A stretch of 64,000 bases of DNA from Lacibacter sp. H375 (GTDB lineage: Bacteria > Bacteroidota > Bacteroidia > Chitinophagales > Chitinophagaceae), in the NCBI RefSeq assembly GCF_037892425.1, contig NZ_JBBKTT010000001.1, forward strand, positions 2,542,001 through 2,606,000. Reading direction: 5' to 3'. The translations under genes were made by a program, and so were the position numbers. This document shows, in pieces, positions 1 through 64,000 of the stretch. The notes beneath the pieces are model-generated. The model did not search any database and was not told where the DNA came from. It was given only the letters and a program-made list of their open reading frames with translations. Positions within the stretch are counted from its first letter, which is position 1. Every line of letters begins with the position of its first letter.

Positions 1-1
1 A

Positions 2-472
2 GCACAGGAAGCAGGCGCAGATTTTATTTTATTCACCTGTTCATCAATCGGGCCTGCAGTTGAAACAGCAACAACATTAACAGGAGTGCCTGTTTTGCGG
101 GTAGATCAACCAATGGCCGACAAAGCTGTTGCAACAGGAAAGAAGATCGGCGTGGTAGCAACATTATCAACAACATTAAATCCTACAAGCGATTTGGTGA
201 GAAGAAGAGCGGCTGTTGCAGGAAAAGAAATTGAATTGAAATCAGTTTTATGCGAAGGTGCATTTGAAGCATTGATGAGCGGCGATGCAGCAACACACGA
301 TAAGAAAGTAGGTGATGCGTTAAAACAATTAGCCAACGAAGTGGATGTGATCGTGTTGGCGCAGGCAAGCATGGCAAGAGTGGTGGATACATTGACGGAA
401 GCAGAAAAGAAAGTGCCGATATTGGCAAGTCCGCCGATTGCAATGGAATACTTGGCAACAATTATAAAATAA
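2..472 (+). CDS. Asp/Glu racemase-family protein, 3' part (start lies upstream of window)
   Basis: The frame is open from base 2, so the gene starts before the window and GTG 86 is only internal. The visible 156 residues read as the C-terminal part of an Asp/Glu/hydantoin racemase-like fold: the first catalytic cysteine is in FTCSSIGPAVE, followed by GVVATLSTTLNPT. The place where two-cysteine racemases have the second cysteine (LACTG) reads VIVLAQASMARV, so no second cysteine is visible. This may be a single-cysteine subfamily that is not a true racemase. It ends 14 bp before the BASS-family transporter and is probably co-transcribed. Family call fairly sure, substrate unknown. Confidence 0.75.
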   Translation, partial: AQEAGADFILFTCSSIGPAVETATTLTGVPVLRVDQPMADKAVATGKKIGVVATLSTTLNPTSDLVRRRAAVAGKEIELKSVLCEGAFEALMSGDAATHDKKVGDALKQLANEVDVIVLAQASMARVVDTLTEAEKKVPILASPPIAMEYLATIIK

Positions 473-486
473 CGGGATTGCTTGTA

Positions 487-1782
487 ATGAAAAATTCGGG
501 TAAACTTTTTTTACTGTTAAGTGGCATTGCTGCAGTTGTGTTGCTCGTTGGCATTGCAATGCAGAATGCTGCTTTGTACAAACCTTTCGCCATTGCAACA
601 GCAGTTTGTTTAGCAATCGGGTTGGGTTCAGTGCCATCATTAAAAGGTTATCAATACACGGCATGGATCATTGCGGCAGTTGTTGCAGGAATGGTTTTCC
701 CGGAAGCATTTAAAAATTGGGGTGGCGTAAATCTGAGAGATAAAACATTGATCCTTGTGATTATTCAACTCGTGATGTTTGGCATGGGCACGCATATGAG
801 TTTAAAAGATTTCAGCGGTCTTGCATCAACAGGCAAAGGTGTATTGGTTGGATTGTTTTGTCATTTCTCTATTATGCCGTTGATGGGTTTGTTACTGACA
901 AAAGTTTTTCAGTTTGAACCGGCGATTGCTGCGGGAATTATTTTAATCGGCAGTTGCAGCAGCGGATTAGCAAGTAATGTTATGGTGTACCTGGCAAAAG
1001 CGAATTTGGTATTGAGTGTAATTGTAACAGCTATGGCAACATTGGTTGCTCCGCTGCTAACACCATTGCTGATGAAAACGTTGGCAGGTACATTGATCGA
1101 AATAAAATTTATAGACATGATGATGGAGATCATCAAAATTGTATTGGTGCCTATTGGCGCAGCGTTGTTGCATGATTTTCTGAAACGGGCTACAACAGCA
1201 CAGAAGAAGAAAGTAAACATCATTACTGTTTTTTCTGCGGCATGGATTGCTGTGATTATTTTCTTCCTGCACAAGAGTATCAGTGATGCGGGATTGTTAC
1301 AAAGTATAACTCTCTCAGGTTTTTTCGCAGGTGCTGTTATTGCCGGTGTGTTATATCATTGGCTATGGGTAAAGTTTCCAAAGCTTGATAGCATTATGCC
1401 ATTGATCTCAATGTTTGGTATTATTTATTTTACAACGGTAACAACTGCAGCAGGCAGAGAAAATTTGATGAAGGTTGGGGTGTTGCTATTCATTGCATCG
1501 GTGGTTCATAATGCAGCCGGTTACTTTTTTGGATACTGGCTTAGTCGCTTGTTTGGAATGGATAAAAACTCAAGTCGCACCATTGCCTTTGAAGTAGGTT
1601 TGCAAAACGGTGGCATGGCCAGTGGTATTGCAGGAAGTATGGGGAAATTGGGAACGGTTGGTTTGGCTGCTGCAGTGTTTAGCCCGTGGATGAATATCAG
1701 CGGAAGTTTGCTGGCGAACTATTGGAGAAGAAGACCCGTTGAACTACAAAGACAGGAAGACACAAAGGAGCACAAAGATTAA
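487..1782 (+). CDS. BASS-family (bile acid:sodium symporter-like) transporter
   Basis: A 431-residue inner-membrane protein with about ten hydrophobic segments. It has features of the bile acid:Na+ symporter/KdgT-like superfamily, including IILIGSCSSGLASNVMVYLA and, near the C-terminus, FEVGLQNGGMASGIAG. Members carry organic anions such as keto acids, pantothenate or bile acids with sodium. Here the neighbours suggest a sugar-acid or organic-acid breakdown product, which is inference. ATG 487 is chosen over TTG 478 because it begins the usual short charged N-terminus before the first membrane segment. The last 15 or so codons (VELQRQEDTKEHKD) are encoded by half of the palindromic repeat described at 1738. 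Confidence 0.85.
   Translation: MKNSGKLFLLLSGIAAVVLLVGIAMQNAALYKPFAIATAVCLAIGLGSVPSLKGYQYTAWIIAAVVAGMVFPEAFKNWGGVNLRDKTLILVIIQLVMFGMGTHMSLKDFSGLASTGKGVLVGLFCHFSIMPLMGLLLTKVFQFEPAIAAGIILIGSCSSGLASNVMVYLAKANLVLSVIVTAMATLVAPLLTPLLMKTLAGTLIEIKFIDMMMEIIKIVLVPIGAALLHDFLKRATTAQKKKVNIITVFSAAWIAVIIFFLHKSISDAGLLQSITLSGFFAGAVIAGVLYHWLWVKFPKLDSIMPLISMFGIIYFTTVTTAAGRENLMKVGVLLFIASVVHNAAGYFFGYWLSRLFGMDKNSSRTIAFEVGLQNGGMASGIAGSMGKLGTVGLAAAVFSPWMNISGSLLANYWRRRPVELQRQEDTKEHKD
1738..1779 (+). repeat. CACAAAGG-type repeat, left arm only, coding for the transporter C-terminus
   Basis: The bases resemble the left arm of the palindromes at 3028 and 6354: quasi-tandem ACAAAGAC / ACACAAAGG / CACAAAG units. No matching right arm follows. 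The transporter frame runs through the element and stops at its end. Confidence 0.7.
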
Positions 1783-1792
1783 ATCAACATAC

Positions 1793-6323
<4,531 letters not shown>

Positions 6324-6349
<26 letters not shown>

Positions 6350-7466
6350 TAAGTTGAACCACAGAGACACAAAGGCACAGAGATACGCAAAGTGTTTTTT
6401 GTTTTCTCTCTGTGTACTCTGCGCCTCTGTGGTTAATTCACAAGTGCCGCAGGAGGTCATGCAGAAAGTATATGAAGAAGTAAAAACACCTTACAAATAC
6501 GGCTTGGTTGTTACGCCTGAAAATGACACAAAGAAAATTGATTGTCCGTCTGTATTTCGCAAGGGAAATTCATGGTACATGACCTATATCCAGTTCGATG
6601 GTCGTGGTTATGAAACATGGATCGCAAAAAGTAAAGACCTGTTAGAATGGAAAACACTTGGTAAGCTCATGAGTTTTTCTGATACTGCTGATTGGGATAA
6701 TAACCAGAAGGCAGGATACATTGCTTTGCAGAATACAAATTGGGGAGGTAACTATCAACTCGAAAAATTTCAGAACAAATACTGGATGAGTTATATCGGC
6801 GGAAAGGATCGTGGTTACGAATCAGGTCCGTTAGCAATCGGTATTGCCAACACGACCAAAGATCCAACCAAACCACATGAATGGAATCGCTTATCAAAAC
6901 CAGTCTTAAGTTCAACTGATGCAGATGTGCGTTGGTGGGAAAACCGCAAGCTCTATAAAAGCACCATCATCCGTGATAAGGACAAAACACTCGGCAGCGA
7001 ATTCATCATGTACTACAATGCCAATGGCGACAGCAGTGGCAATAAACCAAAGTGGCGATGGTTCGAACGGATTGGTATGGCAGTGAGTGATGATATGGTC
7101 AACTGGAAACGTTACCATGCTGATCCTGTAATGGAACATGGTGTGGGTATTACCGGCGATGCGGTGATACAGAAAGTAAATGGTGTGTGGGTGATGTTTT
7201 ACTTTGGCGCTTTCTGGGAAACAAGAAAGAACGAAACGTTCAACCGTTTCGCTTGCAGTTATGATTTGGTGAACTGGACAGATTGGAAAGGAGAGGATCT
7301 CATCAAATCATCCGAACCTTACGATGCAAAATATGCGCATAAGAGTTTCTTGGTAAAGTGGAAAGATGTCGTTTATCATTTCTATTGCGCCGTTGATAAC
7401 AAAGATCATCGTGGAATTGCGGTGGCTACTTCAGTTGACAAAGGAAAGAGTAAATTGCAGTTCTAA
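6324..7466 (+). CDS. Secreted five-bladed beta-propeller glycosidase (GH43/GH117/GH130-like)
   Basis: About 380 residues. After the signal region the protein shows blade-like repeats: DCPSVFRKGNSWYMTYIQFD, YETWIAKSKDLLEWKTLGK, IGMAVSDDMVNWKRY, GITGDAVIQKVNGVWVMFYF and FACSYDLVNWTDW. Such propellers are typical of GH43/117/130 enzymes; I cannot fix the family. The start is uncertain: GTG 6324 overlaps the GH2 end by 26 bp and TTG 6354 follows it by 4 bp; neither has a clear ribosome site. Both include the signal peptide CFLFSLCVLCASVVNSQ, which is encoded by the right arm of the palindromic repeat at 6354. It probably cleaves a side chain of the same polysaccharide as its neighbours. Confidence 0.75.
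6354..6436. repeat. Complete imperfect palindrome of the CACAGAGG type, inside signal-peptide codons
   Basis: The left arm TTGAACCACAGAGACACAAA and the right arm ending TGCGCCTCTGTGGTTAA are near-perfect inverse copies around a T-rich loop. The right arm is read in the same frame as the one at 3028 (GTA CTC TGC GCC TCT GTG GTT), giving VLCASVV. Confidence 0.88.
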
Positions 7467-7484
7467 ACGGCGGTTGTTTACCAT

Positions 7485-10400
7485 ATGCGAAAAATATCCC
7501 TTCACACATATTGTCTATTGATTGCGTTGATTTTTTCGATGCAGCTTTCTGCACAAACAATTGAGCAACGCTTTCTCAATCCTCCTCAATCTGCAAAACC
7601 CTGGGTATTCTGGTACTGGATGCATGCTGCAGTTTCTAAAGAAGGCATCACTGCCGATTTGGAAGCAATGAAAGAAGTAGGGATTGGTGGTGCATATTTA
7701 ATGCCCATCAAGGATACGTTACACAAAATTCCTTTTCAACCAACAGTTCGTCAGTTATCTCCGGAGTGGTGGGCCATGGTGAAGTTTGCCATGCAGGAAG
7801 CAAAGCGTTTGAATTTACAATTAGGCATGCACGTGAGTGATGGTTTTGCGTTGGCAGGCGGTCCGTGGATCACACCTGAACTTTCCATGCAAAAATTAGT
7901 GTGGACCAAAACTTATGTTGCTGATGGTTCAACTGAAAAGATCAACTTATCACAACCGGAAGGCAAAGAAGATTATTATAAAGACATTGCTGTGTATGCT
8001 TATCCTGCAGTAAGCAGTGCTGCGTTTTCTGAAGTTGTATTGGTGCCGTCCGTTACTACCAGTAATGGCATCAGGGCATCTTTTCTTTCGTTCCAGGGAA
8101 GTAATAATCAAAGTTATAAAAGCGACAGTAGTTGCTGGATCCAATACAAATATCCAAAACCATTTACCTGTCGTTCCATTCGAATAAAAACTGGCGGTAA
8201 TTCTTACCAGGCACATCGTTTATCCGTTCTCGTGAGTGATGATGGTGTTGAGTTCAGAAAGCATACACAATTACAAGCGCCACGTCATGGTTGGCAGGAC
8301 GCTGATGAAGATGTTACACATGCCATCCCTGAGATCACTGCACAATATTTTCGGTTTGTGTATGAGAAGGAAGGAAGCGAACCCGGTTCAGAAGATCTTG
8401 ATGCTGCTAAATGGAAGCCGTCATTAAAAGTGATCGGCATTTATTTAAGTGATGAACCAATGATCAATCAATACGAATCAAAGAATGGTTCGGTATGGCG
8501 CATCAGTGAAACAACAACAAAAGAACAAGTGACGGATGCAATGGCGATACCAATGAAGAACATCGTCAATTTAACCGGTAAGATGGATGCAGATGGAAAT
8601 CTCAACTGGAAAGCTCCTGCAGGTAACTGGGTGATCGTTCGTATTGGTCATACATCAACCGGACATACAAATTATACAGGCGGCGCAGGTTTGGGTTTAG
8701 AAGTTGATAAGTTTAATGCATCGGCCGTAAAGTTGCAATTCGATAATTGGTTTGGAAAAGCATTTGCACAAGATGCAGCTTTAGCAAAACAAGTGTTGAA
8801 AGTATTTCATGTTGATAGTTGGGAATGTGGCAGTCAGAACTGGGGAGCAAACTTTGTAAATGAGTTTAAGAAAAGGAGAGGATACGATCTGATGCCTTAC
8901 CTGTTGGTGATGGCTGGAGTGCCTGTAGAAAATGCAGCGAAGTCAGAGAAAGTGTTGCATGATGTTCGTACAACCATTGCTGAATTGGTGAACGATGTGT
9001 TTTATACCACATTAAAAAAAGAAGCGCATGCATTAGGTTGTGTTGTAAGTGCAGAAGCCATTGCGCCAACAATGGTGAGTGATGGGTTGCTGCATTATAA
9101 ACATACTGATCTGCCAATGGGCGAATTTTGGCTGAACAGTCCAACACATGATAAACCTAATGATATGCGTGATGCTATCAGTGGCGCACATATCTATGGC
9201 AAGAAAATTATTCAATCCGAATCGTTTACATCTGTGCGAATGAACTGGGGCGAACATCCAGGCAATTTAAAAGCACTTGGCGATCGAAACTTTGCATTGG
9301 GTATTAATAAAATGGTGATGCATGTGTTTACACATAATCCGTGGCTCGATAAAAAACCGGGAATGACATTGGATGGTGTGGGTTTGTATTTTCAACGTGA
9401 TCAAACATGGTTCAAACAAAGCAAAGCATGGATCGATTATTTAACAAGATGTCAATCACTCTTGCAATTAGGCGATCCTGTTGTGGATATTGCTGTGTTT
9501 ACTGGTGAAGAAGTTCCCCGTCGTTCTATTTTGCCTGATCGTTTGGTGAGTACATTGCCCGGCATTTTTGGAAAAGAAAGAGTTGAAGCAGAGAAGAAGA
9601 GATTAGAAAATAAAAATCAGCCGTTGCGACAAATACCGGATGGCGTAACACATTCAGCAAACATGGCTGATCCGGAAGACTGGATCGATCCGTTGAATGG
9701 ATATACGTATGATTCATTTAATCCGGATGCATTGATGTTGATGCAGGTAAAGAATGGAAGAGTGGTATTGCCGGGTGGAGCGAGTTATGGCGTGTTGGTG
9801 ATACCGGGAGAGATGTTGATAAATCCCAACCCAACAATGAGTGTTGCTGTGCAAAAGAAATTACAACAACTGGCGAATGCAGGCGCAAAGATGGTGGTGG
9901 ATCAACAATGGATAAAGTTCTTTGCTAAGAATAAGAATGTGGTGGCAGCACCATATATGGAAAGTTCGTTTGAGAAGTTGGGTGTGAAGAAGGATGTGGA
10001 GATTGAGGGAAATGATCAACATGCAATTGCTTGGACGCATCGTACAACGAAAGATGCGGAGATCTATTTTATTTCGAACCAAAGCAATACAACACAATAT
10101 TTCAAAATTAAGTTCAGGGTTAAAGAGTTCGATCATGTTGAGTATTGGGATCCTGTGAATGGAGGAATAGAGGATAATAGTTTTCTTGGCAAAAAAAATT
10201 CTGACGACGTTGGCATTGTCCCTTCAGGTTCTTATTTTGTTGTATTCAGAAAAACAAGAAAAACAAAGGCAAAGCAGTTGGCAAATATTCCGACAACGGA
10301 ATCTGAACTGTTTTTTAATGCAACTACCTGGAAAATTCAGTTTGATCGAAAAGCGGGAGGCCCTTCTGCGCCAGTAGAAACAAATGTGTTGAAAAGCTGG

Positions 10401-10793
10401 ACAACTTCTTTTGATTCATCCATAAAATATTATTCGGGCACAGCAGTCTATTCAAATACTCTGGATTGGAAACAGGATATTTCAACTCGGAGAATCTATC
10501 TGCAAATTGACTCTTTATACAACATCGCTACTATAAAAGTAAATGGAATTGATTGCGGAACGATCTGGACAAATTATCATGGAGTAGATATATCTAAAGC
10601 TATCAAACAAGGCGAAAACAAAGTGGAGATTTTTGTGACTAATACCTGGCACAATCGTTTGATCGGCGATCAACTGTTGCTTGAAGAAAAACGAATCACT
10701 TGGACAACTGCGCCTTTCCGGTTAAAAGACAAACGATTATTACCAGCCGGGATTGTTGGTGCAGTTAAATTAATTGTGAGAGAAACCAGATGA
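7485..10793 (+). CDS. Glycoside hydrolase family 106 alpha-L-rhamnosidase
   Basis: A 1102-residue secreted protein (signal peptide ending LIFSMQLSAQ) with the GH106 start block NPPQSAKPWVFWYWMHAAVS followed by GGAYLMPI. A large TIM-barrel region contains VDSWECGSQNWG and SESFTS. A jelly-roll sugar-binding region lies at about residues 190-290, and a GH2-type sugar-binding domain at the C-terminus (about 1000-1095, IATIKVNGIDCGTIW). GH106 members remove L-rhamnose from rhamnogalacturonans and other plant glycans. The length fits the family. It is followed by an overlapping ATGA junction with the next gene, which implies translational coupling. With GH105 and GH2 it defines a rhamnogalacturonan-like target. 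Confidence 0.9.
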   Translation: MRKISLHTYCLLIALIFSMQLSAQTIEQRFLNPPQSAKPWVFWYWMHAAVSKEGITADLEAMKEVGIGGAYLMPIKDTLHKIPFQPTVRQLSPEWWAMVKFAMQEAKRLNLQLGMHVSDGFALAGGPWITPELSMQKLVWTKTYVADGSTEKINLSQPEGKEDYYKDIAVYAYPAVSSAAFSEVVLVPSVTTSNGIRASFLSFQGSNNQSYKSDSSCWIQYKYPKPFTCRSIRIKTGGNSYQAHRLSVLVSDDGVEFRKHTQLQAPRHGWQDADEDVTHAIPEITAQYFRFVYEKEGSEPGSEDLDAAKWKPSLKVIGIYLSDEPMINQYESKNGSVWRISETTTKEQVTDAMAIPMKNIVNLTGKMDADGNLNWKAPAGNWVIVRIGHTSTGHTNYTGGAGLGLEVDKFNASAVKLQFDNWFGKAFAQDAALAKQVLKVFHVDSWECGSQNWGANFVNEFKKRRGYDLMPYLLVMAGVPVENAAKSEKVLHDVRTTIAELVNDVFYTTLKKEAHALGCVVSAEAIAPTMVSDGLLHYKHTDLPMGEFWLNSPTHDKPNDMRDAISGAHIYGKKIIQSESFTSVRMNWGEHPGNLKALGDRNFALGINKMVMHVFTHNPWLDKKPGMTLDGVGLYFQRDQTWFKQSKAWIDYLTRCQSLLQLGDPVVDIAVFTGEEVPRRSILPDRLVSTLPGIFGKERVEAEKKRLENKNQPLRQIPDGVTHSANMADPEDWIDPLNGYTYDSFNPDALMLMQVKNGRVVLPGGASYGVLVIPGEMLINPNPTMSVAVQKKLQQLANAGAKMVVDQQWIKFFAKNKNVVAAPYMESSFEKLGVKKDVEIEGNDQHAIAWTHRTTKDAEIYFISNQSNTTQYFKIKFRVKEFDHVEYWDPVNGGIEDNSFLGKKNSDDVGIVPSGSYFVVFRKTRKTKAKQLANIPTTESELFFNATTWKIQFDRKAGGPSAPVETNVLKSWTTSFDSSIKYYSGTAVYSNTLDWKQDISTRRIYLQIDSLYNIATIKVNGIDCGTIWTNYHGVDISKAIKQGENKVEIFVTNTWHNRLIGDQLLLEEKRITWTTAPFRLKDKRLLPAGIVGAVKLIVRETR

Positions 10794-13084
10794 AGATATT
10801 CATACTTTTTCTTTTTAGTCTATACGTTGCTTCGCTTTCTGCACAACAGAATTACGATGTTGTGTGGAATACACAAAGCAACAACGCATCTGCATCCATG
10901 CCCTGCGGCGCTGGTGATATTGGTATGAATGTATGGGTGGAGAAAGGAGAACTATTTATCTATGTTGCACGTAGTGGCAACTTTGATGAGAACAATGCGT
11001 TGATGAAAACGGGAAGGATCAGAGTAAAATTATTTCCAAATCCATTCAACAGCACTTCATTTAGACAACAACTTCATCTTCGGGAAGGATACGTTACTGT
11101 TGAAGGTGAAAGTAATGGTACTAAAGCGATAGTAAAAATATGGGCAGATGTTTTCAAACCTGTTGCACATATTGAGATCAGCAGTAATAAAAAAATAAAT
11201 ATAGAAGCTACTTACGAAAGCTGGCGTTATCGTGATCGTATCATCACTACAAGAGAAAACTGGGGCAATTCGTGGAAATGGGGAGCGCCTAAGAACAACG
11301 TTTACAAAAAAGATGTGATCGATTTCAACGGCAACAACGTATTGTTCTATCATCACAACAGCAGCGAAACCATTTTTGATGTAGTGGTGAAACAACAAGG
11401 AATGGAATCGGTGAAACAGCAGTTGTATAATCCAATCAAACAACTGGCATTTGGCGGTTCTTTCAGCGGAAAGAATTTTGTTGCAGCAGGAACTGATACT
11501 GGCACTTATGCCCAAACAGATTTCAAAGCGTGGAAATTAAAAAGCAGATCAGTAGCAAAGCAACATGCATTGCAGCTTACGTTGCATAATTCGCAAGTAG
11601 AAAATATTGATTCATGGAAACAATCACTCGATTCATTGCAGCAAAAAGCAAAAGCTGATAAAACTGCTTTTCAAAAAACACAACAATGGTGGAAGCAATT
11701 CTGGAGCAGAAGTTTTATTGAAGTTGATCCAGACAAAAAGGAAAATCGTTCATGGGAAGTTGGCCGCAACTATCAACTCTTTCGATATATGCTCGCCTGC
11801 AATGCAAAAGGAGCTTGGCCAACCAAATTCAATGGTGGATTGTTAACCGTTGATCCTATCTATACCGATACCATCAACAAAGGATTGACTCCTGATTATC
11901 GAAATTGGGGTGGCGGATTACACACAGCACAGAACCAGCGACTGGTTTATTTCCCGATGATCAAAGCTGGAGATTGGGATCTGCTGCAACCACAACTCAA
12001 CTTTTATCTTCGTTTGCAAAGGAATGCGGTTCTGCGAAGCATGGTTTATTGGGATCACATTGGTGCCTGCTTTACCGAACAGATGGAAAACTTTGGTCTA
12101 CCCAATTATGCAGAATATGGCACGAAACGTCCTGCTTATTTTGATAAAGGCGTTGAGTACAATGCATGGCTCGAATACGAATGGGATACCGTATTTGAAT
12201 TTTGTTTGATGATGATACAGGAAGCTGAATACACTGGAAAGGATATCAGCAATAAAATTCCGTTCATTATTAGTTGCCTGGAATTCTTTGAAGTACATTA
12301 CCAATGGCTTGCGAAACAAAGGGGAGCAAAAGCGTTGGATGGAAATGGTCAACTGATATTATTCCCAGGCAGTGCTGCAGAAACATTCAAGATGGCGAAC
12401 AATTCGACAACAACAGTTGCCGCCATGCAAACTATCATCAAACAAATACTTTCAACAAAAACTTCAAATCTTACAGCAGAACAAAAACAATATGTTGAAT
12501 CATTATTGAAACGTGTTCCATCATTAAGTTATCAGCAATACAACGGGCGCACAACCATAGCTCCTGCAAAAACATGGGAACGCATTAACAATACTGAATC
12601 ACCACAGTTATATCCTGTATTTCCTTGGGGGATATTTGGAGTTGGTAAACCTGGCTTAGATACTGCATTAAATACCTGGCACTACGACACATCAGTGATC
12701 AAATTCCGCAGTCATATTGGTTGGAAGCAGGATAATATCTGGGCTGCACGGTTAGGGCTAACCGAAGAAGCATGGCGGTTAACTTCTCTCAAATTGCAAA
12801 ACAGCGAACGACGTTTTCCTGCTTTCTGGGGACCGGGTTATGATTGGGTGCCCGATCATAACTGGGGCGGTAGCGGCATGATCGGTTTGCAGGAAATGTT
12901 ATTGCAGACAGATGGTCAACGCATCTTACTTTTTCCTGCATGGCCAAAAGAAAAAGATGTACACTTTAAATTACATGCACCATCTAATACTACTGTTGAA
13001 GCAGAGTTGAAAGATGGAAATCTTGTAAAGTTGATTGTGTTGCCGGAGGGACGGAGGAAAGATGTGGAGTTATTTTTAAAATAG
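10790..13084 (+). CDS. DUF5703-type glycosyl hydrolase, GH95-like (alpha/alpha)6 barrel
   Basis: 764 residues with signal peptide MKIFILFLFSLYVASLSA. The N-terminal domain (ASMPCGAGDIGMNVWVEKGE, then YVARSGNFDENNALMKTGRI) is the beta-sandwich of DUF5703/GH95-like proteins. The middle is an (alpha/alpha)6 barrel with CNAKGAWPTKFNGGLLTVDP and YWDHIGACFTEQMENFGLP, and the C-terminal beta domain closes the protein. GH95 acts on alpha-L-fucosides and alpha-L-galactosides, so a fucose- or galactose-removing role in pectin side-chain breakdown is plausible but unproven. It starts inside the GH106 stop (4-bp overlap) and ends the + strand run at a hairpin terminator. Confidence 0.8.
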   Translation: MKIFILFLFSLYVASLSAQQNYDVVWNTQSNNASASMPCGAGDIGMNVWVEKGELFIYVARSGNFDENNALMKTGRIRVKLFPNPFNSTSFRQQLHLREGYVTVEGESNGTKAIVKIWADVFKPVAHIEISSNKKINIEATYESWRYRDRIITTRENWGNSWKWGAPKNNVYKKDVIDFNGNNVLFYHHNSSETIFDVVVKQQGMESVKQQLYNPIKQLAFGGSFSGKNFVAAGTDTGTYAQTDFKAWKLKSRSVAKQHALQLTLHNSQVENIDSWKQSLDSLQQKAKADKTAFQKTQQWWKQFWSRSFIEVDPDKKENRSWEVGRNYQLFRYMLACNAKGAWPTKFNGGLLTVDPIYTDTINKGLTPDYRNWGGGLHTAQNQRLVYFPMIKAGDWDLLQPQLNFYLRLQRNAVLRSMVYWDHIGACFTEQMENFGLPNYAEYGTKRPAYFDKGVEYNAWLEYEWDTVFEFCLMMIQEAEYTGKDISNKIPFIISCLEFFEVHYQWLAKQRGAKALDGNGQLILFPGSAAETFKMANNSTTTVAAMQTIIKQILSTKTSNLTAEQKQYVESLLKRVPSLSYQQYNGRTTIAPAKTWERINNTESPQLYPVFPWGIFGVGKPGLDTALNTWHYDTSVIKFRSHIGWKQDNIWAARLGLTEEAWRLTSLKLQNSERRFPAFWGPGYDWVPDHNWGGSGMIGLQEMLLQTDGQRILLFPAWPKEKDVHFKLHAPSNTTVEAELKDGNLVKLIVLPEGRRKDVELFLK

Positions 13085-13085
13085 A

Positions 13086-13117
13086 AAAGCTGACAGGCTT
13101 TTTAATCTGTCAGCTTT
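13086..13117 (+). terminator. Hairpin terminator between convergent genes
   Basis: An 11-bp perfect stem AAAGCTGACAG / CTGTCAGCTTT with a 10-nt loop lies directly after the DUF5703 gene stop. The + side is followed by CTTTATT and the - side by TTCTAT, so it probably serves the + strand operon and possibly also the convergent esterase gene. Confidence 0.75.
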
Positions 13118-13140
13118 CTTTATTCCTCTAATGATTAATA

Positions 13141-13171
13141 ATTTCTGTGTCTCCGTGCCTCTGTGGTTCAA
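13141..13171 (-). repeat. CACAGAGG-type repeat, single arm
   Basis: Read on -, the sequence is TTGAACCACAGAGGCACGGA and on, the same left-arm sequence as at 6354. It lies 2 bp after the stop codon of the esterase gene. No opposing arm is found on the other side of the adjacent terminator. Confidence 0.75.
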
Positions 13172-13173
13172 TC

Positions 13174-14607
13174 TCACCAATCATCACTTCTGAAACTGCT
13201 CACCGGAAATCCTTCTGTACTAAACAAATCACCCACGACAAAATCTTTAAAGGCATAACGCACCGCAACAGGATCTTTTACATCAGGTGCAGAAACAACA
13301 ATCGTTCCGCCGCTGATCAATGCTTTTGCGGGACGGAAAACTTTATTAGCACCTGCCACTTCAAACAACGATAATGTTTTACCATAAGCAGTTAAACCAT
13401 TGGGTGCGCCACTGAATTTAATGGTAACTGTATTCCCACTTACAGTCATAGATTCATAAGCCGGGCTTTCGTAACCAAAACCTTTCAGCCCATAGGTTTT
13501 TGCCAATGCCATATACGCCAGGCGTTTGCTGCCGGTTAATTTATCCATGGGGTGAATGCCAAACTCTTCGCCAATATCCATCAACACAGCCATGCCACTG
13601 TTCGGAATTTTTGCTAATGCTTTACGTTGTGCATCCCGTAAATAAGCAGAATTATTATTTACCACATTTACTGCAGCATAATTATTATAGTTATAGGGTG
13701 CTATCTGGCAATAGTAAAAAGGGAAATCGCCTAGTCCACTCTCTTCACGAATTTGTTTTACAAATGCGGGGAACAATGTTTCGTATTGTTCCGGACGATC
13801 ATTATTGCTTTCGCCCTGGTACCAAAGACAACCTTTAATGTTATAACCAAGAAAAGCTTTCAGCATACCATTATATAAAACAGTTGGCGTACGGTTGTTT
13901 AATCTGGCTGTATCTGTAGGTGAAGGAACTTTTAATTCCGGAAATTGTTTTAATGTTTCGGCATCCATAAACGCTTCAACCGGTGATCCGCCATAGCTGA
14001 TGTTGACCAAGCCAATTGGCACTTTTAATTTTTCATAAAGCATCTTTCCAAAATAATAAGCAGTCGCACTGAAGTTGTTCACCGCTTCAGGTTCTGCCAA
14101 TTTCCAGGGAGAAGCTTTTGTTGTATCCTGTGGAGTGCGTTGTACCGAGCGGGGTACAGTATACAAACGAATCTGATCATTTGCTGAATTAAAAACAGCA
14201 TCATTAGCTCCGAGTATCGGCTGATCTCTGAAACCTTTCATTGGCATTTCCATATTACTCTGTCCGCTGCATAACCACACTTCACCTAGTAATACATTCT
14301 TCAATGTAACAGTTTCGCCATCACTGATGGTAATAGTATATGGTCCGCCGGCCTGGATCGTTTTTACTTTTACTTTCCATTTTCCAATGGCATCTGCCTT
14401 TGTATTATAGCTGGCTTTATTCCACGAAGTGTTCACTTTTACTGTACTTCCTGCTTTTGCCCAACCCCATATAGCTGCATCGGTTTGTTGCTGTAAAACC
14501 ATGTTATCGCTAAAGAAATAAGGAAGTTTAATAGTGGCATTAGCGAGGGATTGCAACAATACTATTGCTGCAAAAACAAAGGCAAAACGAAGGATATTTT
14601 TTATCAT
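13174..14607 (-). CDS. Sialate O-acetylesterase-like SGNH carbohydrate esterase
   Basis: 477 residues from ATG 14607, which begins the signal peptide MIKNILRFAFVFAAIVLLQ; the 20-residue upstream extension is not signal-like. The nucleophile serine is Ser117 in WLCSGQSNMEMP. Further SGNH blocks are VNISYGGSPVEAF and CLWYQGESNNDRPEQYE, and the Asp/His end block is probably FGIHPMDKLTGSKRLA. The family removes O-acetyl groups from sialic acid or, in plant-glycan loci, from pectin and hemicellulose sugars. The latter fits the neighbouring GH105/GH106 genes. It is transcribed divergently from the AraC regulator, sharing a 143-bp gap. Confidence 0.88.
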   Translation of the reverse strand: MIKNILRFAFVFAAIVLLQSLANATIKLPYFFSDNMVLQQQTDAAIWGWAKAGSTVKVNTSWNKASYNTKADAIGKWKVKVKTIQAGGPYTITISDGETVTLKNVLLGEVWLCSGQSNMEMPMKGFRDQPILGANDAVFNSANDQIRLYTVPRSVQRTPQDTTKASPWKLAEPEAVNNFSATAYYFGKMLYEKLKVPIGLVNISYGGSPVEAFMDAETLKQFPELKVPSPTDTARLNNRTPTVLYNGMLKAFLGYNIKGCLWYQGESNNDRPEQYETLFPAFVKQIREESGLGDFPFYYCQIAPYNYNNYAAVNVVNNNSAYLRDAQRKALAKIPNSGMAVLMDIGEEFGIHPMDKLTGSKRLAYMALAKTYGLKGFGYESPAYESMTVSGNTVTIKFSGAPNGLTAYGKTLSLFEVAGANKVFRPAKALISGGTIVVSAPDVKDPVAVRYAFKDFVVGDLFSTEGFPVSSFRSDDW

Positions 14608-14691
14608 GGCAAATAGAAGATTAAGGAAAACGAATATACTGTTTTCGATTCTTTGCCCATCATGCACTTACATGACAATTGTGAGCTTTAT

Positions 14692-14700
14692 AAACGGTTG
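14692..14700. promoter_or_regulatory. Possible operator half-site AAACGGTTG in the esterase/AraC divergent gap
   Basis: The 9-mer AAACGGTTG sits in the shared promoter gap and is the complement of the start of the 21-bp repeats at 17528 (CAACCGTTT). One such match in 64 kb could be chance. Confidence 0.25.
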
Positions 14701-14750
14701 TTGCGGAACCTGTCTTTTTTAGTAATTTCCCTTCCAGTTACAGCTTGCAC

Positions 14751-15686
14751 ATGAAGGAGATCAAGGAAAATAAAGAAGGCTCACATAAGAATATCTGGTA
14801 CGGTCTCGGCCGTCAGCGTATTGAAATACCCAAAACCATTCTAAAGTCGAGGGTGCTGGGTAATTCCCTGCTTAAGCACCTACATGTTTGTTCTATTGGC
14901 TATTATCCCAAAGCAAAAGATCATTACACTTATAGGAAGAAAGGCTTGCCTGAAAACTTTTTGTTTTACTGTGTTGATGGGCATGGTTTTTTTCAAATCG
15001 GTAAACAGCGACATGAAGTGGGGCCAAATGAATTTTTTATTCTTCCGCAGAATGTGGAGCATTCTTACGGCAGCAGTGCCGATCATCCATGGACCATTTA
15101 TTGGATCCATTTTGGGGGAGATTCATTGCCGCAGTTTAATGAGGTGCAGGAAGTGCAGAAACATTTCAAACCGGTATATGTAAAAAATAATGGCGACATA
15201 CTTCCCATCTTCACCAAAATTTATAAAACACTTGAGTTAGGTTACAGTATCGATAACCTGTTGTTTGCAAACATGTGCTTGTCGCATTTTCTTACGTTGT
15301 TTGTTTACAACTTGAGACACTATGCAGGTACACATACCGATAAGATCGATTGCGTGGATAGTGCCATCCTCTTTATGCAGGAGCATATCAATAATAATAT
15401 TTCACTGAACGATTTGAGCAAGCAATACAATTATTCTGTATCGAGATTTTCAAACCTGTTCAAACAAAAAACAGGTTATGCTCCGATTGATTATTTTTTG
15501 CAGATGAAAATGCAGAAGGCTTGTCAGCAATTAGATTTCAGTGATCGTTCCATTAAGGACATTGCATTTAGCATGGGCTTTGATGATCCGTATTATTTCT
15601 CCAAACGGTTCCGAACCATCATTGGCATGTCGCCCAAGAAATATCGTACAAGAAGGATTGATGAAGCAAAGGCAGATATGCAGTAG
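14751..15686 (+). CDS. AraC-family transcriptional regulator with cupin sensor domain
   Basis: 311 residues. The N-terminal cupin-like domain (about residues 60-130) contains YCVDGHGFFQIGKQRHEVGP and LPQNVEHSYGSSADHPWTIY. The C-terminal 100 residues are the double helix-turn-helix of AraC proteins, with LSKQYNYSVSRFSNLFKQKT and IKDIAFSMGFDDPYYFSKRF. The cupin probably binds a sugar. Its position beside the esterase and the pectin-type operon makes it the likely activator of that locus (inference). ATG 14751 is chosen; TTG 14745 would add two residues. The 3' end lies 9 bp from the convergent recN stop with no terminator visible between them. Confidence 0.9.
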   Translation: MKEIKENKEGSHKNIWYGLGRQRIEIPKTILKSRVLGNSLLKHLHVCSIGYYPKAKDHYTYRKKGLPENFLFYCVDGHGFFQIGKQRHEVGPNEFFILPQNVEHSYGSSADHPWTIYWIHFGGDSLPQFNEVQEVQKHFKPVYVKNNGDILPIFTKIYKTLELGYSIDNLLFANMCLSHFLTLFVYNLRHYAGTHTDKIDCVDSAILFMQEHINNNISLNDLSKQYNYSVSRFSNLFKQKTGYAPIDYFLQMKMQKACQQLDFSDRSIKDIAFSMGFDDPYYFSKRFRTIIGMSPKKYRTRRIDEAKADMQ

Positions 15687-15695
15687 GAGATCAGT

Positions 15696-17348
15696 TTAAC
15701 CCATCACCATTTCTTTTGCTGTAACCAACGATGAGTCAGTTGGTTTTTCACCGCTCAGCATTTTTGCAACGGCTTCAATTTGCTCTTCTTTACTCAGCAA
15801 ACGGATCTTTGTTTTGATTACCGATTTTTCTTCCTGTTTGTACACAAAGTAATGAGCGGTTGCTTTTGCAGCAATTTGTGGAAGATGTGTAATGGTGATC
15901 ACTTGTTGACGATCAGCTAACTCCTTCAATAAAATACCCACTTGTTTGGCAGCTTCACCACTAATGCCCGTGTCAATTTCATCAAACAACATGGTTGATA
16001 AAGAAATCTTCTCCGCTACCAGTGATTTAATGCAAAGCATCAATCGACTTAATTCACCACCACTCGCAACTTTACTGATCGGTTCAAAACGGTTACTTTT
16101 ATTCGCATCAAACAAAAAGTTGATACTGTCTGTGCCATAATGATAAAGTGAAGTTGTTGTAAGTTCAACTTTCAGTCTTGCATTGGGCATACCCACACGA
16201 CTGAGCAATTCATTTACCTGGCGTGCAAAAGGTTCAATATGTTTTTTGCGCTGTTCATGAATAACAGCAGCTTCTTTATTTAACTGTTGCTGTTGTGCCG
16301 CTGCTTCTTTTTCTTTTGCTGCAATACTGTTCCCCAAATCAGCAACTGATTGTTGTTGCTGTTGCAGTTGCTCAAGCAAACTCAGTAGCTCATTGGTAGA
16401 ATGCAGCCCATGTTTTTTCTGTAGCTTATAACCCAGCTCTAAACGTTCATTCAACTGATGTATCCTTGCTTCATCAATACTAATGCTGTTTTGCAAATGA
16501 TCAAGTTCTGATGCTATATCGCTCAACTCAATTTGTGCCGATTGTAAACGGTCGCTGATGGTTGAAAGATCAGCATGCATGTCTTTATACTGTTGTAAAC
16601 GTTGTAATACAATTTTCAACTGTTGCACCACAGGCGCTTCACCTTCTTTTAAAAACTGTACCGATTCTGAAAGTACAGTTGCGATATTCTCGGCATTACT
16701 TAACAGTTTTAATTCCTGGTCAGCATCTTCCAGTTCATTTTCTTTGAAAGAAGCTTGCTCTAATTCATCCAGTAAAAATTGTCGGTAATCCTGTTCTTTC
16801 TGTTGTTGCAGTTGTTGATCTTTTAACTGCTGCAACTCACGCTGCAGTTTTGCATAGCGTACATATTGCTGCCGGTATTGCTCCACACGGGCAGTGTTAT
16901 CTGCCAATGCATCCAATACTTCACGTTGAAAATCTTCTTCACCCAGTTCCAAAGTATCAAACTGCAAATGAAGATCAACAAGTGCAGAGGTTAGTTCTTT
17001 TAGTTGTGTAAGATTAACCGGCGTATCATTAATAAACGCTCTTGATTTTCCATTTGGCGAAATCTCACGACGCAGGATCAACTCTTCCTCTTCATCAATT
17101 TCGTTTTGCTGCAACCACTCTTTTATGTGTTGATTTGGATTAGCAAAGAAAGCCTCCACCACGCATTTCTTATCAGCACTTCGGAGTACGGTGCTGTCGG
17201 CCCGGTTGCCCAAGACTAATCCTAAAGCGCCTAAAAGAATGGATTTACCGGCACCTGTTTCACCGGTAATAATATTTAACCCCTGTTGAAATTCAACAGT
17301 TAATTGATCAATAATGGCAAAGTTTTGTATGGAGAGTTTCATCAGCAT
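15696..17348 (-). CDS. recN: DNA repair protein RecN
   Basis: 550 residues, the normal length for RecN, an SMC-like ATPase that acts at double-strand breaks in recombinational repair. Walker A is GETGAGKS at residues 29-36 after the typical start LSIQNFAIIDQLTVEFQQGL. A Gln-rich coiled coil fills about residues 160-390. The C-terminal ATPase half has SGGELSRLMLCIKSLVA (signature) and MLFDEIDTGISGEAAKQVG (Walker B and D-loop). ATG 17348 and ATG 17342 are both possible starts. It is convergent with the AraC gene and divergent from the SusC operon. Confidence 0.96.
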   Translation of the reverse strand: MLMKLSIQNFAIIDQLTVEFQQGLNIITGETGAGKSILLGALGLVLGNRADSTVLRSADKKCVVEAFFANPNQHIKEWLQQNEIDEEEELILRREISPNGKSRAFINDTPVNLTQLKELTSALVDLHLQFDTLELGEEDFQREVLDALADNTARVEQYRQQYVRYAKLQRELQQLKDQQLQQQKEQDYRQFLLDELEQASFKENELEDADQELKLLSNAENIATVLSESVQFLKEGEAPVVQQLKIVLQRLQQYKDMHADLSTISDRLQSAQIELSDIASELDHLQNSISIDEARIHQLNERLELGYKLQKKHGLHSTNELLSLLEQLQQQQQSVADLGNSIAAKEKEAAAQQQQLNKEAAVIHEQRKKHIEPFARQVNELLSRVGMPNARLKVELTTTSLYHYGTDSINFLFDANKSNRFEPISKVASGGELSRLMLCIKSLVAEKISLSTMLFDEIDTGISGEAAKQVGILLKELADRQQVITITHLPQIAAKATAHYFVYKQEEKSVIKTKIRLLSKEEQIEAVAKMLSGEKPTDSSLVTAKEMVMG

Positions 17349-17957
17349 ATACGTTTCAAAACTAAATGAATTAATGCAAACAGGAATGGCTTGTTTATAG
17401 CTTTAAAAACAACCGGTGGCAAGGCAAAAATTCAAGATAAATGCGACAGAGATTGCTGCCTGTCCCACTCGCTTTTCTGCAAAAAGTAGCGGAAAATGTT
17501 GTTTTGATTTGAATTCAAAAAAATGAACAACCGTTTGCGCAGAGTTTTCAACCGTTTGCGCAGAGTTTGTACAGTTTGGCGGTTTGGAGAGACAGTATCA
17601 CAACTCTAAATTTGGTAACAGCATAGAATTAATAGAAACATCATAAATCATTTTTCAGAAATCGTTTGTGATGTATCAAGAAGAAAAAACAATTAACGAC
17701 GATTGCATCATTTTCAGACGAATTGACAAGAACAGATCCATTTCCTGTAATTAACAGCTATCGTGCAAACACTGTGTATAGTTTACGGCAACTGAAAAGA
17801 GTAAATGCGCATTGAGGCTTGGCCGATTTTCGAAAACTGATATAACATGATCTTTTGCATGATGAATGTAAAAGAAAATTAGGATAAAGTAAAAGGAGTG
17901 GTTGCCTGTTACACAGGTAATTGTTCAACGGAAATTAATCTAACTAACTGTTTAATT
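17349..17957. other. 609-bp non-coding gap between recN and the SusC operon
   Basis: No convincing gene is present. The gap must hold the recN promoter (reading left) and the promoter of the long SusC operon (reading right). It contains the two-copy 21-bp direct repeat at 17528. A possible recN -7 element, TAGTTTTG on -, lies at 17364-17357, but no -33 element is at the usual distance. I see no clear promoter close to the SusC start. Confidence 0.6.
17528..17569. repeat. Two adjacent 21-bp direct repeats, candidate regulator binding sites
   Basis: CAACCGTTTGCGCAGAGTTT occurs at 17528 and again at 17549, exactly 21 bp apart, differing only in the last base of the unit. This is two helical turns, so a protein would meet both copies on the same DNA face. 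They lie about 180 bp upstream of recN and about 400 bp upstream of the SusC start. Confidence 0.6.
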
Positions 17958-20864
17958 ATGAATAAGCGAGTGATTCTGGCTGCAAATGCCCGGAACTGTA
18001 TACTTACTGTTTTTACTTTCCTTACTTCATTGGGCGCTATGGCCCAAACCGATACAGCTTCTGCTCTAAAAGACTCTATTGTTGTGGTGGTTACCAATGG
18101 AGTAAAGCTACAACACGAAGTAAATCATGTGCCGCTTAAATATATTCAGAAGCAACCGGTTCTGTCGCTGCAACAAATGATGAAAGGAAATGCTGCCGGT
18201 GTATATGTGCAGGAGCCCAGCGGTGAACCTGGAACTGAACAGAACATTTTTGTACGTGGTATTTCATCACCCCTTTTAAGTAAGCGTGAGTTATTCGATC
18301 AGCAGGCTGCTGTATTTCTCAATGGTATTCCACTTGTACAGGATAATCCCTTTGCATATGAAATACAGAAGTACGATTTCAACCGCATTGGCCCTGCTAC
18401 CAATTTACTTGCTGCTGTTAATCTGGATAACATTGAATCGATTGAAGTAATAAAAGATCCCATTGTGCTTGCAAAGCTGGGGCCAGTTGCAACAAATGGT
18501 GCTATCTGGATCACTACAAAGAATGCTCATTCAGGTTACAGAGAAATTTCCATCAACAGTTATTATGGTTTTGCACAAACTCCTTCTGTTACACCTGTAA
18601 ACGCAGCCTACGAAAATAATTTCCGTAAACCTTTTTACGACCGCTTTGGTACACTGGCCGACAGACTTAATTATCCTCCTTATTTACGTGATTCAACCAA
18701 CGTGGATTATTACGGCCCTGCAAACTGGATTGATAACTATTATAAAAATACACCGCTGTACAATGTTGATCTGAGTTTAACCGGTGGATCGGAAAGAGCC
18801 AACTTCCGTTTTTTTGGTGGAGCCACAAAAAATGCATCAAGTGCTGATGAAACAGCCATCAACCGCTACACAGGTTCGTTCTTCATTAATGCAGCGCCAA
18901 TTAAGTGGTTAATGGTATCGAGTATGATCACGTATAACCGCATGGAACGTACACGTAACCGTAACATACGTGACCGCTTGGCTGAACAACGTTATAATCC
19001 TGATCTAACAAATCCGCTAACGCCTAATAAAAATCTTTACAGTTCTTACCTCAATGAATTTAACAAGGCAATAGATGATAATATTTCAAACGTAATACAG
19101 GGATATTTTGCTCTATCAGCCAATCTCAACAAATTCAGTTATAACGGGCGCATTGCTTTCGATTATAACGAAGGTATCCGTGATGCATTCTGGCCAACTA
19201 CATTATTAGAGAAGAACAATTTTGTATCGAATTATTTCGGTTACAATCAACGTGTGGTGATCAGCAACACGGTTTCTTATAAAATAAACGTGAACAAAAG
19301 GCAGAAGTTATTGCTTGAAGCCGGACAAAATTTTATGGCCGATACCTACAAGTATGATTATGCATATGCCTACAATGGCCCTAACGATTTCGTAAAAATC
19401 AATGTGGTAAATGGTGACCCTAATGCAGCTGATTATCTATTGCCAACTGCTTTCAGGGTGTATTATTTCCCTGGAAAAATGCGTTCGGCATTAGCATCTT
19501 TTTCAGGCAATGCTACTTATTCGTTTAATGATGTGTTGAAGTTGCATGCAGTAGTAAGCAGAGATGGTTCATCGAACATGCAACCCGATAACCGCTGGAC
19601 CACTAATTTCTCAGGTGGTGCAGAATGGGATATCAAAAAACAATTTGAAACAAAACTGAAACGTATCAACGCATTTACTTTAACTGCTTCATGGGCACGT
19701 TTGGGTAGATTGTTGAGCGACGACAGGTTTAATGCAGGAGCACAATATCGTGTAGATATGGGTTGGGGTAATGAGCCAACACTTGGTTCTTATGTGGGCA
19801 TGCCCGGTATTTCAAGACCATATACCAGTGGATGGATCGGCTATGGTATTCCATGGGCTTACAGCGATCAGTTGAATATTGGTTTTCGTTTAACAACACT
19901 CAGCAGCCGTTTAAAACTTGCACTTGATATTTATAACAGGGATGATAAGCAAATGTTGCTGCCGGTTCCGGTTCCTGTTGAATGGGGTTATACCAGTGCC
20001 TATAAAAATGGTATGCATGTTCGCAACAATGGAGTTGATCTTACGGTAGCTGCTGATCTGTTACCTGCTGAATCAAATACAGTCAGCTGGAATTTCGCAC
20101 TCAACATTAACTACAATAACAATAAACTCATTGCATTACCCGGCGGTTTGCAGGAAGTGATTATTGGTAATAATAAACTCGAAGTAGGAAAACGTATTGA
20201 TGCCTTTTGGGTATTGTTAAACAATAGGGCTGGGTCAGCTTATCCGCCATCAGCATTGGCAACGAGCTACAGAGGCGTTCCTTTTACTGCTGGTGATCCA
20301 CGTTGGGTTGATGTTGTTAATGATGATGTAATTAACGATGATGACAAAGTATTAAAGGGCAATTACATTCCCAAAGTAAGCGGTGGTTTCAGTAACTCTA
20401 TCGGGTTTAAATCCTTTACACTTGATGCACAGTTTTATTTCGCAATTGGCCGCAAAGTATTAAACCAGTATGCATCATCACGTCTCAATTTTATAAATGT
20501 TGAAGCAAGTAACAACATCAACTCAGTAAAAGAAATTACGTTCTGGGAAAAGAAAATGGATCTGTCATCATATCCCATGTACAATCCCTGGAGTGCCGTT
20601 GTTCCTTACCGTCTTGAGCAGGATCTGTTTCTCGATGATGCATCATTCCTGAAACTTCGTTCGCTTTCACTCAGCTATAATTTGAAAACAGGTAAAAAGA
20701 AAACATTCACCAGTTGTGTGTTTTATGTAACAGGCACAAACCTGTTAACACTTACGCCATTCAAAGGTGATGATCCGGAGCTTGTGAATTACAACGGTAT
20801 TTATACAGGCTATGGCTTGCCGCTTTCACGCACATTCATTACCGGTGTTAGAGTAGGATTATAA
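17958..20864 (+). CDS. SusC/RagA-family TonB-dependent outer-membrane transporter (no N-terminal CarboxypepD-like domain)
   Basis: 968 residues from ATG 17958; signal peptide ends TSLGAMAQ. The plug domain is visible in QQMMKGNAAGVYVQEPSGEP, NIFVRGISSP, AVFLNGIPLVQDNP and NIESIEVIKDPIVLAKLGP; the rest is a 22-strand-type barrel ending in an aromatic-rich strand (RTFITGVRVGL). The carboxypeptidase-regulatory-like domain that usually precedes the plug is absent, with only about 30 residues between signal peptide and plug. It imports the ligand captured by the SusD lipoprotein encoded next. It is the first gene of a ten-gene + strand operon. Confidence 0.92.
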   Translation: MNKRVILAANARNCILTVFTFLTSLGAMAQTDTASALKDSIVVVVTNGVKLQHEVNHVPLKYIQKQPVLSLQQMMKGNAAGVYVQEPSGEPGTEQNIFVRGISSPLLSKRELFDQQAAVFLNGIPLVQDNPFAYEIQKYDFNRIGPATNLLAAVNLDNIESIEVIKDPIVLAKLGPVATNGAIWITTKNAHSGYREISINSYYGFAQTPSVTPVNAAYENNFRKPFYDRFGTLADRLNYPPYLRDSTNVDYYGPANWIDNYYKNTPLYNVDLSLTGGSERANFRFFGGATKNASSADETAINRYTGSFFINAAPIKWLMVSSMITYNRMERTRNRNIRDRLAEQRYNPDLTNPLTPNKNLYSSYLNEFNKAIDDNISNVIQGYFALSANLNKFSYNGRIAFDYNEGIRDAFWPTTLLEKNNFVSNYFGYNQRVVISNTVSYKINVNKRQKLLLEAGQNFMADTYKYDYAYAYNGPNDFVKINVVNGDPNAADYLLPTAFRVYYFPGKMRSALASFSGNATYSFNDVLKLHAVVSRDGSSNMQPDNRWTTNFSGGAEWDIKKQFETKLKRINAFTLTASWARLGRLLSDDRFNAGAQYRVDMGWGNEPTLGSYVGMPGISRPYTSGWIGYGIPWAYSDQLNIGFRLTTLSSRLKLALDIYNRDDKQMLLPVPVPVEWGYTSAYKNGMHVRNNGVDLTVAADLLPAESNTVSWNFALNINYNNNKLIALPGGLQEVIIGNNKLEVGKRIDAFWVLLNNRAGSAYPPSALATSYRGVPFTAGDPRWVDVVNDDVINDDDKVLKGNYIPKVSGGFSNSIGFKSFTLDAQFYFAIGRKVLNQYASSRLNFINVEASNNINSVKEITFWEKKMDLSSYPMYNPWSAVVPYRLEQDLFLDDASFLKLRSLSLSYNLKTGKKKTFTSCVFYVTGTNLLTLTPFKGDDPELVNYNGIYTGYGLPLSRTFITGVRVGL

Positions 20865-20893
20865 AAAGAAATTATTCAAACTAATCAGGAAAC

Positions 20894-22471
20894 ATGAAGA
20901 ATACGTCAGTAACAAGAAACAAGGTGATAAGCATTGGAAAAAAACTGGTGCTTGCAACAGGGTTGGTGCTTTTCATGGGAGCTTGTAATAAACAACTGGA
21001 CATTCAATCATCCCGCCAGGCAGATGAAAAAGGGCATTGGGATTCGTATGAAGATGCAAGAAGCGGGCTCATTGGTTTATATGGATTGCTGCGTGCAGCT
21101 GTTGCAGATAACAATGCGCATTGGATGTGGGGCGAATTAAGGAACGGCGATTTTCAATCAGTATATCGTCCCGATCTGAAAGCGGTGATCGAAGGAAACC
21201 TCAATGCATCGTTCCCGACAATTGAAGCTGTTACAAACTGGCGTCGTTTTTATGCAGTTATCAATGCAAGCAATTTGTTTATTGAACGTGTTGCAGGTTG
21301 TAAAGCCGATCAACGTTATACGGAATCGTATTATAAGCTTGATGTGGCTCAGGCAAGAGCCATCCGTGCATTCACTTATTTCTATATGGCAAGGATATGG
21401 GGTGATGTTCCGCTCATCATCAATACAAAAGAAGGAAGCTTCGATGAACTGCCACGCACAAGTCAGGCCACAGTTCTTTCTTTTGCAGAGCAGGAACTGA
21501 TTGCTGTTGCACCTAATCTTCCTTTCCTGTATTCAGGTATTGATCCTGCACAGATATTTCCCAATAATTATTACGGCTATAATTCTTCACAATGGTTAAA
21601 TGCACCTATAACAAGATTGGCTGCATATGCAATGCTGGCACATATTGCTGCATGGCAGGGCCGTTATATTGATGTAGCAGTTTACACAGAGTTTGTGGTG
21701 AACAATGCAACAAAAAGTAATCTTTCGCTGGTTACAACTACAAACCTTGTAACAACATTATTTAACAGCGGTGTAAATAATAACTACAACCAGCTTGTTG
21801 GTTTCAGCTTTAACCGCAATATGGGTGAAACAACTTCAGAAGGTCATATAGAGCAACTCACATTGGCAACAACAACGCTTTACCCAATGTCGAAACAGTT
21901 GCCAGAAATATATGTTTCAAAAGATTCTATTGCTGCAGCATTTCCACGTAGCAACGGTGGTACCGATCAACGCTTTGGTGTTGATCCTGCTTCTGTACAG
22001 CAAACAATTTATACCAATTACTTTGAAAACTATAGTGCAGCAGTTCCTGTGTTCAAGAAGATAAGAGTGGTGGATGGTAACGTGGGTAACGCAGGACAGT
22101 TTGCTGTATTCAATTCATCCATTGTATTTACACGCCTTGAAGAAATAAAATTATTGCGTGCGGAAGCGTTGGCTGTACTGGGACAAACAGATGCTTCTTA
22201 CCAGGAGTTAAATGGTATCAGAAGTATCAGGGGGCTTGCATCCATTTCTCCGGCGCCATCAAGAGATATCTTAACAGAAGTGTTTGCAGAAAGAAGAAGA
22301 GAGTTAATGGGCGAAGGCTGGAGATGGTACGACCTCGTACGTTTTAACAGGTTAAAACGTACAAATCCTGCTTTTAATGAGCTGATCGATAAGGGTGGAG
22401 TTTATTGGCCGATAGCACAGGAAGTATTGAACAGGAATTCAAAGATCACGCAAAACAGTTATTGGCAATAA
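20894..22471 (+). CDS. SusD/RagB-family surface nutrient-binding lipoprotein
   Basis: 525 residues; lipoprotein signal ending LVLFMGACNKQ. SusD hallmarks are DEKGHWDSYEDARSGLIGLY near the start, the TPR-like AQARAIRAFTYFYMARIWGD, and the C-terminal EVFAERRRELMGEGWRWYDL. It forms the lid of the SusC channel and binds substrate outside the cell. It is 29 bp after the SusC gene and clearly its partner. The substrate cannot be read from the sequence. Confidence 0.93.
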   Translation: MKNTSVTRNKVISIGKKLVLATGLVLFMGACNKQLDIQSSRQADEKGHWDSYEDARSGLIGLYGLLRAAVADNNAHWMWGELRNGDFQSVYRPDLKAVIEGNLNASFPTIEAVTNWRRFYAVINASNLFIERVAGCKADQRYTESYYKLDVAQARAIRAFTYFYMARIWGDVPLIINTKEGSFDELPRTSQATVLSFAEQELIAVAPNLPFLYSGIDPAQIFPNNYYGYNSSQWLNAPITRLAAYAMLAHIAAWQGRYIDVAVYTEFVVNNATKSNLSLVTTTNLVTTLFNSGVNNNYNQLVGFSFNRNMGETTSEGHIEQLTLATTTLYPMSKQLPEIYVSKDSIAAAFPRSNGGTDQRFGVDPASVQQTIYTNYFENYSAAVPVFKKIRVVDGNVGNAGQFAVFNSSIVFTRLEEIKLLRAEALAVLGQTDASYQELNGIRSIRGLASISPAPSRDILTEVFAERRRELMGEGWRWYDLVRFNRLKRTNPAFNELIDKGGVYWPIAQEVLNRNSKITQNSYWQ

Positions 22472-22522
22472 CCGGTTGTTTAAGCAAAAGAAACTTTTTC
22501 AATAAAAGTAAAAACGCACAGA

Positions 22523-23209
22523 ATGAGTTTTATCAGAAAAAATTATTTGTTGATCGCTGCGGGTTTGTTGATAGTGATAGCACTAACCAGCTGCAGCAAG
22601 ACCGACAAAACCTATTACGATTATAATAACACGGCTGGCACCTTCAAAGGTACAACGTATGAATACCTTACTGCGCAAACAGGTTTGTATGATTCGCTCC
22701 TGTTTGTTGCAAACCGCTTAACAGGTTTATCTGATGCGTTAAAGAGCGGCAACATAACCTTGTTTGCAGCCAACAACAGAAGTTTTGAACTGGCGTTGTT
22801 CAATATAAACCAGGCACGTAAAGATTCTATTCCTGCAATGGCACAGGTATCTCTGGCTACAATTGATTCTGCTTTGCTTGATACGTTTGTTTGCCGTTAT
22901 ATTATTCCGGGATTGCAACATACTGATAGTTTAAAAGGATTTACAGATGGCAAACTGTATGCATCGTATCGCTACGATTACAACATGCAGTTGCAGTATG
23001 TGGCTACCAACGCATCGGGTTATTTAGGTGGCGGCCCCAAGGCCATTACATTCAGCGATCCACGTAATTCCATTTTCACACGTAATTGGATACGAGTAAA
23101 TACAATCACGGTTGATATTAAAACATCAAACGGTATGCTGCATCTGTTACCTGCAGGTCACGACTTTGGATTTGGTAACGATTTTATTAAACGGGTTAAT
23201 AAACGATAG
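22523..23209 (+). CDS. Fasciclin-domain lipoprotein (first copy)
   Basis: 228 residues; lipoprotein signal ending VIALTSCSKT. The body is a single fasciclin (FAS1)-like domain: GLYDSLLFVANRLTGLSDAL, then ITLFAANNRSFELAL, a long insertion, and a final block TSNGMLHLLPAGHDFGFGND. FAS1 domains usually mediate adhesion or protein contact. It follows the SusD gene by 51 bp, and a paralogue holds the same place in the second SusC-SusD module (29118), so it is probably a surface component of the uptake complex. Confidence 0.82.
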   Translation: MSFIRKNYLLIAAGLLIVIALTSCSKTDKTYYDYNNTAGTFKGTTYEYLTAQTGLYDSLLFVANRLTGLSDALKSGNITLFAANNRSFELALFNINQARKDSIPAMAQVSLATIDSALLDTFVCRYIIPGLQHTDSLKGFTDGKLYASYRYDYNMQLQYVATNASGYLGGGPKAITFSDPRNSIFTRNWIRVNTITVDIKTSNGMLHLLPAGHDFGFGNDFIKRVNKR

Positions 23210-23249
23210 GTTTTATCAACTCTCATTTTCTTATAAACAGAAGATAAAG

Positions 23250-24302
23250 ATGAACACAAGCTTAAAAAATATAGGACATAGCCGCCGTTATTACCTTGTT
23301 GCAGTTGCAGTATTGCTGGCTGTAAGTGCCTGCAAAAAATACCTGCCGAAAGAAAGGGAAACGGTTGGTGCCGATTCGCAATACACCATTGATACTTATC
23401 AACCGGTTTTAGGCCGCACCACTTTCTTTACTGATAATTTTTACCAAGGCAGTACAACCTATCCGTCTGATTTTAAGATCGTGAACCCACGGAGAAGAAA
23501 TGGTGATCCTGCACCGGAACTCACAGATGTATTTCCTGTGATGGTTTGGAAACAGGCATACGATGGTACAGAAAAGTCAGTTGCAGAGATTGAAACAAAA
23601 CGTGAAAAGCAATACCGTCCGTTATTTGAAATAGGACCACACTCAGGTGCATTCACAATGTGGACTGAAGCAAAATCAGCATTTATCAGATCACAACCCG
23701 ATTCAGGTTATTTATTTGATGTGGAGCTTTCAAACTCCGGTGGTCGCAGATTTTACCGCAACCTGAAGCTGATGCCATTGAAAGAACGTCCGTATGAACC
23801 ATCTAACTACAATGCATCAACAGGTCAGCCAACAACAAACGGAGTATATGCTTCTGCTATAATTAATATAAAGGGAGCCAATACAAACCGCTATCTCTCG
23901 TACAACGATATTGATGTGTACATACGCAAAATTGTAAAAGTTGGAGTTCCATCAACCAATACATTAACCTTCCGCTTCCTGGATACATTATATAATCCAA
24001 TTGATCCTGCAAAGTTTGCAGAAACTGATTGGAACAATCTTGTTCATGGGTTTGAGAAAGTGATGACAGCGACAGGTGTTACTTATAAAATGGTTTATCC
24101 GATTCCTGCTGTTGAAATACCTACACGCTTTACATCATCTGACGGGCGCCGTGCCAGAGTACGTTTCGGTTACTCACGTCTTGGTTATAATGGTTCAAGA
24201 GAAGATGCATTGCTAGGCCTTGACTTTGCTATTTATGAACCCGGTGATTGGGAGATAGTGTTTGCGTTCAAAAACGATAATCCAAAATTTACCAACGATT
24301 AA
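23250..24302 (+). CDS. DUF5007-like surface lipoprotein
   Basis: 350 residues from ATG 23250; lipoprotein signal ending LLAVSACKKY. The body resembles DUF5007 proteins found beside SusC/SusD genes in Bacteroidota (PVLGRTTFFTDNFYQGSTTY, KQYRPLFEIGPHSGAFTMWT, NGVYASAIINIKGANTN). Function unknown. The sequence is rich in beta strands and has no recognisable catalytic motif. The frame opens earlier, but that part overlaps the fasciclin gene and ATG 23250 begins the lipoprotein signal. Confidence 0.75.
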   Translation: MNTSLKNIGHSRRYYLVAVAVLLAVSACKKYLPKERETVGADSQYTIDTYQPVLGRTTFFTDNFYQGSTTYPSDFKIVNPRRRNGDPAPELTDVFPVMVWKQAYDGTEKSVAEIETKREKQYRPLFEIGPHSGAFTMWTEAKSAFIRSQPDSGYLFDVELSNSGGRRFYRNLKLMPLKERPYEPSNYNASTGQPTTNGVYASAIINIKGANTNRYLSYNDIDVYIRKIVKVGVPSTNTLTFRFLDTLYNPIDPAKFAETDWNNLVHGFEKVMTATGVTYKMVYPIPAVEIPTRFTSSDGRRARVRFGYSRLGYNGSREDALLGLDFAIYEPGDWEIVFAFKNDNPKFTND

Positions 24303-24313
24303 CACTGGCACAC

Positions 24314-27300
24314 ATGTTTAGTATAAAAACACAAAAACTAATTGCAATGAGATTGTCACCCTGTATCGTCATACTGGCTTTCACCCTTCTTTTTTCTGTG
24401 CATGCCAATGCACAAAATAAGATAACAGTGAAAGGTGTTGTTAAAGATAATGCACAGCAAACTGCTATGCAGGGTGTAACGGTATCAACCGCCAAGCCTT
24501 CTAAAACCATTGCAACTACCGATGCAAACGGTGCATTTACGGTTACCATTGATGCGGGAACTGAACTTGTGTTTACACACTCCGGATACGCTGCTATGCG
24601 TAAAACATTTCTTTCAAGTAACTCATCTGTAACAATATCACTTTCTGTTAAGGATAATACCATGCAGGAAGTAGTGATACAGGGGTTCCGTCAAAAAACA
24701 AAAGAAACAGCAACAGGTTCAAGCACTGTTGTAAGTGGTAAAGCATTGCAGGATGTGCCTGTATCAAACGTGGTTGAACTGTTACAGGGTAAAGTGGCAG
24801 GATTAAACGTACAGAATAACTCAGGTTCACCCGGCGGTATGGGCACCATTAACTTACGTGGTATATCAAGCATCAATATCAGCAGTGATGGTTTCTTAAC
24901 ACCAACATCACCTTTATTTGTGATCGATGGTGTGCCCGTTGATGTAAATACAAATTATGAATATGGATTTCAAAGTGGTGGTGCTGGTATCAATCCACTA
25001 GCCTTAATACCACCTGAAGATATTGAGCAGATGGAAGTGTTGCGTGATGCAGCAGCAACGTCGGTTTATGGAGCAAGAGCTGCCTATGGTGTTATCATTG
25101 TTACTACAAGAAGAGGTAAATCAAAAGTACCCATTGTACAGTACTCATCTAACTTCTTTGTAAAAGCACCACCACGTTTGCGTGAAGTACTTGGTGGTAA
25201 GGAAGAACGTTTGTTTCGCATACGTACCATTCTTGATTATGATACTTCTGCTGCAGCAGCACAGGCGCTGATCAATCAAACCCCGTTTTTATCCGATAGT
25301 CTTAATCCTTACTACAACAACTCAACAAACTGGCAGGATTATTTTTACCGTACAACATATAATCAGCAGCATAACGTAAGTATCCGTGGTGGTGATGACA
25401 GGTTTAATTATAAAACCAATCTTAACTATTACCAGGAAAATGGTATTGTGCAGAACACGGGCTTTAAACGTTATTCGCTTAGTATGAATGCACAGTATGC
25501 GCCTACCAATCAATTGCGGATGCTAGTAAGTCTTTCAAGTTCACTTGGCCAAAAACAAAACGGCAGTGGTGTTGGTTTAATACAAACAGGTGTGGCAAGT
25601 GGCGGATCTTCTTCATCGTTACTGCCTTCACCATCACTGTTCTCTGAAAATAACAGCGCTCTTGCTGCTGCAAGAGTTACCAATAATAACAAGACAGCGA
25701 ATATTTCTTCCAGCCTCGATCTTTCATATGAGCCATTAAAAGGTTTACGTATTGGTAACCTTCTTAGTTACAATTTTAATTCAGGTACAGCCGATCGGTT
25801 TACCCCTTCGTTTCTCAGTAACGGCTCTTCAGAATCGTACAGTTATAATGACAGGACGTACACGTTATACAACCGTTCTAATATCAATTTCACAAAAACA
25901 TTATACAACCTGCATAATTTTAATGCGTTTGTTTTTAATGAGATCAATTCTTACGGTTATCGTGCAAACGCTGTTCGTTTAGATCGTACTGCAAATGATC
26001 AGATAACAGGTCCTATAGGTTATGGATGGGGAAGTTCACGTGGCGGTACAATGAATAATATCAGGGAAACAAGACAACATGGTTATGGCGGTTCTGTTTC
26101 ATACAACTTCGATCGTAAGTATGTAATTGATTTCAATATCCGTTTTGATGGATTATCAACCACCGGTTCAAAACAACCGTATTCACAAAATCCTTCTGTG
26201 AGTGCGAGATGGAATTTTAACCGTGAAAAATGGCTGGAGAAAATTACGTGGTTAAGTTACGGATCTGCCAGAGCATCATGGGGACGTAACATTAAACCTA
26301 CCGGAACTATATTTGATACATATGGTCGCTACATTGTTGGTTTGCCTTACAACAATAACCCAACTGTAACGATTGATTATGCAACAATTCCGAATGAGAA
26401 CTTCCTCCCTGAAACACAAACATCAACAAATGCAGGTATTGAATTAGGGTTATTCAACAATGCGTTGCAGCTTACATACGAATCCTATTACAGGTCGATC
26501 GATAACCAGATCATGAAAATCAAACTGGCCAACACCAGTGGGTTTGCCGAATTGCAAACAAATGCAGTTAGTCTCGTGAACTATGGTATGGAATGGTCTG
26601 CTACAGTACGAATGTTTAAACAAAGCAAGCCATTCCAATGGACGCTCTCTGTAAACGGTGCATTTAACCGTGAAATACTCACCAAGCTTCCTGATAATCT
26701 TCGCCAATTGCGGCAGGAAGTAAAAGATAACGGAAGCGATGTTCCGGTTATTTACAGGATAGGACGTAACGCTATATCAAACCTCATTTATCATACGCAG
26801 GGTGTTTATGCCGGCACGTCGGATGTGCCGGTGAATATTGCAACAGGAAGACGTCAACAGTTGGGTTCAGGTACAGGTTATTATTTCCAGGGAGGTGATC
26901 CACGTTGGACCGATGTGAACGGTGATTACATCATTGATGAAAAAGATCTGTTGCCCATTGGTAATCCTATACCAAAAGTGAATGGCGGTATTCTTTCGCA
27001 AATGCAGTTCAGAAACTTCCAGTTAAACATTAATGCATCATACACACTGTTTCGTGATCTGTTGAATGCTTCATTGTCGAGAACAATGCAAAACTTTGGT
27101 AACCCTGCTTCAATTGGTGTGGCACCGGGAGCATTGGTTCCTATTGATCAATACAATTACTGGAAACCATCTCCATCAGATAAAGGAAGCGGTACTGTAA
27201 ATGCGCAATATCCAAATCCTTTCGATTTCAGAAGAGCAGGTGTAATGCAACCGTTCCGTAGTAACCAAACCTTGTTCCTTGAAGATGGTTCTTACTGGAA

Positions 27301-27517
27301 AATAAACAACATCGTATTGGCTTACAACCTCGATAGAAAACTCATCAGCAGATTTAAGATGACCTCATGCAGACTTACGTTAACTGCCAATAATGTATTT
27401 ACATTTTCAAATTACAGCGGCCCCGATCCTGAATTGGTTACACAGTTAGGAAGAGATAATTCCGGCGGTTATCCTAATGCACGGAGCTATGCAGTTGGTG
27501 TAAATGTTCAGTTTTAA
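24314..27517 (+). CDS. SusC/RagA-family TonB-dependent transporter with CarboxypepD-like domain
   Basis: 1067 residues. Signal peptide ends LFSVHANAQ; ATG 24347 is an alternative start. The carboxypeptidase-regulatory-like domain (about residues 35-110) reads KGVVKDNAQQTAMQGVTVST and DANGAFTVTIDAGTELVFTH. The plug follows with VVIQGFRQKTKETATGSSTV, LQGKVAGLNVQNNSGSPGGM, FVIDGVPVDVN and VLRDAAATSVYGARAAYGVI. The barrel ends ARSYAVGVNVQF. It is a full-length member, unlike the first SusC of this operon, and opens the second SusC-SusD-fasciclin module. Confidence 0.94.
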   Translation: MFSIKTQKLIAMRLSPCIVILAFTLLFSVHANAQNKITVKGVVKDNAQQTAMQGVTVSTAKPSKTIATTDANGAFTVTIDAGTELVFTHSGYAAMRKTFLSSNSSVTISLSVKDNTMQEVVIQGFRQKTKETATGSSTVVSGKALQDVPVSNVVELLQGKVAGLNVQNNSGSPGGMGTINLRGISSINISSDGFLTPTSPLFVIDGVPVDVNTNYEYGFQSGGAGINPLALIPPEDIEQMEVLRDAAATSVYGARAAYGVIIVTTRRGKSKVPIVQYSSNFFVKAPPRLREVLGGKEERLFRIRTILDYDTSAAAAQALINQTPFLSDSLNPYYNNSTNWQDYFYRTTYNQQHNVSIRGGDDRFNYKTNLNYYQENGIVQNTGFKRYSLSMNAQYAPTNQLRMLVSLSSSLGQKQNGSGVGLIQTGVASGGSSSSLLPSPSLFSENNSALAAARVTNNNKTANISSSLDLSYEPLKGLRIGNLLSYNFNSGTADRFTPSFLSNGSSESYSYNDRTYTLYNRSNINFTKTLYNLHNFNAFVFNEINSYGYRANAVRLDRTANDQITGPIGYGWGSSRGGTMNNIRETRQHGYGGSVSYNFDRKYVIDFNIRFDGLSTTGSKQPYSQNPSVSARWNFNREKWLEKITWLSYGSARASWGRNIKPTGTIFDTYGRYIVGLPYNNNPTVTIDYATIPNENFLPETQTSTNAGIELGLFNNALQLTYESYYRSIDNQIMKIKLANTSGFAELQTNAVSLVNYGMEWSATVRMFKQSKPFQWTLSVNGAFNREILTKLPDNLRQLRQEVKDNGSDVPVIYRIGRNAISNLIYHTQGVYAGTSDVPVNIATGRRQQLGSGTGYYFQGGDPRWTDVNGDYIIDEKDLLPIGNPIPKVNGGILSQMQFRNFQLNINASYTLFRDLLNASLSRTMQNFGNPASIGVAPGALVPIDQYNYWKPSPSDKGSGTVNAQYPNPFDFRRAGVMQPFRSNQTLFLEDGSYWKINNIVLAYNLDRKLISRFKMTSCRLTLTANNVFTFSNYSGPDPELVTQLGRDNSGGYPNARSYAVGVNVQF

Positions 27518-27541
27518 TTGTAAAAGAAAAACAAAAATCAG

Positions 27542-29098
27542 ATGAAACGTATTATCAGCATACTTGCAATTACCACATTACTTCTGTTTGGCAGTGGTTG
27601 CAAAAAATATTTAAGTCTTGATCCGCCCAATGCACTTTCAGGAAATAATTTCTGGAAAACAAGAACCGACCTGGAGAACTATACCAATGGTATGTATGAG
27701 TTGTTGCGCAAATCTGTTGCAAGACTTGATATGAAAGCAGATGCAAGTTCATTCAACTTTCCCTTCTTTGCTTTTTCAGGCGACCTGAGAGGTGGTATGG
27801 CAAAAGAGAATACGGAGATCGGTTGGGGACGTACGTATGTCGCCAACTTATCAAACAATAATATCAAGGCACTTTTTGTTGATGCGCCAAGTGGTGGTAA
27901 TAACTGGTATCGTGTGTTTAACATGATCCGTTTCAGCCAGTGGGATAATTTTTATAAAGTGATCGCTGCGGCTAATATTGCTGTTGATCGTGTTGATGGT
28001 GTGCCCGATCCTTCATTAACAGACGCAGATAAAAAGCAATACAAGGCAGAAGCCATCTTTATCCGCAACATGGCTTATTTCCTGATGGTACGTCAGTGGG
28101 GTGATGTTGCTTATTATACAGATGCCTACCATAGTGCGCCATTGAAACGTATGCCAATGGTAGAGGTATTAAAAAATTGCCGTGCAGATATGATGGCAGT
28201 GAAAGATGATCTTCCCTGGACGTATAAAGATCCTGTGTTTGTTGCTGTGCGTGGAATGAGAGGATCGGCTATTGCATTATTAATGCATATCAACATGTGG
28301 CTTGCTGCTTTTGATACAGGTAATGAAAAAGGATATTATGAAGCAGTAGATGCATTGGGTGATGAATTGTATAACGAAAACGGTGGAGCCTACGCACTAC
28401 TTCCATTGGAACGCAATGGTGAAATTTTTAAAGGCCGTTCAAAAGAAGGTTTGTTTGAAGTGCCGCAGAATGCCAACTATGGTGAATCGTTTGGCTGGTC
28501 TTACTACTATGATCTTGTTTACTATAACCGTCTTGCTCCCGATCCTACACATCCTTATATCAGTTACGATACAAAATTCATGGAAACGATTTACCCCGTA
28601 GGACAGGCTGATAAAAGAACTGATTATTGGTTTGATGTATCAACCATGTACAGCGGTAACCGGAGTTTTAAAATGCTGAAGTTTTTTGTGAACCGTGATC
28701 CTAATTCTGTTGATGGTACTTCGTTTGATGCAAGCCAGATCATTTTCCGCTATACGGATGCTATACTGTTACATGCAGAAGCATTAGCAAATCTTGGTAA
28801 CGATGTAAAGGCAAAAGAGAAAGTGAATATTGTACGTGACAGAGCTGCGGCTGCTCCTTTAACAAGCGCAGGCGCTGAATTAAAAACAGATATTTTTTAT
28901 GAGCGCTGCAGGGAATTATTGGGTGAAGGGCATTATTGGTTTGATGTGGTACGGACAAAACGCATTATCGATCCTTCATACAAGTTCGGTTACCATTGCA
29001 CGGTAGAGCAATTTAAAGCAGGTGCATGGACATGGCCTATTCATCAATCAGCATTGGTGAATAATCCGGGCATGACATTAAACACTTACTGGCAATAA
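27542..29098 (+). CDS. SusD/RagB-family surface nutrient-binding lipoprotein (second module)
   Basis: 518 residues; lipoprotein signal ending LLLFGSGCKKY. SusD features are SLDPPNALSGNNFWKTRTDL near the N-terminus, the helical AEAIFIRNMAYFLMVRQWGD, and DIFYERCRELLGEGHYWFDV towards the end. It lies 24 bp after the second SusC gene. It resembles the first SusD only in family features, so the two modules may bind different parts of one substrate or different substrates. Confidence 0.93.
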   Translation: MKRIISILAITTLLLFGSGCKKYLSLDPPNALSGNNFWKTRTDLENYTNGMYELLRKSVARLDMKADASSFNFPFFAFSGDLRGGMAKENTEIGWGRTYVANLSNNNIKALFVDAPSGGNNWYRVFNMIRFSQWDNFYKVIAAANIAVDRVDGVPDPSLTDADKKQYKAEAIFIRNMAYFLMVRQWGDVAYYTDAYHSAPLKRMPMVEVLKNCRADMMAVKDDLPWTYKDPVFVAVRGMRGSAIALLMHINMWLAAFDTGNEKGYYEAVDALGDELYNENGGAYALLPLERNGEIFKGRSKEGLFEVPQNANYGESFGWSYYYDLVYYNRLAPDPTHPYISYDTKFMETIYPVGQADKRTDYWFDVSTMYSGNRSFKMLKFFVNRDPNSVDGTSFDASQIIFRYTDAILLHAEALANLGNDVKAKEKVNIVRDRAAAAPLTSAGAELKTDIFYERCRELLGEGHYWFDVVRTKRIIDPSYKFGYHCTVEQFKAGAWTWPIHQSALVNNPGMTLNTYWQ

Positions 29099-29117
29099 CA
29101 AACAAAAAATTAAGCAG

Positions 29118-29831
29118 ATGAATTATATGAATCGATCCATCATCATCGCTTTTCTCATAACAACCATCTCCTTTGGTTGTCAGAAAAAAGATTACTTCAC
29201 CGATACGGGGAGGCATACACCCAATTACCAGGGCACTGTACTTGATTACTTAAAATCAAAACCGCAGATGTGGGATTCGCTGTTGAAAGTGATCCGCATT
29301 GCAGGTATGGAGGATGTGTTCAAAAATGAAAAGATCACCTTCTATGCACCTGCCGATTCATGCATTACACTCTCGATGCGTGTTTTAAATCTGTACCTGG
29401 ATGCAAAGGGAAAGCCACGTGTCACAAGGCTTGATCAAATTAAGCCGGAGGTATGGAAAAAGCAATTGTGCCGTTACCTGTTTAAAGATGCCCGTTCAAT
29501 GAACGATTATCCGCAGCTCGATCCAGGTAATTTATCAGCTTATCCCGGACAGATCTATAGTTCCTATCTCGGCGACATTATGAACATAGGTGTGATCTAT
29601 AATGATGCAGGTGGTGTAAAGTATGCAGGTTACAGGCAGTTGATGATCTCATTCATCCCATCCGTTTCAGCACCGAGAGATTATAACAGTTGGTTCCCTG
29701 CTATTGTGGCTTCTGTAAATGTTGCACCCACAAACGGGTTTGTGCATGTATTGAATTATCAGTATCACTTTTTCGGATTTGGAACAGGCCAGTTTGTTGA
29801 AGATGTAATTGACAAAGGCATTATTTACTGA
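29118..29831 (+). CDS. Fasciclin-domain lipoprotein (second copy)
   Basis: 237 residues; lipoprotein signal ending TTISFGCQKK. The FAS1-like body shows QMWDSLLKVIRIAGMEDVFK, ITFYAPADSCITLSM and the C-terminal TNGFVHVLNYQYHFFGFGTG. It aligns by eye with the protein at 22523 over its whole length (TxxDYLxxxxxMxDSLL, then the FGFG block near the end). The module order SusC-SusD-fasciclin is therefore duplicated. ATG 29118 or ATG 29127 may be the start. Confidence 0.8.
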   Translation: MNYMNRSIIIAFLITTISFGCQKKDYFTDTGRHTPNYQGTVLDYLKSKPQMWDSLLKVIRIAGMEDVFKNEKITFYAPADSCITLSMRVLNLYLDAKGKPRVTRLDQIKPEVWKKQLCRYLFKDARSMNDYPQLDPGNLSAYPGQIYSSYLGDIMNIGVIYNDAGGVKYAGYRQLMISFIPSVSAPRDYNSWFPAIVASVNVAPTNGFVHVLNYQYHFFGFGTGQFVEDVIDKGIIY

Positions 29832-29888
29832 GTATAAAAAGCGTAAGCGTTTTTCATGATAAAGCAAACGATTAAAAATTTTTCAGTA

Positions 29889-31556
29889 ATGACAAGAAAG
29901 AACAGACAAATATTCCTGGGAGCAATGAGTTGTTTTTTGGTAGCTGTACTTTTGGGTTCATGCTCAAAACAGAAGGTTGAGCCCGTAGATATTTATCCCG
30001 ATCCTCCTGCTGTGTTGGTGAAATTCCTGGAAGGTGGCCCTTATCCTGCAATTGGCAGCGAAGGTTCTGTTGTAAAGTTTAATGTAACAGGTTTAAAAGG
30101 CAAGGAAGGACAGTTTAAATTCTTTGTTCATCTTACCGAAGCAGAAATAATATCAGTTGAAGAAAATGCAATTACGGTAAAGGTTCCTTTGGGAGCAAGC
30201 ACAGGTGCAGCAAACGTACTCATTAACGGACAGTATTATTTTGGTCCTACGTTTACCATTAAAGGAAAGCTTTCAATTGATGCTTCTTTTAATACAGATG
30301 CGTATGTTTCAAATGGCGAGATCAATGGCATCTTCCTGCGTTCTGATAATACTTCTTATTTCCTATATGGCCGTTTCAGTAATTACCAGAACAGTGCTAC
30401 TGCAGCTAACCCCATTACAGGTATGGCAATTGTTGATCTCAACTGTGCTTACAAAGCAGTAGCTGATCAAATGAAGGTAGGTAAAACGGGAGTTTCAGGA
30501 AGTTTAACCAGTGTAATTCAGCAGCCAGGTGGTCAGTACCTGCTTGCCGGTTCGTTTGGCAGTTACGATACAACAAATGGTATAAATAATATTACCCGTT
30601 TAACATCAGCAGGAGTGTTGGAAACACAAATAGTAGATATTATTAATCCCGATCCTGTTAATTTCCCAAATGATGGAAAGGCAACTGTTCCTTCTTTAAA
30701 TGGAGGTACTTCAGGAAGTATTACAAAAATGTTTTTCAATTCATCAAACGGTGATATTACAGTAGTTGGAAATTTCTCAAGCCATGTTAGTACGTTTTAT
30801 GAACGATCAACGAAGACAGGTCCTTTTGTTGATATTGTAAAAGTTCGCCAGTTGATACGCATGAAATCTACCGGTGAATTTGATTCTTCTTTCAACTTCA
30901 ACTATGCAACCAAGGAAGGTTATGAAGGTGGCAACGGTTTTATTTATGATGCAGTGCAGCTGAACGATGGTAAGATCATTATTGTTGGAAATTTTACAAC
31001 ATATAATGGAACAGCCACAAACTATATCACCCGCATTAATCCAACTAACGGTTTGGTAGATGCCACGTTTAATCCCGGTGGAGTTGGAGCTGATGGACCC
31101 ATCAATAAGGTGAGGTATAATGCAACCACCAATAAACTTTTGCTTGTTGGTGATTTCAAAAAATATAACGGTCAGGATGCTAACGGTGTTGTTATGATCA
31201 ATGCTGATGGTTCAGCTGATACAAATTTCCGTTTTGGAAAAGCAACAGGTGGTATCCCAACATTTGCCGCACAATTGAATAATGGAAAAATTATTGTTGC
31301 AGGCAGCTTTAGTCATTACAACTACAATTATATCACCACACCAGATAAGTCTATTGTTCGCCCCGGGTTTATGGTACTTGAAAGCAACGGTGCTTTAGCA
31401 CTTGGCTATAACAATACAGGTTTATTCAGGGGTACCATTAATGATCTTGTACAGATCGTTATTAACGGAACACCGGGTGTAATTCTCGTTGGTGATTTCG
31501 ACAGGTTCGATGGTAAAACAGTTGCAGATATTGTAAAGCTTCGCATGGAAAACTAA
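29889..31556 (+). CDS. DUF5008/IPT-like lipoprotein with delta-60 type repeats
   Basis: 555 residues; lipoprotein signal ending VAVLLGSCSKQ. ATG 29856 would add 11 residues. An N-terminal IPT/TIG-like beta domain (FLEGGPYPAIGSEGSVVKFN, TGAANVLINGQYYFGPTFTI) is followed by repeats of the delta-60 type, roughly 50-60 residues each: LSIDASFNTDAYVSNG, YLLAGSFGSYDTTNG, IIIVGNFTTYNGTATNYITR, LLLVGDFKKYNGQDANGVVM, IIVAGSFSHY and VILVGDFDRFDGK. Such repeats build an elongated beta-propeller-like surface module. Function unknown. It belongs to the second uptake module and is probably exposed. Confidence 0.75.
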   Translation: MTRKNRQIFLGAMSCFLVAVLLGSCSKQKVEPVDIYPDPPAVLVKFLEGGPYPAIGSEGSVVKFNVTGLKGKEGQFKFFVHLTEAEIISVEENAITVKVPLGASTGAANVLINGQYYFGPTFTIKGKLSIDASFNTDAYVSNGEINGIFLRSDNTSYFLYGRFSNYQNSATAANPITGMAIVDLNCAYKAVADQMKVGKTGVSGSLTSVIQQPGGQYLLAGSFGSYDTTNGINNITRLTSAGVLETQIVDIINPDPVNFPNDGKATVPSLNGGTSGSITKMFFNSSNGDITVVGNFSSHVSTFYERSTKTGPFVDIVKVRQLIRMKSTGEFDSSFNFNYATKEGYEGGNGFIYDAVQLNDGKIIIVGNFTTYNGTATNYITRINPTNGLVDATFNPGGVGADGPINKVRYNATTNKLLLVGDFKKYNGQDANGVVMINADGSADTNFRFGKATGGIPTFAAQLNNGKIIVAGSFSHYNYNYITTPDKSIVRPGFMVLESNGALALGYNNTGLFRGTINDLVQIVINGTPGVILVGDFDRFDGKTVADIVKLRMEN

Positions 31557-31587
31557 CAGGTTACCTAACAAATTAATTGATAAGATT

Positions 31588-33348
31588 ATGATACGATTAA
31601 AATATCTAAATGCTTTATTCCTCGTTGCTGCGGCAGGGTTCATTGCAGCAAGCTGTAATAAATCATTTCCGAATCCACTGGAAGCAAATGCAGGCGGTGG
31701 AAATTCTACAACAGTCATTAATCCAAAAACATTGGTAATAGTGGTTGATGGCGCAGTAGGTGTACAGGTACAGGTAGCTAACCCTCCGGTACTTAACAGC
31801 CTTGTAGATTATTCCATTTTTTCCTGGGATGCATTGAGTGATTATGATAATGTAGATGTTACAAATACATTAGGCTGGTCGAATTTACTTACTGGTGTAA
31901 AGGTGAATAAGCATAATGTTACAGGTTCAGATTTCAGCGGCAATCGTTTTGCAGATTATCCTTCTTTGTTTACACGTCTTAAACAACAACGTACCGGAAT
32001 GCGAACAGCTGCTTTCTTTTCATCAAACAGTATTGCTGCTGAGCTTGCCGTTGACGCAACAAAAAAGGAATCATTCAATGAAGATGACGCTGCGGTTAAA
32101 GAAGCAGTAAAAAGTGAATTAACCACACAAAATCCTGACCTGGTATTGGCGCAATTTCATGATGTTGATAAAGCAGGCGCTTCATCATCTTACACAGCTG
32201 GTTCAACAACTTATAAAGATGCGATATTAAGAACCGATGCGTACATCGGTGAAATATTAACAACATTGAGAAGCCGTCCTTCATTCAAATCAGAAAACTG
32301 GATGGTGATTATAACTTCAAACAAAGGAAGCAATACAGTTTATAATCCATCGGGCTCATGGTCGGCATTTGAAGATACAAGACACAATACGTTTTTCTTT
32401 TGTTTTAATCCTAGGTTTAACAGCAAGGCTTTAAATAAACCCGGCGCATTGATACCTTATACAGGAACTGCCCCGCTGTACAACTTTGCTTCTGCTTCAA
32501 ATACAAGAGCAAAAGTAACAGGCGGCGGAACACTTTACGACTTAGGAACAGGTGCTGAAATGACTGTGCAATGCAAGGTTAAATTTCCAACGAACAGTGT
32601 TAACTATCCTGCATTTCTTTCTAAACGGGCATCATTTACCGCTGGTGTTGTTGGCTGGCTGTTATTTAGAGAAGGTAATTACTGGCAAATCAACTTTTCG
32701 CAAACAGGTTTTGGTAACCGCCAGGTTCGTGGCTTTGCAGTTGCCGATAATCAATGGCATACATTAACTGTGGTGGTGCGTAAAGAAGGAACTGCACGGA
32801 AAGTTTATACATATACCGATGGAGTACCATACCCGTCAGCTGCAAGCCCGGCTTCGATTGATATTACTGATATGGGTAATCTGAACAGTCCGCAGCCATT
32901 AACAATAGGCAACCTTACCGGCGATAATAATACAGGCATTCCCGGTTATTTAATAACGGATATCCGATATTATAATGTGGCATTACCTGCCGCTTATATT
33001 GCTAATACTTATTGTACAACAAGCATCGAACCATCAACCCAGTATTATAATAATCTTGTTGGTTTCTGGCCCGGTTTCCCCGTTGTAAATGAAAACGGCG
33101 TATTTAAACTGCGTGATCTGAGTTCTTTCGGACGTGACTTCACACTCGAATCTTATTCGCCCGGAAGCTTTAATGATCTTACGACGAATGTTTGTCCTCC
33201 TGTTAGTGAACCTGTTTACAAAACAGTTCCTAATTCGGTGGATGTGGCGGTACAAATCTATGCATGGTTTGGTATTACTGTTCCTGCTTCATGGGGATTA
33301 GATGGTAAAAACTGGATACCTACCTACAGCGATGTAAGTGGAGGTTGA
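31588..33348 (+). CDS. Alkaline-phosphatase-fold/LamG lipoprotein with DUF4983-like C-terminus, metal site apparently degenerate (copy 1)
   Basis: 586 residues; lipoprotein signal ending GFIAASCNKS. The N-terminal 270 residues follow the alkaline phosphatase/phosphodiesterase superfamily: TLVIVVDGAVG with Asp54, TNTLGWSNLLTGVKVNKHNV at the nucleophile block, FHDVDKAGASSSY, then VIITSNKGSNT where active members have TSDHG. The Asp-His pair of the metal site reads Asn-Lys, so catalysis is doubtful. Residues about 290-480 form a concanavalin/LamG-like domain (MTVQCKVKFPTN, WHTLTVVVRKEG, PQPLTIGNLTGDN), and the last 100 resemble DUF4983 (YYNNLVGFWPGFPVVNENGV). Possibly a glycan-binding pseudoenzyme (inference). 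Confidence 0.75.
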   Translation: MIRLKYLNALFLVAAAGFIAASCNKSFPNPLEANAGGGNSTTVINPKTLVIVVDGAVGVQVQVANPPVLNSLVDYSIFSWDALSDYDNVDVTNTLGWSNLLTGVKVNKHNVTGSDFSGNRFADYPSLFTRLKQQRTGMRTAAFFSSNSIAAELAVDATKKESFNEDDAAVKEAVKSELTTQNPDLVLAQFHDVDKAGASSSYTAGSTTYKDAILRTDAYIGEILTTLRSRPSFKSENWMVIITSNKGSNTVYNPSGSWSAFEDTRHNTFFFCFNPRFNSKALNKPGALIPYTGTAPLYNFASASNTRAKVTGGGTLYDLGTGAEMTVQCKVKFPTNSVNYPAFLSKRASFTAGVVGWLLFREGNYWQINFSQTGFGNRQVRGFAVADNQWHTLTVVVRKEGTARKVYTYTDGVPYPSAASPASIDITDMGNLNSPQPLTIGNLTGDNNTGIPGYLITDIRYYNVALPAAYIANTYCTTSIEPSTQYYNNLVGFWPGFPVVNENGVFKLRDLSSFGRDFTLESYSPGSFNDLTTNVCPPVSEPVYKTVPNSVDVAVQIYAWFGITVPASWGLDGKNWIPTYSDVSGG

Positions 33349-33395
33349 TAAAATAAGAACGATTAATGAAACTAGTTACAATAAAAAGAACAAAC

Positions 33396-35423
33396 ATGAA
33401 TTCTGTTATTCTTGTTAAACGCTTATCGGTTTGCCTGTTGTTTCTGTCAATAGCAACAACTGCCTGCAGAAAAAAATATGCATACAATTTTGAGGATGGT
33501 ACCCCCGGCAATGGTGCAAATGCAGGAAGTATCACCATCGATACCAGTATTAAAAATGTTGATGCCAGTAAATATGCACAGGCGAGAGTATTTCCCGGTT
33601 TGGTTTGCGCATCAGAGCCAAGAACCAAGGTGGATCTTACAATGAATTTAAATTATAACAACGTGCAGGATGAGTTGCGCATTTCTGTTCCGCCAAGCCC
33701 GCAATTCAGTACAGGGCTTTATGCTGCACCGGGTGAGTTGGTGATCATTGATGTGCCGCAAAACGAATATTCACTCTCTGTACAAATTGGCGCATGGACA
33801 GATAATCTTTCTGTTATACAAAATGCTCCACGTGACCCTGTTATTTTTACACGCAGTCAATTAAATCCCGGAAGAAACTATTTACGGAATTTATATGGAG
33901 GACATATTTATATTTTCGCAGGTCGTCCCACTTCAACTCCTGTAAACTTATCGTTTACCAATGTTGTGAAGTCGCCTGATTTTGTATTGGGCATAACAGA
34001 TAAAAACGAGTGGCAAACACAAATACGTGCTTCCTGTGTACCATGGCTCGAATTAAGAAGTTCGAATATGATCTTTGTGGTACCACGACAATATTGCATT
34101 GATCGTCCGTTTGCCGATATACAAAAAGCAATGGAAGATTGGGACGATATTATAAATCTTGATTATTACCAATGGGAAGGATTAAGTGCAAACCCTGCAG
34201 AAACGATTGATAAAGCACCGCTTCTCCCATGGAGAGTTGTGCTGGACATTAAACCTGTTGTTGGTTATGGTCACTCTGGTTTTCCAATTGTTGTACAAAA
34301 TGATTTCAGTTGGTTCGATGGTATAGGCAATGTAAGTGCTATTAATGGCGGTGGTAACTGGGGTGTTTTTCATGAAGTGGGTCACAATAACCAGCAGGGA
34401 ACTTACTGGAGCTGGAATACATTAGGCGAAACAACCTGTAACTTCTTTGCATTTAAAGTGGCAAACCGTTTAAGTGCAATCACACCATCTGCATGGCCAC
34501 CAAAACATCCGGCACTCGCTACTGCTGTACCTGCTGCAATTACATGGGCTTCTTCTGCTGTTGGTACAAGAAATTTTGATGGAACAGATGCAGCTATAAA
34601 TGATCCGTTTGCACGTTTAACACCATTCATCCAGATCATGAGTAAGATTCCTGCAAACTGGGGTTATCCAGGCCAACCTGATGGATGGAGTTTTGTAACA
34701 GAACTTTATAAAAAAGCAAGACGTTCAAACAGGATATCATTAACCGATCAGAACAAACGTGATTTTGTGTATGAAACATTGTGTGAATTTACACGCAGAG
34801 ATATGCGTGCTTTCTTTAAAGCATGGGGTATCACTGTCAGCACCATTTCATTAAACAAGATGGCCGATGTTTATCCGGTATCGTTTCAGGAAATATGGAA
34901 GTATAATCCGTTAACCAAATCGGGTGGAGATGGAGAAGCAACAGAAAGGAGAACTATCTGGACTGCAACTGCAAGTTCATGGTCAACAAGTGAGGGTTCA
35001 AACGGAACGATTAATAATGCATTTGATGGTTCGTTCACAACTTACTGGCATAGCAACTATGGTACTGGTACAGGACCAACATCACCAACGCACACAATTA
35101 CCGTGGATATGGGTGTAAAAACAATAGTCAAAGGTTTTTCGGCAGCATTAAGGCAAAGCGGAACAGGGACAGCTACCCGTGTTAAAAATATCAGGGTACA
35201 GATAAGTGATGATAATGTGAATTGGACCAATGTAACTTTTGTTGCCGGTGCAAGCACTATTCCAGGTGCGTTTACATTAGTAAACCAGCAAGGCTTGCAA
35301 AGTTTTAATCTGACAGCTAATGTTACAACCCGATACTTTAGATATGTTATTACTGCAGCTGCCGATAACGATCCCTCAGGTAATAATTCAGCCTTATCAG
35401 AAATCAATATCGTAAGACCTTAA
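33396..35423 (+). CDS. M60-family metallopeptidase lipoprotein with F5/8 discoidin domain
   Basis: 675 residues from ATG 33396 (ATG 33366 is an alternative), lipoprotein signal ending LSIATTACRKK. The peptidase M60 (enhancin/SslE-like) zinc motif is HEVGHNNQ with His326, Glu327 and His330 and a downstream glutamate Glu345 in NTLGETTCNFFAF; AFFKAWGITVS is typical of the domain end. An F5/8 type C carbohydrate-binding domain (about residues 520-675) shows WSTSEGSNGTINNAFDGSFT, TYWHSNYG and TTRYFRYVITAAADN. M60 enzymes cut O-glycosylated proteins such as mucins. It is the only clear degradative enzyme in this operon and suggests a glycoprotein substrate. Confidence 0.85.
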   Translation: MNSVILVKRLSVCLLFLSIATTACRKKYAYNFEDGTPGNGANAGSITIDTSIKNVDASKYAQARVFPGLVCASEPRTKVDLTMNLNYNNVQDELRISVPPSPQFSTGLYAAPGELVIIDVPQNEYSLSVQIGAWTDNLSVIQNAPRDPVIFTRSQLNPGRNYLRNLYGGHIYIFAGRPTSTPVNLSFTNVVKSPDFVLGITDKNEWQTQIRASCVPWLELRSSNMIFVVPRQYCIDRPFADIQKAMEDWDDIINLDYYQWEGLSANPAETIDKAPLLPWRVVLDIKPVVGYGHSGFPIVVQNDFSWFDGIGNVSAINGGGNWGVFHEVGHNNQQGTYWSWNTLGETTCNFFAFKVANRLSAITPSAWPPKHPALATAVPAAITWASSAVGTRNFDGTDAAINDPFARLTPFIQIMSKIPANWGYPGQPDGWSFVTELYKKARRSNRISLTDQNKRDFVYETLCEFTRRDMRAFFKAWGITVSTISLNKMADVYPVSFQEIWKYNPLTKSGGDGEATERRTIWTATASSWSTSEGSNGTINNAFDGSFTTYWHSNYGTGTGPTSPTHTITVDMGVKTIVKGFSAALRQSGTGTATRVKNIRVQISDDNVNWTNVTFVAGASTIPGAFTLVNQQGLQSFNLTANVTTRYFRYVITAAADNDPSGNNSALSEINIVRP

Positions 35424-35546
35424 ATTTTCTATCAGAAATAAACGACTAATATGAAATGAGCGGTAAAATTTTCGATGTAATATCTATCAGTACTGATGAA
35501 AATTTATTGCGAATAACATGTGGCTACAAAAAATAAAAAATTACAC

Positions 35547-37307
35547 ATGAAAAAGAACAAACTGCATATTGGATACTTAATTTATTCTGCAGGATTGATG
35601 ATCATAATACTTGCATCGTGTAAACGTTATGTTGATCCACCACCTTATTTTGAGGAACCTGGCGATACCAGCAAACCTGCATCACGCAGAATTCTGTTTA
35701 TTGGTATTGATGGCGCAGTGCCTGCTGAATATAAAAAAATGACGCTGCCCGCATTACAGGGTATGCTTGTAAAAAGTAAATATAGCTGGGATGCTGTTTC
35801 AGATGAATTGAGTACCGACGCTGCGTCATGGAAAACATTGATGACCGGTGTCTCTTATTCAAGACACAAAATAAAAGACAGCACATTTATTTACACTCAG
35901 GGTATTAACGATCCGCAACATGGAGCAATCCCTAATTTTCCATCTGTATTTTCTTACATACTTTCTTCGCCAAGAAATGATATGCGCACAGTTTTCATAT
36001 CACCCTGGCCAGCTATGGTAGAAAAACTGGTGCCCGAAGTGCAGGATCCTGTTATTGCATTAAATGATTTAGCTGTAAAAGATTCAGCAATAAAAAGAAT
36101 TAAAAACGGCAACCCGGATTTTATGGTTGTGCATTTTAACTCGGTTGCCATTGCAGGAAAAGCGGGTGGTTTTAATGAAGGTAACAATGATTATAAAAAT
36201 GCTGCAGTACAGGTTGATGGTTATATTAATGAAATGATGATGGCATTGAAAGCCCGTCCGGGTTATAATAAAAATGAAGAATGGCTGGTTGTAGTTACGA
36301 GTACACATGGTGGTGTTGGTAATAACTATGGCGGTTTTTCTCCTCAGGAAACAACTGTGTTTTCAGTTTACTACAACGAAGCGTTTAAACAAACCGAGTT
36401 TACAAAACAGGGTTCTTTCGTTAATGTGCAACTTAAAGGAGGACAGGGAGGAGTAAGAGCTGTAATGAGTGATGCATCTGCATACAATCCGGGAACAGGC
36501 CCAATGACAATCGAAATGAAAATAAAAGGTAGTCGCAGTGGCGGGTTCCCTTTATTTGTTTCAAAGAAAGGTCCTGCATCGGGTAACATACTTGATTCAG
36601 GCGATCCCGGTTTTGCTTATTTCTCTGGCGGTAACAATAACTGGAACTTACAATTACGAGGAGCAAGTGGGAATGTCCGTATTCAACCAGGTCTTCCACA
36701 ATCTCCTGCTGTAGTTGATAACAGTTGGCATACGCTCACTTTGGTTTTTGTAGATAGCGCTTCTAAACGTTGGGTAAAGCGTTACAGAGATGCTGTAAAA
36801 ATTGATGAAACAGATATTTCATCGTTTGGCACAATAGTATCGCCTCAGCCGTTGATCCTAGGTTGGAGTCAAGGTAATGCGGGTGACGCACTAACGTCTC
36901 ATGTTGCATATAATGTGTCTGATATTAAAATATTTGATGTTGGACTTAGCTCAGCTGATGTTGCTGCAAACATTTGTGTTAAAGACATCACGCAACATAC
37001 TAAATATGCAAACCTTACGGGTTACTGGCCATGCACTGATGGCTTAGGGGGCAGGTTTAAAAACTATGCACCGGGCGCAGTAAATAAAGATTTCATTTTG
37101 CAAAGCAGTTTTGAATGGAAGCCGGTGCCTGAGTTCCCATGCAGTTTTTCCAGCGTTGTAGATGCAGGAAAAACAAACCTGTTCTTAACTAACTCAGGTT
37201 TTGCAACAACAGTTTTTTATTGGCTAAAATTGAATACGCAGGCAGCGTGGGGTTTAGAAGGAAGTAAATGGCTTGAACCCTATGAGCAGGAGTTTGTAAA
37301 ATTATAA
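35547..37307 (+). CDS. Alkaline-phosphatase-fold/LamG lipoprotein with DUF4983-like C-terminus, metal site apparently degenerate (copy 2)
   Basis: 586 residues from ATG 35547; lipoprotein signal ending IIILASCKRY. It has the same architecture as the protein at 31588: ILFIGIDGAVPAEYK with Asp55, ELSTDAASWKTLMTGVSYSR, VHFNSVAIAGKAGG, VVVTSTHGGVGNN, a LamG-like domain (MTIEMKIKGSRSG, WHTLTLVFVDSAS, PQPLILGWSQGNA) and a DUF4983-like end (YANLTGYWPCTDGLGGRFKN). The Asp of the usual TSDHG is Thr here and the middle metal-ligand block lacks aspartates, so it also looks inactive. It is the last gene of the operon, followed by two hairpins. GTG 35520 would add nine residues. Confidence 0.75.
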   Translation: MKKNKLHIGYLIYSAGLMIIILASCKRYVDPPPYFEEPGDTSKPASRRILFIGIDGAVPAEYKKMTLPALQGMLVKSKYSWDAVSDELSTDAASWKTLMTGVSYSRHKIKDSTFIYTQGINDPQHGAIPNFPSVFSYILSSPRNDMRTVFISPWPAMVEKLVPEVQDPVIALNDLAVKDSAIKRIKNGNPDFMVVHFNSVAIAGKAGGFNEGNNDYKNAAVQVDGYINEMMMALKARPGYNKNEEWLVVVTSTHGGVGNNYGGFSPQETTVFSVYYNEAFKQTEFTKQGSFVNVQLKGGQGGVRAVMSDASAYNPGTGPMTIEMKIKGSRSGGFPLFVSKKGPASGNILDSGDPGFAYFSGGNNNWNLQLRGASGNVRIQPGLPQSPAVVDNSWHTLTLVFVDSASKRWVKRYRDAVKIDETDISSFGTIVSPQPLILGWSQGNAGDALTSHVAYNVSDIKIFDVGLSSADVAANICVKDITQHTKYANLTGYWPCTDGLGGRFKNYAPGAVNKDFILQSSFEWKPVPEFPCSFSSVVDAGKTNLFLTNSGFATTVFYWLKLNTQAAWGLEGSKWLEPYEQEFVKL

Positions 37308-37320
37308 GTGTCCAAAAGAG

Positions 37321-37358
37321 TAACAACAAAGCCTTTCTTATGAAAGGCTTTGTTGTTA
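37321..37358 (+). terminator. 17-bp perfect hairpin after the SusC operon
   Basis: TAACAACAAAGCCTTTC pairs perfectly with GAAAGGCTTTGTTGTTA around a TTAT loop. No T-tract follows on +. It lies 13 bp after the last stop of the operon and may act as a transcript-end stabiliser or first-stage terminator. Confidence 0.6.
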
Positions 37359-37375
37359 CGTAAACGTTGTTAAAC

Positions 37376-37411
37376 AAAAAAGGAGCAATAAATTTCATTG
37401 CTCCTTTTTTT
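37376..37411. terminator. Bidirectional intrinsic terminator
   Basis: GGAGCAAT / ATTGCTCC with A-tract before and T-tract after (AAAAAAGG... CCTTTTTTT). It fits both the + strand SusC operon and the - strand zinc-ribbon gene that ends at 37429. Confidence 0.85.
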
Positions 37412-37428
37412 ATAAATTCAAAAATCAT

Positions 37429-38181
37429 TTATGGTTCAACTGAATCATTCAAGTCTGCATCCACAAGAATGCGACCACAGTTTTCACACACTATGATCTT
37501 TTTGTGTTGTTTAATTTCGCTCTGACGTTGCGGAGGAATGGTATTGAAACAACCACCACAGCTTTCACGCTCAATAGGCACTACCGATAAACCATTGCGG
37601 TAACTGTTACGGATACGATCGAAGCTTGCGATCAAACGATCTTCAACAGCTTCTCTTGCACCATTCACCAAAGAACGTAATTGATCTTCTTCTTTTTGCG
37701 TATCAGCAACAATCTTATCTAATTCACCTTTCTTGTGTTCAAGGTTTTTTTCTTTTACTGCAATTGCCTTCTTTGCTTTTTCAAGCACTTCACTCTTTTC
37801 AATCAACTCTTCATTTGCGTCTCTGATATGCTTTTCAGAAAGTTTGATCTCAAGACCCTGCATCTCAATTTCTTTATTGATGGCTTCAAACTCACGGTTA
37901 TTCTTTACGTTCTCACTTTGCTTTTCGTATTTAACAAGCAACGCCTGCGATTCAAGGATCGCATCTTTTTTACTCTGAATGAATTCCTGGATACCGTTGA
38001 TCTCTTCTTCAATGCGGTTCTTACGTGCATTCAAACCTTCAATTTCATCTTCAAGGTCTTTTACTTCCATCGGTAATTCACCTTTCAGGATCTGGATCTC
38101 ATCCAGTTTGCTTTCGATCTTTTGCACACGAATGAGTGCCTTCAGTTTTTCTTCTACAGAATACTCTTTTGTAGTAGCCAT
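37429..38181 (-). CDS. C4-type zinc-ribbon coiled-coil protein (DUF164/CdsZ-like)
   Basis: 250 residues. Residues about 10-180 are a long charged coiled coil (LEDEIEGLNARKNRIEEEIN). The C-terminus is a C4 zinc ribbon with CGGC and CENCG (SCGGCFNTIPPQRQSEIKQH, then IIVCENCGRILVDAD). The family is widespread; proposed roles concern nucleic-acid or ribosome-associated binding, but the function is not settled. It is preceded on the same strand by the Nif3-like gene, about 90 bp apart, a common pairing in bacteria. Confidence 0.9.
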   Translation of the reverse strand: MATTKEYSVEEKLKALIRVQKIESKLDEIQILKGELPMEVKDLEDEIEGLNARKNRIEEEINGIQEFIQSKKDAILESQALLVKYEKQSENVKNNREFEAINKEIEMQGLEIKLSEKHIRDANEELIEKSEVLEKAKKAIAVKEKNLEHKKGELDKIVADTQKEEDQLRSLVNGAREAVEDRLIASFDRIRNSYRNGLSVVPIERESCGGCFNTIPPQRQSEIKQHKKIIVCENCGRILVDADLNDSVEP

Positions 38182-38272
38182 ATTTGTGTTTGAAGTTTTT
38201 TGTTTTTGGTACCGGCGGTAAGGCCTTGCTCATCACTTGTTGTGTCACTCTCTTGTACGTTTGTATTTCTAA

Positions 38273-39370
38273 TCATCTGAAATACTCGACAGGATTCGTT
38301 TTCACAGCAGTTTTGAGGACGGCAAAGGTAGGGAATTTCCCGCTCAAATGATCGGCCAGTAAATCGATTGTAAACTGTTCACTTTCCCAATGCCCGATGT
38401 CGGCCAGCAACAGCCTGCTTTCGGCATCAAAAAACTCGTGGTATTTCACATCACCGGTTGCAAAAGCATGTGCCCCGGCAGCAAGTGCTGTTTTGGTTAA
38501 AAAGCTACCGGCACCGCCACAAAGCGCCACTTTATGAATGGCATGGGCAGGAGGAACAGTATGCCGGATTACACTAAGTTGAAATTGATCCTTAAGTAGT
38601 TGGAGGAAATCGGTTGGCGTCATACTGTTGGGTAATTCACCGATCAGACCACTACCGACTGCATTCCATTCATTTGACAGCTGGATAATATCGTAAGCAG
38701 GTTCTTCATAAGGATGATGTTTCAGCATAGCTGCAACAATATTCTTCTCCAGCCAGGCAGGAAAAATCGCTTCGATCTTCAATTCTTCTTCCTCATGTCG
38801 TATTCCCGGTTCGCCAACAAAAGGAGTTGTTCCCGGCGCACCTTTAAACGTTCCCTTACCCGGGGCATTAAAACTGCATTCGCTGTAGTCGCCAATATGT
38901 CCGCCGCCTGCTTCAAAAATGGCTGTGCGAACGATCTCGGCATGCGAAACCGGTACAAAGCTGAACAGTTTGCGAAGCAGAGCTGTTTTTGGCTGGAGTA
39001 TTTTACAATTAACCAAACCAAGACGCTCAGCCATCTTTGCATTTACTCCTGCAATAACATGATCAAGATTGGTATGAATAGCATAAACGGCAATATCATA
39101 TTTAATGGAAGCTATCACGGCACGCTCTACATACGTTTTACCGTTGATCTTTTTTAATCCGCTGAAAACAATGGGGTGGTGAGCCACAACCATGTTAAGC
39201 CCTTTCTCTTTTGCTTCGAGAATCACTTCTTCAGTTGCATCAAGGCTCACCAATATCCCCGTGCATTCCCAGGCAGGTGAACCGGTAAGAAGTCCTGAAT
39301 TGTCATAACCTTCCTGTAAGGAGGGTGGGGCAACTGTTTCCAGAAAACGAACGATATCTCCAATTTGCAT
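38273..39370 (-). CDS. Nif3-like dinuclear metal-centre protein (DUF34/YbgI-YqfO family)
   Basis: 365 residues, the long form with a central PII-like insertion (FVPVSHAEIVRTAIFEAGGG, HHPYEEPAYDIIQLSN). Metal-ligand blocks are VVAHHPIVFSGLKKI and AIHTNLDHVIAGVN at the front, and ADIGHWESEQF near the end. Members form hexameric rings with a two-metal centre; GTP cyclohydrolase-like and other roles have been suggested but not settled. It lies upstream of the zinc-ribbon gene on -, with which it is probably co-transcribed. Confidence 0.92.
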   Translation of the reverse strand: MQIGDIVRFLETVAPPSLQEGYDNSGLLTGSPAWECTGILVSLDATEEVILEAKEKGLNMVVAHHPIVFSGLKKINGKTYVERAVIASIKYDIAVYAIHTNLDHVIAGVNAKMAERLGLVNCKILQPKTALLRKLFSFVPVSHAEIVRTAIFEAGGGHIGDYSECSFNAPGKGTFKGAPGTTPFVGEPGIRHEEEELKIEAIFPAWLEKNIVAAMLKHHPYEEPAYDIIQLSNEWNAVGSGLIGELPNSMTPTDFLQLLKDQFQLSVIRHTVPPAHAIHKVALCGGAGSFLTKTALAAGAHAFATGDVKYHEFFDAESRLLLADIGHWESEQFTIDLLADHLSGKFPTFAVLKTAVKTNPVEYFR

Positions 39371-39514
39371 GTCGTAAAAATAAGATAATTCAGAATGAAA
39401 CGTTGAAAGAGGAAGTTAAGCGGTTGAAAACCCGATGGTTGGGTTTTGCGTACTTATACTGTTGGCAAATCAGCAAAACAAGTTGTATTTTTAAACCCCG
39501 TTAACTTGAAATCT

Positions 39515-39940
39515 ATGAAGCAGTTATTGATTCTTTCCTTCAGTTTATTACTGCTTTCCGGCTGTAAAAAAGCCATAAAGCGTACCCAGGAACAAATTGC
39601 CGAAACATTAATTGTAAAAGCAATGACCGATGGTCGTTGGGCGGTATCTGTATACACAGATGGTACCACCGATTACAAGCCTGAGTTTGATGGTTACGAG
39701 TTTCAGTTTAAAACAGATCGTAAAGTTGATGCAATTAAAAATGCAATTACTGAATCGACCGGCACATGGAATGAAGATCGGGTGAATATTGCCATCATGG
39801 CCGATTACCCTGACAATGCAGCCTCCACTTTACAACGTTTAGATGGTGTTTGGAAGATGAGGGACAGTAATTGGACGTGGGTAAAAGCTGAGCAAGTTAT
39901 CAATGGTAAACTTGTAAAGCTTGAATTGACCAAAAAATAA
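39515..39940 (+). CDS. Small lipoprotein, lipocalin-like
   Basis: 141 residues from ATG 39515; lipoprotein signal MKQLLILSFSLLLLSGCKK. The rest reads as alternating beta strands (GRWAVSVYTDGTTDY, YEFQFKTDRKVDAIKN, GTWNEDRVNIAIMADYP, GVWKMRDSNWTWVKAEQ) like a lipocalin-type barrel. No conserved catalytic site is seen and the ligand is unknown. The frame opens upstream at 39446, but that part is not signal-like. It is followed by a bidirectional terminator shared with the LysR gene. Confidence 0.75.
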   Translation: MKQLLILSFSLLLLSGCKKAIKRTQEQIAETLIVKAMTDGRWAVSVYTDGTTDYKPEFDGYEFQFKTDRKVDAIKNAITESTGTWNEDRVNIAIMADYPDNAASTLQRLDGVWKMRDSNWTWVKAEQVINGKLVKLELTKK

Positions 39941-39962
39941 AATCATTGCAATAAAATAATAG

Positions 39963-39993
39963 AAAAGCGCTTTCAGTTGAGAGCGCTTTTTTG
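39963..39993. terminator. Bidirectional intrinsic terminator
   Basis: AAAAGCGCTTTC / GAGAGCGCTTTTTT with an AGTT loop, between the lipoprotein gene (+) and the LysR gene (-). It is A-rich before and T-rich after, so usable from both sides. Confidence 0.85.
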
Positions 39994-40022
39994 TTTGACA
40001 GATAGTTTTGTGCAGATCGTCA

Positions 40023-40898
40023 TCACTTCATCTGCTTCTGTATCATCTCTGTAAACACCAATGCAGCTTTTTTTCGATAGCTATCCTTCGGCCACGTAAT
40101 AGAGGCCTGGCTAATGATGTTTAATCCTTTAATAGGAATGGTTTTTAAAGTCTGTCTTCCTTTAGCTGCAGCAACCGTCATGATGGTGCAAAAATTCCCT
40201 GTTTCAACCAATTGAAGCAGTGTATTAATATCATTCAACTCCATTTTAATATTTGGCTCCACCTTGTTTTTCGCCAGCTCTTCATTTAAAAAATGTCTTG
40301 TATGAAATCCTTTTGCAGGCAGCACCAACGGAATATCTTTTAAATCTTTTATTGATACTATTTTTTTATCAGCAATCGGGTTCGATGGATGCACGACCAA
40401 TGTTAGCGGCGATTCATACAACCGCTGTGAAATAAACATATCGTTATCCTGCAATTCCAGAAACGAAAGCAGGAAATCAACTCTTGTCGACTTCAGTTTA
40501 TCAAGCAAATCTTCTGATGTACCAAACTCAATAATAATCTTCACATCGGGGTATTGTGCAGAAAACTGGATGAGCACCGGCGTGAGCAATGCCGACAAAC
40601 CATAGGTAACGCCAATCCGCAGTTCACCGGTCTTAATTCCTTTCAAGTCATTAATTACAAAGCGACCGCTTTCTGAATCGGCAATCGTTTGCCGGGCATA
40701 GGGTAAAAACAAGCTCCCGGCCTCGGTAATACGCACCCGCTTACCGATACGGTCGAATAAAGGCATCCCCAATTCATCTTCCAATTGCTTGATCTGCTGG
40801 CTCAAAGTACTCTGACTGATATACAAAGCATGAGCCGCTTCAGTAAAATTGAGCAGTTCTGCTGACCTGATAAAATAACGTAGTTGACGAAGCTCCAT
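40023..40898 (-). CDS. LysR-family transcriptional regulator
   Basis: 291 residues. The N-terminal winged helix is typical (MELRQLRYFIRSAELLNFTE, AHALYISQSTLSQQIKQLED, LGMPLFDRIGKRVRITEAG), and the remainder is the periplasmic-binding-like effector domain (GELRIGVTYGLSALLTPVLI). It is divergent from leuC across a 150-bp gap, the classical position for a LysR regulator of a leucine operon (inference; the effector could be an isopropylmalate-type acid). A 15-bp dyad lies immediately upstream of its own start codon. Confidence 0.9.
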   Translation of the reverse strand: MELRQLRYFIRSAELLNFTEAAHALYISQSTLSQQIKQLEDELGMPLFDRIGKRVRITEAGSLFLPYARQTIADSESGRFVINDLKGIKTGELRIGVTYGLSALLTPVLIQFSAQYPDVKIIIEFGTSEDLLDKLKSTRVDFLLSFLELQDNDMFISQRLYESPLTLVVHPSNPIADKKIVSIKDLKDIPLVLPAKGFHTRHFLNEELAKNKVEPNIKMELNDINTLLQLVETGNFCTIMTVAAAKGRQTLKTIPIKGLNIISQASITWPKDSYRKKAALVFTEMIQKQMK

Positions 40899-40906
40899 AA
40901 TGATCG

Positions 40907-40921
40907 ATCGGTTTTACCGAT
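40907..40921. promoter_or_regulatory. LysR-type operator dyad ATCGGT-TTT-ACCGAT
   Basis: A perfect 6+3+6 palindrome, 8 bp from the LysR start codon and about 130 bp from the leuC start. Its place in the divergent gap fits autoregulation by the LysR protein. Confidence 0.5.
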
Positions 40922-40966
40922 TGAAGTGATAGAAAAATACAGTTATACAAATTTAGGATTTAAAAA

Positions 40967-40974
40967 TACATTTG
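40967..40974 (+). promoter_or_regulatory. Candidate leuC -7 promoter element TACATTTG
   Basis: TACATTTG matches the Bacteroidota TAnnTTTG element. No TTG -33 element is found 17-23 bp upstream, as might be expected for an activator-dependent promoter. It would give a 5' leader of roughly 65-70 nt. Confidence 0.4.
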
Positions 40975-41048
40975 GGCTGTAATAAGCGATTGATTGTAAC
41001 ATATTGCTGATCTGGTCGCAAATTTTCATCCTTCTAATACAAAAGAAT

Positions 41049-42455
41049 ATGAGTCATACGCCAACAACTTTGTTCGATAAGGTTTGGGATTCCCATGTTG
41101 TACGCAGCATTCCGGATGGTCCTGATGTGTTTTTTATTGATCGTCATTTTATTCATGAAGTAACCAGCCCGGTTGCGTTTCTCGGTTTAGAAAACCGTGG
41201 TTTAAAAGTGATGTTCTCTGAAAAAACATTTGCAACGGCCGATCATAACACGCCAACCATCAATCAACATTTACCGGTGAAGGATCCGCTTTCTGCTAAT
41301 CAGTTGAAAGCATTGGAAACAAATTCGGCCAAATATGGTATTTCGCATTGGGGTTTGGGAAATCCGAAAAATGGTATTGTGCATGTGGTTGGTCCTGAAA
41401 ATGGAATTACACTTCCGGGTATGACGATCGTATGTGGTGATTCGCATACTTCAACACATGGTGCGTTTGGTGCTATTGCATTTGGTATCGGTACAAGTGA
41501 AGTGGAGATGGTGTTGAGCTCGCAATGTATCATGCAGCCAAAGCCAAAGAAAATGCGCATCACCATCAATGGTAAATTAGGAAAAGGTGTTGTGCCGAAG
41601 GATGTGCCTTTATTTATTTTATCACAGATTTCTGCAAGTGGCGCAACCGGTTATTTCATTGAGTTTGCCGGTGAAGTGTTTGAGAACATGAGCATGGAAG
41701 GTCGTATGACTGTTTGTAACCTCTCGATTGAAATGGGTGCACGTGGTGGTATGGTTGCTCCCGATGAAACAACGTTTAACTATTTAAAAGGAAGAGACCT
41801 TACACCAAAAGGTGAAGCATGGGAGAAAGGCCTGGCTTATTGGAAAACATTAAAGACAGATGCAGATGCAAAGTTTGATCTCGAATTGAATTTCACTGCA
41901 GATCAGATAGAACCACAAATTACATACGGTACAAATCCTGGCTTGGGTACAGGTATTACCCACAATATTCCTCTTGCTGCTGATGTGAAAGATGGTGAAG
42001 CTTCTTACAAAAAATCACTCGCTTACATGGGCTTTGCTGAAAATGAAAAGATCATTGGGAAGCAGGTTGACTATGTGTTCTTAGGAAGTTGCACCAACGG
42101 ACGAATTGAAGATTTCAGAGCATTTGCAAGCATTGTAAAAGGAAGAAAGAAAGCCGATAATATTACAGCATGGTTAGTGCCCGGCTCACATATTGTAGAG
42201 CAACAAATTAAAGAAGAAGGTATTCTTGATGTTTTGACGGAAGCAGGTTTCCAGTTACGTCAGCCCGGTTGTTCTGCATGTTTGGCAATGAACGATGATA
42301 AAATTCCTGCAGGTAAATATGCAGTAAGTACAAGTAACAGAAACTTTGAAGGTCGTCAGGGTCCCGGTGCAAGAACATTGCTTGCAAGTCCATTGGTGGC
42401 TGCTGCTGCTGCTGTTACAGGCGTAGTAACTGATCCGAGAGAACTAATTGCATAA
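41049..42455 (+). CDS. leuC: 3-isopropylmalate dehydratase large subunit
   Basis: 468 residues from ATG 41049 (the frame opens at 41004 but [18 protein letters not shown] is the usual LeuC start). With LeuD it isomerises 2-isopropylmalate to 3-isopropylmalate in leucine synthesis. Aconitase-family 4Fe-4S ligands are seen in [11 protein letters not shown] and [11 protein letters not shown]; substrate blocks include [20 protein letters not shown] and [20 protein letters not shown]. It is the first gene of the operon leuC-leuD-leuA-like-leuB, with a 112-bp gap before leuD that is filled by a palindromic repeat. Confidence 0.97.
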
Positions 42456-42460
42456 ATACA

Positions 42461-42563
42461 ATGTCGGATATAGGATGTCTGATTTTGGATGTCTTCAAGC
42501 CGATAGAGTTTTACAAAAATCAAGATCAAACAAATCATAAACCAGACATCATAAATCATACAT
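42461..42563. repeat. Imperfect palindrome (GATGTCTGAT type) between leuC and leuD
   Basis: The left arm (42461-42494, ATGTCGGATATAGGATGTCT and on) and the right arm (42531-42563) are imperfect inverse copies of about 33 bases around a 36-nt loop. The arms consist of quasi-tandem GGATGTC / GATGTCTGAT units. It lies in the middle of an operon. Confidence 0.75.
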
Positions 42564-42567
42564 CAAA

Positions 42568-43164
42568 ATGGCCTACGATAAATTTACAGTCCTCAAAAGC
42601 ACAGCGGTGCCAATGCCGATCGAGAATGTGGACACCGATCAAATTATTCCTGCACGCTTTTTAAAAGCAACCAAGCGTGAAGGTTTTGGCGATAATCTTT
42701 TCCGTGACTGGCGTTATAACGGCGACGAAACACCGAAACAGGATTTCGTCTTGAACAATCCTATTTACTCCGGTAAAATTTTAGTGGGTGGTAAAAACTT
42801 TGGCAGCGGTAGTAGTCGTGAACATGCTGCATGGGCTATTTATGATTATGGTTTCCGTTGCGTGGTATCCAGCTTCTTTGCTGACATATTCAAAGGCAAT
42901 GCACTTAATATCGGCATCTTACCTGTAACAGTTAGTCCTGAATTTTTAGATAAGATTTTCAAAGCAATTGAGGCCGATCCAAAAGCTGAACTGGAAGTAA
43001 ATCTTCCTGAGCAAACGATCAGCATTGTTGCAACAGGTGAAAAAGAATCATTCGATATCAACGGTTATAAAAAGCATAACATGATCAATGGTTTCGATGA
43101 TATCGATTACCTGCAATCGATGAAAGAAGAGATCAATGCTTTTGCATCAAAAAGTTTATACTAA
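42568..43164 (+). CDS. leuD: 3-isopropylmalate dehydratase small subunit
   Basis: 198 residues, the usual length. The swivel-domain signature is [20 protein letters not shown], and the start [20 protein letters not shown] and [13 protein letters not shown] are typical. It joins LeuC to form the active enzyme. It lies 16 bp before the synthase gene, so translation of the two is probably linked. Confidence 0.97.
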
Positions 43165-43180
43165 GCTACCCAAAACAAAT

Positions 43181-44716
43181 ATGCCTCCAACTAAGCGTTA
43201 CATTGAAATAATGGATACCACACTGCGTGATGGCGAACAAACCAGCGGCGTATCCTTTTCAGCATCCGAAAAATTAACGATCGCACAACTGCTGTTAACA
43301 GAAGTAAAAGTTGATCGTATTGAAATCGCATCTGCCCGTGTATCGGAAGGAGAATTTGATGCAGTGAAAAAAATTACGAAGTGGGCAAAGGCAAACGATC
43401 TGTTGAACAGGGTAGAAGTGCTCACGTTTGTTGATGGAACGGTATCAGTTGACTGGATGATCAAAGCCGGTGCAAAAGTGGCAAACCTGTTAACCAAAGG
43501 TTCGCTTAATCATCTTACACATCAGCTTAAGAAAAAACCTGAGCAACACTTTGCTGAAATTGCTGAAGTGATCAAACTTGCAAAAAAGAAAGGCATTGAC
43601 AGCAATGTATATCTCGAAGACTGGAGCAATGGAATGCGTCATTCAAAAGAATACGTTTTTCAGTATCTCGATTTTATTGTGAAGCAACCGGTGAAGCGTG
43701 TGATGTTGCCTGATACACTCGGCATCTTAACGCCATCTGAAGTGTTTGATTTTGTTTCTGAAATTGTACAACGTTATCCCGATACGCATTTTGATTTTCA
43801 TGGTCATAATGATTATGATCTCGGAACAGCCAATGTGCTGGAGGCAATGAAAGCAGGTGCTCATGGTTTGCATCTTACAGTAAACGGCATGGGCGAACGT
43901 GCAGGTAATGCGCCATTAGCAAGTGCTATTGCAGTGATGCACGATTTTATGCCGAACATTAAATCGTCTGTTGTAGAAAAATCATTGTATGGTGTAAGCA
44001 AGTTGGTGGAAACATTTTCAGGTGTTCGCATTCCTTCAAACAAACCTGTTGTGGGAGAGAATGTGTTTACGCAAACAGCAGGCATTCATGCCGATGGTGA
44101 TAAAAAGAATAAACTTTATTTCAGTGATCTGATGCCGGAGCGTTTTGGTCGCCAACGCAAATATGCATTGGGCAAAACAAGCGGTAAAGCAAACATTGAA
44201 AATAATCTTGCACAGTTAGGTATTCAGTTGGCTGACGAAGATCTGAAAAAAGTAACGCAACGTATCATTGAGTTGGGTGATAAGAAAGAAGTGGTAACTC
44301 CTGCTGATCTTCCTTATATACTTTCAGATGTGCTCGACAGTAATTCTATCCAGGATAAAGTGCGTGTGGAGAACTATGTGTTAACTCATTCGAAGAATCT
44401 TCGTCCTTCAGTTACACTTCATTTAAACATTGACGGAGAAACGTTTGAAGAACATGCGCAAGGCGATGGTCAGTATGATGCATTCATGAATGCATTGAAG
44501 AAAATTTACAGACAAAAGAAAAGAGAATTACCACAGTTAACCGATTATGCTGTGCGGATTCCTCCCGGCGGTAAGAGTGATGCCTTGTGCGAAACAATCA
44601 TTACCTGGAGTTATAACAACAAAGAATTTAAAACAAGAGGTCTTGACAGCGATCAAACAGTTTCTGCTATCAAGGCAACACAAAAAATGTTGAACATAAT
44701 AGTGAGTGGTGAGTAG
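43181..44716 (+). CDS. 2-isopropylmalate synthase / citramalate synthase family enzyme
   Basis: 511 residues from ATG 43181. The DRE-TIM barrel starts EIMDTTLRDGEQTSGVSFSA and has metal ligands in HFDFHGHNDYDLGTANVLEA; NGMGERAGNAPLASAIAV and TQTAGIHADGDKK complete the site. The C-terminal 120 residues are the LeuA-type regulatory dimer domain (TLHLNIDGETFEEHAQGDGQ). The enzyme joins acetyl-CoA to a 2-keto acid. Its place in a leu operon suggests LeuA, but (R)-citramalate synthase cannot be excluded from sequence alone. The final codons and the stop lie inside the left arm of the repeat at 44702. Confidence 0.85.
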   Translation: MPPTKRYIEIMDTTLRDGEQTSGVSFSASEKLTIAQLLLTEVKVDRIEIASARVSEGEFDAVKKITKWAKANDLLNRVEVLTFVDGTVSVDWMIKAGAKVANLLTKGSLNHLTHQLKKKPEQHFAEIAEVIKLAKKKGIDSNVYLEDWSNGMRHSKEYVFQYLDFIVKQPVKRVMLPDTLGILTPSEVFDFVSEIVQRYPDTHFDFHGHNDYDLGTANVLEAMKAGAHGLHLTVNGMGERAGNAPLASAIAVMHDFMPNIKSSVVEKSLYGVSKLVETFSGVRIPSNKPVVGENVFTQTAGIHADGDKKNKLYFSDLMPERFGRQRKYALGKTSGKANIENNLAQLGIQLADEDLKKVTQRIIELGDKKEVVTPADLPYILSDVLDSNSIQDKVRVENYVLTHSKNLRPSVTLHLNIDGETFEEHAQGDGQYDAFMNALKKIYRQKKRELPQLTDYAVRIPPGGKSDALCETIITWSYNNKEFKTRGLDSDQTVSAIKATQKMLNIIVSGE

Positions 44717-44783
44717 TGAGTGAACATCGTCTTACGCTTTCGCCTGACGGATTAAACTGACGACTGACAATTCACGGCTCACG
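44702..44783. repeat. Imperfect palindrome (GTGAGTGGTGAGT type) between the leuA-like gene and leuB
   Basis: The left arm reads GTGAGTGGTGAGTAGTGAGT and the reverse complement of the right arm reads GTGAGCCGTGAATTGTCAGT. The arms are quasi-tandem 7-8-base units separated by about 35 nt. The stop codon of the upstream gene lies in the left arm. Confidence 0.75.
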
Positions 44784-44802
44784 AAAAAAAATCATAACAA
44801 GA

Positions 44803-45876
44803 ATGGCAACAAAACACATTTTAATTGTTCCGGGCGATGGTATCGGACAGGAAGTAACAGCAGTTGGTAAAAAAGTATTGGATAAGATCGCTGCAAAGTT
44901 TGGTCACACATTTACGTACGATGAAGCATTGATCGGTCACGTAGCGATTGAGGCAACAGGTGTTCCGTTGCCTGATGAGTCATTAGAGAAAATGCGTAAT
45001 TCAGATGCAGTTTTATTTGGTGCCGTTGGTCATCCCAAATATGATAACGATCCTTCTGCAAAAGTTCGTCCTGAGCAAGGCTTGTTGAAGATGCGTAAAG
45101 AGCTTGGATTGTATGCCAATCTTCGTCCCATTAAATTATTTGATGAGTTGTTGGGTGCATCAAGCATTAAACCTGAAATTTTAAAAGGTGCTGATATTTT
45201 ATTCTTCCGTGAATTGACCGGTGATATTTACTTCGGTGAAAAAGGACGTAAAAACAATGGCGATACAGCTTATGATATTGCAGAGTACAGCCGTTACGAA
45301 GTAGAACGTATTGCTCGCAAAGCATTTGAAGCAGCACGCACACGTAAAAAGAAATTATGTTCTGTTGATAAGGCGAATGTAATTGAAACATCAAGATTGT
45401 GGAGAGAAGTGGTGCAGAAAGTGGCATTGGAATATCCTGATATAGAAGTAGAACATCAGTTTGTTGATGCAACAGCGATGTTGCTGATCAAAGATCCTCG
45501 TCGTTTTGATGTGGTAGTAACTGCCAATCTGTTTGGTGATATCCTTACCGATGAAGCTTCACAAATTGCAGGTTCAATGGGAATGTTGGCAAGTGCTTCT
45601 ATTGGTGATGGTACAGGTGTATATGAACCCATTCATGGTTCGGCACATGATATCACCGGCAAGGGTGTGGCCAATCCGTTAGCTTCTGTTTTATCAGCAG
45701 CGTTATTATTAGACATTTCTTTTGGTATGAAAGAAGAATCAGAAGCGGTCATCAGTGCTGTTGATAAAGTATTAAAAGACGGGTTCCGTTCAAGAGATAT
45801 TGCAGATGCAACAACGCCGGCAGAGAAGATCCTTGGCACCGATGCTATGGGTGAGCAGGTTCTGCTACATATATAA
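44803..45876 (+). CDS. leuB: 3-isopropylmalate dehydrogenase
   Basis: 357 residues. It oxidises and decarboxylates 3-isopropylmalate with NAD+. The start HILIVPGDGIGQEVTAVGKK, the RELTGDIYFGEKGR loop, NLFGDILTDEASQIAGSMGM and YEPIHGSAHDITGKGVANPL are diagnostic for LeuB. It is the last gene of the leucine operon, followed by an intrinsic terminator. Confidence 0.97.
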   Translation: MATKHILIVPGDGIGQEVTAVGKKVLDKIAAKFGHTFTYDEALIGHVAIEATGVPLPDESLEKMRNSDAVLFGAVGHPKYDNDPSAKVRPEQGLLKMRKELGLYANLRPIKLFDELLGASSIKPEILKGADILFFRELTGDIYFGEKGRKNNGDTAYDIAEYSRYEVERIARKAFEAARTRKKKLCSVDKANVIETSRLWREVVQKVALEYPDIEVEHQFVDATAMLLIKDPRRFDVVVTANLFGDILTDEASQIAGSMGMLASASIGDGTGVYEPIHGSAHDITGKGVANPLASVLSAALLLDISFGMKEESEAVISAVDKVLKDGFRSRDIADATTPAEKILGTDAMGEQVLLHI

Positions 45877-45892
45877 AAGTAAACTGAACTTA

Positions 45893-45927
45893 AAAAAGGG
45901 AAGCATTTTTACAATGCTTCCCTTTTT
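45893..45927 (+). terminator. Intrinsic terminator of the leucine operon
   Basis: AAAAAGGGAAGCATT / AATGCTTCCCTTTTT hairpin followed by GTTT, 17 bp after the leuB stop. Confidence 0.9.
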
Positions 45928-45983
45928 GTTTAACAAATTTGCAAAGTGGTTGTTATTGATAAAAATTTAAACAAGTAAATCAT

Positions 45984-46454
45984 ATGACTATTCAAATTGG
46001 ACAGAAAGCCCCGGAATTTTCGCTCTTTGATACGGAAAGGAAGAAAGTAAGTCTCACCGATTTTAAAGGAAAGAATGTGTTGATCCTGTTTTACCCACAG
46101 GCATTTTCCAGCACCTGCACTGCTGAACTTTGTACGGTAAGGGATGATATTGCCCGGTATAACAATGCCAATGCAGAGGTTTTGGGTATTTCAGTTGATT
46201 CTGTGTTCACTCTGAAAAGATATAAAGAGGAGCAGGGTTATAATTTCCCTTTGCTAAGCGATTTTAATAAAGAAGTATCGGCAGCTTACGATTCCTTGTA
46301 CGAGAACTGGATACTTGAAATGAAAGGTGTTTCTAAACGAAGTGCTTTTATAGTTGACAAGGAAGGTATTATCCAGTACGTTGAATTAGTTGAAACGAAA
46401 GATGGCGTGCCTGATTTTGAGGCCATCAACAAAAAACTGGAATCACTCAACTGA
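45984..46454 (+). CDS. Peroxiredoxin, AhpC/TSA-BCP type
   Basis: 156 residues. The thioredoxin-fold peroxiredoxin motif is FYPQAFSSTCTAELCTVRDD, with the peroxidatic Cys in STCTAE and a second Cys five residues later, the pattern of atypical two-Cys BCP-type enzymes. VLGISVDSVFTLKRYKEEQG is the usual following block. It reduces peroxides in the cytoplasm using thioredoxin. It stands alone between two terminators. Confidence 0.92.
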   Translation: MTIQIGQKAPEFSLFDTERKKVSLTDFKGKNVLILFYPQAFSSTCTAELCTVRDDIARYNNANAEVLGISVDSVFTLKRYKEEQGYNFPLLSDFNKEVSAAYDSLYENWILEMKGVSKRSAFIVDKEGIIQYVELVETKDGVPDFEAINKKLESLN

Positions 46455-46474
46455 TTCATTGTCTGTGGAATAAG

Positions 46475-46510
46475 AGGGCAAATCAAATAAGGGTTTGCCC
46501 TTTCTTTTTT
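46475..46510 (+). terminator. Intrinsic terminator after the peroxiredoxin gene
   Basis: GGGCAAA / TTTGCCC stem followed by TTTCTTTTTT, about 20 bp after the stop codon. Confidence 0.75.
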
Positions 46511-46529
46511 AAGAAATGTGAGAAAAAGC

Positions 46530-46560
46530 TTGTAAATTGCAGATAATAAAACTAAGTTTG
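46530..46560 (+). promoter_or_regulatory. Bacteroidota-type promoter TTG-N20-TAAGTTTG
   Basis: TTG at 46530 and TAAGTTTG at 46553, 20 bp apart, fit the -33/-7 consensus (TTG, TAnnTTTG). The only in-frame start of the next gene, TTG 46566, lies just where transcription should begin. Confidence 0.6.
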
Positions 46561-46565
46561 TTTCG

Positions 46566-46910
46566 TTGAAACGGATTTTTACCATACTCGCCTGTATCCT
46601 TTTGATAACCACAGCAACCGCCCAGACGGACAGAACACCCGCTGGAAACGCTGAAAATGTGGTTAAGGTTGTCCGTTTTTATCCCAACCCCGCTTCTTCC
46701 TTTATCAATTTTGAGTTTAAAGAAACACGCCTTGCAGATTTTTCTTTCAAGGTCTTCAACTTTATTGGCAAGAAGGTTTTAGAGATCAATAATCTTACCC
46801 CACGTACTGTTGTCAACCTCAACGATTATTTCCGTGGTGTTTATATCTTCCAGTTGACCGACCGCAATGGTAAAGTTGTTGAGAGTGGTAAGTTCCAGGT
46901 CGTGAAATAA
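46566..46910 (+). CDS. Secreted protein consisting almost only of a type IX secretion sorting domain
   Basis: 114 residues: signal peptide KRIFTILACILLITTATAQ, about 15 linker residues, then a complete T9SS type A C-terminal sorting domain (VVRFYPNPASSFINFEFKET, FKVFNFIGKKVLEINN, LNDYFRGVYIFQLTDRNGKV, ending FQVVK). The sorting domain normally follows a large cargo, and here there is essentially none. The frame is closed by TAA at 46533 and holds no ATG, so TTG 46566 is the likely start, at or near the predicted transcript start. Role unknown; it could be a decoy, regulator or remnant. Confidence 0.8.
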   Translation: MKRIFTILACILLITTATAQTDRTPAGNAENVVKVVRFYPNPASSFINFEFKETRLADFSFKVFNFIGKKVLEINNLTPRTVVNLNDYFRGVYIFQLTDRNGKVVESGKFQVVK

Positions 46911-46999
46911 TTTCAATCTTGTTTTATTGAATAATTGTGAAGGCTCAGACGAGTCTTTTTTAATTTGCACCTATTCAGACTGGTTATAGCCTTTCTTCA

Positions 47000-47036
47000 A
47001 AAAGAACGCCGTCAGTTTACATAACTGACGACGTTC
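47000..47036 (-). terminator. Intrinsic terminator of the RlmI-like gene (reads on -)
   Basis: GAACGtCGTCAGTT / AACTGACGgCGTTC (as read on -, one mismatch) followed by TTTTTG, about 30 nt past the stop at 47068. Confidence 0.8.
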
Positions 47037-47067
47037 CCATATTTTCAACTTTGTATCTCGTACTTCA

Positions 47068-48240
47068 TCAAAGCACTTGCACAATCAAAAACTTCAAATA
47101 ATGTGTATTCTCCCAACCCCAGATGATCGGGTGATCGGAGCTTTGTGTTTGGAATGTAACCTGGCGTAATTGTCTGCGTGCATCTTTCGCTGCCATTTGA
47201 ATGATCTCTAAAAACAGATCGGGCTGCACAAGATTGGTGCAGGAAGATGTAACAAGAAAACCTCCCGGCTTTACAAGCTTCATTCCACGAAGGTTGATCT
47301 CTTTATAACCGGTGATCGCTTTTTGTATGGTTGCTCTTGATTTACTGAACGACGGAGGATCAAGCATTACCACATCATACTGCTTATCTTCTTTCACCCA
47401 TGTCTTTAAAACATCAAATGCATTCACACATTCAAATTTGCATTTGTCGGCAACGCCGTTAAGCTCAGCGTTTTTATTACACATGGCAATAGCACTTTCT
47501 GATATGTCAAGGCCGTGAACACTTTTTGCGCCGTACTTTGCTGCATGAATTTCAAACGTACCTGTGTAAGTGAATGCGCCTAACACTTCTGCATCTTTCA
47601 CAATGTGTTCAATGTGCCTGCGGTTATCCTGTTGATCAAGGAAGTAGCCCGTCTTTTGTCCATTGGCAATATCAACATGAAACTGCAATCCGTTTTCATT
47701 GATGATGATGTTGGTATCGAATGGTTCACTCAAGAAACCTTTCTTCTGTTCCATGCCTTCCAGCTCACGGATAGGAACATCGTTGCGTTCGTAAATGCCT
47801 TTTGGTTGAAAGATTTGATTGATCGCTTTTACAATGGCATCCTTCCACATATCAATACCGAGCGCCAGTGTTTGTAGAACGAAATAATCGTTGAATTTAT
47901 CAATGATGAGTTGTGGTAAGCCATCAGCTTCACCAAAGATCAAACGGCAATTTTCAATGTATCCCATTTGCTGCCGTTGCTTCCACGCTTCGCTCAGTTT
48001 GCGTAAAAAGAAATCATCATTGATCTCTTCATTCTTTTTTCTTGTAAGAATACGAACGAGTATCTGCGATTTTGGATTGATATAACCCCGGCCTAAAAAC
48101 TTATCGTCATGTGTATGCACATCTACTATGGCTCCTGCTTCTGCATTTCCATCAACACGGTTCACTTCATTTGCAAAAACCCATGGATGCCCGTTTGCTA
48201 CACGTTGAGAGATCTTTCTGTTGAGCGTCACTTTTGTCAT
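47068..48240 (-). CDS. RlmI-like class I SAM-dependent rRNA (cytosine-5)-methyltransferase
   Basis: 390 residues from ATG 48240. The N-terminal PUA domain (VTLNRKISQRVANGHPWVFA) is followed by a central EEHEA-like region and the Rossmann methyltransferase domain (AEVLGAFTYTGTFEIHAAKY, SVHGLDISESAIAMCNKNAE, YDVVMLDPPSFSKSRATIQK, FLVTSSCTNLV). E. coli RlmI methylates C1962 of 23S rRNA; the same site is likely but not proven. The frame opens at 48303, but ATG 48240 begins the conserved PUA start. Confidence 0.88.
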   Translation of the reverse strand: MTKVTLNRKISQRVANGHPWVFANEVNRVDGNAEAGAIVDVHTHDDKFLGRGYINPKSQILVRILTRKKNEEINDDFFLRKLSEAWKQRQQMGYIENCRLIFGEADGLPQLIIDKFNDYFVLQTLALGIDMWKDAIVKAINQIFQPKGIYERNDVPIRELEGMEQKKGFLSEPFDTNIIINENGLQFHVDIANGQKTGYFLDQQDNRRHIEHIVKDAEVLGAFTYTGTFEIHAAKYGAKSVHGLDISESAIAMCNKNAELNGVADKCKFECVNAFDVLKTWVKEDKQYDVVMLDPPSFSKSRATIQKAITGYKEINLRGMKLVKPGGFLVTSSCTNLVQPDLFLEIIQMAAKDARRQLRQVTFQTQSSDHPIIWGWENTHYLKFLIVQVL

Positions 48241-48319
48241 AGCCGGCAAAGGTATTTTTAAAAAATGAGTTTCGTGCAACGAAATCAATTGTATAGAGGT
48301 CAACCAAATAAAAGGACTT

Positions 48320-48682
48320 ATGAAACTTTATCATCTTTTATTATTCGTCACTTTGTTTTTATTATCTGCGTGCAGCAAACCGTATCCACCTGAGGGAAGT
48401 TTTAAAGCAAAATTGCTGGCATCGTTCTGAGCCTTCCATATTGTACAGATAGAAGATGCTGATGGGAAAGGACGGGGTATGGACTGGACCGATCCTTCAG
48501 GAAAGCAATACAAGAATGTATTTACTGTAAAAAACCATTGCGATTTTGCAAAGGCAGGATTGAAAGTTGGTGACAGATTTACTGCCGTAATTGTGCAGGA
48601 AGCCCGGGAAGTAAACTGTGCGGTGTGCATGGGTTTTATGGAAACTCCACCACTGCAATGGAATATTAGAGTGGCTGAATAA
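48320..48682 (+). pseudogene. Small lipoprotein gene interrupted by one in-frame TGA (codon 37)
   Basis: From ATG 48320 the frame encodes a lipoprotein signal KLYHLLLFVTLFLLSACSK, reaches FKAKLLASF and then TGA (48428-48430), and continues in the same frame for 83 more codons to TAA at 48682 (AFHIVQIEDADGKGRGMDWT, VKNHCDFAKAGLKVGDRFTA, NCAVCMGFMETPPLQWNIRV). The downstream part looks like real conserved protein. TGA is one base from Cys (TGT/TGC) or Trp (TGG). Either this is a nonsense mutation or assembly error, or TGA is read through. A weak stem (CCTTCCAT with ATGGgaAAGG) lies directly after the TGA. The family is not recognised. Confidence 0.7.
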
Positions 48683-48759
48683 TTTTCTGTTTTATGTTTA
48701 GGTTGGGCATCCGGAAACGGGTGCCTTTTTGTTTTGATCCGGGAGATTTTGAGGTAGCA

Positions 48760-48772
48760 GGACAATTTGTCC
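48760..48772. promoter_or_regulatory. Perfect 13-bp palindrome GGACAATTTGTCC upstream of the grpE promoter
   Basis: GGACAA-T-TTGTCC is a perfect odd dyad centred about 18 bp upstream of the -33 element of the predicted grpE promoter. It is unlike the CIRCE element of HrcA and may be a heat-shock or other regulator site. Confidence 0.5.
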
Positions 48773-48783
48773 CAATTCAGCCA

Positions 48784-48813
48784 TTGGCAATATTCTTGAC
48801 CAGCTTACCTTTG
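48784..48813 (+). promoter_or_regulatory. Bacteroidota-type promoter TTG-N19-TACCTTTG for grpE-dnaJ
   Basis: TTG at 48784 and TACCTTTG at 48806, 19 bp apart, fit the consensus well. Transcription would start near 48820, about 12 nt before the grpE ATG. Confidence 0.7.
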
Positions 48814-48831
48814 CCGACAATTTTACCTTTT

Positions 48832-49401
48832 ATGGAAGAAAAGACGAACGAAATGACAGAACAAAACGCAGCTGAACTGAACGATACTGCTTTCAGTGCC
48901 AATATTAATACAGATGAAAACATTGCAGGCGTTAATCACCTCAATGAGCAAATTGCCGAAGAAACCGAACTGGAAAAATTAAAGGAAGCTGTGGAGGAAG
49001 AGAAGAAAAAATATCTCTACCTCATGGCTGAATTCGACAATTTCCGTCGACGTACTGCAAAAGAAAGGGTGGAGCAGATGCAAACTGCAGGGAAAGAGGT
49101 AATCGTTTCAATGCTGGAAGTGCTTGATGATACCGACCGTGCAGAAGCGGAGCTCGCAAAAAATGGTGGAGTAGATGAAGGTGTAAAACTGGTGTTTCAT
49201 AAACTCCGTTCCACCTTACAAAACCGTGGCCTGAAGGCTATGGAAACAAAAGGCCAGGACTTTGATGCCGATAAGCACGAAGCAATTACTGAAATTCCTG
49301 CACCGGAAGGCATGAAAGGGAAAGTAATTGATGAAATTGAAAAAGGTTATTTACTCAACGATAAGATCATCCGCTTTGCAAAAGTGGTTGTAGGAAAATA
49401 G
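48832..49401 (+). CDS. grpE: Nucleotide exchange factor GrpE
   Basis: 189 residues from ATG 48832. An acidic N-terminus is followed by the long dimerising helix (LEKLKEAVEEEKKKYLYLMA, FDNFRRRTAKERVEQMQTAG) and the C-terminal beta wing (QDFDADKHEAITEIPAPEGM, GYLLNDKIIRFAKVVVGK). It releases ADP from DnaK. The frame opens at 48694, but the part before ATG 48832 covers the predicted promoter, so it cannot be translated from that transcript. It forms an operon with dnaJ. Confidence 0.96.
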   Translation: MEEKTNEMTEQNAAELNDTAFSANINTDENIAGVNHLNEQIAEETELEKLKEAVEEEKKKYLYLMAEFDNFRRRTAKERVEQMQTAGKEVIVSMLEVLDDTDRAEAELAKNGGVDEGVKLVFHKLRSTLQNRGLKAMETKGQDFDADKHEAITEIPAPEGMKGKVIDEIEKGYLLNDKIIRFAKVVVGK

Positions 49402-49474
49402 GCTGCCAGCCGCAAGCCATCAGCTGCAAGCTGGTTTGCGTTTTACTAAAAGCTTGCAGCTAAAAGCTAGTAGC
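49402..49474. repeat. Imperfect palindrome (AGCTGCAAGCT type) between grpE and dnaJ
   Basis: The left arm (GCTGCCAGCCGCAAGCCATC then AGCTGCAAGCT) and right arm (AGCTTGCAGCT then AAAAGCTAGTAGC) are inverse copies, with an 11-bp exact core AGCTGCAAGCT. It fills almost the whole 78-bp gap. Confidence 0.75.
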
Positions 49475-49479
49475 AATAT

Positions 49480-50652
49480 ATGTCAACAAAAAGAGATTTT
49501 TACGAAATACTCGGGGTAAGCAAGACTGCTTCTGCGGACGAGATCAAAAAAGCGTATCGCAAAGTGGCCATGCAGTTTCACCCCGACCGGAACCCCGGAA
49601 ACAAAGAAGCCGAAGAAAAATTTAAAGAAGCGGCTGAGGCTTACGAGATATTAAGTGATGCTGATAAAAAATCACAATATGATCGTTATGGGCATGCCGG
49701 TGTAAGTGGCAACGGCCGTGGTGGATTTGGCGGTGGTCAGAACATGAACATGGATGATATCTTCAGCCAGTTTGGAGATATTTTCGGCGACGATGTATTT
49801 GGGAGTTTCTTTGGCGGTGGCGGTCAACGCAGAGGCGGTGGTGGCGGAAGAGCAAGAGGTGTTAGAGGAAGCAATCTTCGTGTTCGTATAAAATTGAATT
49901 ATGAAGAGATCGCAAAAGGTGCCAGCAAAACAATCAAAGTAAAAAAATACGTTAGCTGTAACACCTGCGGCGGCACTGGTGCGAAAGATAAAAGCAGCAT
50001 GCAAACCTGCGGCACATGCGGTGGTAGTGGTCAGGTAAGACGAGTACAAAATACGTTCCTCGGACAAATGCAGACGGTTACAACTTGTCCAACCTGTAAT
50101 GGTGAGGGTTCAACCATCGCACACAAGTGTACAGCATGTAAAGGTGAAGGCCGTGTATATGGCGAAGAAAATATTACGATCGAAATACCTGCAGGTATAC
50201 AGGAAGGAATGCAGTTAAATGTTAGTGGCAAAGGAAATATGGGTGAGCGTGGTGGCGCTCCCGGTGATCTGATCGTATTGATAGAAGAAGAAGCACATCC
50301 GCAGTTGCACCGTGATGGATTGAATGTGGCGTATGACCTGCATATCTCATTTCCTGATGCAGTATTTGGTATTCAGGCCGAAGTGCCAACCATTGATGGT
50401 CGTGCAAAGATCAAAATACCACCGGGTACGCAAAGTGGGAAAGTGTTTCGCTTAAAAGGCAAAGGTTTCCCTGCTGTTCAGAGTTATGAAAAAGGTGATC
50501 AACTCATTTATGTAAATGTGTGGACGCCACAGCACCTCACTTCAGAAGAAAAAGCCATATTGGAGAAATTACAGCAGGGCCAGAATTTTCAACCCAAACC
50601 TGAAAAAGGAGAGAAGGGTTTCTTTGAGCGGGTGAGAGAAATGTTTAGCTAA
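49480..50652 (+). CDS. dnaJ: Molecular chaperone DnaJ
   Basis: 390 residues. The J domain has the HPD motif at residues 34-36, and a Gly/Phe-rich linker follows ([17 protein letters not shown], then a Gly/Arg stretch). Four CxxCxGxG zinc repeats are [24 protein letters not shown] and CTACKGEG. The C-terminal substrate-binding domains end in [10 protein letters not shown]. It stimulates DnaK ATPase and hands over unfolded proteins. It is followed by an intrinsic terminator. Confidence 0.98.
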
Positions 50653-50672
50653 ATTGAAAAGTAGAAAAAGTT

Positions 50673-50706
50673 AGAGGCGAGTGGTAAAACTGCTCGCCTC
50701 TTTTTT
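50673..50706 (+). terminator. Intrinsic terminator after dnaJ
   Basis: AGAGGCGAG / CTCGCCTCT stem with an 11-nt loop and a TTTTTT tract, 20 bp after the stop. Confidence 0.9.
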
Positions 50707-50849
50707 ATCCGCCATAATATGCCCTCGAAGGACAGGAAGGTTGAGTCTTCTGTTGTCAATCTCAACATCAGCTCGAATGCTCCGCCCTTCGAATGCTCAG
50801 GCTTCGTTCGATTCCTTATTTTTACGGTTTCCCAAAAAGCATAGCAAAC

Positions 50850-51296
50850 ATGAGCAATAATCTGATCTATTCTATTCCTGCAAGGTTTCGTCGTATTGAA
50901 AATCTGCATATTCTTTTCTGGCTTATTAAAGATGCATGTTGGGCTTTGAATCTTCATATCCCGGCGTTGATCATGATTGTTCCAACGATGTTGGCGGCAT
51001 TAATTATTACTTGGCAAACAAGAAAAATATTCTCTGAACTGGTACATAACCTGGCGGTTGTATTCTGGATCACGGCCAACTGTACCTGGATGATCGGTGA
51101 GTTTTATGGTTGGGACGAAGGAAAGTTCGGGCTTCGTAACATGTCGTTGATTCCTTTCAGTATCGGGTTATTAATTCTTTTCGTGTATTACTTGTTGTAT
51201 TTCGTGAACCGAAAATTCAGAGAAAAAGTGATTGTTCAAACTGAAGAGGCGTTGAAAGAGGAGCTGAGCCATCAAACAGAACGAAAAACAGCCTGA
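50850..51296 (+). CDS. Uncharacterised membrane protein, about four helices
   Basis: 148 residues from ATG 50850. Hydrophobic segments are near residues 20-35, 35-55 (IPALIMIVPTMLAALIITW), 65-82 (LAVVFWITANCTWMIGEFYG) and 97-117 (LIPFSIGLLILFVYYLLYFV), with a charged C-terminal tail. I recognise no family or motif. It stands alone between dnaJ and aspS. The start at 50850 avoids the low-complexity upstream extension that begins at 50793. Confidence 0.65.
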   Translation: MSNNLIYSIPARFRRIENLHILFWLIKDACWALNLHIPALIMIVPTMLAALIITWQTRKIFSELVHNLAVVFWITANCTWMIGEFYGWDEGKFGLRNMSLIPFSIGLLILFVYYLLYFVNRKFREKVIVQTEEALKEELSHQTERKTA

Positions 51297-51417
51297 AACT
51301 GCTTCGGATGGTTGCCTCTCAGTAGTTATCTTTGCGCACCTTAGCAAACCGTTTATGTTGAAGCTGTAGAGTCCGGATTGGACTTTTCAATTTCAACTTT
51401 CAATTTTAAACTTTACT

Positions 51418-53262
51418 ATGTATCGTTCTCATACCTGTGGCGAATTAAGAAGCAATCATGTTGGTAACACAGTAACCCTGGCTGGCTGGGTGCAAACCGT
51501 TCGTAAGTTCGGCAGCATTACGTTTGTTGATTTACGTGACCGTTATGGAATTACACAGTTGTTGTTTGGTGAAGAACTGAATAAAGTGCTGGATGAAAAT
51601 CCGCTTGGTCGTGAGTTTGTATTGCAGGCAACCGGTACCGTTAGCGAACGTAGTAACAAGAATCCAAACATTGCAACAGGCGATATTGAAATCCTTATTA
51701 CTGAATTTAAGGTGTTGAATAAATCTGCAGTTCCGCCTTTCACCATTCAGGACGATACTGATGGTGGCGATGATCTGCGCATGAAATACCGTTTCCTTGA
51801 TCTGCGTCGTAATGCAGTGAAACGAAATATTGAATTACGTTATGCGGTGAACCGTGCTGCAAGAAATTATCTGCATGGTAATGGTTTCATGGATATTGAA
51901 ACACCTTTCTTAATTAAATCAACACCCGAAGGTGCAAGAGATTTTGTGGTGCCGAGCCGTATGAACCCCGGACAGTTTTATGCATTGCCGCAAAGCCCGC
52001 AAACGTTTAAGCAATTGTTGATGGTGAGTGGTTACGATCGTTACTACCAGGTGGTGAAATGTTTCCGTGACGAAGATCTGCGTGCCGATCGGCAACCGGA
52101 GTTTACACAGATCGACTGTGAAATGGCATTTGTTGAACAGGAAGATATCCTCAACATGTTTGAAGGAATGATCAAATCGATCTTCAAAGATGTAAAGAAC
52201 ATCGACTACACAGAAACTGTTGAACGCATGACTTGGGAAGAAGCGATGTGGCAATACGGAAACGACAAGCCGGATATTCGTTTCGACATGAAGATCTGCA
52301 ACCTCAAATTCCCTGCACATACATTTCCAACAAAACAAAGTCAATCAGCATTGATTGACGGTGCAGATTTTAAAGTGTTTGATGAAGCTGAAACAGTGGT
52401 AGCGATTGCAGCTCCCGGTTGCAGTGAATATACACGCAAGCAAACTGATGAATTAACGGAGTGGGTGAAACGTCCACAAATTGGTATGAAGGGGTTGGTG
52501 TTCATCAAATGCAATGCAGATGGTACTTATAAAAGCAGTGTAGATAAATTTTACGGCGAAGAAAAATTAAAAGCCATTGCTGAAGCAACCAATGCAAAAG
52601 CAGGTGATTTGATTTTGATTTTAGCAGGTGCAGAAGAACGCACACGTAAAGCCATCAGCGATCTGCGGATGTACATGGCCGATAAGTTGGGCTTGCGCAA
52701 AGCTGATGATTATAAATTATTGTGGGTGCTCGACTTCCCATTGTTTGAATTTGCACTGGAAGACCAGGATGGAGGCGGAGCCGGTAGATGGGTTGCAAGA
52801 CATCATCCGTTTACAAGTCCAAAGCCATCGCATATTGAAACAATGATCAATAACAGTCCGAAAGTGGATGATCTTGACAAATACCTGGAGCATCCGTATG
52901 CCGGCATCAAAGCCAATGCATACGATATGGTGTTGAATGGAAATGAAATTGGTGGTGGTTCCATCCGTATCTATCAACGTGAGCTGCAGGAAAAAATGTT
53001 TGCCGCTTTGGGTATGGATGCAGAAGAACAACAACACAAGTTTGGATTCTTACTTGGTGCGTTTGAATATGGTGCACCGCCGCATGGTGGGATAGCATTT
53101 GGTTTCGATCGCCTTTGTGCAATCCTGGGTGGCAGCGAAAGCATCCGTGATTTCATTGCCTTTCCGAAAAATAATTCCGGAAGAGATGTAATGCTTGATG
53201 CACCAAGCGAAATCGCTGCAAAGCAGTTTGATGAGTTGCAGATAAAGCTGGATTTGAAATAA
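51418..53262 (+). CDS. aspS: Aspartate--tRNA ligase
   Basis: 614 residues, the bacterial length. The OB-fold anticodon-binding domain leads ([20 protein letters not shown]), then the class II core with the motif 2 region [20 protein letters not shown], the GAD insertion in the middle, and motif 3 [20 protein letters not shown]. It charges tRNA-Asp. The bacterial-type insertion is present, so it is probably the AspRS form, with tRNA specificity (Asp only or Asx) undetermined. A TATCTTTG -7-like element lies at 51327 without a well-placed -33 element. Confidence 0.97.
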
Positions 53263-53264
53263 AG

Positions 53265-53786
53265 ATGGAAATGCTACATCCTAAGTGGAAGATATTTTCA
53301 GTTTCGAATTATGTCAACATTGTCATTTGGGTTTTGGTTCTTGCTTTAACGGTTGGAAATGCAATTAATAATTCAAGGTATGTTAACATGCTGCAATGGG
53401 AATTCTTTGTATTTCTGCTGATTGCCGGATTTTCAGTTCTCATTAGTTTGCTTAACTTATATGTTCTTAAAAATTTTTTCCCTGAAAAAGCATTAAGGGG
53501 AAGTGTAAACATAACCTACACTACCGGTATTGTATTTTGGTTTACTCTTATTCCAGTGCTTCTCTTCATATTTTGCTTTGGATTTTATGAAGAGTTTATT
53601 AATCCCGAACAAAAGGGTTCAGCTGGTGGTAAAATTGCTTTAGTAATTATCATAACTATTGTGACTAATCTCTTGTTTGTATTAATTTGGCAAATTAAGT
53701 TAAAGCGATTTTTGTCAAAAAGGCAACAGCTATCACTTGATGATATGATACAATCAATTGGCTCAGAAATTAATAATAATGAATAG
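53265..53786 (+). CDS. Uncharacterised four-helix membrane protein
   Basis: 173 residues with four hydrophobic segments (about 15-30, 42-65, 83-105 with TGIVFWFTLIPVLLFIFCFG, and 122-142 with IALVIIITIVTNLLFVLIWQ) and a Lys-rich tail. No family recognised. It is 2 bp after aspS and overlaps the next membrane-protein gene by 8 bp, so it is probably co-transcribed with both. It is more A+T-rich than its neighbours. Confidence 0.65.
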   Translation: MEMLHPKWKIFSVSNYVNIVIWVLVLALTVGNAINNSRYVNMLQWEFFVFLLIAGFSVLISLLNLYVLKNFFPEKALRGSVNITYTTGIVFWFTLIPVLLFIFCFGFYEEFINPEQKGSAGGKIALVIIITIVTNLLFVLIWQIKLKRFLSKRQQLSLDDMIQSIGSEINNNE

Positions 53787-54309
53787 AATGCTTTTCTATC
53801 GGATCTTCTCTTATTTCCTTTTAATCATCGCTGCAATCTTCGGTATTGCCGCATTGTTTGCATTACTGATTGCATTATCAAACCCGGCATTGCTGCTTAG
53901 TGTGTTTGTGATTGTGGCAGTTGTGATCTATAGCATTGCCAGTTTCCTGTTCCTGTTGAATGGGATTGATGGTAAACGTCAACTTCAACCAAAGTTGCGT
54001 GACTGGATAAAAGTAAATGCTTACGTTGCTCTTGTGTTTGTGATCATGAATATCTTTCAGTCAATTGCAGTGTTGCAGAACCCCGCAATTCTTTCCGATG
54101 CTGTTAAGCAGGTAAGTGATATGCAGCAATCCAACTCACCCGTATCGTCGGCTTTGATGTTGCGTATTATGAAATCAGTGGTTTGGTTCCTGCTTTTTTA
54201 CGCTGTTATACTCGGCGTTCATATAAGTTTTACGTTTCGTTACCTGAAGCAATATGCTCACCTTTTTGCGGAGAAAAATAACGACACTCCCGTGGATGGT
54301 TCTTTTTAA
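53779..54309 (+). CDS. Uncharacterised membrane protein
   Basis: 176 residues from ATG 53779, overlapping the previous stop by 8 bp. Hydrophobic segments are near residues 7-30, 35-58, 80-95 and 140-160 (VVWFLLFYAVILGVHISFTF). No conserved domain recognised. It forms a small cluster with the membrane gene before it and the esterase lipoprotein after it. Confidence 0.65.
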   Translation: MNRMLFYRIFSYFLLIIAAIFGIAALFALLIALSNPALLLSVFVIVAVVIYSIASFLFLLNGIDGKRQLQPKLRDWIKVNAYVALVFVIMNIFQSIAVLQNPAILSDAVKQVSDMQQSNSPVSSALMLRIMKSVVWFLLFYAVILGVHISFTFRYLKQYAHLFAEKNNDTPVDGSF

Positions 54310-54340
54310 CACAATTCATCTCCCGCTTCTTCGTTTCTTT

Positions 54341-55201
54341 ATGCAAACGAAACCTATGCGCATTCTTCTCATTTGTTTGGTTGCAGCTATCAGTCTCTTT
54401 TCCTGTAAGAAAAAAGATAAGGATGCCAATGGCGCACAAACATTGCTTAATGTGAAATACGGAACTGATACAAAACAGGCAATGGATGTGTATCTGCCTT
54501 CAGGAAGAAGCACATCCGAAACTCCTGTACTTATTTTGATTCACGGTGGCGGCTGGACGGAAGGCAGCCGTGCCGATCTCAATGCTTATGTTGATACACT
54601 AAAACGCCGTTCTCCGAAGTATGCCATTTTCAACATCAGTTATCGTTTGGCCGCAAACGGACAGAATCTTTTTCCTTCCCAAGAACAAGATGTAAAAGCG
54701 GCCATTGAATTTATTCTAAGCAAACGGGACGAGTATAGAATTTCTGATCGCTTTGGATTGATCGGCGCAAGTGCCGGAGCACATTTGGCGTTGTTGCATG
54801 CTTATAAATACACAACGCCAATAAAGGTAAAGGCTGTTATTTCATTTTTTGGCCCAACGGAGTTGGTGCAACTGTATAACAATCCACCAAATCCCTTTGT
54901 GCCTGCATTATTAGTCAGTGTAACAGGTGCTACACCAACTTCCAATCCTGTTATTTACCAACAATCATCTCCATTTAATTTTGCAGTGAGCAGCAGTGCA
55001 CCAACTTTACTCCTGCATGGTAGCAACGATATAGTTGTGTCGTCTTCGCAATCGGCTATTTTGAAAGATAAGTTGAATGCAGTTGCTGTGCCTAATCAGT
55101 ATGTGTTATATCCCGGGGGTGGGCATGGCGATTGGAGTCCGTTGATTTATTATGATGCGTTCAATAAAATTGATGCCTTTTTAAAACTTTATCATCCATA
55201 A
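54341..55201 (+). CDS. Alpha/beta-hydrolase (BD-FAE/esterase-like) lipoprotein
   Basis: 286 residues from ATG 54341 (ATG 54356 also possible); lipoprotein signal ending AISLFSCKKK. The alpha/beta-hydrolase features are the oxyanion HGGGW in LILIHGGGWTEGSRAD, the nucleophile in GLIGASAGAHLALLHAY, the acid in LLHGSNDIVVSSSQ and the base in YPGGGHGDWSP. The layout matches hormone-sensitive-lipase and BD-FAE type carboxylesterases. Substrate unknown; the lipid anchor suggests a periplasmic or surface place. Confidence 0.85.
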   Translation: MQTKPMRILLICLVAAISLFSCKKKDKDANGAQTLLNVKYGTDTKQAMDVYLPSGRSTSETPVLILIHGGGWTEGSRADLNAYVDTLKRRSPKYAIFNISYRLAANGQNLFPSQEQDVKAAIEFILSKRDEYRISDRFGLIGASAGAHLALLHAYKYTTPIKVKAVISFFGPTELVQLYNNPPNPFVPALLVSVTGATPTSNPVIYQQSSPFNFAVSSSAPTLLLHGSNDIVVSSSQSAILKDKLNAVAVPNQYVLYPGGGHGDWSPLIYYDAFNKIDAFLKLYHP

Positions 55202-55264
55202 AAGAGGCATACCGTTTCTCATATCTGCTCTCTTAAATTTCCATAATTGGTATAACTTGCCTGC

Positions 55265-56521
55265 ATGCAGGCTCCATTAGCAGAACGGTTACGACCAAAA
55301 CAATTGCACGACCTTGTTGGTCAGCAACACCTCACGGGGCAAGGCGGTATTCTGCAGAAAGCCATTGCCAGTGGTAACATTCCAAGTATGATCTTGTGGG
55401 GGCCTCCCGGCGTTGGTAAAACAACCATAGCAAATATCATTGCGAATAATGTAAGTGCTACGTATTATCAGTTAAGTGCTATCAGCAGTGGTGTAAAAGA
55501 TGTGCGTGAAGTAATTGAACAGGCGAAGCAGGAAGCAAAAGCCATTTTATTTATTGATGAGATACATCGTTTCAATAAAGGTCAGCAGGACGCTTTGTTA
55601 GGTGCTGTTGAAAAAGGAATCATTACACTCATTGGTGCCACAACAGAAAATCCTTCGTTTGAAGTGAATAGTGCCTTGCTCAGCCGTTGCCAGGTGTTTG
55701 TGTTGAAAGCATTGGATGAAAACGATCTTGTTCAATTATTGCAAAAAGCAATTACGAATGATGTTGTGTTGAGAGAAAAAAAGATCGAGTTAAAAGAAAC
55801 AGAAGCACTCATTCGATTAAGTGGAGGTGATGCACGGAAATTATTAAACCTGTTAGAAATTGTTACTGATAGCTCAGGCAATGAAATGCTGATAACAGAT
55901 GAATTGGTATTGCAAACCGTTCAACAAAAAATGGCGTTGTATGATAAAAGCGGTGAGCAGCACTACGATATCATTTCTGCTTTTATCAAATCCATTCGTG
56001 GCAGTGATCCCAACGCTGCAGTGTATTGGTTGGCAAGAATGATCGAGGGTGGCGAAGATGTAAAATTTATTGCCCGTCGTTTATTGATTCTTGCCAGTGA
56101 AGATATTGGCAATGCAAATCCCAATGCATTATTGCTGGCAAATGCAACATTTGATGCAGTGAATAAAATTGGTTATCCTGAGTCGCAACTTATTTTATCA
56201 CAGTGTGTCATCTATCTCGCCTCCAGTGCAAAAAGTAATACTGCAACAGTTGCTATTGGAAATGCAATGGCCGCCGTTAAACAATTTGGCGATTTGTCTG
56301 TTCCTCTGCATATCCGCAATGCACCAACAAAGCTCATGAAGAACATGGACTACGGGAAAGGGTATCAGTATTCGCACAGTTATGAAAACAATTTCTCATC
56401 GCAGGAGTATTTGCCGGAGAAGATCGTTGGAACAAAATTTTATGAGCCGGGTAAAAATATAAGAGAGGAGGAGTTAAGAAGATTTCTGAAACAACTCTGG
56501 AAAGAAAAATATAATTATTAA
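55265..56521 (+). CDS. rarA: Replication-associated recombination protein A (MgsA/RarA AAA+ ATPase)
   Basis: 418 residues. The start PLAERLRPKQLHDLVGQQHL is diagnostic. Walker A is GPPGVGKT (residues 46-53) and Walker B is ILFIDEIHRFNKGQQDALLG, with TTENPSFEVNSALLSRCQVF as sensor region. The C-terminal MgsA domain has SFIKSIRGSDPNAA-like AFIKSIRGSDPNAAVYWLAR. It acts at stalled replication forks. The start is a clear ATG with a short leader. Confidence 0.95.
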   Translation: MQAPLAERLRPKQLHDLVGQQHLTGQGGILQKAIASGNIPSMILWGPPGVGKTTIANIIANNVSATYYQLSAISSGVKDVREVIEQAKQEAKAILFIDEIHRFNKGQQDALLGAVEKGIITLIGATTENPSFEVNSALLSRCQVFVLKALDENDLVQLLQKAITNDVVLREKKIELKETEALIRLSGGDARKLLNLLEIVTDSSGNEMLITDELVLQTVQQKMALYDKSGEQHYDIISAFIKSIRGSDPNAAVYWLARMIEGGEDVKFIARRLLILASEDIGNANPNALLLANATFDAVNKIGYPESQLILSQCVIYLASSAKSNTATVAIGNAMAAVKQFGDLSVPLHIRNAPTKLMKNMDYGKGYQYSHSYENNFSSQEYLPEKIVGTKFYEPGKNIREEELRRFLKQLWKEKYNY

Positions 56522-56533
56522 TCACTCCACTTT

Positions 56534-57886
56534 ATGAAGCAAGTTTCGTTTTTCGTTTTTGTTTTCCTGTTTGTGTTAAAAGGAATCAATGCCCAAACTA
56601 CTATTCAACGTGATCCTGAAATTGAAAAGATGGTCACTGCAATTTCTCCGGATTCACTCAAAGCTTACATTTTGAAAATGGTGAGTTTTGGCACACGCCA
56701 TACCATGAGTACGGTTACTGATCCTAAACAAGGCATTGGCGCAGCACGTGAATGGGTAGTTACAAAGTTTAAAGAGTTCGCCAAACAATCAAATGGAAGA
56801 ATGACTGCTTTTGTTGACACAACAACCTTGCAGCCCGATGGACGGCGCATCAGCAAACCTGTGAATCTTGGTAATGCAATGGCCATCCTGAAAGGAACTA
56901 ATCCTGCCGATCAACGCATCTTTGTGATCAGTGGGCATTTAGATAGTCGTGTAACAGATGTAATGAATGCAACAAGCGAAGCGCCCGGAGCAAATGATGA
57001 TGCCAGTGGTGTGGCTGCGGTACTTGAGTGTGCACGCATCATGAGTAAGTATGAATTTTCTGCAACGATCATTTTTGTTGCTGTAAGCGGTGAAGAGCAG
57101 GGATTGCTGGGTGCAAATTTTTTGGCAGGAAAAGCAAAAGATCAAAACTGGATCATTGAAGCGGTGTTGAATAACGATATCATGGGTTCAAACAACAGCA
57201 ATGAAACAAACATTATCGACAATACAAAAGTGCGTGTGTTCAGTGAAGGATTGCCGGCTTATGAATTAGATAAAGCTGCTGCAAACATCCGCAATCTTGG
57301 TTTGGAGAATGATGGAAAGTCGAGACAGTTGGCACGTTATGTTAAAGAGATCGGCGAACGTTATGTTGATAATCTGGAAGTGGTAATGGTATATCGCAAT
57401 GATCGTTTTTTACGTGGAGGTGATCATACACCCTTCATCCAAAAAGGATTTGCAGCCGTACGTATTACTGAGATGAATGAAAACTTCAATCATCAGCATC
57501 AGGATCTGCGAACAGACAAAGGCATTCAGTATGGTGACTTACCCGAGTTTATGGACTTCGTGTATTTAGCAAAGAACACAGGAATTAATCTTGCTTCACT
57601 GGCCAATCTTGCAAAAGCTCCATCAATGCCATTGGAAGTAAAGATTGAAACACGAAGCCTTACAAACTATTCACTCATCAATTGGAAGCAACCTGCTATT
57701 GGAAAAGTAAAAGGATTTTATGTGTTGCTGCGTGAAACAACAAGTGCTGTTTGGCAAAAGAAAATTTTCACGACTGAAACTTATGTGAAATTACCTTACT
57801 CAAAAGACAATTATTTTTTCGCTGTACAATCGGTAAATGAAAACGGCAACGAAAGTTTACCAGTTGTGCCAACACCCGGACGATAA
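56534..57886 (+). CDS. Secreted M28-family zinc aminopeptidase with C-terminal fibronectin-like domain
   Basis: 450 residues; signal peptide ends LKGINAQ. The two-zinc M28 site is complete: His135 and Asp137 (ISGHLDSRV), Asp155 or Asp156 (GANDDASGVAAVL), Glu187/Glu188 (AVSGEEQGLLGANF), Asp215 (NNDIMGS) and a late His in RGGDHTPFIQKG. The last 85 residues look like an Fn3-type beta domain (YSLINWKQPAIGKVKGFYVL). It removes N-terminal residues of peptides outside the cytoplasm. It is 12 bp after rarA and couples by one base to the acetyltransferase gene. Confidence 0.9.
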   Translation: MKQVSFFVFVFLFVLKGINAQTTIQRDPEIEKMVTAISPDSLKAYILKMVSFGTRHTMSTVTDPKQGIGAAREWVVTKFKEFAKQSNGRMTAFVDTTTLQPDGRRISKPVNLGNAMAILKGTNPADQRIFVISGHLDSRVTDVMNATSEAPGANDDASGVAAVLECARIMSKYEFSATIIFVAVSGEEQGLLGANFLAGKAKDQNWIIEAVLNNDIMGSNNSNETNIIDNTKVRVFSEGLPAYELDKAAANIRNLGLENDGKSRQLARYVKEIGERYVDNLEVVMVYRNDRFLRGGDHTPFIQKGFAAVRITEMNENFNHQHQDLRTDKGIQYGDLPEFMDFVYLAKNTGINLASLANLAKAPSMPLEVKIETRSLTNYSLINWKQPAIGKVKGFYVLLRETTSAVWQKKIFTTETYVKLPYSKDNYFFAVQSVNENGNESLPVVPTPGR

Positions 57887-58347
57887 TGAAACTGAATTGG
57901 ATCGTAAAAAAATTTGAAGCATTAACGCCATATGAGCTATACAACATCATGTGGTTGCGTAATGAAGTATTTGTTGTTGAACAAAACTGTGTTTACCAGG
58001 ATGCTGATTATAAAGATCAGAAAGGTTGGCATTTGATGGGAGTTGATGAGGATAATAAACTGATGGCCTATGTTCGATTGTTGCCTGCTGGTGTTTCGTA
58101 TGAAAAGGAACCATCAATTGGCAGAGTTGTTACAAATCCCGCTGCCAGAGGAACGGGTGCAGGAAGAGAATTAATGAATGTTGCAATTAAGCAATGTGAA
58201 GAGCTTTTTGGAAAACTTGATATCAAGATTGGGGCCCAATATTACCTGTTGAAATTTTATAATTCACTTGGTTTTAAACAAACAAGTGAGATTTATCTGG
58301 AAGATAATATTGAGCATATAGAAATGATTCGGAATTGTGAAAACTAA
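57886..58347 (+). CDS. GNAT-family N-acetyltransferase, ElaA-like
   Basis: 153 residues. The ElaA-type start LTPYELYNIMWLRNEVFVVE is followed by the acetyl-CoA motif IGRVVTNPAARGTGAGRELM and the C-terminal YYLLKFYNSLGFKQTSEIYL. Substrate unknown. Its ATG overlaps the previous TAA by one base (TAATG), so translation is coupled. Confidence 0.9.
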   Translation: MKLNWIVKKFEALTPYELYNIMWLRNEVFVVEQNCVYQDADYKDQKGWHLMGVDEDNKLMAYVRLLPAGVSYEKEPSIGRVVTNPAARGTGAGRELMNVAIKQCEELFGKLDIKIGAQYYLLKFYNSLGFKQTSEIYLEDNIEHIEMIRNCEN

Positions 58348-58506
58348 TAGGTAATTTTACTTAACACCACAAGTAAAACTGCTTAAAAGCCTATGCCAGT
58401 AAGGGTTTCCACCGATTCAGTGAAAGAAAAAATTTTGAACTTCAAGATTTGTTTTCTAATATTGCCTTGTTGTATCCAATACACGAAGAACCAAATATCC
58501 AATTCT

Positions 58507-59502
58507 ATGAAACAACGTACACAGCGCATAATTCTGTACGCTTTACTGCTTATTACGTTTTGTAATCAAAGTCTGCAGGCTCAGATTGGATTGTCTTCTG
58601 CAAATTCCCGTTTTGAAATTGGTTTAGATTTTGGCCCGATGAGTTTCCTTGGCGACCTTGGTGGTAACCGTGGACGAGGAGGCTATGGTCCTAAAGACAA
58701 TAACCTGCCGGTAACGAATGCGATCATTGGTATTTCTGCTTCTTATTATCCTGCAGAGTGGATCGGGTTCCGTTTGTCAGGCAACTATGGTAAAATGGAA
58801 GGCGATGATCGACTGGTGAAGCAAAAGCAACCTGCTGATACATGGGAAGGTTCAAGAAAATACCGAAACCTTACATTCCGCTCACCTTTATACGAAGCAT
58901 ACGCTGCACTTGAAATTTATCCCACAGCATTTATAAGCTTAAAGAACGGATCTGGATTACCACGTTTCCGTCCATATGGTATCGTTGGTTTCGGCGTCTT
59001 TAAATTTAAACCACAAGGTTTATATAAAGATCCTGCAGGTAATGAATCATGGATCGATCTGAAACCACTCCGGTTAGAGGGACAAGGAATGGTTGAAACA
59101 GGAATTCCGGAATACAGTTTAACGAATTATGCTATTCCAATGGGAGTAGGTATTAAATATGATATTACAGAACGTGTAACATTTGCTGTTGAACTCATCC
59201 ATCGCAAAACTGGAAGTGATTATGTTGATGATGTAAGTAATAAATTTATTGATCCGGCTTTGTTCGATCAGTATTTAACACCAACCCAGGCAACGTATGC
59301 TAAATACCTGGCCAACCCAAGTTCATTTTATCCGAATTCAAATCCGGCTTATACTCCTTACCGTGCGGGTAAGAAAAGAGGTAATCCATTAAAAAATGAT
59401 TCTTATTTCTCCAGTACATTCAGACTTACCTGGAAGATCGGTGATGTGTACGCAGACTGGTTCCGAAATAAGAATTCAATGAAATGCCCGCAGTACTTTT
59501 AG
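58507..59502 (+). CDS. Outer-membrane beta-barrel protein (DUF6089/porin-like)
   Basis: 331 residues from ATG 58507; signal peptide ends CNQSLQAQ. The body reads as amphipathic strands beginning FEIGLDFGPMSFLGDLGGNR, then IIGISASYYPAEWIGFRLSG, PYGIVGFGVFKFKPQG, IPMGVGIKYDITERVTFAVE and STFRLTWKIGDVYADWF. This is like the small DUF6089-type barrels of Bacteroidota. Function unknown. The frame opens at 58393, but only ATG 58507 begins a signal peptide. It is the last sizeable + gene before the repeat array. Confidence 0.78.
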   Translation: MKQRTQRIILYALLLITFCNQSLQAQIGLSSANSRFEIGLDFGPMSFLGDLGGNRGRGGYGPKDNNLPVTNAIIGISASYYPAEWIGFRLSGNYGKMEGDDRLVKQKQPADTWEGSRKYRNLTFRSPLYEAYAALEIYPTAFISLKNGSGLPRFRPYGIVGFGVFKFKPQGLYKDPAGNESWIDLKPLRLEGQGMVETGIPEYSLTNYAIPMGVGIKYDITERVTFAVELIHRKTGSDYVDDVSNKFIDPALFDQYLTPTQATYAKYLANPSSFYPNSNPAYTPYRAGKKRGNPLKNDSYFSSTFRLTWKIGDVYADWFRNKNSMKCPQYF

Positions 59503-59541
59503 CGAATAATTTTTATCCATACCCATACCCAAATCCCAAAA

Positions 59542-59676
59542 ATGAAAACTGAAATCCCCAAAACAAAAGCAAGAGCGCTATCTAACAATCCCGAGCTAAC
59601 TATCTGGTTGCTTCGTGTAGGATTAGTTACACTCTATGTTGTGCTCTACATCTTTAAGAAAAAACTTTATCTATAA
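59542..59676 (+). CDS. 44-residue single-helix membrane peptide (hypothetical)
   Basis: ATG 59542 to TAA 59676. A charged N-terminus (KTEIPKTKARALSNNPE) leads into one hydrophobic segment (IWLLRVGLVTLYVVLYIF) and a Lys-rich tail, which is a sound layout for an inner-membrane micropeptide. It lies 39 bp after the beta-barrel gene and 6 bp before the first array unit. No homology can be judged at this length. It may be real or a chance frame. Confidence 0.45.
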   Translation: MKTEIPKTKARALSNNPELTIWLLRVGLVTLYVVLYIFKKKLYL

Positions 59677-59682
59677 CTTCTT

Positions 59683-59790
59683 AAGCAAAGTATGTAATAA
59701 ACGTTAGTCCGTACCCTTCTCATAATGTTCCAATCCTGTGAAAATCCAGTGAGAACCAGCGACCGATATTTATTTCATCATGCTTTGCTT
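59683..59790 (+). repeat. Array unit 1
   Basis: Outer stem AAGCAAAGTATG with CATGCTTTGCTT. The inner hairpin pairs TTCTCA with TGAGAA exactly. It has ATGTAATAAACG where the other units have ATGCAATAAACG. Confidence 0.75.
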
Positions 59791-59831
59791 ATTCTTTTAA
59801 TTACATAAACTTTTCTATATGTAAACTCATT

Positions 59832-59939
59832 AGCAAAGTATGCAATAAACGTTAGTCCGTACCCTTTCTAAAGTTTCCAATCCTGTGAAAATCTGAAGAG
59901 AGAACCAGAGACCGATATTTATTTCACCATGCTTTGCTT
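59832..59939 (+). repeat. Array unit 2
   Basis: Outer stem AGCAAAGTATG with CATGCTTTGCT. The inner hairpin can pair CTTTCT with AGAGAG. An additional AATAAA/TTTATT pairing extends the outer stem after a small internal loop. Confidence 0.75.
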
Positions 59940-59979
59940 TTACTTTTAATTACACAAACTATCTATATGTAAACTCTTT

Positions 59980-60091
59980 GAACGAAGTATGCAATAAACG
60001 TTAATCCGTACCCCTTTTCTCATTTTTTTTTAATCTTGAGAAAAAGAAAAAAAGAGAACCTGATCGATATTTATTTCACCATGCTTCGTTC
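59980..60091 (+). repeat. Array unit 3 (diverged, compensated stem)
   Basis: Outer stem GAACGAAGTATG with CATGCTTCGTTC: both arms differ from the other units in a way that keeps pairing. The centre is replaced by CTTTTCTCA, a T-run, then TGAGAAAAAG, which again forms a hairpin. Confidence 0.75.
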
Positions 60092-60131
60092 ATTTTTTTC
60101 CCAGTGTTAAACCAAGACAATCCTAATGATT

Positions 60132-60240
60132 TGGCAAAGTATGCAATAAACGTTAGTCCGAAACCCTTTCTAAAGTTTCCAATCCTGTGAAAATCTAAAG
60201 AGAGAACCCTGGACGGATATTTATTTTACCATGCTTTGCT
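60132..60240 (+). repeat. Array unit 4
   Basis: Outer stem GGCAAAGTATG with CATGCTTTGCT. The centre is almost the same as unit 2. The spacer before it (60092-60131) is unrelated to the first two spacers. Confidence 0.75.
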
Positions 60241-60271
60241 TTGTTTCTCTTGGTCCGTACTCTATCCTGTT

Positions 60272-60301
60272 GCCCCCCATTGGTTCGGGGGGCTTTTTTT
60301 T
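60272..60301 (+). terminator. Strong intrinsic terminator after the array
   Basis: GCCCCCC / GGGGGGC with an 8-nt loop followed by eight T. On - no T-run follows the stem, so it serves + strand transcription that crosses the array. Confidence 0.92.
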
Positions 60302-60305
60302 GTTC

Positions 60306-63140
60306 TTACAGTTCAACTTTTAGAAATCTTGCAGTGTGGCTTGCTTTACAATTGAGCAAATCTTCCGGTGTTCCTTCAAATAAAATTTCACCGCCACCAT
60401 CGCCGCCTTCAGGACCAAGATCAATAATATGATCTGCAACTTTAATTACATCCATATTGTGTTCAATTACCAATACTGTATTACCTCTATCGGTTAATTT
60501 ATTAAGGACATCAAGTAAGTGTTGAATATCCTGGAAATGTAAACCTGTAGTTGGTTCATCAAGAATATAAAATGTTTTGCCCGTATCTTTTTTCGCAAGC
60601 TCTGTTGATAGTTTTACACGTTGTGCTTCACCACCGCTCAATGTAACTGCACTTTGCCCGAGTGTGATGTAACCAAGCCCCACATCTTCCAATACTTTTA
60701 TTTTACGATAGAGGTAAGGAACTGGTTGAAAAAACTCCACTGCTTCTTCCACCGTCATATCCAATATGTCTGCAATTGATTTCCCTTTATAACGAATCTC
60801 CAGTGTTTCCCGGTTATAACGTTTGCCGTTACATTTTTCGCAATGTACATATACATCTGGTAAGAAATTCATTTCAATAACCCGCATTCCACCACCTTCA
60901 CAAACATCGCACCTTCCTGTCTTTACGTTGAATGAAAAACGACCTGCATTATAACCCCTGATCTTTGCTTCAGGTATTGCTGCAAATAATGTCCTTATCT
61001 CTGTAAAGAATCCGCAATAAGTGGCAGGGTTGCTTCTTGGTGTACGACCAATAGGCGACTGATCAATTTCAATCACCTTGTCAATATGTTCCAATCCTTT
61101 AATGCTTTTGTAGGGCATTGGATTGGCTTTTGAATCGTAACAATATTTGCTAAGGATAGGATAAAGTGTTTCGTTGATGAGTGTACTCTTGCCACTTCCA
61201 CTAACACCGGTAACAACAATCAGCTTACCCAACGGAAATTTAGCACTCACATTATTGAGATTGTTACCGCTTGCACCTTTCAACTCAATCGATTTTCCGT
61301 TTCCTTTTCTACGCTCTTTCGGCACGGGTATTGATTTTTCGCCGTTCAGGTATTTGGCGGTATCACTTTTTGATTCAAGTACATCCTTTGGTGATCCGGC
61401 AGATACAATTGTTCCACCATGTTTACCAGCTTGCGGACCAACATCAATTAAATGATCAGCAGCAAGCATAATATCTTTATCATGTTCAACAACAAGCACA
61501 CTGTTGCCTACATCACGAAGATTTTTTAATGCTTCAATCAAACGATGGTTATCACGTTGATGCAAACCAATACTTGGTTCATCTAAAATATACGTGATGC
61601 CCTGCAGTTGAGAGCCGATCTGTGTTGCTAAACGTATACGCTGACTTTCGCCTCCACTCAATGTTCTGCTTGAACGGTTGAGTGTGAGATAAGTTAAACC
61701 AACGTTCAATAAAAATTGTAATCGTTCCCTGATCTCTTTCAACACATCTTTGGCGATGGCTGCCTGTTTGTTACTGATACGAAGCTCCAAACCATCGAAC
61801 CATGCAGCAAGATTATCAAGATTCAAATCACTTAATTCAGAAATATTGCGGTCTTCAATCTTAAACCAAAGACTTTCTTTTTTCAGTCTTGCACCATTAC
61901 AACTTCCACAGGTTTGTAATGTCATGAATTGCGTTACCCATTCACGTAACCCTTCTGTACTGGTTGTAGAAACAAACCAACGTTTTAACATCGGGATGAT
62001 GCCTTCGTAACTGCCTGTGTATTCATGCGGAACCGTTTCATCACTTGCATCGACTTCCAATGTTGCACTGATATTCTTATCGCCAAACAACAAAAGGTCA
62101 AGTTGTTCTTTTGGAAGTTTGTCAACCGGCACATCTAATTTGATTTTATATTTTTTTGCAAAAGCAATTACTTGTTGAAACACACTTGCATCACGTTCTT
62201 CACCTAATGGTGCAATGCCACCTTCCTTTACAGTTAGTGTTTGATCAGGCAGCACGAGCTCCATATCTATGGTATACACATTACCCAATCCTTTACAGGT
62301 TGGGCATGCGCCATAAGGAGAGTTAAATGAAAATGCATTGGGTGATGGTTCTTCATAACTCAGCCCGGTATCTTCACACATCAATTGTTTTGAATAAGAA
62401 ACAACGCCACTCTTTTCTGTTTCAATAAACATCAGGTCTTTCCCGATTTTCAATGTTTGTTGCACGCTCTGGCTGATACGCACCCGAAAATCATCACTCA
62501 CTTTCAAACGATCAACCACTACTTCAATATCATGGATCTTATAACGGTCAACCTGCATCTTAGGGGTAATGTCCTGTATCTCGCCATCAACCCTAACTTT
62601 TACATAGCCTTTCTTACGAATGTCTTCAAACAATTCACGATAATGTCCTTTACGTCCTCTTACCAACGGAGCAAGTAATGAAACTTTTTGTCCATCAAAA
62701 CGATTGAAAATATTTTCTACAATTTCTTCTTCACTCCACTTCACCATTTTCTTTCCTGTGTTATAGGAATAAGCTTCACTCGCTCTTGCATAGAGCAGGC
62801 GAAGGAAATCATACACTTCAGTAATTGTTCCTACAGTTGAGCGTGGATTTTTATTGGTTGTTTTTTGTTCAATGGAAATAACAGGAGATAGGCCGGTGAT
62901 CTTATCAACATCAGGCCGCTCCATATCGCCCACAAACTGCCGGGCATATGCGCCAAATGTTTCCATGTAGCGGCGTTGTCCTTCAGCATAAATTGTATCG
63001 AATGCCAAAGATGATTTTCCACTGCCGCTAATACCGGTAATCACCACCAGTTTGTTCTTGGGAATACTTACATCAATGTTTTTCAGGTTATGCACCCTTG
63101 CTCCCGATACTTCTATCTGATCATTAGTTGAGTCGCTCAT
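60306..63140 (-). CDS. uvrA: Excinuclease ABC subunit A
   Basis: 944 residues, the usual length. Two ABC ATPase modules are present: Walker A GISGSGKS near residue 38 and GVSGSGKST in the second half; signature [20 protein letters not shown] and [20 protein letters not shown]. Zinc-binding CxxC pairs are seen in [28 protein letters not shown], and CDVCEGGGM with [10 protein letters not shown]. It is the damage-recognition ATPase of nucleotide excision repair. It is convergent with the array transcript; the stop lies 5 bp from the T-tract of that terminator. Confidence 0.98.
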
Positions 63141-63425
63141 AATTTACTGCTGCCGACCTTTTACGACCGGATAGCGAATTTACAGTGAAATCCTTTACTA
63201 AAATTATTAGGTTTTAGAAATGCCCTTCTTTGGTTTCCAGAAGATTGGGTGTTTAATCAGACAGGGAGACTTAAAGCTGGATAGTTCAACGTAACTGAAG
63301 TGGGTCAATATTAAATAATTGTTATGTGGAAAACTAGGTCGTTTTCATATTTTGATTTGGCCGGCTTCATGCTAACTTAATGTTCAATTACGACCTGCCA
63401 ATCATACAAGCAAAAAACTTACACT

Positions 63426-63884
63426 ATGGGTATAGCCGTTTACAACGCCGTTCCGATGATACTTCACGACGGTCAGAGAGAACATCGCTTCACCTTAAAA
63501 TTAAACCCCGCAACCGAGAGCTTCCGACTTGAAAGCGGAATGATCAAACGCAGCATTTTCATTGGCAAACGTATGTTTAACCGTTTGTTTCAATTTGTGC
63601 GAAATGAGTATGGTTACACGTTGGGCCGCATCCAATATGACGATGATCAAATGAAAAAAGGTTCTGCGGTTACTGAAGAGCACGATCAGTTCAGGTTTAT
63701 TATCAATGAACAAGATGGCATTGAAGTAATGCTGGAAAATGAAGCTGTTCCATTAAAAAAGGTATCGGCATCTATTCCACTTCGTTACGAAAATGAAATG
63801 GAGAAAAAAGCACACCTGCGTGCACTCATCCCATCAGTAATTGCAGCATTGATCCTTACAAGGGAAATGCAACCGGCACTGTAA
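63426..63884 (+). CDS. Uncharacterised 152-residue protein
   Basis: A soluble, mixed alpha/beta-looking protein without signal peptide or clear membrane segment, although the C-terminus LRALIPSVIAALILTREM is fairly hydrophobic. Notable blocks are YNAVPMILHDGQREHRFTLK and FQFVRNEYGYTLGRIQYDDD. No family recognised. It is a single gene divergent from uvrA across a 285-bp gap in which I see no clear promoter. Confidence 0.7.
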   Translation: MGIAVYNAVPMILHDGQREHRFTLKLNPATESFRLESGMIKRSIFIGKRMFNRLFQFVRNEYGYTLGRIQYDDDQMKKGSAVTEEHDQFRFIINEQDGIEVMLENEAVPLKKVSASIPLRYENEMEKKAHLRALIPSVIAALILTREMQPAL

Positions 63885-63903
63885 CAACTGTTAGTGAAAG
63901 ATA

Positions 63904-63936
63904 TTTTGCATTTTGCAGTTTTTGCCGCTAACTTTG
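63904..63936 (+). promoter_or_regulatory. Bacteroidota-type promoter TTTTG-N20-TAACTTTG
   Basis: TTTTG at 63904 and TAACTTTG at 63929, 20 bp apart. It lies 22 bp before the start codon at 63959 and probably drives the gene that runs out of the window. Confidence 0.65.
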
Positions 63937-63958
63937 CTGCAGTTCTTTTAACACCGGT

Positions 63959-64000
63959 ATGAAAATACTGGTCCGCTTATCAAGAAAGGCAGAGGGTAAT
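63959..64000 (+). CDS. 5' end of a gene cut by the window edge
   Basis: ATG 63959 opens a frame (KILVRLSRKAEGN) that continues past the end. It is preceded by a well-formed promoter. Too short to identify. Confidence 0.5.
   Translation, partial: MKILVRLSRKAEGN

Follow-up and report, generated by a model that had tools for sequence, protein, structure and literature searches.

Several similar structured small RNAs, in numbers that vary from species to species, are known from LhrC of Listeria and Qrr of Vibrio, where each RNA is described with its own promoter and terminator. The array described here lies in a 64,000-nucleotide stretch of the genome of Lacibacter sp. H375 (the window) and likewise holds similar structured units in a species-dependent number, but it has one terminator, no promoter was found between its units, and Rfam gives no sequence relation to LhrC or Qrr. 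Its place directly behind a coding gene, with the terminator of that gene at its end, is that of small RNAs derived from mRNA 3′ ends, from which it differs in its tandem units and in its persistence despite changes of the upstream gene. REP and BIME palindromes also stand in tandem behind genes; in contrast to them, the array is confined to a single locus, longer, covarying and read from one strand, and instead of the dispersal of REP or MITE elements it shows four places in the genome, all within the array. The units resemble 6S and 6S-Flavo RNA (RF01685) in length (about 110 nt), occurrence in Bacteroidota, long hairpin and large internal loop, and differ in their tandem arrangement, narrow distribution and lack of a match to the model, to which control genomes were silent too. 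CsrB-like decoy RNAs present a short motif repeated in hairpin loops, as in the array, but the motif is a different one and a binder of the array is putative. A candidate motif named GUCCY-hairpin is listed for Bacteroidetes and Proteobacteria, with no Rfam number given there (PMC2864571); going by that name its hairpin would have a conserved GUCCY, where the units mostly have GUCCG. The literature search, which reached its sources in part, returned no paper on this hairpin element.

Organization of the array

Four units of 112–116 nt follow each other head to tail (59681–60243, + strand; Table 1), with start-to-start distances of 148, 149 and 152 nt and pairwise identities of 72–90%. The first-pass annotation had correctly recognized four copies at a period of about 150 nt bounded by inverted repeats, since the unit ends pair with each other, while its unit length of about 108 nt was too short. 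The block that it gave as common to all copies, CAATAAACGTTAGTCCG, is exact in units 2 and 4, whereas unit 1 starts with a T and unit 3 reads TTAATCCG. Spacers 1 and 2 are conserved, as had been noted, none of 500 shuffles being as good. Unit 1 begins 4 nt past the stop codon of the small ORF, for which a Pfam search gave no match, and the tail beyond unit 4 recurs at the 3′ end of the final unit wherever a Lacibacter locus was read. The GC-rich terminator already proposed on the + strand corresponds to a stem followed by T8; one such stem was found against a shuffle mean of 0.5, so that the scan by itself is weak proof, and relatives keep a GC-rich stem and a T-run at this place, with differing loop letters.

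Table 1. Features of the array and its flanks (positions in the window)
Feature	Position	Strand	Remarks
Outer-membrane beta-barrel gene	58507..59502	+	Pfam OMP_b-brl 29.8 bits, cut-off 28.7
Small ORF, 44 codons	59542..59676	+	one membrane stretch predicted by eye
Unit 1	59681..59792	+	repeat, fold and alignment analysis
Spacer 1	59793..59828	.	86% like spacer 2
Unit 2	59829..59941	+	also the query of the genome search
Spacer 2	59942..59977	.	compared with spacer 1
Unit 3	59978..60093	+	most divergent, 72–74% identity to other units
Spacer 3	60094..60129	.	no relation to spacers 1 and 2
Unit 4 (last)	60130..60243	+	RUCCGUACCC degenerate: GTCCGAAACCC
Tail TTTCTCTTGGTCCGTACTCTATCC past last unit	60244..60267	+	motif copy 60253–60263
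Terminator: GC-rich stem 60272–60293 and T-run	60272..60301	+	stem scan
uvrA, convergent	60306..63140	-	named from sequence; same place in relatives

Several classes of repeated element were considered and rejected. The exclusion of a CRISPR array in the first-pass annotation holds, given the unit length, the identity of only 72–90% and two alike spacers out of three; no cas genes were seen by eye among the ORFs of 54–64 kb, and no transposase, also as stated there, turned up in these ORFs or in a Pfam scan of five neighbours. Integron attC sites are set aside on their core sites, RYYYAAC and GTTRRRY, against unit ends read by eye as AGCAAAG and CTTTGCT. Gene order speaks against the RNA of a type III toxin-antitoxin system, which consists of tandem repeats before a nuclease toxin gene, whereas downstream of the array come a terminator and the convergent uvrA.

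Unit 2, searched against its own genome, matched the other three units (E 9e-40, 1e-34 and 3e-21) and nothing besides the array. A scan of the whole window with Rfam 15 gave no match at the gathering score, and for the array region, with E values up to 10 admitted, the best match scored 19.1 bits where the cut-off is 83.

Structure and strand

In the structure model, each unit is one long hairpin, whose closing stem leads into an internal loop, with RUCCGUACCC on the 5′ side of that loop, and from there to a small end hairpin. On the + strand, units 1–4 fold with z-scores of -5.9, -4.1, -4.5 and -3.9, none of 200 shuffles being as good for any of them. The - strand is weaker in all four (-2.3, -1.2, -4.1 and -1.9), although unit 3 is nearly as structured there as on the + strand. 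Folded as a whole, the 626-nt stretch gives four separate hairpins (z -8.3, 20 shuffles). Within this full-length fold, ACCAAGA in spacer 3 can pair around unit 4 with TCTTGGT in the tail (60244–60255); the single-unit species examined showed no spacer-3 side of this pairing.

In an alignment of 33 sequences, 92.0% of the cells belonging to the 24 stem pairs are paired, while shuffled alignments give 87.5% and slid ones 37–50%; the alignment was made by sequence and the structure taken from 26 of its rows, which biases this figure in favour of the structure. Twelve pairs show two-sided changes (5.6 in shuffles), while the variety of pair types stands out less (27, compared with 23.1 in shuffles, of which 14 of 500 reach 27). 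G-U cells number 114 and A-C cells 9. Given this pairing, the two-sided changes and the G-U bias, the units are structured RNA read from the + strand. Conservation of letters in the internal and end loops goes further than a stem would require. The first-pass proposal is thus borne out in part: an array of structured RNA units of an unassigned family, with a terminator at its end, is supported, whereas its transcription, its cutting into pieces of about 100 nt and its binding by a protein are putative. An RNA family without Rfam match is well supported, and the array looks like a real, so far unnamed RNA.

Distribution and copy number in Lacibacter

A BLAST search with unit 2 found 11 of 59 genomes including its own, all of one genus, or 10 once the match in G005, which by eye lies inside a coding stretch, is dropped. 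A covariance model built from 26 units of these 10 genomes (R1) matches 13 of 14 Lacibacter genomes at E <= 0.1, or 12 without G005, whose match (E 0.03) has other genes around it (L058); a second match in G002 (E 0.05) was left out of the unit counts. Twelve of the 14 genomes therefore carry one to five units, and none was found in G005 and G006 (both 2.4 Mb). There are five units in G013, four in the window, three in G003, G011 and G012, two in G001, G004 and G009, and one in G002, G010, G007 and G008. All 12 loci have the order GNAT gene, outer-membrane gene, small ORF, units and uvrA, and the small ORF is kept in every one, with mainly third-position changes.

Orthologous units, compared in nine pairs from four species pairs, show 92–98% identity, whereas third codon positions in the same species pairs are 64–76% identical in uvrA and 67–81% in the outer-membrane gene. 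The spacers are conserved as well (four pairs, 83–97%, with some gaps). In a tree of the units, whose 30 inner branches include 10 with good support and 13 drawn open, first, middle and last types cluster across species, and units 2–4 of G013 appear as a recent expansion. Multiplied units were seen in Lacibacter only, those of sister genera being single-copy.

The locus in other genera

Among 294 genomes of the family, R1 recovered the hairpin in two other genera, namely an uncultured one (three genomes, E 1e-10 to 4e-8) and that of Ginsengibacter (two genomes, E 1e-5 and 3e-4), each time behind the outer-membrane gene. A second model (R2), trained on both of these genera so that its scores there are not independent, added three genomes of Ginsengibacter's genus among 394 (G344, G391 and G411), with two hairpins beside the outer-membrane gene and uvrA and one beside GNAT and uvrA. 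An order-wide search of 396 genomes gave no match at E <= 0.01 outside the family; searches of more than 40 genomes ran with stricter filters, to which weak matches are lost. Finally, a pattern scan of 84,980 species returned 14 stretches, each adjoined by the GNAT gene, uvrA or both, the pattern having been written after the first orthologues were known and some stretches coming from genomes already counted. Independent support comes from R1, the three new R2 matches and the pattern scan. Neither of the outcomes that the first-pass annotation had named as refuting came about: Rfam gave no match, and related genomes carry orthologues.

In relatives the hairpin keeps the same chromosomal spot, which in Lacibacter lies between the outer-membrane gene with the small ORF and uvrA. 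Across three genera, neighbour genes come and go at this locus while the hairpin stays. In L127, 68 nt separate the GNAT gene and the hairpin, hence there is no outer-membrane gene; in G257, no uvrA match was found at the locus; and in L113, L115 and L138 the frame before the hairpin resembles by eye the secretion-tail ORF of other genera. In the other genera, a T-run directly follows the closing stem, and the hairpin can take up all the space that convergent genes leave between them.

Other matches were set aside. Those of R1 in G282, G084, G269, G169 and G126 (E 0.017–0.088) have other genes around them (L064–L068), those of R2 in G118 and G168 (L116 and L119) have no locus genes, and those of R2 in G016 and G028 (L117 and L118) are not orthologues but belong to the deacetylase-linked element described below. 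At its actual locus, G169, of Ginsengibacter's genus, carries a hairpin (L087:2485-2612; 19-pair closing stem, z -5.0) that has CTGAAACCACA in common with the hairpins of that genus; it was missed by R1 and R2 and is absent from all counts, so absence by model is not absence. Elsewhere in other genera (L085, L086, L094–L098), an ORF like a secretion-system tail domain sits right after the outer-membrane gene in place of the small ORF and the hairpin, its Pfam score for Por_Secre_tail (25.1 bits) being below the cut-off of 27.

A motif shared with a second element

RTCCGTACYCT, with at most one mismatch, occurs in three of the four units and in the tail, and six times in the window against 1.2 expected. 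In 11 genomes of the family, six of them picked because the motif had already been seen there, RATCCGTACCCT occurs 39 times and the reversed pattern 3 times; among 117 evenly drawn family genomes, ATCCGTACCCTAT is present in 72 (63 of 100 genera) and its reversed pattern in 13. The single units of G007 and G008 contain an exact RATCCGTACCCTAT, and 7 of 27 outer-membrane loci of other genera have RATCCGTACCCT in the interval from that gene to the following ORF. The idea that AATCCGTACCCT stems from a general context of translation starts was rejected, as the sequence is missing at 43 ORF starts of the window (ORFs of 150 aa or more, each assumed to start at its first ATG).

Nearly all loci fetched for ATCCGTACCCTAT (29 of 30) represent one element, a GC-rich hairpin followed by GTTTTTAATCCGTACCCTATGAAAAC or nearly so. 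Its layout is GGGCCNGGGTRGANACCCNGGCCC, then GTTTTTAATCCGTACCCTATGAAAAC; it is intergenic and often behind a gene containing FDDGP, a same-strand FDDGP frame being present in 22 of 28 loci, which we take to encode a polysaccharide deacetylase. The Lacibacter sp. H375 copy lies outside the window (G000:C1:1838034-1838046, - strand, L164), with relatives at L169–L198. The element has no Rfam match; its first hairpin has five pairs with two-sided changes and its second stem none, and its further pair types are no better than shuffles (320 of 500). These loci were chosen by the motif, whose constancy there is partly a matter of selection. The motif common to the units and this element hints at a shared binding factor. 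Another Lacibacter element, recognized by eye, has GATCCGTACCCTAT between the arms CAACGAACCGGC and GCCGGTGTTG (G000:C1:978371-978382, - strand, L145; also L143 and L163).

Discussion

We rank first, at roughly even odds, the reading of the array as a regulatory RNA, amplified in tandem, with which the transcript of the outer-membrane gene and small ORF would end. RNA polymerase would run through the units and halt at the terminator; the units would work as a chain, or once cut apart in the spacers, and their loops would be open to a cellular partner. Each added tandem copy would give more dose per transcript, and copy number would thereby be tuned species by species. Since the spacers are conserved as well, cutting within them is a guess. 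This reading is favoured by the covariation with its controls, the G-U bias, unit identity above that of third codon positions, the single locus in three genera and the position-specific unit types together with the recent expansion in G013. It is also favoured by a promoter scan of 22 loci, run without shuffle control: a Bacteroidetes-type promoter (TTG..TANNTTTG) was absent within 300 nt upstream in 20, and in the remaining two the match lies inside the upstream gene; the scan covers that one consensus, and other promoter types would escape it. Against it, neither Ginsengibacter's genus nor the uncultured one has RUCCGUACCC intact in its orthologues, and in the window the motif is degenerate in unit 4.

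Ranked second, as possible if clearly less probable, is a 3′ end that acts purely in cis: in the manner of tandem palindromes behind a gene, the hairpins would do no more than terminate transcription and protect the mRNA upstream against 3′ exonucleases. The T-run right after the closing stem in other genera, the hairpin filling the gap between convergent genes, the start of unit 1 so close to the small ORF and the lack of an own promoter of the type scanned for would all suit it, but loop letters conserved beyond the needs of the stem would not be expected, nor would a hairpin persisting in L127 without the outer-membrane gene. The same broken motif weighs on the third-ranked and rather improbable reading, in which the units sequester a putative factor that recognizes RAUCCGUACCC and acts on other transcripts, for example that of the deacetylase-linked element, even though the excess of RATCCGTACCCT over its reversed pattern in the partly motif-picked genomes, that of ATCCGTACCCTAT across the family and the exact RATCCGTACCCTAT of the single units point towards it. 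A 6S-like RNA imitating an open promoter is very unlikely: the long closing stem, large internal loop and end hairpin would fit, and the silence of the 6S-Flavo model in 20 relatives extends to all 14 control genomes, yet the window has no Rfam 6S match and the hairpin is narrowly distributed. We give slightly less credence still to a DNA repeat, be it a dispersed palindrome, a mobile element or a recombination site. Tandem inverted repeats would suggest one, but the array is a single locus in the genome, and every confirmed copy in a relative sits at the corresponding place; relatives have so far shown no dispersed copies, and the G-U pairs favour one strand.

With copy numbers that go from one to five in a single genus, the array offers a natural series for studying the effects of RNA dose. 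The motif common to the units and the second element is a concrete bait for the putative RNA-binding factor. Should the array be, as we consider rather improbable, a tandem-amplified decoy for a candidate Chitinophagaceae RNA-binding factor with the site RAUCCGUACCCUAU, controlling a family-wide set of transcripts, the deacetylase-linked hairpin element would be the most conserved member of that set.
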